Virus record (IMG/VR): IMGVR_UViG_3300006802_000400
Location: 1-28,593 of that record
DNA: 28,593 bases
Reading direction: 5' to 3' (one strand)
Origin: a virus
Shown here piece by piece: positions 1 through 28,593 of this stretch. Position 1 is the first letter of the stretch. Each line of letters starts with the position of its first letter. Below the pieces are notes generated by a model that saw only the letters and a list, made by a program, of their open reading frames with translations, was not told the origin of the DNA and did no database searches. The position numbers were made by a program, and so were the translations under genes.

Positions 1-2
1 CG

Positions 3-167
3 GCGGCGATGCGTCAGGCGGTCGCGGCGTGCGGGGCACGGCTGCCGGTGGTGGTGACGCGGCAGGACCGGGGCGAGTGGCTCGTGACGGTGCGACTCGC
101 GGACCTGGGTCGGCTCTGGGCGTGGCTGGATGCGGTGTTGGAGCCGGGTGGGGAGGGCGAAGAATAA
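3..167 (+). CDS. 3' end of an unidentified gene, start outside the window
   Basis: An open frame enters the window at its left edge and stops at TAA 165-167, leaving about 54 residues. The visible part contains a run of beta-strand-like sequence (LPVVVTRQDRGEWLVTVRL) followed by a Trp/Leu-rich helix and an acidic, Gly-rich tail. Short phage proteins of the PDDEXK nuclease or resolvase type often end in a similar way, but no catalytic residue is present in this fragment, so that assignment is only a guess. The next possible promoter begins three bases after the stop, so this gene probably closes an upstream operon. Its reality is supported by the uninterrupted frame and codon use like that of its neighbours. 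Confidence 0.5.
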   Translation, partial: AAMRQAVAACGARLPVVVTRQDRGEWLVTVRLADLGRLWAWLDAVLEPGGEGEE

Positions 168-170
168 TCG

Positions 171-199
171 TTGACAGATATTCGTGGTGTGGTTAGGGT
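171..199 (+). promoter_or_regulatory. possible sigma70-type promoter
   Basis: A perfect TTGACA (171-176) is followed after 17 bases by TAGGGT (194-199), which matches TATAAT at three of six positions. Transcription would begin around 205-208, at or next to the ATG at 207, so the message would be nearly leaderless. It sits between the stop of one gene and the start of a chain of overlapping genes, where a promoter is expected. The -10 match is modest. Confidence 0.45.
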
Positions 200-206
200 C
201 GTGAGC

Positions 207-413
207 ATGAAGATCACCGACACGAATCTCTTCGCTCTTGGTCGCGCTTTCGGCGACGCGGTGTCGCTCCCTGCGAGCACACGCTTTGACGCGGTGACGC
301 TGCCGCACCTGCGCCGGTGCGTGAAAGCTGGTCTGGTCGAGCTGACCTCCGATCGCTCGGCGATGGTGCTCACCGAGTCGGGCATCTCGGCACTTGCGGC
401 GAGGCAGCGGTGA
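207..413 (+). CDS. small winged-helix-like protein (68 aa)
   Basis: ATG at 207 is preferred over the in-frame TTG at 171 because that TTG lies inside the likely -35 box. The 68-residue product has a helical N-terminal half (DTNLFALGRAFGDAV). A second half reads LPHLRRCVKAGLVEL, a polar turn, then VLTESGISALAARQR, the shape of a winged-helix DNA-binding protein: recognition helix, beta wing, closing helix. No Shine-Dalgarno sequence precedes the ATG, which fits a leaderless message. The stop TGA overlaps the GTG of the next gene, so the two are coupled. It may be a small transcription regulator, for instance of the downstream methyltransferases; this is inferred from fold-like pattern and position only. 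Confidence 0.55.
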   Translation: MKITDTNLFALGRAFGDAVSLPASTRFDAVTLPHLRRCVKAGLVELTSDRSAMVLTESGISALAARQR

Positions 414-562
414 AGCGGGGACCGGGTCGACCCCGGCTCGGGCACGTCCCTGTCACGGCTCGGCTGACGCCGGAGGAGCGCGATCGGCTCCTGACCTTCG
501 GGGCCGGGCCGTCGGAAGCGGTGCGGGCGCTGCTCGCGCTTGCCGAGGCCAAGAAGAAGTGA
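410..562 (+). CDS. 50-aa basic protein, ribbon-helix-helix or AT-hook-like
   Basis: GTG at 410 overlaps the preceding stop by four bases (GTGA), and the stop at 560-562 overlaps the GTG of the first methyltransferase in the same way. The 50-residue product starts with a basic GRPR-type AT-hook (RGPGRPRLG). It continues with VTARLTPEERDRLLTFG and then GPSEAVRALLALA, which resembles a ribbon-helix-helix unit: a short strand followed by two helices. Such proteins bind DNA as dimers and often repress their own operon. The role here is inferred from sequence pattern and size; a longer upstream reading of the frame exists but would overlap the previous gene almost completely. Confidence 0.55.
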   Translation: MKRGPGRPRLGHVPVTARLTPEERDRLLTFGAGPSEAVRALLALAEAKKK

Positions 563-648
563 CCATCGGGTCGCTGTTTTCGGGCATCGGCGGGCTGGAG
601 CTTGGCTTGGAGCGCGCCGGGCTTGGGCCGGTTGTGTGGCAATGCGAG
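555..648 (+). repeat. 94-bp direct repeat, copy 1
   Basis: Bases 555-648 match 1349-1442 at 89 of 94 positions (counted by hand). The copies start four bases before the GTG of each methyltransferase and end sharply after residue 30. All five differences are third-position and synonymous, so the first 30 residues of the two proteins are identical. Confidence 0.9.
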
Positions 649-1356
649 CGTGACCCGTTCGCGCGCAGCATTTTGCGCAAGCACTGGCCGGACGTGCCGT
701 GTGTCGAGGACGTCCACGACGTCTGGGCCGAGCCGCTGGAGCGCGCGGAGCTTATCTGCGGCGGATTCCCCTGTCAGGACGTGTCGGCGGCTGGAAGCGG
801 TGCTGGGCTTGCGGGGGCTCGGTCTGGACTCTGGTATGAGTTTTTGCGCGTGGTCGACGTTCACCAGCCCGCCGTGGTCGTCGTCGAGAATGTTACGAGC
901 GGGCAGAAAAGGTGGTTGCCGCATGTCCTCGAAGGGCTCGAAGACCTTGGTTACGTTTGCTGTCCCCTCGTGCTTCCTGCCGGACGAGTCGGCGCTCCGC
1001 ACCTGCGTCGTCGCACCTTCGTCGTTGCCGACACCGACGGCGAGTGTCTACAGCTCGTCAAACAATGGCACGAGGGACGGGGTCACGCCGTATGCGACGA
1101 AGGGGAAGCCTTCGCTGTGGACGAGGGCGAAGCAAGGCACGCTTCCGATGCATCCGCCTGGTCCGCTGGACCCACGTTGGACGGAGTGGGCAATGGGCTT
1201 TCCAGAGGATTGGACCCTGCCGAATACCGGTCAGACCGGTTTCGAGTTTTAGGTAACGCGGTCGTGCCGCAATGCGCAGAAATTATTGGTCGCCTCATCT
1301 TGGCGGCGCGCAGCGCGCGACCGGCCGAGGAGGCCGCCGCGGGTGGGGAGAAGTGA
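559..1356 (+). CDS. DNA (cytosine-5) methyltransferase, first of a tandem pair
   Basis: The 265-aa enzyme transfers a methyl group from S-adenosylmethionine to cytosine C5 in duplex DNA. Visible family motifs are motif I FSGIGGLELGLE (7-18), motif IV GGFPCQDVS with catalytic Cys72, motif VI VENV (109-112), motif VIII LRRR (149-152) and motif X GNAVVP (232-237). GTG 559 is chosen because it overlaps the previous stop (GTGA) and begins exactly where the related second gene begins. The target-recognition part between motifs VIII and X is short, as in many phage enzymes. No restriction endonuclease is adjacent, so an orphan, anti-restriction role is likely. Oddity: over 1022-1252 the +1 frame also carries methyltransferase-like motifs (LPTPTAS, MGFPEDW); see findings. 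The recognition sequence cannot be predicted. Confidence 0.92.
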   Translation: MTIGSLFSGIGGLELGLERAGLGPVVWQCERDPFARSILRKHWPDVPCVEDVHDVWAEPLERAELICGGFPCQDVSAAGSGAGLAGARSGLWYEFLRVVDVHQPAVVVVENVTSGQKRWLPHVLEGLEDLGYVCCPLVLPAGRVGAPHLRRRTFVVADTDGECLQLVKQWHEGRGHAVCDEGEAFAVDEGEARHASDASAWSAGPTLDGVGNGLSRGLDPAEYRSDRFRVLGNAVVPQCAEIIGRLILAARSARPAEEAAAGGEK

Positions 1357-1442
1357 CCATTGGATCGCTGTTTTCGGGCATTGGCGGGCTAGAGCTTGGC
1401 TTGGAGCGCGCCGGGCTTGGTCCGGTTGTGTGGCAATGCGAG
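1349..1442 (+). repeat. 94-bp direct repeat, copy 2
   Basis: This is the second copy of the block at 555-648. It covers the junction between the two methyltransferase genes and the first 30 codons of the second one. Similarity stops abruptly after the shared GCGAG, which points to partial duplication or gene conversion confined to the motif I region. Confidence 0.9.
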
Positions 1443-2105
1443 CCGGATGCTGACGCGCGAGCCGTGCTCTCGTGGCACTGGCATCGCGTGCAGATCTTTC
1501 GAGACGTGCGAGAGCTCGACCGGTATCACGGCGATTGGTGTCGTGGCGGCTGGGATTGCGAGTGCGAAGATCCGATAGAGCCGGTCGACGTAATGTGCGG
1601 TGGCTTCCCGTGTCAGGACCTGTCGAGCGCTAACGTCGTTTGTCGCACCGGCCTTGCTGGCCCCCGCTCAGGGCTGTGGCGCTCGTATCTGGGCGCTATC
1701 GAATACGTCAGACCTTCGTGGGTGGTGGTGGAAAATGTCGGATCAAGCTGGCGAGAATGGGTGCCCGTCGTGCGGCGCGATCTTTGTCGATCGGGATATT
1801 CCAGCGTGCCACTGGCTTTGTCCCCCGCTGAGCTTGGATACCCGCACCACCGTGATCGCGTCTTCGTCGTGGCCTACGCCCACGGCCAAGGCGAACCACT
1901 TCGCGCCGTACATGCGACGATGGCCAGCGTACGCGAGGCTGCAGGACGAGATGGGTCGCGTACCAGGGCATCATGTGCCGAGGCTGTGGCTCGCGCTAAT
2001 GGGCTTCCCGCTGGATTGGCTCGATTGCCTGGCAATGCCGTTGTTCCTGATGTCGCCTTCCACATCGGACGCGGAATCAAACAAGTGATGGACGAAATTT
2101 TGTGA
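1353..2105 (+). CDS. DNA (cytosine-5) methyltransferase, second of a tandem pair
   Basis: The 250-aa product has the same family motifs: FSGIGGLELGLE (7-18), GGFPCQDLS with catalytic Cys87, VENV (126-129), HHRDR (165-169) and GNAVVP (227-232). Its first 30 residues equal those of the upstream enzyme, after which the two diverge strongly. A Cys-rich insertion (DWCRGGWDCECED, about 61-73) precedes motif IV and is absent from the first copy. GTG 1353 overlaps the stop of the first gene (GTGA), and the stop overlaps the ATG of the next gene. The divergent recognition region implies a different target site, so the pair may block several host restriction enzymes. As in gene one, the +1 frame between motifs VIII and X holds WPTPTA and MGFPLDW. 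Confidence 0.92.
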   Translation: MTIGSLFSGIGGLELGLERAGLGPVVWQCEPDADARAVLSWHWHRVQIFRDVRELDRYHGDWCRGGWDCECEDPIEPVDVMCGGFPCQDLSSANVVCRTGLAGPRSGLWRSYLGAIEYVRPSWVVVENVGSSWREWVPVVRRDLCRSGYSSVPLALSPAELGYPHHRDRVFVVAYAHGQGEPLRAVHATMASVREAAGRDGSRTRASCAEAVARANGLPAGLARLPGNAVVPDVAFHIGRGIKQVMDEIL

Positions 2106-2263
2106 TGGTCATCCGCTGCGACCGCTGCGGCGCGGAGCTCGAGGCGCACCTGCCGGAGCGTCATGCGTGGGCGCGGACGTGGGATGCGGAGCGTGGTTGC
2201 ATGCGGCATGAATGCCCGACGTGCACGGGGCGTGAGGCGAAGAAGGGGAAGAGGAGGAGCTAA
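2105..2263 (+). CDS. 52-aa zinc-ribbon microprotein
   Basis: The ATG at 2105 shares a base with the TGA of the second methyltransferase, and the frame runs to TAA 2261-2263. The product begins MVIRCDRCGAEL, with a CxxC knuckle, continues with a Trp-containing middle (HAWARTW), and has a second knuckle HECPTC followed by a very basic tail (KKGKRRS). Two CxxC pairs of this kind normally bind one zinc ion, and the basic tail suggests nucleic-acid contact. Phages often carry such small zinc-ribbon proteins of unknown role. The four-cysteine arrangement and tight coupling to both neighbours make it a credible gene despite its size. Confidence 0.7.
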   Translation: MVIRCDRCGAELEAHLPERHAWARTWDAERGCMRHECPTCTGREAKKGKRRS

Positions 2264-2264
2264 G

Positions 2265-2768
2265 GTGGCGAAACAAAAGAGTGAAACGCACGCGAAGATG
2301 CGCTCCGATGTCATCGAGCCGACCGACGAGGAAATCGAAGCCGTCCTCGGTGCAATGCGCAAAGGCGTCGGTTACGAGCGCGCTATCGCGCTCGCCGAAA
2401 TCCCGCGCTCGCGCGGCGCGCGCTGGCTCGCACGCGGCAAAGAGCACATGGTCGGCGGCCACAAGGAGCGGCACTCGCAGTTCGCCAAGCTCGCCCGCAA
2501 GGTCGAGAAAGAGCGCGCGAAGGTCGTGGCGCGCGCCGAGGGCGTCGTCGTCTCGGCACTGCAATCCGACGACGAGGACCGCGCGTTAGGCACTGCGAAG
2601 TGGATCTTGCCGCGCATCGCCGGGCGAGACTACGCCGAGCGCACGCTCCAGCTCACCGAGCGGCAAAAGCTCGCGGAGCAGCTCGTCGAGGGTCTGCGCG
2701 AGCGCATCAGCTCGGCCGCCTTCTCCGAGGTGCTCGCGGCGCTTCAAGACATGGACGTCGACGAGTGA
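2265..2768 (+). CDS. probable terminase small subunit
   Basis: GTG 2265 follows a strong Shine-Dalgarno sequence (GAGGAGG, about 2251-2257) and lies just after the preceding stop, so it is chosen over upstream in-frame codons. The 167-aa protein has an N-terminal helix-turn-helix-like part (TDEEIEAVLGAMRKGVGYERA, then IPRSRGARWLARG). A charged helix follows, then AKWILPRIAGRDYAERT, resembling the W-x-L-x-R-x-x-P/A-x-x-Y pattern common in small terminases and related packaging-site binding proteins. It would bind the pac or cos site and hand DNA to the large subunit. It lies 4.5 kb upstream of the large terminase with other genes in between, which is unusual. A generic phage DNA-binding protein is the alternative. 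Confidence 0.5.
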   Translation: MAKQKSETHAKMRSDVIEPTDEEIEAVLGAMRKGVGYERAIALAEIPRSRGARWLARGKEHMVGGHKERHSQFAKLARKVEKERAKVVARAEGVVVSALQSDDEDRALGTAKWILPRIAGRDYAERTLQLTERQKLAEQLVEGLRERISSAAFSEVLAALQDMDVDE

Positions 2769-3580
2769 GCCGCACGAAATCGCACGTCCTGCGCGAGACC
2801 GATGGCGTGCTGTCGGTCTCGCTGTGCGGGATGGTCGGCGTGCGCGGCACCGAGGGCGAGCCGACGTGCGCGCTCTGCCGGCGCGAGCTCGACCGCCTGG
2901 GCGCGCTCGGCGTGGCGCCCGACGAGGTGCCGCGCGTCGTGCCGGAGGCCGGGCAAGGCACGCGATGGGATGCGTCGCTCGAAGCTATCGCGACCGCGCC
3001 GACGCCGGGACGCGTGGCGCACCGCTACCGGTGGGCGACCGTCTCGGAGGCCCTCGAGCTCTGGGCGCGCGTGCGCGTCGATGGGTACGGCGCGAAAAGC
3101 CTGCACGCCGTCACCGAGGCACTCGGTCGCGACGGCGTGCGAGTCGATGGGGGCGCGCCTGGTGACCCGCAGGCGACGCGGCAAGCGGAGGACTGCGCCG
3201 CCGTCGAGGCGTGCCTCCGGCACGTCTTCGAGCGTGTCGCGTGGGAAGGGCTCCTCGACGCGCGCCAGGCTTTCGCGGCGACGATGGCGCGGTGGGTTGC
3301 CTTCGATTGGGCCGACGTACGCGTGCGCCGCGACGTGAGGCGCGAGCCGGTGCAGCTCACGCCGGAGGCTATCGCCGAGCAGCTCGCGGTGCCCGACGTG
3401 ACGGCGCGAGTCGTGCGACGCACGACCGACCGCGCGATGCGCTATCTGCGCGTCGAGATGGTCGCACGCGAGCTCGTGAAGCCGCGCCGTCGTCCCGCGT
3501 CTGGTGCGTCTGCCGCATATCTGGCAGAATGCGCGGCGATTGAGGCGCGACGGGTCGCGCTGGCGAAGGGGGCAGGATGA
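2765..3580 (+). CDS. protein of unknown function with Cys knuckle and HTH-like C-terminus
   Basis: GTG 2765 overlaps the previous stop (GTGA) and gives 271 aa. Near the N-terminus, GVRGTEGEPTCALCRREL contains one CxxC pair, possibly half of a metal site. The middle is Arg/Ala-rich and largely helical. Near the C-terminus, LTPEAIAEQLAVPDVTARVV then TTDRAMRYLRVEM reads like a helix-turn-helix followed by a basic helix, as in sigma-like or replication-initiator regulators. I do not recognise the family. Its place between the possible small terminase and a small HTH protein suggests DNA binding, perhaps late gene control or packaging. The C-terminus overlaps the next ATG by four bases. Confidence 0.6.
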   Translation: MSRTKSHVLRETDGVLSVSLCGMVGVRGTEGEPTCALCRRELDRLGALGVAPDEVPRVVPEAGQGTRWDASLEAIATAPTPGRVAHRYRWATVSEALELWARVRVDGYGAKSLHAVTEALGRDGVRVDGGAPGDPQATRQAEDCAAVEACLRHVFERVAWEGLLDARQAFAATMARWVAFDWADVRVRRDVRREPVQLTPEAIAEQLAVPDVTARVVRRTTDRAMRYLRVEMVARELVKPRRRPASGASAAYLAECAAIEARRVALAKGAG

Positions 3581-3771
3581 GCGAATACACGACGGTCCCG
3601 AAGGCGGCCGCGCAGCTCGGCATGAGCGCTGATGCGCTGCGGCGATGGATCGACAGCTACCCGACGCTCTGGCCGCGCACGCACCAGCCATATCCCGGCG
3701 CGTCGTGGCGCGTGTCGGTCGCCGACCTTCGCACGCGGCTCGACGCTATCTCGGCGAGGTCGCGGCGATGA
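3577..3771 (+). CDS. 64-aa helix-turn-helix protein, MerR/excisionase-like
   Basis: The ATG overlaps the preceding TGA (ATGA). The product starts TTVPKAAAQLGMSADALRRWI, the standard pattern of the MerR/excisionase/Nu1-type winged helix: a helix, a tight turn at GMS, and a recognition helix ending in RRWI. It then has a wing-like Pro/Trp segment (YPGASWRVS) and a final helix (VADLRTRLDAI). Proteins of this shape act as excisionases, small repressors or, in the Nu1 family, as small terminase DNA-binding domains. With no integrase in view, an excisionase role is unsupported; given the location, a packaging or regulatory role is as likely. Confidence 0.7.
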   Translation: MSEYTTVPKAAAQLGMSADALRRWIDSYPTLWPRTHQPYPGASWRVSVADLRTRLDAISARSRR

Positions 3772-4499
3772 TCGTCCTCCTTCCCACCTACGCTCGCCCC
3801 GCCTTTTTCGCGCGCATCTGCGCCGACTTGCGGCGCGAGCTCACGTCGCGCGATGCGCTCGTCGTCCTCGACGATGCATCGCCGGACGCTTACGCGGGCG
3901 ACGTGCTCGCCGCGTCGGGGCTGACAGAGCACGTCGAGTGCACGCTACTGCGTGCGCCCGAGAATCGCGGGCGCATCGGCTATTGGCGCACCGTCGGCGC
4001 GCTCCTCGACGCGGCCTTCGAGCTTCGCCGACCCGGCGCTGAGCTCGTCGCGTATCTCGCCGACGACCTGCGCCTCGCCGACGGCTGGCGTCAGCGCGCC
4101 GCCGAGGAGACCACGCGAGTCAGTCGATACCCAGGCTGCATCGGTCTGCACGCGCATCGCGACGGGAGGACGCGCGAATGGGGGCTACCTGGCGGCGATG
4201 ACGTCGACGGGCAGGGCGAGCACATGGCCTGGCAGGATGGCGTTTGGGTCACGCGCGCGCGCTGGCTCGAGTCACTGCGACCCGAGGAGGTCAATCGCGA
4301 CTGGGTGCGCTATCCGCACCTCGGCTCGGGCGCGTGGCGCTCCTCGAGCTACCGCACGCACGCGGCGGGGCTCTGGTGGTACAGGCCGCGCGAGACGATG
4401 TGCTGGCACGACGACGAGGGCGCGAGCGTGATGAATCCGCAGGCGACGGCGAGCGAAGGTGCGCGCAAGCGGCGCCGCGTTTGCACGGTGACGCCGTGA
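3768..4499 (+). CDS. GT-A-like glycosyltransferase (first of three)
   Basis: The 243-aa product opens MIVLLPTYARPAFF, the typical start of family-2-like transferases. It then shows ALVVLDDASPD (about 30-40) for the nucleotide-binding acid, ENRGRIGYWRTV (65-76) and VAYLADDLRL (95-103), whose acidic cluster corresponds to the metal-binding DxD. It would transfer a sugar from a nucleotide-sugar donor; the acceptor is unknown. ATG 3768 overlaps the previous stop (ATGA). It begins a coupled cassette of four glycan-type genes. The C-terminal part is rich in Trp and Arg and carries no membrane segment, so the enzyme is probably cytoplasmic. Confidence 0.8.
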   Translation: MIVLLPTYARPAFFARICADLRRELTSRDALVVLDDASPDAYAGDVLAASGLTEHVECTLLRAPENRGRIGYWRTVGALLDAAFELRRPGAELVAYLADDLRLADGWRQRAAEETTRVSRYPGCIGLHAHRDGRTREWGLPGGDDVDGQGEHMAWQDGVWVTRARWLESLRPEEVNRDWVRYPHLGSGAWRSSSYRTHAAGLWWYRPRETMCWHDDEGASVMNPQATASEGARKRRRVCTVTP

Positions 4500-5149
4500 C
4501 GTTCCGACCGCTCGTGTCTTACGCCGGGCGTCTGCTCGGATTCGAGCATGAGAGCGCCGAGGATCACATCGCGTTGCATCACGCGCGCGGCCGACTCTAC
4601 GAGGCGCCGCTCATTGAGCACATGCGCACGCTGCCCGAGATACGCGGGCGCTGGATGCTCGACATCGGCGCGCACGTCGGGAACCACGCGGCGGCGATGC
4701 TTGCGGCCGGCGAGGTCGCCGGCGTCATCGCGTGCGAGCCGACTGAGCGATATCACGCGCTGTGCGCTGCGCTGCGGTCGATCGACCCGCTGGGGTCGCG
4801 CTGGAATGCGATGCGCGTCGCGGTCGGCGACGGCGAGGTGGTCGAGTTCGTGCCTCCGCCGCCGGGCAATAGCGGGATGGCTCGCGTGCGCGTCGCCGAG
4901 GATGGCGTCGTGACGATGCGCGTCGACGAGATGGCGAGAGAGCTCGACGTGGGGCTGGTCAAGATCGACGTCGAGGGTCACGAGCGACACGTCCTCCTCG
5001 GCGCGCTCGCGACGCTGCGGCGCTGCCGTCCGGTGGTCGTGGTCGAAGGCGCGCGCGACATGCTCGACGCGCTCCTCGAGGCGCTGGGCTACGCATGGGA
5101 CTCGACATGGTGCGCGACGCCGACGCACGTCTATCGGGTGACCTCATGA
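4496..5149 (+). CDS. FkbM-family SAM-dependent methyltransferase
   Basis: GTG 4496 overlaps the preceding TGA and gives 217 aa. The SAM-binding motif I is WMLDIGAHVGNHA (about 53-65), with the acidic end of strand two at CEP (80-82). VGLVKIDVEGHERHVLLGA (152-170) is the hallmark of FkbM-type O-methyltransferases, followed by a VVVVEG strand. These enzymes usually methylate hydroxyls of sugars or small molecules. Placement between glycosyltransferases suggests that it caps or modifies the sugar they attach. An earlier in-frame start exists but would overlap the glycosyltransferase by about 250 bases. Confidence 0.85.
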   Translation: MTFRPLVSYAGRLLGFEHESAEDHIALHHARGRLYEAPLIEHMRTLPEIRGRWMLDIGAHVGNHAAAMLAAGEVAGVIACEPTERYHALCAALRSIDPLGSRWNAMRVAVGDGEVVEFVPPPPGNSGMARVRVAEDGVVTMRVDEMARELDVGLVKIDVEGHERHVLLGALATLRRCRPVVVVEGARDMLDALLEALGYAWDSTWCATPTHVYRVTS

Positions 5150-5883
5150 TCGTCGCAAGCATGGCCACGCTGCCGCGTCGCCGAGACATCGCGCTCCGCG
5201 CCGTCGCGTCGCTGCTACCGCAGGTCGACGTGTTGCATCTCTGGCTCGACAAGCACAGCGTGGCCGAGGGCGAGCTCGCCGAGTTCGAGTTTTGCCAGCT
5301 CGCGTCGAGCCTCGACATCCCGTGGCATCGCATCGGCTTCGCGCGCGGCGACCGAGGCGACGGCGGGAAGTTCGCCGCGCTCGGCATGCTGCCAGACGAC
5401 GCGGTGTGGCTCGTCTGCGACGACGACCTCAGATACCCGACAGACTACGTCGAGACGATGCTCGCCGCGCTCGAGCGCGTCGAAGCCGACGGCCCGTGCG
5501 TGGTCGGTCTGCACGCGCTTCGACTGCCGGAGCAATGCAAACGCTACCGCGACCAGCGCCAGCATGTGCAGCACTGCCTCCGCTTCGAGACGCGGCCCGA
5601 CGAGATGGCGCGCGCGCACGTTCTCGGCACGTCCAGCGTCATCACGCGCCCGCGCTACGTGCGCGGCTTCGAGGCCGTCGACGTGGCCGACCCGCCGAAC
5701 GTCGGCGACCTGCATCTGGCCGCGTGGTGCGAGCGCGCGAGCGTGCCGCGCTATTGCATGCCGCTGCCGCGCGAGGGATGGCTCGGCAATCTGCTACCGG
5801 ACGGCGCGCCGTCTATCTGGACCGACCGCGCGACGCGAAACGAAAACCGCGTGGTGCAGGGCGTGACGTGGGGCGCGCTGTGA
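5146..5883 (+). CDS. GT-A-like glycosyltransferase (second of three)
   Basis: ATG 5146 overlaps the previous stop (ATGA), and its product begins IVASMATLPRRRDIALRAV, like family-2-type transferases that start with a PRR turn. An ATG at 5095 is in frame but would overlap the FkbM gene by 55 bases. Further features of the 245-aa protein are VDVLHLWLDK (27-36), GDGGKF (71-76), the acid cluster VWLVCDDDLRYPTDYV (87-102) expected to bind the metal and nucleotide-sugar, and HVLGTSSVITR. This layout is shared with glycosyltransferase-like proteins that carry a 'CDDD-YP-DYV' block. The substrate is unknown. Confidence 0.75.
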   Translation: MIVASMATLPRRRDIALRAVASLLPQVDVLHLWLDKHSVAEGELAEFEFCQLASSLDIPWHRIGFARGDRGDGGKFAALGMLPDDAVWLVCDDDLRYPTDYVETMLAALERVEADGPCVVGLHALRLPEQCKRYRDQRQHVQHCLRFETRPDEMARAHVLGTSSVITRPRYVRGFEAVDVADPPNVGDLHLAAWCERASVPRYCMPLPREGWLGNLLPDGAPSIWTDRATRNENRVVQGVTWGAL

Positions 5884-6563
5884 AGCTCATCGCCGTCGTG
5901 ACGTGCTGGGGTCGCGGCGAGCTCGAGACGAGCGTGTTGCACCATCACGCGCCGCTCTTCGACGCGCTCGTCGTGGTCGTCTCGCCGAGTGACCCGGACC
6001 CGGTAGACGTGCGACCCGAGCTCTCGGCGCTCCGCGTCGAGGCGCCCAACAACCCGCTCGGGGCGAAGCACAACGCGGGGCTGACGCGCGCGCTCGACGC
6101 GGGCGCTTCGCACGTCGTCGTGCTCGGCTCGGACGACTACCTCTCCGCGCGCTACGTCGCGACTCTGCGCGAGCTCGCGGCCGCCGGGTGCGAGCACGCT
6201 GCGCTCCTCGACGGCTATCGTCTCGACCGGCGCACCGGTCGCGCGTCGCACGAGGTCGGCCCGCGCTCGGACGCGAGTGAGCGCGTCTACGGGTCCGGTC
6301 GCATGGTCGCTGCGCGCTGGATGCGCGCGTGCGGAGGCTGGACGCCGGAGCGCGACCGGCACCTCGACTCCGACCTCGCCGACCGCCTCGAGGCTGCCGG
6401 CGCACCTCGCGTGCGTGGGCTGCGGATGGCCGACGCGGGCGCGGCGTGCTTCACGACCGGCGACGTCAACATGTGGCCGCGCTGGTCGGCGCACAGCCGC
6501 CCGGCCGATGCGGACGAGGTGCGGCGGCTGGTGGGCATGCCCGACGTGCGCGGGCTGGGATAG
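5880..6563 (+). CDS. GT-A-like glycosyltransferase (third of three)
   Basis: GTG 5880 overlaps the preceding TGA and gives 227 aa. Key segments are MKLIAVVTCWGRGEL (1-15), NNPLGAKHNAGLTRAL (57-72), which is the donor-binding loop of family-2-like enzymes, and HVVVLGSDDYLS (78-89), holding the acidic metal-binding pair. The C-terminal half contains SGRMVAARWM and a DSDLADRL segment. It closes the four-gene coupled cassette; 16 untranslated bases separate it from the next gene. It probably transfers a sugar in the cytoplasm; donor and acceptor are unknown. Confidence 0.75.
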   Translation: MKLIAVVTCWGRGELETSVLHHHAPLFDALVVVVSPSDPDPVDVRPELSALRVEAPNNPLGAKHNAGLTRALDAGASHVVVLGSDDYLSARYVATLRELAAAGCEHAALLDGYRLDRRTGRASHEVGPRSDASERVYGSGRMVAARWMRACGGWTPERDRHLDSDLADRLEAAGAPRVRGLRMADAGAACFTTGDVNMWPRWSAHSRPADADEVRRLVGMPDVRGLG

Positions 6564-6579
6564 CGGCTAGGACTCCCGG

Positions 6580-7158
6580 ATGCGACTGATAGCCCTTTGC
6601 CTCCTCGCGCTCGTCGCGAGCACCGCTGCTTTCGCGCAGCGCACCGGCCACGACGCTGCGCTCTGGAATGCCCGCGCTGCTGTCGGCGAGCTCGGGTGGC
6701 GCGCGCCAGACGACGCTTACGCTGCGATCGTCGAGGTGCACTTGCGTCGCGCGCAGCTTACCGGCACGAGCGCCGCGCTCATGGCGCGACGCTACTCGGC
6801 CGCGATTCGCCGACCGCCTCGACACCGGCGCTGGGTGCGTGAGCTGCGCGTGAGCGCGTCGCCGCCACCGTCGTGGCCGCCGCATCTCGGCGGTGCGTGG
6901 CAGCGTTACGCGGAGCAGCTCGAGCACGTCCGCGAGCTCGCCTCCGACGTGCTTGCCGGACGGCGTGAGGTGGCGTGCGAGGGTGCGACCCACTACGGCG
7001 GGCTCATGGATTCGACCCCGGCCGGGCACGCCGAAGCGTGCCGCTGGACTGTCGGGCGCGGCGCGCAGCTCTTCTTTCGACGTGAGAATCTCGCGAATGC
7101 CGCATTGATCGCAGATACGGTGCCCGCAAGCATTGCAGGCTGGGGTCGGCGTCCGTAG
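6580..7158 (+). CDS. secreted protein of unknown function, possibly wall-acting
   Basis: The 192-aa product starts with a clear signal peptide: MRLIALCLLALVASTAAFA, hydrophobic core, then cleavage likely after AFA before QRTGHD. The mature N-terminal part (AALWNARAAVGELGW) loosely resembles the first helix of cell-wall hydrolase-like or lytic transglycosylase-like proteins. Towards the end, EVACEGATHYGGLMDS and EACRWTVGRGAQLFF contain two Cys that could form a disulphide in the periplasm. A lysis or peptidoglycan-related role is possible but not shown. No holin or spanin is visible next to it. An intrinsic terminator lies about 55 bases downstream. Confidence 0.6.
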   Translation: MRLIALCLLALVASTAAFAQRTGHDAALWNARAAVGELGWRAPDDAYAAIVEVHLRRAQLTGTSAALMARRYSAAIRRPPRHRRWVRELRVSASPPPSWPPHLGGAWQRYAEQLEHVRELASDVLAGRREVACEGATHYGGLMDSTPAGHAEACRWTVGRGAQLFFRRENLANAALIADTVPASIAGWGRRP

Positions 7159-7212
7159 CGTTAGAGCACGCTGGCGCTGTCCGGCTCACCGGTATCACCC
7201 CCTCCGGGGCAG

Positions 7213-7243
7213 AGCCCTTCGCGTCAGCGAGGGGCTTTTGCTT
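7213..7243 (+). terminator. strong intrinsic terminator before the large terminase
   Basis: Left arm AGCCCTTCGC (7213-7222) pairs with GCGAGGGGCT (7227-7236) around the loop GTCA, giving a 10-bp stem with one G-U pair. It is followed by a T-rich tail TTTTGCTTT (7236-7244). It would separate the upstream accessory operon from the head operon. The right arm also supplies the only SD-like stretch (GAGGGG) near the TTG at 7243. The bases CCCCTC at about 7199-7204 could pair with GAGGGG (7229-7234) as an alternative. Confidence 0.8.
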
Positions 7244-8610
7244 TGGCCGCAGTGAGTTGGAAAAGAGCCGCGCAAACGTGGGCGTCGCATGTGCCGGGAT
7301 TCGAGCCCGACCATCCGGCGACGAGCGACGGGTTCATCCCGATTGACCTGCACCCGAAGCAGCGCGAGTTCTTCGACTGGGACGGGTACGAGGCGCTTTA
7401 CGGCGGCGCGGCAGGCGGCGGCAAATCGGTCGCGATGCTCGCGTGCGCTTTGAAATATGCGCATCTGCCGGGGTATTCCGCGCTTATCGTGCGCCGCAAT
7501 TTCGGCGACCTCTTCGCGCCGCGCGCCATCGGCGACATCGCGAAGGATTGGCTTCGCGGAATCGCGACGTTCAGCGTGCAGGAGAAGACGTTTCGCTTCC
7601 CCTGGGGTTCGACGATTCAGTTCGCGTACCTCGACAAAGAGCGCGCGCTCGACGGGTATCAGGGCGCCGCGTATCACTTCGTCGGCTTCGATGAGCTCAC
7701 GCAGCATCTCGAAGAGCACTTCCGATATTTGCACTCGCGATGCCGACGCGCGGTGACGGGGTCGCAAGCGAGCATCCCGCTTCGTGTGCGAGCGACGGCC
7801 AACCCGGGCGGCCGCGGTCACGAATGGGTGCGCACGCGCTACCTCGACGCGCCCGAGGACAGGCGATTCTTTCCCGCGTCGCTTCGTGACAACCCGTCGA
7901 TTGACTTCGACGAATACGTCCGGTCGCTGAGCAACCTGCACCCGCTCGAGCAGGCGCGGCTTCTGAACGGCGATTGGGACGCGCAGCCTTCCGGCGGCTT
8001 CTTCGACCGCGCGTGGTTCGACGGCAAGCTCGTCGATTGGGACGACGTGCCCGAGCGCATGACGTGGGTGCGCTACTGGGACATGGCGGCGACCGAGGCC
8101 GCGCCGGGCAAAGACCCGGACTGGACTGCGGGCGCGCTCGTCGGACAGCATCAGGGCGTCTGGTACGTCGCCGACGTGCAGCGCGCTCGTCTCGCGCCGG
8201 CTGACGTCGAGGACTTCGTGCGACGCACCGCCGAGGAAGACGGGCGCTCGACGCGCATCTACATGGAGCAGGAGCCGGGCAGCTCGGGCAAGGCGGTGAT
8301 CGACACCTACGCTCGGCGCGTGCTGACGGGCTATGCCTTCGAGGGCGTGCGCTCGACAGGCGACAAGGCGACGCGAGCGGCGCCGGTCGCGAGCGCGGCC
8401 AAGAACGGCAACGTGCGATTGATTCGCGGCGAGTGGCTGCGCTGGTGGCTCGACGAAGCGATGGCCTTCCCGCACGGCGCGCACGATGACGGCGTGGACG
8501 CGGTCAGCGGCGCGTTTGCGGCGCTCGGGCCGATGGTCAGGACGAATGACCCGAAGCGGGTCCACACCGGCGCACGGCGCGCCATGGCCGGCGCGGGCCG
8601 GTACTACTGA
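7243..8610 (+). CDS. terL: terminase large subunit
   Basis: The 455-aa protein is the ATP-driven DNA packaging motor and nuclease. Visible are the Walker A P-loop GGAAGGGKS (54-62), the Walker B segment HFVGFDE (145-151), the coupling motif TANPGG (185-190), the nuclease-domain strand RYWDMAA with Asp280, and the C-terminal HDDGVDA (414-420), whose acids complete the RNase H-like metal site. TTG 7243 is chosen because GAGGGG lies seven bases upstream; GTG 7252, three codons later, lacks an SD and is the alternative. The gene starts directly after an intrinsic terminator, so expression must come from read-through or an unseen promoter. The portal gene follows after 8 bases. Confidence 0.96.
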   Translation: MAAVSWKRAAQTWASHVPGFEPDHPATSDGFIPIDLHPKQREFFDWDGYEALYGGAAGGGKSVAMLACALKYAHLPGYSALIVRRNFGDLFAPRAIGDIAKDWLRGIATFSVQEKTFRFPWGSTIQFAYLDKERALDGYQGAAYHFVGFDELTQHLEEHFRYLHSRCRRAVTGSQASIPLRVRATANPGGRGHEWVRTRYLDAPEDRRFFPASLRDNPSIDFDEYVRSLSNLHPLEQARLLNGDWDAQPSGGFFDRAWFDGKLVDWDDVPERMTWVRYWDMAATEAAPGKDPDWTAGALVGQHQGVWYVADVQRARLAPADVEDFVRRTAEEDGRSTRIYMEQEPGSSGKAVIDTYARRVLTGYAFEGVRSTGDKATRAAPVASAAKNGNVRLIRGEWLRWWLDEAMAFPHGAHDDGVDAVSGAFAALGPMVRTNDPKRVHTGARRAMAGAGRYY

Positions 8611-8618
8611 GGACGACG

Positions 8619-10484
8619 ATGGCATCCAAGCGACGCGGAAAGACCGAGCCGACCCGCGCGCTTGCGCCCGTGGTGCCTCTTGCGGCGCGAGCTCCGATGG
8701 GGCGGCAGCTCTTCTCGGCGGCGCCGCGCTATCGCACGCGCACGCGCGTCGCGGGGCTGACACCGGAGCAGCTCTCGGCGGCGCTCGACCGCGCGCGTCT
8801 CGGCGACCTCGAGCAATGGGCCGATATCGTCGAGGTGATGCTGACGCAGGACTCGCACATCCGGTCGGTCACCGACACGCTGCTGCGGTCCATCGCCGGC
8901 TCGGAGCTTCGGTTCACGGCGCCGGACAATGCGACGGACCCTGCGCTCGCGCAGGCCGGCGCGGACTTCTGCGCGCGGTCGCTCCATGATCACTCGTCGC
9001 GCCTCGAGCTCACGCTCTCGAATGTGCTTTACGCCGCGCTCGTCGGGATTTCGATCGCCGAGCATCAGTGGGAGCGCGAAGGGCGCGAGGTGCACTCGGT
9101 CGCGCAGCACTGGGTGCTGACGCGCGACATTCGCGTCGATGATTCGTGGATCCCGCGCGTGCGCACCTACCCGCGCGTCGACGGGTTCCAGCAGGGCTGG
9201 GACTGGCTCTCTCTTGAAGACGAGCCCGCGCGATGGCTCGTGCATGTGCACACCGCGCCAGGGCTTCAGAGCAACGTCGCCGGGCTGCTCATGTCGTGCG
9301 CGTGGCCGTGGCTTTGGAAGCGTTGGGCGACGGTGTTTCAACAGGACGCGTTGGAGCGATTCGGCACGCCGTTCATCTACGGCACGCTTTCGCCGAATGC
9401 GCCGGACGCGGCGCGCGATGCGTTCTTCGAGGGATTGCAGGCGCTCTCGTCGTCACACACGGCGGTGATCGAGCAGGAGCAAGCGATCAACATCGTCGAG
9501 AGCACGAGCAACCCCGGTCAGACTTACGGCGACGCGATCGACCGCTTCAACGCAGAAATCTCGAAGGCCATTCTCGGCTCGACGCTGAACGTCGAGGTGG
9601 GCGACACGGGCGGCAATCGCGCGCTCGGCGAGTCACAGAACGAGACGACGATTCTCCCGCGCTTGCGCGCCATCGCCGCGAGCGCAGAGACCGCGATTCG
9701 TGCGACGTGGCTCCAGCCGCTGCTCGCATTCAATGCAGCATCTTTCGGCGGTCGCGTGCCGCCGACGCCGCACGTCGAGTTCGTCCTCGCGACCGAGACG
9801 CCGCCCGTCATCACGCAGCTTCACGTCGACGCGGGCGTGGTGCGGGCGAACGAGCTCCGGCTCTCGGCGGGGCTCGACCCGCTCGACGGCCCCGAGGGCG
9901 AGCGCTTCGTGCAACCGCTTGCGAAGACGCAAGCGCCGTCGTTCTTCTCCGACGACGACGCGACCATCGACGAGCGCGTCGAGCTCGCCGACGAGGATGG
10001 CTTCATCGCGCCGAAGGGTGCGCGCGAGGAGGCCCAGCGCGGGCTCGACTGGCGGCGTGAGTACGGTCGCGGCGGAACCGAGGTCGGCATCGCCCGCGCT
10101 CGCGACATCGCGCGTGGTGCGCGATTGAGCGCTGACACGATGCGCAGGATGAAGGCGTTCTTCGCGCGGCACGAGAGCACGAGCAAAGGCGGCGAGGGCT
10201 TCTCGCCTGGCGAGCCGGGCTACCCGAGTAACGGCCGCATCGCGTGGGCGCTTTGGGGCGGCGACGCGGGCAAGCGCTGGGCGGAGACGATCGTCGAGCG
10301 GCTCGACCGTCGCGAGACGAGCCGCGTGGAGGGTGGCGACGCCGGCCTCCCTTTAGCCCCGGCCCCGAAGAGGGGTCGGCCGCACCAACTGACGATGGCG
10401 TGGCAGACTTCGCCGACGTCCTCACCCTCGACGACACAGCTCGAGGGTCTGCGGTTCGACGCATCGGACGACCCCGAGCGCTGA
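8619..10484 (+). CDS. DUF935/Mu gp29-like portal protein with an extra C-terminal domain
   Basis: The 621-aa protein forms the dodecameric ring through which DNA enters the head. The N-terminal two-thirds follow the Mu-type portal family: VEVMLTQDSHIRSV, WVLTRDIRV, LEDEPARWLVHVH, RFGTPFIYG, NAEISKAILGSTL and RALGESQNE. Residues about 457-562 form a separate, charged domain with RGLDWRREYGRGGTEVG, ARARDIARG, MRRMKAFFARHE, FSPGEPGYPSNGRIAWALWGG. I recognise this as a small phage domain that often accompanies head-protease or portal genes and whose function is not known. The last 40 residues are Pro/Ser/Thr-rich. The 3' end overlaps a long open stretch belonging to the next gene and holds a possible -1 frameshift site. 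Confidence 0.92.
   Translation: MASKRRGKTEPTRALAPVVPLAARAPMGRQLFSAAPRYRTRTRVAGLTPEQLSAALDRARLGDLEQWADIVEVMLTQDSHIRSVTDTLLRSIAGSELRFTAPDNATDPALAQAGADFCARSLHDHSSRLELTLSNVLYAALVGISIAEHQWEREGREVHSVAQHWVLTRDIRVDDSWIPRVRTYPRVDGFQQGWDWLSLEDEPARWLVHVHTAPGLQSNVAGLLMSCAWPWLWKRWATVFQQDALERFGTPFIYGTLSPNAPDAARDAFFEGLQALSSSHTAVIEQEQAINIVESTSNPGQTYGDAIDRFNAEISKAILGSTLNVEVGDTGGNRALGESQNETTILPRLRAIAASAETAIRATWLQPLLAFNAASFGGRVPPTPHVEFVLATETPPVITQLHVDAGVVRANELRLSAGLDPLDGPEGERFVQPLAKTQAPSFFSDDDATIDERVELADEDGFIAPKGAREEAQRGLDWRREYGRGGTEVGIARARDIARGARLSADTMRRMKAFFARHESTSKGGEGFSPGEPGYPSNGRIAWALWGGDAGKRWAETIVERLDRRETSRVEGGDAGLPLAPAPKRGRPHQLTMAWQTSPTSSPSTTQLEGLRFDASDDPER
10349..10379 (+). promoter_or_regulatory. candidate -1 ribosomal frameshift site near the portal 3' end
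   Basis: In the portal frame the bases read C CCT TTA (10349-10355), a canonical X-XXY-YYZ slippery heptamer containing a rare TTA leucine codon. A GC-rich hairpin follows: CCGGCCCC (10359-10366) with GGGGTCGG (10372-10379), one G-U pair, loop GAAGA. A -1 slip would enter the frame of the gpF-like gene, which is open from here to 11374. By rough count, a heptamer of this class has about a one-in-four chance of occurring somewhere in the overlap, so this is a hypothesis. Confidence 0.35.
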
Positions 10485-10513
10485 CGCTACGCGCCGCGCA
10501 GGAGGCGTCAGCG

Positions 10514-11374
10514 GTGGTGCTAGGGCGTCTGCCCGACCTCGCCGCTGCGCTGCGCACCGCGCGCGACGAGAGCGAAGCGATTGCGTCTTTGAAAGACTGG
10601 GCGAGCAAAGCCATCGAGGGCGACCACGCGCTCGTCTCGACGCTCTGGCGCGCGGACATGCAAAGCCACATGGCCGGGCAGCTCTTCGTGCGAGACGTCG
10701 AGTTCGGGGCGCGAAAGGTCGCGCTCGCGCCGGACATCTACGATCGAGCATTCCTCGAGCTCGGCTTCGCCGAAGCGCTGGATTACTTCGAGTCTCGCGA
10801 GCTGATGAGCCCCGAGGCATTCCGGGCTCTGCTCGACGACGAGCGCGTGCGCGCATGGTCGCTCTCGCGCGGCATCTCCGAGACGGTGGTGCGCGATGCG
10901 GCCGAGCGTATCCGCAAAGCGATGGCCGGCGACGGGTCGCAGATGAGCGACTTCATCGAGCAGCTCTCGTCGGGCGTCGACGCTGAGGGCTACCCGGGCG
11001 GCGTGCGTCGATACCTCGAGATGGCCTTCCGCACGACGAACGCGACCTCGTACAACGCGGGCCGCATGACGCAGCAGAGCGACCCGGTGGTCGCGGAGGC
11101 ATTCGCCGAAGGCGGCTGGATGTATTTGACCGCCGATGACAACCGCGTCCGCGACACGCACGCGCCGCTGAACCTCAAACAGTGGCGATACTCCGACCCT
11201 GAAGCGCGACGGGCTTATCCGCCCAACGGCTATCAATGCCGATGCGTCGCGATCCTCGTCGACGCTGACGAGCTCGACCCGGCGCAGCTTTCGAGGCGCG
11301 TGGATGTCGGGGCGGCGATCACGCCGGGGTTCGCCAAGAGCCCGATGCAGACCATTCGAGAAGAGGCCGACTAA
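10514..11374 (+). CDS. Mu gpF-like minor head (head morphogenesis) protein
   Basis: GTG 10514 is chosen because AGGAGG (10500-10505) precedes it by eight bases; the frame is open further upstream, with a GTG at 10400 inside the portal gene. The 286-aa product ends with the family signature: SYNAGRMTQQ, then TADDNRVRDTHAPLNLKQW, and PPNGYQCRC, the Cys pair usual in SPP1 gp7/Mu gpF-like proteins. These proteins bind the portal in a few copies and help ejection or head assembly. The first about 75 residues resemble the helical C-terminal part that Mu-type portals normally carry, suggesting that the gene boundary has moved or that the two products can be fused. Confidence 0.85.
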   Translation: MVLGRLPDLAAALRTARDESEAIASLKDWASKAIEGDHALVSTLWRADMQSHMAGQLFVRDVEFGARKVALAPDIYDRAFLELGFAEALDYFESRELMSPEAFRALLDDERVRAWSLSRGISETVVRDAAERIRKAMAGDGSQMSDFIEQLSSGVDAEGYPGGVRRYLEMAFRTTNATSYNAGRMTQQSDPVVAEAFAEGGWMYLTADDNRVRDTHAPLNLKQWRYSDPEARRAYPPNGYQCRCVAILVDADELDPAQLSRRVDVGAAITPGFAKSPMQTIREEAD

Positions 11375-12783
11375 TGCACGCCTACTCTGACGACAGCCGC
11401 GCACGCGCCATTCGGCTTACCGGGCGCGTGCACTTGCGCGACGAGGGTCGCACCGAGTCGTGGAATCAAATCGCCTACGAAGGCGAATGGAGCGGTCACG
11501 CGGCCGGGCCGTTCCAGTTCACGCGCGAGACTTTCGAGCGCATCATCGAGAATTTCCGCCGTCGCGAGCAAGGCATACCGGCGACGTATGGACACCCTCG
11601 CGACAGCGTGCAGGCGGCGACGTCGGGGCAAGCGGGTCGCGTGGTCGACCTGCGCATCGGCGAGGACCACAAAGGTCGCGGCGCGAGTCTCGAAGCGCTG
11701 ATTCGGTTCACGCCGAAGGCGGCCGAGATGGTGCGCGCAGGCGAGCTCGAGCACTGCTCGGTGGTCGTCGGCTTCGAGTCGGTCGACGAGGTGACGGGCG
11801 ATGACATCGGGCCGGAGCTGTACGAGCTCGGTCTCGTGGTGCAGCCGTTTCTCGCGGACATGCGTCCGCTCCAACTTTCCGCCGCTCATCGCGGCGCAAG
11901 AACCGAAAGGAAGCTCGCGATGAGCATCAAGGAAATCCTGTTGAAAGCGGCCGAAGAGCTGCCGGAAGACGCCGGCATGGAAGCGGTCGAGGCGTACATC
12001 GAAGGCGCGATGAAGCAGGCCGCTGCGGTCGAGGGTCTCGACATGGCCGAAGACGAAGCCGAGGACATGGAGGCCGCGTGCGGGCCGAAGCGCAAGCGCA
12101 TGGCCGACGAGGCTGCGCTCGCGGACGAGCCGCCGCCGGTCGAGGAAGCCATGGCTGCGGCGCCGACCGAGATGGCCGACGAGGACATGGCGAAGGCGCA
12201 GGCGTACGACTTCATCACCGCTGCGGCCGAGCAGCTCGGCACCGACTTCGCGGGCGCGCTGGCGGCGATGCAGGAGAACGCCGAGGCGATCCTCGGTCTG
12301 CTCGCGGGCGGCGCCGACGGCGGCACCAGCGCCGACGACGTGGCCGCGATGAGCAAGGACGTCGTGACTCTCTCGAAGCGCATCAAGGAGCTTGAGGCGG
12401 ATCTCGAAGCTCGTCGCAAGGCGGAAGCCGAGGCGAAGGAAGCGGCGCGTCTGACGGCGTGCTCGGCGCGCATCGACGCGGCGATCGCCGAGGGTCGGCT
12501 TGCGAAGGAGGCGCGTGACGCGCTCGTGCGTCTCGCCAAGCGCGGCGACGACGTGCTCGACGATGCGCTGAGCGCGCACGTCGCGACTGTGGCGCAGCCC
12601 CCGGTGGGGCGGCGCTATGAGGCGAGCGGTCGCCAGCAGGTGGCCGCGAGCAAGAGCCCGGTGGAGGCAAAGCGCGTCGCGCTTTCGCAGCTCAGCCCGA
12701 AGCAGCGGTACGAGTACGACTCGCACCTCGCTGTTACCAAGAACCACGAGAAGAGCCTCGAAGCGGCTCTGAAGATCGACTGA
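11374..12783 (+). CDS. Mu gpI-like prohead protease with C-terminal scaffold
   Basis: ATG 11374 overlaps the previous TAA (TAATG). The N-terminal half of the 469-aa protein has the phage I/U35-like protease pattern: WNQIAYEGEWSGH, PFQFTRETFERIIENFRRR, PATYGHPRD, LIRFTPKAAEMVRAGELEH, CSVVVGF and ELYELGLVVQPFLADM. The C-terminal half is a typical scaffold: acidic, Ala/Glu/Met-rich, with a coiled-coil region (VTLSKRIKELEADLEARRKA). The protease half would trim the scaffold during head maturation. The second half also has its own start at 11920. A small hairpin and the leader of the next head gene follow. Confidence 0.88.
   Translation: MHAYSDDSRARAIRLTGRVHLRDEGRTESWNQIAYEGEWSGHAAGPFQFTRETFERIIENFRRREQGIPATYGHPRDSVQAATSGQAGRVVDLRIGEDHKGRGASLEALIRFTPKAAEMVRAGELEHCSVVVGFESVDEVTGDDIGPELYELGLVVQPFLADMRPLQLSAAHRGARTERKLAMSIKEILLKAAEELPEDAGMEAVEAYIEGAMKQAAAVEGLDMAEDEAEDMEAACGPKRKRMADEAALADEPPPVEEAMAAAPTEMADEDMAKAQAYDFITAAAEQLGTDFAGALAAMQENAEAILGLLAGGADGGTSADDVAAMSKDVVTLSKRIKELEADLEARRKAEAEAKEAARLTACSARIDAAIAEGRLAKEARDALVRLAKRGDDVLDDALSAHVATVAQPPVGRRYEASGRQQVAASKSPVEAKRVALSQLSPKQRYEYDSHLAVTKNHEKSLEAALKID
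11920..12783 (+). CDS. nested, in-frame scaffold protein (internal start in the protease gene)
   Basis: Inside the protease gene, GAAAGGAAG (11905-11913) lies six bases before an in-frame ATG at 11920, at the junction between the protease domain and the acidic coiled-coil part. Initiation here would give a free 287-aa scaffold (MSIKEILLKAAEELPEDAG...). Phages Mu (I and Z) and lambda (C and Nu3) use the same nested arrangement, so this is expected from biology and supported by the SD. Separate expression is inferred and not proven by the sequence. Confidence 0.65.
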   Translation: MSIKEILLKAAEELPEDAGMEAVEAYIEGAMKQAAAVEGLDMAEDEAEDMEAACGPKRKRMADEAALADEPPPVEEAMAAAPTEMADEDMAKAQAYDFITAAAEQLGTDFAGALAAMQENAEAILGLLAGGADGGTSADDVAAMSKDVVTLSKRIKELEADLEARRKAEAEAKEAARLTACSARIDAAIAEGRLAKEARDALVRLAKRGDDVLDDALSAHVATVAQPPVGRRYEASGRQQVAASKSPVEAKRVALSQLSPKQRYEYDSHLAVTKNHEKSLEAALKID

Positions 12784-12784
12784 C

Positions 12785-12797
12785 CCCGGCCTCGCCG
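12785..12797 (+). promoter_or_regulatory. small hairpin before the decoration-like gene
   Basis: CCGGC (12785-12789) pairs with GCCGG (12793-12797) around CTC. It stands just after the protease stop and about 20 bases before the ATG at 12819. It has no T-rich tail, so termination is unlikely; mRNA stabilisation or processing is possible. Confidence 0.35.
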
Positions 12798-12818
12798 GAT
12801 TGAATAGGAGACCTGACA

Positions 12819-13259
12819 ATGGCTGCACTGACCGCAGACAAGGTCCGCGATGTCCGACCGGGAGGCGCGATTGCTATCCCGGTGCCGGTCGCGGCGAGCA
12901 CGACGATCTATCTCGGATCGATCGTCAACGTGAACTCCAGCGGCTTCGCCGTCGCCGGAGCGAACGACACCTCGCACGAGTGCATGGGTGTCGCGAAGGA
13001 ATACGTCGACAATTCCGCCGGCTCGAACGGCGACTTGACCGTCATGGTCGAGTTCGGCCAGGTCGAGAAGTTCGATTCGACCGGCATCACGCAGGCCGAC
13101 CTCGGCAAGAGCGCTTACGTCCTCGACTCGGGCACTGTCGGCGACGACGGCGCGGCGTCGAAGAACGTCCACATCGGCACGATTGTTCGCATCGTCACGA
13201 CGAACGTCTGCGAAATCCACGTCCAGCCGCGTCCGGCGGTCACCGCGCAGCCCACCTGA
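12819..13259 (+). CDS. probable capsid decoration (cement) protein
   Basis: The 146-aa product is preceded by the SD leader AATAGGAGACCTGACAATG. It has a short N-terminal arm (MAALTADKVRDVRPGG) and then a beta-rich body (AIAIPVPVAASTTIYLGSIV, SGFAVAGAND, GVAKEYVDN, VEFGQVEKFD, VHIGTIVRIVTTNVCEIHV). This resembles the DUF2190-like and head-fibre/decoration proteins that trimerise on capsids. Its position directly between protease/scaffold and major capsid protein is the standard place for this function. The leader is nearly the same as that of the capsid gene, consistent with high expression. Assignment rests on position and fold-like pattern. Confidence 0.65.
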   Translation: MAALTADKVRDVRPGGAIAIPVPVAASTTIYLGSIVNVNSSGFAVAGANDTSHECMGVAKEYVDNSAGSNGDLTVMVEFGQVEKFDSTGITQADLGKSAYVLDSGTVGDDGAASKNVHIGTIVRIVTTNVCEIHVQPRPAVTAQPT

Positions 13260-13286
13260 TGGTCTGAGCGAATCACTCACCCATCA
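13257..13286 (+). promoter_or_regulatory. stem-loop directly upstream of the capsid ribosome binding site
   Basis: TGATGG (13257-13262) pairs with CCATCA (13281-13286), and inside it TGAG (13265-13268) pairs with CTCA (13276-13279) around CGAATCA. The stem includes the stop codon of the previous gene and ends right before the SD AATAGGAG of the capsid gene. It lacks a T tail. It could protect or process the abundant capsid message. Confidence 0.5.
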
Positions 13287-13302
13287 ATAGGAGAACCAAC
13301 CA

Positions 13303-14247
13303 ATGTCCATCGTCAATTTCGAGGACAAGCTCGCGGCAGCCAATCGCGCGTACAGCGCTGCGCTCGACAGCATCCGCGAGCAGCCTCCCGGCACCTACAC
13401 CCTCTTCACGCTCGTGGACGGCGCGCCTGGCGGCACGTCGGCCAACGTCGGCTACCTCGACCCGACCTCGCCGCTCGGCGTGCTCGGTCGCGGCGAGTCG
13501 AAGGTCTTTTCTGACGCGCTCGCGCTCGGTGCGACCTACGACATGGAGGTCGTCTACAAGGCGCACCGCCTCGACCGTCGTGACGTCGAGCACGACACGT
13601 CGGGTCGCGTGGCGCGCATGCTCTCGAGCTTCGTCGCGGATGCGTCGCTGCTCGTCGATGAGCGCATCTGGGATCTGCTTCTCGGCAACACCCTCGCGGG
13701 CGTCGACGGCGTGTCCCTTCTCAACGACGCGCACCCCTACGGGGAAGCGGGCGCGACGTGGGACAACCTCACGACCGACGCGCTTTCGCACGCGTCTTTC
13801 CGCGCTGGCATCGCGGCGATGCGCAACACGAAGCGCTACGACGGGCGGCCGTTCGCGGTCAACCCGACGCACCTATTCGTCGGCCCCGACCTCGAGTCGA
13901 CGGCCCTCGAGGTGACCGGCGCGGATCGCGCGTTCAACGTCACGTCGGCGGGTGCCTTCGACGGCGGCGCGAGCGTCGTTGCGGCGGCGGTGCAGGCCAA
14001 CGTGATGGCGGGTCGCGTGACGCCGGTGGTGGTGCCGTGGATCACCGACGCGCAGGAGTGGCTGCTTATGGATCTCTCGAAGAGCTCCAAGCCGTTCTAC
14101 GCGCAGGTCGGCGCGATCTTCGAGCAGATGCCCGACGTCAACGACTCGGTTGTTCGCCGCTCAGACGTGTTTGAGTACGCGATCAACTGCGACCTCATCG
14201 CCGGTCCCGGCGCGCCGCAGCTCATCTACGGTCGCCTCGACTCGTGA
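13303..14247 (+). CDS. major capsid protein, Mu gpT-like
   Basis: The 314-aa protein builds the icosahedral shell with the HK97 fold. It shows the layout of Mu-type head subunits: LFTLVDGAPGGTSANVGYLD near the start, YKAHRLDRRDVEHDTSG, SSFVADASLLVDERIWDLLLGN, VDGVSLLNDAHPYGEAG, PFAVNPTHLFVGPDL, and a C-terminal VVPWITDAQEWLLMDLSKSS then DVFEYAINCDLIAGPG. The SD leader AATAGGAGAACCAACCAATG is strong. There is no obvious cleaved N-terminal delta domain, as in Mu, where a separate scaffold is used. Its order after protease and decoration genes supports the call. Confidence 0.9.
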   Translation: MSIVNFEDKLAAANRAYSAALDSIREQPPGTYTLFTLVDGAPGGTSANVGYLDPTSPLGVLGRGESKVFSDALALGATYDMEVVYKAHRLDRRDVEHDTSGRVARMLSSFVADASLLVDERIWDLLLGNTLAGVDGVSLLNDAHPYGEAGATWDNLTTDALSHASFRAGIAAMRNTKRYDGRPFAVNPTHLFVGPDLESTALEVTGADRAFNVTSAGAFDGGASVVAAAVQANVMAGRVTPVVVPWITDAQEWLLMDLSKSSKPFYAQVGAIFEQMPDVNDSVVRRSDVFEYAINCDLIAGPGAPQLIYGRLDS

Positions 14248-14273
14248 TGTCCTGACCAGAGAGGAAAGCACCC

Positions 14274-14807
14274 ATGACCAATCCGCGATACCTGCCGCCC
14301 GGTGCGGCTGACATGATGAGCAAATACAAGCCGTGGAGCCGCGTGCTCGTCGAGACGCTACCGGGCGTCCGCGTCACCGCTGGCGGGCACGGCTTTGTCG
14401 GCTCGGCTGTGATCGACATCCCGACCGACGAGGTCGATAAGCTCATGGCGAAGGTCCGCGACCACGACGAGTGGGCGCGATGCGAAGCCGCCGCGAAGCG
14501 CAAGCGCGACAAAGAGATTGCCGAGGGCAAGCGTGGCGACAAGCACACTGCTGCGGCGGAGTTCTTCTCGCGCCACGGCAAGGGCGGCGGATCGCTCGCT
14601 CGCGTCGAGGTGATCGAAGACTCCATCCCCGCACCGCTCACCGACGAGGAGCGCAAGCTCGCGCAGGTGATGGCCAGCGTGCAATCGCAGATGACGGCGC
14701 GCGTCGCGCCGCCGAAGGTCGAAGAGGCCGACGCGAGCGAAGCCGAGGACGTCGAGGTCATGCCTCGCCGTCGAGGCCGTCCGCGTAAGGTCGTCTCCGA
14801 CGAATGA
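14274..14807 (+). CDS. structural-region protein of unknown function (177 aa)
   Basis: The ATG is preceded by AGAGGAAAGCACCC, a leader almost identical to that of the tail chaperone gene at 17733. The N-terminal half (PWSRVLVETLPGVRVTAGGH, AVIDIPTDEVDKLMAKV) looks like a small alpha/beta domain. The remainder is highly charged, with a Lys/Arg-rich helix (AAAKRKRDKEIAEGKRGDK), an acidic stretch near the end (EEADASEAEDVEV) and a terminal RRRGRPRK AT-hook-like tail. This may be a minor capsid-associated or DNA-contacting protein. In Mu-type clusters a poorly conserved protein (gp35-like) occupies the slot between capsid and gp36-like genes, which fits the position but not any specific function. 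Confidence 0.6.
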   Translation: MTNPRYLPPGAADMMSKYKPWSRVLVETLPGVRVTAGGHGFVGSAVIDIPTDEVDKLMAKVRDHDEWARCEAAAKRKRDKEIAEGKRGDKHTAAAEFFSRHGKGGGSLARVEVIEDSIPAPLTDEERKLAQVMASVQSQMTARVAPPKVEEADASEAEDVEVMPRRRGRPRKVVSDE

Positions 14808-14876
14808 CCCCGCGCCGCAAGGCGCTGGGAAGCGGCTGTCATGGGCTGCTTTCCTCTTTGCTCCCTCCCCCGGCAT

Positions 14877-14908
14877 GGCCCGTCTACGTCTCGCGGCGTA
14901 GGCGGGCC
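14877..14908 (+). promoter_or_regulatory. 12-bp stem-loop in the gap before the connector genes
   Basis: GGCCCGTCTACG (14877-14888) pairs with CGTAGGCGGGCC (14897-14908), one G-U pair, around the 8-base loop TCTCGCGG. It lies in the 128-base gap 14808-14935, the longest gap in the head region. No T-rich tail follows, so it is a poor intrinsic terminator; RNA processing, mRNA stability or partial attenuation are possible. Nothing else was recognised in this gap. Confidence 0.6.
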
Positions 14909-14935
14909 GCGCCACTACCGCGATCGAGGTGACCC

Positions 14936-15388
14936 ATGGCTGCTGTCCGTTACATCACGACCGCTGACGTCGACGCCGTGATGGGCAGCGACGTCCTCGC
15001 GGCGCTCTTCACCGACAACGGCGTGCTGAGCACCGCAGCGCGCGACCGTGCGCTCGAGCTCGCGTCGACGCTCGCACGCGCGAGCGCGCAGAATGCCGGT
15101 TATGACCTCGGCGCGCAGAGCGACGGCACCGGCGTCGAGATGGCGAAAGCGCTGGCGCTCTCGGCGTTCACGCAGCTCGCATACGGCAGAAAACAGCAGA
15201 CGCCGCCCGAGGCGACGATGGCAATCATCGGCGCGCTCATCGAGGCTGCGCGCACGGGCGACCTGCCGGTGCCCGAGCTGACGGCCGACGCGCGCGGCGC
15301 AGTCGGCGGCGTGCGCTTCACCGACTCGACCTCGACGAGCTCTCCTTACGCGCCCGTCTTCGTCGGTCGACTGCGCGGGGTCTACTGA
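14936..15388 (+). CDS. Mu gp36-like (DUF1320) head-tail connector protein
   Basis: The 150-aa product starts RYITTADVDAVMGSDVLAALF, the characteristic opening of DUF1320 proteins (RYITxxDLxxxxG). It continues with DRALELASTLARASAQNAGYDL and the helix MAKALALSAFTQLAYGR; the end is Gly/Ser-rich. These proteins sit at the neck, like SPP1 gp15-type adaptors, and link portal to tail. GAGGTGACCC precedes the ATG as a weak SD. Its stop TGA shares a base with the next ATG. Confidence 0.85.
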   Translation: MAAVRYITTADVDAVMGSDVLAALFTDNGVLSTAARDRALELASTLARASAQNAGYDLGAQSDGTGVEMAKALALSAFTQLAYGRKQQTPPEATMAIIGALIEAARTGDLPVPELTADARGAVGGVRFTDSTSTSSPYAPVFVGRLRGVY

Positions 15389-15906
15389 TGCAGGTCGACA
15401 TCGACACGGGCGAGCTCGACGAGATGGCCCGCGACTTCAAGGCGATGGCCGCTCGCGCTGCGGACCTGACGCCGGTCACGAAGCCGGCGGCCGAGCGGCT
15501 GCGCTCTGTCATCACGATGAGCTTCACGCGGTCGCAGAGCCCCAACGGTGAGGCATGGCGACCGCTCGCCGAGTCGACGATCGAGCGTCGTCGCAAGCGA
15601 AGCGGGAAGCCGCTCATCGACACCGGGCTCCTGCGTCAGAGCATCGCGACGCGCGGCGAAGCGAAGGCGGTGGTCTTCGGCGTCGCCGGCTCGGCGGCGA
15701 GCTACGCGCCTTTTCACCAGTTCGGGACGCGAAAAATTCCGCGCCGCGCGTTCTTGCCAACGGATGCGTCCGGCACGCCGCAGTTTGACGGCGGGTCGGC
15801 GCGAAAGTGGATTGAGCGCACCATGCGCGAAGCGCTGAGTTACATCGCGGGCAAGAAAACCGGCATGGCGGGCTTCGGCAATCGCGGCGGCGCAGGGGGT
15901 GGATGA
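15388..15906 (+). CDS. phage virion morphogenesis protein, Mu gpG-like (tail completion/neck)
   Basis: The 172-aa product matches the virion morphogenesis family: SFTRSQSPNGEAWRPLAEST, then KPLIDTGLLRQSI, ASYAPFHQFGTRKIPRRAFLP. The 'G-x-W-x-P-L ... T-G-x-L-x-x-S-I ... Y-x-x-x-H-Q-F-G ... I-P-x-R-x-F-L' pattern is plain. Members act in tail completion or head-tail joining. In Mu the gpG gene lies before the protease gene; here it is placed after the gp36-like gene, a rearranged order also used by long-tailed phages. The C-terminal tail is Gly-rich. It overlaps the following gene by four bases. Confidence 0.9.
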   Translation: MQVDIDTGELDEMARDFKAMAARAADLTPVTKPAAERLRSVITMSFTRSQSPNGEAWRPLAESTIERRRKRSGKPLIDTGLLRQSIATRGEAKAVVFGVAGSAASYAPFHQFGTRKIPRRAFLPTDASGTPQFDGGSARKWIERTMREALSYIAGKKTGMAGFGNRGGAGGG

Positions 15907-16442
15907 TGGCGCAGCTAGCTGCCGCCGCGATACTGACCGCCGTGCGCGAGGTCTGCGAGGACGCTGCGGGGTCGCTGCGCATCATCACGGCGGACACCTA
16001 CCGGCCCGGTGCGCACGAGACGCAGGGCGAAGCGGCGGCCTCGACCGAGGCGCTGGTGCGTCCGCGCGCGGAGCCTCGCTTCACGAGCGTCGAGCCGCAC
16101 GGCGCGCGACCGCCGGAGCAGGGAAGCTTCACTCTGTATGCGCTCGAGCTCGAGGTGACTGTGACCCGCTATGTCGGGACCGAGCACGCGCTGCTCGCCG
16201 ACGTGCGCACGGCCTTGCGTGCGCTGGCCGCCGAGGACTCCTCGAGGCTGGCGCAAGCGCTCGGCTGGCCTGGCAATCTCAGCGCGACCGTCGCGGGCAC
16301 GGCGACGGGTCTCGTGTCCGGTATGCTGCGGCACACCGGAAGTGCGGTCGGAGACCTCGAGACTGCCGAGGGACAGAACGGCCGCATCATCACCGTGCAT
16401 TCGTTTGAGGGCGCCGCTCGAGTGGCGACTGCCACCGTCTGA
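15903..16442 (+). CDS. probable tail terminator/neck protein
   Basis: ATG 15903 overlaps the preceding TGA (a second ATG follows at 15906). The 179-aa protein has a helical start (AAAILTAVREVCEDAAG), a beta-rich middle (FTLYALELEVTVTRYVG), a helix (LLADVRTALRALAA) and closing strands (IITVHSFEG). That alpha/beta layout and the location between the gpG-like protein and the tail tube are typical of tail terminator proteins (lambda gpU-type), which cap the tube and bind the head connector. No diagnostic motif is visible, so the assignment depends on order and fold-like pattern. An SD AAAGGA leads into the next gene. Confidence 0.6.
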   Translation: MMAQLAAAAILTAVREVCEDAAGSLRIITADTYRPGAHETQGEAAASTEALVRPRAEPRFTSVEPHGARPPEQGSFTLYALELEVTVTRYVGTEHALLADVRTALRALAAEDSSRLAQALGWPGNLSATVAGTATGLVSGMLRHTGSAVGDLETAEGQNGRIITVHSFEGAARVATATV

Positions 16443-16454
16443 AAGGATTGACTC

Positions 16455-17690
16455 ATGTCGATTGAGGTCTTCGCGCTCCAGCGCATCGCCGTTTACACCG
16501 AGGCCAACAGTGCGTTTGCCGACAGGTCGCTTCCCGGCGACGCGGCAGATTTGCCGTTTCAGGAGGGCTCGGCGCAGCTCGCTTTGAATCGCGACCCGCT
16601 CAATCCGCAGGTCGTCCAGCAGTATATGGACGCGCGCTCGCCGGTCGTGCTCGGGCCGCGCATGGCAACGCTGACGGTGACGGTCCCGCTCGCGGCGGTC
16701 GGGTCGCAGTCGACGTCGCCGGCGTTCACCGATTGGGGCTTGGGCATCCTGCTAAAGAGCGCGTTCGGTGGCGCTGACGACTCGAATGCCAACACCACGT
16801 TCACGGGCGGCACGGCAGCGGCGCCGACGATCACAAGCGCGACGGGCTTTTCGTCTGGCGGTGCGATCGGCTGGGTCGACGGTAGCGGCGTCTACCATCT
16901 GCATGAGATCGACAACATCTCGACGCTGACGGTCAATCTTCACCAGGCTTACCCGTCCGCGCCGTCGAATACGAACCCAGCGCGCGGCGCGACGACCTTC
17001 TACCTGACCGAAGACCCGGACACGTCGATCGCGTGTCTCGTCGAGGGCAAGGAGAGCGACAACCGCTTCGCGCTCGTCGGTGGCCAGCTCACGGCCGCGC
17101 CGACCTTCGCCTTCCCGCTCGGCGAGATTCCTACGGTGACGTTCACCCTGACGTTCGCGGATTGGGTCGAGCTCTCGCCGGCGGCGATCACGGCTGCGAC
17201 CTACGGCGAGACCGAGCACATCTATACCGAGGGCTTCCTCCGCATCAAAGCGTATGACACCGGCACGGCGCGCACGCTCTACGACGCGGCGCAAATCGAC
17301 TTCGAGCTCTCGGGCCCCATCTTCGTGCCGGTGCGCTCGCCGTCCGGCACCGCGCCGCAGGCTGGCGGGATGACCGCCTATCGCTGGCGCCGAAATCGCG
17401 TGGTGCCCATCGCGCGGATGAGCATGAATATCCCGCACGAGAACAACGACTGGTTCGACAACCGCGACGCGCTGAACGACTACCACATCGAGTGGCAAAT
17501 CGGGACGAGCGGCGCTGGCAAGGCGGTCACCATCTCGCTGCCGCGTGCGGAGGTGGTCAACGTGCAGCCCGTCAACCAAGATGGGCTTGCGTATCAGCGC
17601 GTGACATTCGAGGCGACGATTGACGGCGCGACGGATGATGCGTCGACTGAGATCATGCGCTCGGCCATCCGACTGCATTTCGGCGCGTGA
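16455..17690 (+). CDS. major tail tube protein
   Basis: The 411-aa protein is beta-rich, with N-terminal arm FALQRIAVYTEANSAFAD and strands such as MATLTVTVPLAAVG, ALVGGQLTAAPTFAFPLGEI and TVTFTLTFADWVEL. The TWG-like segment (FTDWGLGILLKSAFGG) and the end AYQRVTFEATIDGATDD are typical of phage tail tube or major tail proteins of long flexible tails. It precedes the frameshifted chaperone gene and tape measure, the invariant order in siphovirus tails. No sheath gene is present beside it, so the tail is non-contractile. SD AAAGGA lies just upstream of the ATG. It is longer than minimal tube proteins, so it may carry an additional surface domain. Confidence 0.8.
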   Translation: MSIEVFALQRIAVYTEANSAFADRSLPGDAADLPFQEGSAQLALNRDPLNPQVVQQYMDARSPVVLGPRMATLTVTVPLAAVGSQSTSPAFTDWGLGILLKSAFGGADDSNANTTFTGGTAAAPTITSATGFSSGGAIGWVDGSGVYHLHEIDNISTLTVNLHQAYPSAPSNTNPARGATTFYLTEDPDTSIACLVEGKESDNRFALVGGQLTAAPTFAFPLGEIPTVTFTLTFADWVELSPAAITAATYGETEHIYTEGFLRIKAYDTGTARTLYDAAQIDFELSGPIFVPVRSPSGTAPQAGGMTAYRWRRNRVVPIARMSMNIPHENNDWFDNRDALNDYHIEWQIGTSGAGKAVTISLPRAEVVNVQPVNQDGLAYQRVTFEATIDGATDDASTEIMRSAIRLHFGA

Positions 17691-17703
17691 CGCGCCATTG
17701 AAT

Positions 17704-17717
17704 CCGCTGGGGAGCGG
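17704..17717 (+). promoter_or_regulatory. small hairpin before the tail chaperone gene
   Basis: CCGCT (17704-17708) pairs with AGCGG (17713-17717) around GGGG, immediately before the SD AAGAGGA and the ATG at 17733. No T tail is present. It resembles the position of the hairpins before other structural genes in this window. Confidence 0.35.
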
Positions 17718-17732
17718 AAGAGGAAAGCAACC

Positions 17733-18266
17733 ATGGCACTCGAAAATCTGAAGGTCGTTAGTCTCTCGGACCCTGCTCTAGACCTCGAAGCGATGGACGC
17801 CGTCGTGGTGACCTATCTACGCGAGCGTGACCCTGAGCTCGTGCGCGTGCTCGAAGGTCACCGCGCGCGATGGTTCCACCTGGGGCATATTGACATGATG
17901 GCGTTTCGTAGCTACGTCGCGCCGAGTCTCCTCGAAGACGCGACGGTGCCGCTCGAGGTCGCGTGGCGCGCCTTCGAGTGCGGCGTGACGCGCATCGAGA
18001 TGGAAGATGGGTCAATCCTCGAACCTGCGCGCGAGGACGCGCTCGCGAACGGCGCGATTCGCAAGCGCTGGCGTGCGGAGCAGCTCGACGTGCTCTCGCC
18101 CGCCGAGGTCTGGGAAATCGGCTCGCTGTGCTACACGAGGGCGCTGCTGGGAAAAGCGCGGAAGGCGCGCTTTGCGCTGCCGCCTGGGTGGCAGCACGTC
18201 TGGATGAACAGGGTGCCACACTCGGCGGTTGCGGCCGACGCCGCGACCCGTCTCGGCCCTGGCTGA
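17733..18266 (+). CDS. tail assembly chaperone, lambda gpG-like
   Basis: The 177-aa product is made by ribosomes that do not frameshift. It is helical and acidic in its first part (LKVVSLSDPALDLEAMDAVV, YLRERDPELVRVLEGH), followed by Trp- and Ala-rich helices. Lying between tube and tape-measure genes, with an overlapping -1 frame and a GGGAAAA slippery site near its end, it fits the G protein of the G/GT chaperone pair, which keeps the tape measure soluble and recruits tube protein during tail assembly. The leader AGAGGAAAGCAACC is almost the same as that before 14274. G proteins are recognised by position and frameshift more than by sequence. Confidence 0.85.
   Translation: MALENLKVVSLSDPALDLEAMDAVVVTYLRERDPELVRVLEGHRARWFHLGHIDMMAFRSYVAPSLLEDATVPLEVAWRAFECGVTRIEMEDGSILEPAREDALANGAIRKRWRAEQLDVLSPAEVWEIGSLCYTRALLGKARKARFALPPGWQHVWMNRVPHSAVAADAATRLGPG
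18149..18155 (+). promoter_or_regulatory. programmed -1 ribosomal frameshift site GGGAAAA
   Basis: In the chaperone frame the bases read G GGA AAA (18149-18155), the X-XXY-YYZ type used by tail chaperone genes; lambda uses GGGAAAG. A -1 slip continues in the frame ending at 18691. A hairpin GCTGCC (18176-18181) / GGCAGC (18190-18195) and a short GCGCG/CGCGC stem (18156-18170) follow. Confidence 0.88.
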
Positions 18267-18691
18267 ACGCCGCCTGGGGCGGCTCAGACCGCGAGCGGCA
18301 GGCGTGGCGCGCGGCGTGGGAATGCGACTGTGAGGGGCTCGTGCCGCTGCGCACGACACCTCTCGACCACGCGAAGGCGCAGGCGACGCGGGCTCTGTCG
18401 ACTGCGATCGAACGCGAGTGCGGCGCGGCGCCCGAGCGCTGCCCGCACAGCGTGTTCTCTGACCCGCTCATCTCCTCGACGCTCGACGGGTATCGCGTGG
18501 CGCGCAGCGGCGGGCACACGAATCTCGCGGCGTATGCGGCAACGAATCCGCCGGAGCTGCTATTCCGGGCGGTGATGACCTACGATCGGGCCGTCGATCG
18601 CGCGCTCGCCGCGCGACGCAAACGAGAGGACGCAGCACGCACCGCGCGCGCCGCCTCGTCGAAGGCTCAATCCCAATTTCGAAGGCGGTAG
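18155..18691 (+). CDS. T extension of the tail assembly chaperone (made by -1 frameshift)
   Basis: Reading resumes at 18155 in the -1 frame and adds 178 residues to the first 141 of the chaperone, giving a GT protein of about 319 aa. No start codon with an SD is present for independent translation. The extension contains PSRPWLNAAWGGSDRERQAW, a Cys pair (WECDCEG), CPHSVFSDPLIS and a Lys/Arg-rich helical tail (ALAARRKREDAARTARAASS). In lambda the T part binds tube subunits while the G part coats the tape measure. The stop TAG is three bases before the tape-measure GTG. Confidence 0.82.
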   Translation, partial: SAEGALCAAAWVAARLDEQGATLGGCGRRRDPSRPWLNAAWGGSDRERQAWRAAWECDCEGLVPLRTTPLDHAKAQATRALSTAIERECGAAPERCPHSVFSDPLISSTLDGYRVARSGGHTNLAAYAATNPPELLFRAVMTYDRAVDRALAARRKREDAARTARAASSKAQSQFRRR

Positions 18692-18694
18692 CTC

Positions 18695-20404
18695 GTGGCC
18701 AAATACGAGGTCGAGGTCGAGGTCGATGCGCAGTCGGCCATCGCCACGCTGGAGCGTCTACGCGCGAGCACCGAGCGCGTGGGGACCGCCGCGAGCCAGC
18801 AGATGGCGCCCGCGCTCCGCACGGCGGCCGACGCGCAGGCGAAGGCTGAGGCGGCGGCGAAGAACAACGCGGAGCAGCTCAACAAAAACCTGGCGGCGGC
18901 GGCCGCGCTCGGCTCGGCATTCGGCAGCATGACCGCGCAGCTCGGGCCGGTCGGGCAAGCGCTCGGATCGGCAGCCTCGAGCGCGGCTGCGATGTACGCG
19001 GCGATGGGGCCGATTGGCGCCGTGGTCGGCGCGGTCGCTGGCGTCATGCCGGCGCTCATCAACGCGTTGTCTGACACCTCCGAGGAGGCCGATAGGACTG
19101 CGCAAGCGATTGCGGCAACCTCGAGGTCTCTCGACGACTTCATCGCAGATGTGCGTCGTGCGACCGCCGAGGCTGGCCGCGCTCGCCGCATCGCAGCGGG
19201 CTTCGCGAGCGAAGAGGAAATCGGCGGTCAGATACGGCAGCAGGAAGAGCGCGCCGGCACCCTACTTGCGAACCTGACCCGTCTCCGGTCGGGGCTCTCG
19301 GACGCTCAGCAAATCAGTGTGCTTCGCACATTGAACGACGCTGAAAGATACGGTCGCACAGCAGAGACCGTACAGAGCACGCTTCGCACGACGCTGATGG
19401 GAGAGGACGCGTCGCGCATCTCTCAGATTGCCGCCACAATCAAGGCTCTATCGGACGCGCGCCGCGAGTCGAATCGGCTTCGCGAGCAACAGGCCGAGGT
19501 GCAACGCGAGAACATCGCGGCCGACATTGAGGAGGCCGAGGTCGAGATGGAGCTCGCGCGGCGTCAAGCCGAGCCCACATCTCGCAGAGGCGGAGGGGCG
19601 CGCGACGCCGAGCGCGAGGCTATTGAAGCCGCTGCGCGCGCCAAAGCTGAGCAAATCGCGATCGAGCAGAAGCAGCTCGAAATCGCGAACGAGCTACTCG
19701 ACAAAGAGGAGCAACGGCTGCGCATCGCGAAAGAGATTGCGCAAGCGGAGCTCGACGCCGCCGACGCGAAGGCTGCCGCAGCGCGCGCATCGGCCGCCGC
19801 CGAGAAGCGCGAAAACGAGCGGCTGCGCATCCTTGCCGAAGAAACCGGCAAGGCGAAGCAGCTCGCGACAGAGGAGCGCGAAGAGCAGGAAGAGCGCACG
19901 AGAATCGAGGAAGACCGCATCCGCATCACGTCGCGCGCGAACGCCGGTCTCGAGGGCGTCCTCGACATCGCCAAGCGCACCGCCGAGATTCAACGCGAAA
20001 GCAACGCATCGGTCGGCGATGCGTTCAAAACGGCGGTCGACGAATGGCTGAAGGGCTTCGCTTTGCAGTCGGCTTACAAGGGCGTGGCGGCGACCGCCGA
20101 AGCCATCGGCTCGGCCGTCACGAACCAGCCTAACGCCGCCGCGAAGTTCGCCGAGGCCGGCATCCACTTCGCGCTCGCCGCGGCCGCTGGCGGCGCGTCT
20201 GCGGCCATCCCGAATGCGGGTGGCGGTGGAGGTGGCGATGGCGGTGGCGGCGGCCGACAAGGCCCCGAGGCGGTCGGCGGCGGCGGTGGTGGTGGCGGTG
20301 GCGGCACGGTCGTGGTCAACTTCAACTCGCCGGTCGCCGAGGCGGAAATCGGTCGACAGCAGGAGCGCGCGTCGAGGGCGGCGCGTCGGAGGTTCGGCTC
20401 GTGA
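18695..20404 (+). CDS. tail tape measure protein
   Basis: GTG 18695 follows the T stop by three bases. The 569-aa protein has a short beta start (KYEVEVEVDAQSAI), a long hydrophobic Ala/Gly-rich region (about 66-125, including YAAMGPIGAVVGAVAGVMPA), then a long Glu/Arg/Ala coiled coil (about 250-430). A Gly-run region and a C-terminal basic tail (FNSPVAEAEIGRQQ, RAARRRFGS) end it. At roughly 0.15 nm per residue this predicts a short tail of about 85 nm. The hydrophobic region probably inserts in the membrane at DNA ejection. The poly-Gly stretch (encoded around 20217-20307) is a flexible linker. Position after the G/GT pair confirms the role. Confidence 0.85.
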   Translation: MAKYEVEVEVDAQSAIATLERLRASTERVGTAASQQMAPALRTAADAQAKAEAAAKNNAEQLNKNLAAAAALGSAFGSMTAQLGPVGQALGSAASSAAAMYAAMGPIGAVVGAVAGVMPALINALSDTSEEADRTAQAIAATSRSLDDFIADVRRATAEAGRARRIAAGFASEEEIGGQIRQQEERAGTLLANLTRLRSGLSDAQQISVLRTLNDAERYGRTAETVQSTLRTTLMGEDASRISQIAATIKALSDARRESNRLREQQAEVQRENIAADIEEAEVEMELARRQAEPTSRRGGGARDAEREAIEAAARAKAEQIAIEQKQLEIANELLDKEEQRLRIAKEIAQAELDAADAKAAAARASAAAEKRENERLRILAEETGKAKQLATEEREEQEERTRIEEDRIRITSRANAGLEGVLDIAKRTAEIQRESNASVGDAFKTAVDEWLKGFALQSAYKGVAATAEAIGSAVTNQPNAAAKFAEAGIHFALAAAAGGASAAIPNAGGGGGGDGGGGGRQGPEAVGGGGGGGGGGTVVVNFNSPVAEAEIGRQQERASRAARRRFGS

Positions 20405-22146
20405 CCCATCGCATCGAAAGCGGCTGGAGCGTCGACACGCTGGGGACGTTCACGCTCACCGTCGTCGGCAACGTCAGCACCGAGACCGTGTCCATCACGA
20501 CCGGCACCTATTGTCATTCGGATTTGACCAGCGTGCTCGGCACCGGCAATTACGATGACTTCGCGGGCGCGTTGAAAACGGCGCTTGACGCGAGCGGCGC
20601 GTCGAGCGGGGCATTTACGGTGACGTGGTCGACGTCGACGCTGCTCTATACGATCAGCAATGCGGCCGCTAACTTCGACCTGACCTTCCCGAATACCGCA
20701 GCGGGAAACCGCATGGCGGACGCGCTCGGCTTCACGCGCAACACGACGACGAGCTCGACGGCTGCGTCGCTCTCGGGCACGCGCCGCCCGTACTATGTGA
20801 TCGACGGCGCGATGGGCGGTCGCAGCGGCTGGACGCGCGTCTATGAGGGCGACGACATCACGTCGCAAGCGGAGGCGGAAGACGGCTCGACCTACGCCTC
20901 GGCGCGCAGCGTGGCGCCGCTCTACGACGACTGGACGGTACCCTTCGAGACGCTCGCCGCGACCTTCGAGCTCGAGGCGCTCACGGCGGTGCCGTGGACG
21001 TGGGAAGCGTTCTTCAAGCACAGCCGAGGCATCCATCCCTTCGCCGTCTTCGACGATGCGGGCAACACGGTGCATGTGCTGCGTGGGCCTCGAGGTGCGC
21101 GCTTCAAGCCGGCGCGCGCGAGCGAAGATTGGGACGGCCGGTGGTCGATTGACCTGCTCACGATCAATCGGGGTGCGCTCATCAATCCGCCGTCTGTGCT
21201 CGTCGCGCCGGTCGCAAGCGGCACGGTCGAGATTGGTCAGACGCTTTCGACCACCGACGGGTCGTGGACCAACTCGCCGACGAGCTACAGCTACCAGTGG
21301 CAGCGTGACGGCGCGGACATCAGCGGCGAGACGTCGGCGACTTACACTGTCGTCGCGGCCGATATCGGGCCGGGCACAGCGGGCATCGGGACGGGAATCA
21401 CCTGCCTCGTTACGGCGAACAACGCTGCGGGCGCGAGCTCGCCGAGCGCGTCGAACGCCCTGGTCTTCGCGCACGCGACTTATCTTGCCGATACTGCGAT
21501 CGGCATCTCGACTGCAGGCGTGACGCTTGTCGGCTCTGACGTTGACGAATGGGCCTCGAGCCTGGGGGGCATCTCGGTGACGCTGACGGCCCCGAGCGCA
21601 TCTCAGCGTCCGGCGTACTCAGCGACCGGCGGGCCGGGCAGTCGACCGCTCATCACTGGCGACGGCACCGACGACGTGCTCACGGGCACACTGACGAAGG
21701 GCAGTGCGTTCGACGATTACGAGTGGGGCGGCGTGGCTCGTCTAGTCGCGCATGTCTCTGCTGGTGATCGGTGGGTCGCATACGGCGTTGGTTCGGTATC
21801 GCGATTCCATATTAGTGAACGAGCCGGAGGCACTTACCGAATCACAGTAAGCGGCGGCGCGAACGTCGAGCCTCTGCTTGACTCGACTACGGCGCTTCTG
21901 CACTGGTCAGGCGATGCGACGCCGAGCACGATCAACGCGCGTCGCACCGGCGTGGTCGAGGCGACTGCATCGGCGACGGTGACTTCGAGAAGCGATGGCG
22001 AGACGCTTTCTGTCTTCGCCGATGGCGCGGGCACGAATGCGAGCAACAGCGAGCTGATGGCGTTTTATTGCGGCCCGATTCTGACGTCTGACCAGCGCAC
22101 GCATCTTCGCGCGCTGCTCACCTATCACACCGGAGTGACGTCGTGA
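20401..22146 (+). CDS. tail-tip structural protein with Ig-like and lectin-like domains
   Basis: GTG 20401 overlaps the tape-measure stop (GTGA). The first part of the 581-aa protein (about 1-260) has the pattern of tail proteins following tape measures (HSDLTSVLGTGNYDDFAGAL, RMADALGFTRN, WTWEAFFKHSRGIHPFAVFD). A Bacterial/phage Ig-like domain follows (about 265-360: GQTLSTTDGSWTNSPTSYSY, QWQRDGADISGETSATYTVV, CLVTANNAAGASSPSAS). It carries an unusual insertion (GPGTAGIGTG) between the strands that normally read AADVGKTITC. The C-terminal 200 residues resemble a concanavalin-like (LamG) sugar-binding fold. The protein may serve as distal-tail element with adhesion domains. Function is inferred from these patterns. 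Confidence 0.7.
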   Translation: MTHRIESGWSVDTLGTFTLTVVGNVSTETVSITTGTYCHSDLTSVLGTGNYDDFAGALKTALDASGASSGAFTVTWSTSTLLYTISNAAANFDLTFPNTAAGNRMADALGFTRNTTTSSTAASLSGTRRPYYVIDGAMGGRSGWTRVYEGDDITSQAEAEDGSTYASARSVAPLYDDWTVPFETLAATFELEALTAVPWTWEAFFKHSRGIHPFAVFDDAGNTVHVLRGPRGARFKPARASEDWDGRWSIDLLTINRGALINPPSVLVAPVASGTVEIGQTLSTTDGSWTNSPTSYSYQWQRDGADISGETSATYTVVAADIGPGTAGIGTGITCLVTANNAAGASSPSASNALVFAHATYLADTAIGISTAGVTLVGSDVDEWASSLGGISVTLTAPSASQRPAYSATGGPGSRPLITGDGTDDVLTGTLTKGSAFDDYEWGGVARLVAHVSAGDRWVAYGVGSVSRFHISERAGGTYRITVSGGANVEPLLDSTTALLHWSGDATPSTINARRTGVVEATASATVTSRSDGETLSVFADGAGTNASNSELMAFYCGPILTSDQRTHLRALLTYHTGVTS

Positions 22147-22433
22147 GAGTGCATGTCTACGCGACGCGCGAGCTCGCGCAGAACGCGATTGCCGCAATCG
22201 ATGCCGCTCGCAATCCCGACGGCACCGAGGAAGTCGCGCTCCCCGATGGCACGCGCGAGCGTCGCGCCGCGAAAGCGTGGGCGTTCCCCATCGAGCTCGA
22301 GGATGGCCGATGGGCTGTGACGGCGGTCGACCCCAATGCGCCCGACGTGCGCACGATTGAGCCTGTCCTCGACGAGAACGGAGAGCCTGTCATCGTTGAT
22401 GGTCGCGTTGTCATGCGGGAGGTTGAGTCGTGA
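22143..22433 (+). CDS. small tail-tip-associated protein of unknown function (96 aa)
   Basis: GTG 22143 overlaps the upstream TGA and the stop overlaps the next GTG, so the gene is coupled on both sides. The product begins RVHVYATRELAQNAIAAIDA, an alpha/beta opening. It has an acidic middle (NPDGTEEVALPDG), WAFPIELEDGRWAVTAVDP, and closes with PVLDENGEPVIVDGRVVM. The last part looks like beta hairpins. Small proteins of similar style sit between tail-tip and hub genes in several phages. No family is recognised with confidence. Confidence 0.6.
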   Translation: MRVHVYATRELAQNAIAAIDAARNPDGTEEVALPDGTRERRAAKAWAFPIELEDGRWAVTAVDPNAPDVRTIEPVLDENGEPVIVDGRVVMREVES

Positions 22434-25141
22434 CCTACGGCATCACGACCGCGTATCGGCTCATCATCGAGGGCCTCGGCATCGAAGCGGTGACGGACCC
22501 GGCGATGGAGCGGCTGTCGCCGGATATCTCGCGCTATCGCATCGTCGGGCTCTTGCGAGACGGGCTGCGTATTCAAGAGCAATGCGACATCGCGCGCGGT
22601 GAAATCGAAGCCGGCGGCGTCACGGTCTCAATCGTCGATCGTCAGGTCGATCAAGTCTGGTGCGAGTGGCTAGCGCAACAGCCGCAGGAGTACACCTGGC
22701 TGACGGCGGACGTGTCGACCATCGACGCCTCGATCACCGTCGCGGACAACAGCGTCGTCACGACCAACGACGTCATCCATATCGGCACCGAAGCGATGCT
22801 CGTCAGCGGCACGAGCGGCGCTGATACGATCGACGTGACGTCGGGGCGCGGGTGGTGGCAGACCATCGCGCAGGCGCACTATACGAGCGACGGCGAAGAG
22901 CTCGTGACGCCGAAGGTCACAGTGACGCGGCCGACGACGCTCGAAGGGCGTCGCGCGTACCTGTACCGCTACGTCGACGGCGACGACCTGCAAGGTGACG
23001 GCACGCTGGTCTGGCGCGGGGTCTGCTCGACGGATGCGCGCCTCGAAGATGACGGCGCGACGTGGACGATCACGATTGACTCGATCGTCTCGCTACTGAA
23101 ACAGCCGATTGCGACCGACCTCGATGAGCCGACGACGATTCGCGGCATCTACTATCCGGCGGCCGAGTTTATTCGATTTCAGTTCCTGGAGAGCAACGGC
23201 GACGACATCCTCTCCGGCCGCTCTCACGATCGCACCGCGATCATTCGCATGCACGGCTTCTGGGAGACGCAGGAGCAATGGTGCGAGGATATTCAGCTCG
23301 CGATTGATCAGGCGAGCAACACGAGCGGCGCGGGCACGACTGGCATCGTCGCGGGCACGACGGGCGTGGTCGAGGTCGAGCAGGCATTCGGTCTCGCACG
23401 TCGGACGGCCGACATCTTCGTCGAGGTGCAGGACTCTGGTCATTGGGGGATTCGGTGGATTCCCGATGCCGGTCAGCCTCGACATCTTCTGCTCGGCACC
23501 TTTGGCGGATTCGGCCCCGGACTAGAGCTCGAGGGCGCGCTCATCAATCCTTGGGGAAGCACCATCGCGACGCCTAGCGCGCCGCACCCGTGGGTCATCG
23601 TCGCAGGAGATGGCGGCGTTACTAGCAAGGGCAAGGTGCCGCGCGGCATCGTCGGCGGTGGCGCTGGTATCGGCGGTGGCGCTGAGCCGTATTCGCCGCA
23701 GCGCATTTACCCCGACTTGAATCTGACGGCGGTCGCGCTCGGTTCGATTGGCGACTATGACGTGCAGATTGAATGGGGTTCGGGCACGCCTTCGAGCGGC
23801 GCTTATCCGGTGCGCAATGCGGATGCAGACGAGGGATGGGCGCGAGTCGGCGTGGTCGATTCACGGCACATGTACCCTGGCCAACTGCCGAAGCTATCGT
23901 TCCGTCGTCGCATTGCGGAGGGCAATATCGGTGATCTTCGCGACGGGCTTGTGACGCTTGCGCCCGACCTCGCGAACGCCGGCGCGATGCCGTTCATCAC
24001 GACGCAAGATCTTGCGTCATGGACCACCGTTGCAGACCGCGCCGCGAGCGGGCGGCTGCTTCTCGAATCGAGACGGTACATCGTCGGTGGGGAGATTGAC
24101 CTCGACGAGCTCGTGGCGCAGGAGTGCCGTCTTTTCGGCGTGTTCCCCCGCCTTGAATCGGACGGCAAGATCGGCCTGTCATACCTCGAGCTCCCCACGT
24201 CGACCGCCATTCTCGCCGGCACCCTCGACGATGGCGACATCCTCGTGAGCGACCAGCCGCCAACGTGGGAGCGCAACGCGACCGATGGATCCATCAACGT
24301 CGCCGAGATGAAAACGGGCTATTCAATCCTCGAGGATGACCACGAAGGGACCACCTTTGTCATTCGCGACGTGACGGCGTTGTCGACGCGCAAGGCGACG
24401 CGCAAGCTCGAGATCGCTCCGCTGTCTCTGGACCCGGCCGACTTCACCTGGGACTACGTCTCGGCAGTCGACGTCGCGCGGCGCGTGCTCGCGATCTTCG
24501 GGCGACCATACTCAATCGTCAAAGTGGCGGTGTCCTCCGAGTGGCTCACCACGGCGCTGTGCGGCTCTGTGCTCGGCCTTCGCTCGCCGCGCATCCCTAA
24601 CGTCTTCACCGGTCGACGAGGCGTAGGACAGGGCTCTGAGCAGCCTGCGGTGGGGCTTGTGATCGGTCGGGATTGGGATCTGTCCACCGAGACCGGCACG
24701 CTCACGCTCATCGTCTCGGAAGCGCAGACAGCAGGCTACGCGCCGAGCGTATTCATCGATTCGTCGGCCGTCGTGAGCGGCAATCAATACGACCTGAGCG
24801 TGACCTTCGATGACCCGAGCGGCGTGAGCATGGCGCCGCCGGCCGCCGTGCTGTCGGACTTCTATTCGGTCGGGGACGAGCTGTATCTGCTCATCTGGGA
24901 CGCGACGACGCAGACTGCGCAAACGTGCGTCATCGACGCCGTCAATGACGGCGCGTCTGAGCTCCGTGTGACCTTCGATCTGTCGCCGACGCTGAGCGGC
25001 ACGCGATATCTGCGTTTCGCCAACTACTCGGACGGCACGCTAACGACATCGCAAAAACGCTTCGCATTCTACGCAGACGGCTCGCGACGCCTCGACGATG
25101 GCATCGGGGGGTTTGATCCTGCGCGGGAGTATGCGGCATGA
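22430..25141 (+). CDS. large tail hub/baseplate-like protein (903 aa)
   Basis: GTG 22430 overlaps the preceding stop. The N-terminal section (AYRLIIEGLGIEAVTD, IVGLLRDGLRIQEQCDIARG) is followed by a domain with VADNSVVTTNDVIHIGTEAM, SGADTIDVTSGRGWWQT, as found in phage tail tip proteins that 'evaluate' as short beta-barrel inserts. The middle has hub-like stretches (SIVSLLKQPIATDLDEPTTI, ISKTRADIF-like motifs are absent), and the C-terminal third has beta-rich DLSVTFDDPSGVSMAPP and FAFYADGSRRLDDGIGGFDP. Size, position after the distal tail protein and before fibre-like genes suggest a tail hub or central fibre. No enzymatic motif was seen. It overlaps the following ATG by four bases. Confidence 0.65.
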   Translation: MTYGITTAYRLIIEGLGIEAVTDPAMERLSPDISRYRIVGLLRDGLRIQEQCDIARGEIEAGGVTVSIVDRQVDQVWCEWLAQQPQEYTWLTADVSTIDASITVADNSVVTTNDVIHIGTEAMLVSGTSGADTIDVTSGRGWWQTIAQAHYTSDGEELVTPKVTVTRPTTLEGRRAYLYRYVDGDDLQGDGTLVWRGVCSTDARLEDDGATWTITIDSIVSLLKQPIATDLDEPTTIRGIYYPAAEFIRFQFLESNGDDILSGRSHDRTAIIRMHGFWETQEQWCEDIQLAIDQASNTSGAGTTGIVAGTTGVVEVEQAFGLARRTADIFVEVQDSGHWGIRWIPDAGQPRHLLLGTFGGFGPGLELEGALINPWGSTIATPSAPHPWVIVAGDGGVTSKGKVPRGIVGGGAGIGGGAEPYSPQRIYPDLNLTAVALGSIGDYDVQIEWGSGTPSSGAYPVRNADADEGWARVGVVDSRHMYPGQLPKLSFRRRIAEGNIGDLRDGLVTLAPDLANAGAMPFITTQDLASWTTVADRAASGRLLLESRRYIVGGEIDLDELVAQECRLFGVFPRLESDGKIGLSYLELPTSTAILAGTLDDGDILVSDQPPTWERNATDGSINVAEMKTGYSILEDDHEGTTFVIRDVTALSTRKATRKLEIAPLSLDPADFTWDYVSAVDVARRVLAIFGRPYSIVKVAVSSEWLTTALCGSVLGLRSPRIPNVFTGRRGVGQGSEQPAVGLVIGRDWDLSTETGTLTLIVSEAQTAGYAPSVFIDSSAVVSGNQYDLSVTFDDPSGVSMAPPAAVLSDFYSVGDELYLLIWDATTQTAQTCVIDAVNDGASELRVTFDLSPTLSGTRYLRFANYSDGTLTTSQKRFAFYADGSRRLDDGIGGFDPAREYAA

Positions 25142-25779
25142 GCACATCACTCTTCGAGGGACTCGTCCGGTATCAAGATTCGCAGTGGGGAGACTACGAT
25201 CCGGTCGATGCCGCGCAGTCGCGCGCCGTGATGAGCAACGTCATGCACTCGGCCGATTCGTGCGGCCAGGTGCTCGTCAACTGGCGCGTGGCCGATGCGC
25301 GGTCTGTGAGCCGCGTCCTGACGCAAGCCGTGACTTACTACGCGGTCTGGACAAGCGCGGCGCTGCCGATTCGATTCAACGGCGACGGCAGCGCATACAA
25401 GCTCCGGATTCGGCTTCGGGCCGCTGCCGGTGTCGCCGGCACGGTCGACTTCGCGGTGTGCGTGATCGGAGGGAATCAGAGCGTCGACGCTGCTTACGAT
25501 GCGATCACAGCCGGCACTCCCGTCGCGACCACCGCGAGCTCGAGCTCGACGTCGCACGCATGGCTCACGCTCTCGACGTCGACCATTAGTCTGGTTTCTG
25601 GCAGCGAAGCGATATCCGGTGTCACGCGCAGCACGCGCAGGGAGATCGGAGGCGCAGCGGTCGGCGTCAGCTACGATGCGGCGAAGATCGTGGTGATGGC
25701 GCAGAGGTCTACCGGCTCTGGCTCCACGACATCGGCGCTCATCAGCGGCTTACATGCCGCCGAATACATCGGACCCTGA
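25138..25779 (+). CDS. beta-rich tail-fibre-region protein (213 aa)
   Basis: ATG 25138 overlaps the hub stop (ATGA). The product is rich in Ser, Thr, Ala and Val, with strands such as VLVNWRVADARSVSRVLTQA, PIRFNGDGSAYKLRIRLRAA, GTVDFAVCVIGGNQ, HAWLTLSTSTISLV and AAKIVVMAQRSTGSGSTT. It looks like a jelly-roll type structural protein from the tail tip or side fibre. No known catalytic motif or chaperone is visible. It is followed after three bases by a second beta-rich protein with which it probably assembles. Confidence 0.6.
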   Translation: MSTSLFEGLVRYQDSQWGDYDPVDAAQSRAVMSNVMHSADSCGQVLVNWRVADARSVSRVLTQAVTYYAVWTSAALPIRFNGDGSAYKLRIRLRAAAGVAGTVDFAVCVIGGNQSVDAAYDAITAGTPVATTASSSSTSHAWLTLSTSTISLVSGSEAISGVTRSTRREIGGAAVGVSYDAAKIVVMAQRSTGSGSTTSALISGLHAAEYIGP

Positions 25780-25782
25780 CCT

Positions 25783-26757
25783 ATGACCCTTTCGCGCGTG
25801 CCGCAGTTCCGAGAAAAGATCTCGTTCACATCCATCGTCGCTGGCGCACCTGTCGCCTCGACCGACTGGCAGCGCGCGGCGGCGGTTCAAAACTGGGTCG
25901 CTGGTCGTGGGCGTCAAAACATCCCGACGTTCAAGCCCGAGCATTCCGCGAACAAAAGCACGACGTTTCGCTATGCGATTCGCATTTTGCCGAGTTATTC
26001 GGCAATCGACTTGGTTGCGATGGTCGCGACCAAGAACGTCTCATCGGTCTTGCCAGGGATAGTCGACGCGCCGGTCCCGATACTGCTGAGCGTGTCACCG
26101 CGAGCTGCTTACAGCTCGGCCGCGATTGATATCAATCTGGATGTCATTGTGCCGGTTACCGATACCAACATGGAATCAATCGCCGTCTACGAAGTGCCGC
26201 GTGCGTACCTCGAGCAGACCGCGAGCGCGGGCGGCATCGACACCACGGCACTAGCGGCGGGGCAGCCCATCACAGCGGCCAGTGTCGAGGCGCTCGCCGA
26301 TGCGCTCGCCGATGACACGTTCGGCACGCGCACGCTTGCGTTTCATGCGGTGCCGTATTCAAACGGCTCGAGCACGATCACGACTTACGCGACAGACTCG
26401 ACGAGCGCGACCTTCGCGCCCGTCGTCGGCGGCAATGGCGTGCCGGTGCTTGCGCGAAAGAAGCGCGTCGGCGACACGACGCGCACCGTCAAAGCGCGCT
26501 GTTACGGCTGGGTCACGAGCGGCACGACCGGCGAGTTCCGAGTCGAGTCGAGCGTCAACGGTGCGAGCTCCGCCGTGAGCTTCACGAATACGACCCCGGC
26601 GTGGTCGAACGAAATCACCGACCTCGTGGTCGACTGCGAAGACCTATCGACCGCGACCGGGCTTCAATCAGCGACGTGGGACGAGCTGACGTGTGACTCG
26701 CGTCGGTCGGCTGGAGCCGGCACGGTCTACGTCGCCGGCTGGATCGTCTACGAATGA
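25783..26757 (+). CDS. beta-rich tail-fibre-region protein (324 aa)
   Basis: The 324-aa protein starts LSRVPQFREKISFTSIVAGA and contains FRYAIRILPSYSAIDLVAMV, INLDVIVPVTDTNMESIAVY, the Ala-rich linker ITAASVEALADALADDTFG, and C-terminal strands RTVKARCYGWVTSGTTGEFR and TVYVAGWIVYE. The pattern of short strands and Thr/Ser loops suggests a structural, perhaps host-contact, protein. There is no clear SD before the ATG, and only three bases separate it from the previous stop, so translation is probably coupled. I do not recognise its family. Confidence 0.6.
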   Translation: MTLSRVPQFREKISFTSIVAGAPVASTDWQRAAAVQNWVAGRGRQNIPTFKPEHSANKSTTFRYAIRILPSYSAIDLVAMVATKNVSSVLPGIVDAPVPILLSVSPRAAYSSAAIDINLDVIVPVTDTNMESIAVYEVPRAYLEQTASAGGIDTTALAAGQPITAASVEALADALADDTFGTRTLAFHAVPYSNGSSTITTYATDSTSATFAPVVGGNGVPVLARKKRVGDTTRTVKARCYGWVTSGTTGEFRVESSVNGASSAVSFTNTTPAWSNEITDLVVDCEDLSTATGLQSATWDELTCDSRRSAGAGTVYVAGWIVYE

Positions 26758-26787
26758 TCGCGTGCTACTCTCACCCTGAGGATTCCG

Positions 26788-27150
26788 ATGTCGACCAATC
26801 TCATCTCCGCTGCTTTCGCGACCGCGCCCATCTACACCGGCACCGTCGACGCGACGACCGTCGCTGCGGGTGAGCCGCAGCGTCTCTCCGGCACGGGCGC
26901 CACGGGCGCCGCGAACGCGACCGCGCTGCCGGTCGGGCGCTATGCGACCTTGCAGGTCGCCGGCACCGCTGTGCGAGCTCGCTGGGGTGCCACAGCGCCC
27001 GAGGCTGACACGACCGATGTCTACCTCTCGGCGGGCGCGAGCTTCAGCTGGTACGTCGAGCAGAGCTCGCAGTTCGTGAGCGTGCAGGCGGCCGACGGCT
27101 CTGCCGCTTTCGAGGCGCACGTCTGGTGCTCCTCGCCGAAGGTCGCGTGA
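26788..27150 (+). CDS. small beta-rich tail-fibre-region protein (120 aa)
   Basis: CTGAGGATTCCG before the ATG gives a weak SD (GAGG). The 120-aa product begins STNLISAAFATAPIYTGTVD and consists of strands (RYATLQVAGTAVRARWGATA, DVYLSAGASFSWYVEQSSQF, VSVQAADGSAAFEAHVW). This resembles short single-domain virion proteins that form head or tail fibres and sit beside receptor-binding genes. The stop overlaps the ATG of the next gene. Function is not recognised beyond the structural context. Confidence 0.6.
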   Translation: MSTNLISAAFATAPIYTGTVDATTVAAGEPQRLSGTGATGAANATALPVGRYATLQVAGTAVRARWGATAPEADTTDVYLSAGASFSWYVEQSSQFVSVQAADGSAAFEAHVWCSSPKVA

Positions 27151-28073
27151 TGTCGAGGCGCTTCGCAGGCACCGGCCTCCTTCGCCGCCCCGGCACGCGG
27201 TTCACGCTCGGCGGGGGCGCAGTCCCGGTTCCCTCGTATGACCCCGACGCGCAAGCGTATTTCGATCGCGTCGAAGGCCCGAGCGGAGACGATCAAAGCC
27301 TGGAGCCCGAGGTCAAAACTGCAATCAACGACTTTGTGGTCGGATGCAAGGCCGATGGCGTCTGGGCCGCCATCAAAGCGTCGTGCATCCTCGCCGGTGC
27401 GCGGACGCTGTCCGGCGCATTGCAGCCCCTGGTGGGCGCGGCGCCGACAAACTTCAACTTCGTGTCTGGCGACTACAGCCGAAAAACGGGGTTGGTTGGC
27501 GATGGAACCACAAAGTACCTGAGCAGCAACCGAGCCAATAATGCCGACCCGCAGGACGATAACCATAACGCCTTCTATGTGACGGCCGCCCCGACTTCTG
27601 GTCTGCGGTTCTTTATGGCATCGGACGCTGGTCCGACTACCGGCGCCAACAATTTCTTGCAAAACACCGACGGTAATATCTACGTCAGAAATCGGTCGGC
27701 GACCTACAACAACACTTTGGCAAGCGCTTTCATCTTGGGGTTCAAGGGCTTTAGCAGAGACAACTCTGCTACCTACACCCTGCGAGACAACGCCACGACC
27801 TCAGTGATTACCCGCGCGTCCGAGACACCCTCCGCGTCGGCCATCCAGATATTCGACCGAGGCACCACGCCGCCGCATTCTCCGACCGACGCCCGTCTGG
27901 CCTTCTATTCCATCGGCGAAGATCTCGATTTGGAGCTGCTCGAATCTCGCGTTTCTACGCTGATTGCCGCACTTGAGTTTGGTATCAACACTGGCCTTGC
28001 CGCAAGTGACTACGACGCCGACACCGTGGCCTATGTCAATCGCGGCTACGCAGCAGGAGGGTCACTGTCATGA
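27150..28073 (+). CDS. receptor-binding/tail-fibre-like protein with LamG-like domain
   Basis: ATG 27150 shares its first base with the previous stop and gives 307 aa. After a short basic arm (MSRRFAGTGLLRRPG), the body matches a very common phage surface domain: AYFDRVEGPSGDD, KTAINDFVVGCKADGVWAAI, LAGARTLSGALQPLVG, APTNFNFVSGDYSRKTGLVG and SNRANNADPQDDNHNAFYVT, then a concanavalin-like fold to LLESRVSTLIAALE. Such proteins bind sugars on host or neighbouring cells. The related partial gene downstream repeats the central part. G+C falls compared with the genes upstream, suggesting recent exchange in the host-range region. Confidence 0.75.
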   Translation: MSRRFAGTGLLRRPGTRFTLGGGAVPVPSYDPDAQAYFDRVEGPSGDDQSLEPEVKTAINDFVVGCKADGVWAAIKASCILAGARTLSGALQPLVGAAPTNFNFVSGDYSRKTGLVGDGTTKYLSSNRANNADPQDDNHNAFYVTAAPTSGLRFFMASDAGPTTGANNFLQNTDGNIYVRNRSATYNNTLASAFILGFKGFSRDNSATYTLRDNATTSVITRASETPSASAIQIFDRGTTPPHSPTDARLAFYSIGEDLDLELLESRVSTLIAALEFGINTGLAASDYDADTVAYVNRGYAAGGSLS

Positions 28074-28593
28074 GCCAAGTAAAAGACCTCGTTGACGCCA
28101 TCGACGCATTCATTACGGGCAGCAAAGCTGACGGAACGTGGAACGCCATTAAGGCATCCTGCATTATGGCGGGGTGGGATAACCTGAATGGTGCGCTGAC
28201 ACCGCTTGCTGGCACGGCACCGACAAACCACAATTTTGTCTCCGGCGACTACGACCGCAAAACCGGTTTGACGGGAACCGGGAGCGAGTATCTGGACACG
28301 AACAGAGCTTGCGACGCCGACCCTCAAAACGATCAGCACGTCGCGGTTTACACAACGACACCGGAGTCAGGCGCCAGCTCGTATGCTTACATTTCAGGCG
28401 GCGCGTCTTCTTTCGGCGCGTCTATCACCGAGGTTCTTCATGTGTCTTCGCAAGTGTATTTCCGAAGCCGAAACGTAGGAGGGGCCGCGATTGGTTCGCC
28501 CACGCCGACATCGCCAGCCTTTCTCGGCGTATCGCGAAGCGCTTCGTCAAACTTCGGCTGGAGGCTTGGCGGTACTAAACGACACAAAACACG
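28070..28593 (+). CDS. second LamG-like tail-fibre protein, 3' end outside the window
   Basis: ATG 28070 overlaps the previous stop and is preceded by AGGAGGGTCACTGTC. The frame stays open to the window edge (about 174 codons). The product starts SQVKDLVDAIDAFITGSKAD and has KASCIMAGWDNLNGALTPLA, APTNHNFVSGDYDRKTGL and RACDADPQNDQHVAVYTTTP, so it is a paralogue of the preceding protein, lacking the N-terminal arm of that protein. Codons are AT-richer than in the head genes. It may be an alternative receptor-binding subunit or a partner in a hetero-oligomeric fibre. Confidence 0.75.
   Translation, partial: MSQVKDLVDAIDAFITGSKADGTWNAIKASCIMAGWDNLNGALTPLAGTAPTNHNFVSGDYDRKTGLTGTGSEYLDTNRACDADPQNDQHVAVYTTTPESGASSYAYISGGASSFGASITEVLHVSSQVYFRSRNVGGAAIGSPTPTSPAFLGVSRSASSNFGWRLGGTKRHKT

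Follow-up and report, generated by a model that had tools for sequence, protein, structure and literature searches.

We found that each of the two C5-methyltransferase genes lying in tandem at the left end of a viral DNA is very probably a nested two-subunit C5-methyltransferase, with a catalytic alpha chain and a beta chain that is begun inside alpha, is read in its +1 frame and carries the recognition region together with motif IX. The DNA is taken from the virus record IMGVR_UViG_3300006802_000400 (IMG/VR, positions 1-28,593), and the whole stretch analysed, 28,593 nt long and hereafter called the window, also contains tailed-phage genes (terminase, portal, head and neck). The methyltransferase features described here all lie on the plus strand. 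The first gene, alpha1 (559..1356, GTG start), is assigned as a catalytic subunit from its PF00145 match, its AlphaFold2 model and an alignment with M.HhaI, and consists of motifs I-VIII, a poorly conserved spacer and motif X (GNAVVP, 1252..1269). The +1-frame ORF within it, beta1 (602..1252), is supported by its open frame, tblastn matches, candidate starts and the selection pattern in relatives. Within beta1, the variable, putative target-recognition region begins with SLPTPTAS (1022..1045), which lies over alpha VVADTDGE (1021-1044); motif IX, LDPRWTEWAMGFPEDW, occupies 1166..1213, with MGFPEDW at 1193-1213; and the stop codon TAG (1250..1252) contributes its G as the first base of the GGT that opens alpha1 GNAVVP. 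The second gene, alpha2 (1353..2105; PF00145, E 1.2e-26; 44% identity to alpha1), has a GTG start overlapping the alpha1 stop and contains beta2 (1600..2088), a +1-frame ORF recognised by its open frame and the profile, with a BLASTP match to beta1 at E 1e-5 and an earliest possible start at GTG 1600. Beta2 has SWPTPTAK at 1867..1890 and MGFPLDW of motif IX at 1999..2019, and motif X of alpha2 (GNAVVP) follows at 2031..2048. The C5-methyltransferase motif set is not all in one frame: motifs I-VIII and X are in alpha and motif IX is in +1.

The +1-frame observation, which an earlier note on this DNA had made for the first methyltransferase, is real and was confirmed, with SLPTPTAS, MGFPEDW and the TAG at the coordinates given above; the same second motif set is present in the same phase in the second methyltransferase, where that note had not seen it. 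The base composition that it had counted by hand also held: for G+C by codon position, 72/51/62 had been claimed for alpha and we computed 73.7/51.3/61.8 (1021-1248), within 2 points, while 51/62/72 had been claimed for +1 and we computed 51.3/61.8/72.4 (1022-1249); the upstream third-position G+C, given as roughly 80%, was 78.9% (559-830) or 74.7% (559-1020). The extent of 1022-1252 that had been reported for the feature was right as to the motifs and too short at its start, as the +1 constraint in relatives begins well upstream of motif VIII, and conservation of beta1 with the related locus L002 begins at about 830. The note had also proposed that phage C5-methyltransferases possess two types of C-terminal region; these turned out to be two frames of one kind of gene, the alpha consensus DGVPxRVDRL and the beta consensus MGFPxGWTxL being read from identical bases.

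Alpha1 matched PF00145 (DNA_methylase) over amino acids 1-159 only, that is, over motifs I-VIII (E 1.6e-38), and matched phrog_363 in PHROGs (E 2.9e-64). Its AlphaFold2 model had a mean pLDDT of 81; 11 of the 16 leading ten-residue blocks scored above 90, the spacer (residues 171-230) scored 42-60, and residues 231-250, which comprise motif X and what comes after it, scored 84-93. Residues 1-256 of the model aligned with residues 12-327 of M.HhaI (VIA-align; Z 22.0, 214 residues, 2.6 A), so that the catalytic fold is shared, although M.HhaI is one chain. On this model, alpha resembles an entire catalytic domain that lacks the small domain.

Motif IX of single-chain relatives, RRLTPTECERLQGFPDGWT, aligned with the beta consensus GxLNPxxxEWLMGFPxGWT (hhalign probability 92.6, E 4.5e-7). 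The recognition domain of C5 enzymes sits in the variable part between PTPTA and motif IX, and the variable part of beta would correspond to this domain. PTP-type units recur two to six times in 106 of 210 nested genes, with a median spacing of 35 residues; multispecific phage methyltransferases have tandem recognition units, and by analogy the recurring units suggest an arrangement of this type. The beta variable regions of four loci (L034, L050, L074 and L129) have four to six PTP-type units, and these loci may possibly have multiple specificities. In the window, the variable recognition-type regions of beta1 and beta2 differ, and two specificities are therefore likely. In addition, beta2 contains C-x2-CG...C-x3-C before PTPTA (window 1762-1821; Pfam E 0.09), a pattern also found in L007, L008 and L011, which may represent a zinc ribbon. 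In a tblastn search of phage genomes, beta1 matched a protein of Rctr197k annotated as a conserved hypothetical protein (E 3e-5) and the unannotated +1 frame of a C72C1 gene annotated as a methyltransferase (E 4e-4); the search with beta2 gave a single phage relative (E 0.04). In PHROGs, beta1 matched phrog_1008 weakly (E 0.001), a family matched by BN12 gp63 (E 1.6e-74) and Wile gp74 (E 5.2e-76). No significant Pfam match to beta was found, the beta profile (A1) gave no significant match in PDB (best E 0.19) and the profile of single-chain +1 ORFs (A6) none at E up to 10, neither of which is evidence of a new fold; beta alone was modelled poorly by AlphaFold2 (pLDDT 63, pTM 0.28).

Because synonymous shuffles of the two window genes often stayed open in the +1 frame (43% and 83%) and the real +2 frame was open too, openness alone is little evidence, but the motif and the profile are strong evidence. 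An open +1 path to MGFPxxW was found in 0 of 100 synonymous shuffles of each gene, and the beta profile scored 107 bits for each, versus maxima of 43 and 47 over 40 shuffles, both genes being part of the profile training set. The comparison was extended to relatives drawn from viral contigs and bacterial genomes, with up to 80 loci per scan among the matches listed; profiles A1 and A2 were built from 32 of the 43 nested genes that strict patterns found among 88 (86 loci and the window's two), and the test set comprised 161 distinct genes (L094-L249 and the window's two, duplicates removed), 157 of which were outside the beta-profile training set and four within it (both window genes, together with L207 and L221, duplicates of L038 and L024). 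The +1 frame was open from VIII to X in 149 of the 161 and open to the strict MGFPxxW in 111, whereas +2 was open in 14 and had MGFPxxW in none. Synonymous shuffles that kept the alpha protein and the codon usage were open in +1 in 44% and had the motif in 0.7%, and the beta profile gave a median of 98.8 bits for the real genes versus 20.5 for the shuffles, with 154 of 161 genes beating all 40 of their shuffles. The contrary cases were 50 genes in which the strict +1 pattern of motif IX is absent, 12 not open from VIII to X and seven that failed to beat all shuffles. Free loss of the +1 motifs among relatives, which had been named beforehand as evidence against the second motif set, was not observed. 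Composition or chance as the origin of the +1 motifs was rejected, since synonymous shuffles lose the motifs.

Synonymous sites in relatives were also conserved where beta is expected. At fourfold sites coding the same alpha residue (Gly, Ala, Pro, Thr and Val only) in 51 independent pairs, third-base divergence was 0.48-0.60 up to codon 45, 0.38 at codons 45-60, 0.47-0.48 at 60-90, 0.31 at 90-105, 0.17-0.23 at 105-150 and 0.21 between VIII and IX, and was back to 0.50 after X. In outline, the divergence drops from about 0.47 to 0.15-0.21 where beta lies and is 0.50 again beyond it. In 18 closer pairs, the shares of changes by alpha codon position moved from.22/.15/.63 before codon 75 to.41/.26/.33 between VIII and IX, where alpha position 1, which is beta position 3, was the most variable; this test extended to beta-seeded loci (L250+), and codons for Leu, Ser and Arg also entered its fourfold count. 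Each gene was used once in both tests, which replaced a first test pooling 2357 overlapping, often remote pairs. Between VIII and IX, the better conserved reading over the 18 independent pairs was beta in 10 and alpha in five, with three equal. For example, 11 of 164 residues differ between L310 and L311 in alpha and none in beta; L295 and L304 are identical at 157 of 164 residues in beta and 117 of 164 in alpha (7 versus 47 differences); and L001, the copy of the window, and L002 are identical at 47 of 65 residues in beta and 32 of 65 in alpha (18 versus 33 differences). The five contrary pairs were among the remoter ones, the worst being L191/L255 (alpha 37/87, beta 28/87) and L182/L257 (30/88 and 22/88), and saturation or exchange of recognition regions may be the cause. 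When fourfold constraint, the codon-position shift and pair conservation are taken together, the working protein in the interval from VIII to IX seems to be beta, with alpha as a passenger. As judged from these alignments, the family shows selection on both frames as protein, with the motifs divided between frames and the constraint moving towards beta once VIII is passed, as far as IX. The dual-frame constraint that the earlier note had considered is supported by the shuffles, the constraint at fourfold sites and the codon-position shift in relatives.

The same data bear on two other explanations. Two compensating frameshifts may long ago have put the recognition region out of frame, so that the +1 motifs would be remnants or a result of composition; the present layout would follow from two such frameshifts in a single-chain ancestor, single-chain relatives exist, and alpha is the better conserved reading in the five pairs mentioned above. 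However, fourfold sites are constrained from VIII to IX, changes gather at the third codon position of beta and shuffles lose the motifs, and we regard this explanation as highly improbable. The ancient pair of compensating frameshifts put forward earlier is, by itself, insufficient, because it leaves +1 untranslated, yet +1 shows protein-level selection. Fourfold constraint, taken alone, fits RNA as well as protein, and the extra constraint could reflect RNA structure or regulation and not protein coding; this is scarcely to be expected, however, given that +1 keeps motif IX in 111 of 161 genes and +2 in none, that the codon-position periodicity moves to +1 and that a protein profile picks out loci on which it was not trained.

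It may also be supposed that, at a programmed frameshift near motif VIII, the ribosome passes from alpha I-VIII into the +1 frame, producing an isoform with the recognition region and motif IX and no separate beta, as the earlier note had suggested in naming frameshifted isoforms. The beta frame is indeed open across VIII in nearly all genes, reaching back from VIII to -70 codons in 196 of 198, to -100 in 177 and to -110 in 116, and in Mycobacterium phage Ochi17 alpha is itself split between frames. A shift at VIII, however, predicts no constraint upstream of it, whereas the +1 constraint sets in about 50-65 codons ahead of where VIII ends; starts with a ribosome-binding site in front of them are commoner than expected between -115 and -95 codons from VIII, or about alpha codons 41-61 (108 of 198 genes versus 44.5 in shuffles); and the BN12 and MM1 records annotate an internal start (MM1 ORF14 at alpha codon 50; BN12 gp63 at codon 68 of the annotated alpha). 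Frameshifted isoforms are accordingly disfavoured and seem improbable to us, somewhat less so than the relic and RNA explanations. Starts also cluster between -82 and -66 codons, but there the excess was weak (78 versus 59.5). In the window, the start candidates of beta1 are GTG 701, GTG 800, ATG 836 and ATG 923; no clear ribosome-binding site was seen at those near the expected place, and ATG 923 has AAGG upstream but lies past the beginning of the conserved part of beta. In the nested family, starts are in excess at codons 41-61, yet alpha codons 60-90 are without added constraint, and therefore beta may be loosely constrained in its initial portion, or its start may lie later.

In the nested two-subunit reading that we prefer, alpha, in the annotated frame, would form the AdoMet-binding catalytic domain with motifs I-VIII, followed by a passive linker and by motif X folding back on the domain. 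Beta would be translated from its own start within alpha, overprint roughly motifs V-VIII in the +1 frame of the same DNA and carry the target-recognition region and motif IX. The two chains would bind each other, both would be needed, and the assembled, active methyltransferase would mark phage DNA against host restriction, allowing restriction to be evaded. With two alpha/beta pairs in tandem that have different recognition regions, the phage would probably address different targets.

Using loose patterns, we classified 243 distinct genes among the matches listed, a set from which 10 duplicates and one gene with N were dropped, in which four public phage records were included and in which the window was represented by the copy L001. 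Motif IX was in +1 and motif X in frame 0 in 195; there were also 12 single chains, four genes with IX and X in +1, six nested-like genes, 11 in which IX was in +1 and no X was matched, and 15 without a clear class. A tree of 94 genes was made from a diversity subset with 55 of the 195 nested genes, the six nested-like genes and rows under 130 residues being left out, and its bootstrap had not converged. A 100/99 branch divided it, with 11 single chains, 10 genes of unclear class and four nested genes on one side, and 51 nested genes, 10 with IX in +1, four split, four of unclear class and no single chain on the other. The four nested genes on the single-chain side (L048, L061, L126 and L168) carry IX in the +1 frame with X in frame 0, and because of their position motif IX probably changed frame more than once. 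Misclassification of L048 and L061 was considered and rejected on inspection, both showing this nested arrangement; L061 has a canonical-looking +1 motif IX, VRRLTVIECLRLQGFPDDW. Annotation varied among the public records examined: both genes are annotated in BN12 and MM1, the beta frame alone in Rctr197k and alpha alone in C72C1, vB_MoxS-R1 and 5093; the beta frame is called a methyltransferase in BN12 (gp63) and hypothetical in Rctr197k (_201), and Wile gp75/gp74 is a split version. In Ochi17 (L089), alpha is divided between gp73 and gp74, and the beta frame is unannotated, in +1 of the second part. In L005 (about 2900-3700), an ORF that by eye resembles an HNH endonuclease breaks alpha near VIII, between two copies of SAAALGAPHIRDRVFIVA, an interruption resembling published insertions in phage methylases.

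Single-chain genes had been meant as a negative control. Constraint was found in them at codons 90-150 (six pairs) and was confirmed with more genes, so that single-chain relatives are no clean negative; a doubt about MM1 ORF14 was dropped when +1 selection was confirmed in more single-chain genes. In 52 MM1-like genes, +1 was open from -105 to -2 in all 52 (0.2 expected from shuffles) and +2 in none, and fourfold divergence (23 pairs) was 0.52 before codon 30, 0.14 at codons 45-60, 0.09-0.23 from there to 150 and 0.47 beyond VIII. Of 27 further single chains, 16 had an open +1 (1.2 expected) and none an open +2. In E. coli dcm, as a single-gene contrast, the +1 frame is closed by stops at codons 151 and 228, the second lying just past the ENV motif at 223. 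In 52 non-redundant single chains with an open +1, the ORF extends beyond VIII into a segment of the SLSDILE..V.EKYFLS type; 40 of these 52 ORFs were aligned, all matching phrog_16143 and 14 matching phrog_1008 too. Complete single chains with a selected +1 ORF over the catalytic motifs to VIII occur in phage MM1 (L327:7480-8634) and at L410-L488. Between the single-chain +1 ORFs and the nested betas, the overprinted parts could be aligned (hhalign 97%, E 1.7e-11), a match part of which must be a shadow of the conserved residues of alpha.

These genes may be placed in a series of frames, in which the MM1-like +1 protein would end after VIII in a conserved SLSDILE..EKYFLS while alpha keeps IX and X, the +1 protein of the window's kind would have the recognition region and IX, and that of the Wile-like kind would have X in addition to IX. 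On this view, the overprinted part of beta, which is conserved also beside a complete alpha, would serve the catalytic domain as a permanent partner. Whether a +1 gene over the catalytic motifs is a general and old property of phage C5-methyltransferases, with parts passing between frames in evolution, we consider an evenly balanced question.

Nested and two-chain methyltransferases have precedents. In M.EcoHK31I (YGGCCR), a two-polypeptide enzyme, the smaller gene is reportedly nested in the larger in another frame, and a nested small-subunit frame is likewise present in the window and the family. The larger polypeptide of M.EcoHK31I has motifs I-VIII and X and the smaller motif IX, as described in PMC3404938, and the reading frames of the window divide the motifs identically, with beta as a predicted protein. 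For that enzyme, the recognition domain was predicted in the larger subunit (PMC3404938). In the window, by contrast, the VIII-X stretch of alpha looks like a linker and the beta frame carries the constraint; a recognition domain in the larger subunit is not what we found, this stretch having the variability of a passenger frame (pooled, with five of 18 pairs contrary) and a low-confidence model. Unlike M.EcoHK31I, the window phage has tandem copies. M.AquI is described as having two subunits, alpha with I-VIII and a smaller one with IX and X (PMC3404938); motif X stays in the alpha frame in the window, which differs in this respect, and the likeness to M.AquI is found in Wile gp75/gp74, L073 and L085. 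In 5093-group phages, two C5-methyltransferases overlap totally in different frames, and MM1 and Tn5252 are cited likewise (PMC5601072); the section describing this overlap gives no motif assignment and no selection test. The likeness to these Streptococcus phages lies in two C5-methyltransferase products from one DNA (MM1 ORF13/ORF14, the second in +1) and, at the family level, in a +1 frame selected within alpha over the last catalytic motifs (V-VIII). They differ in that their alpha forms one complete chain, both IX and X being in frame 0, which is not so for the window alpha, and in that MM1 ORF14 stops soon after VIII and has no motif IX. Because the kind has precedents, the arrangement is not categorically new; what is new is its breadth, the evidence of selection and the series in which motif IX, and then X, is in the overlapping gene. 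A description of a widespread nested recognition subunit in phages was not found in the open-access literature searched, a body that most subscription journals lie outside.

Such genes can be annotated as one protein with a C-terminal half that has no recognisable recognition domain, as with the window alpha, C72C1 and vB_MoxS-R1. If the nested two-subunit reading is true, the C-terminal half of alpha would be a by-product, and specificity would reside in a subunit encoded by the same DNA as a second gene; prediction of specificity would change, and inactive clones of single ORFs could be explained. The family would also provide a large natural set for two proteins evolving on one stretch of DNA, and one could test whether the recognition domain of M.EcoHK31I belongs to its small subunit.

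Elsewhere in the window, the portal-like ORF (8619-10484) and the minor-head-like ORF (10244-11374) share 241 bases, and the listed start of the latter is probably too early.
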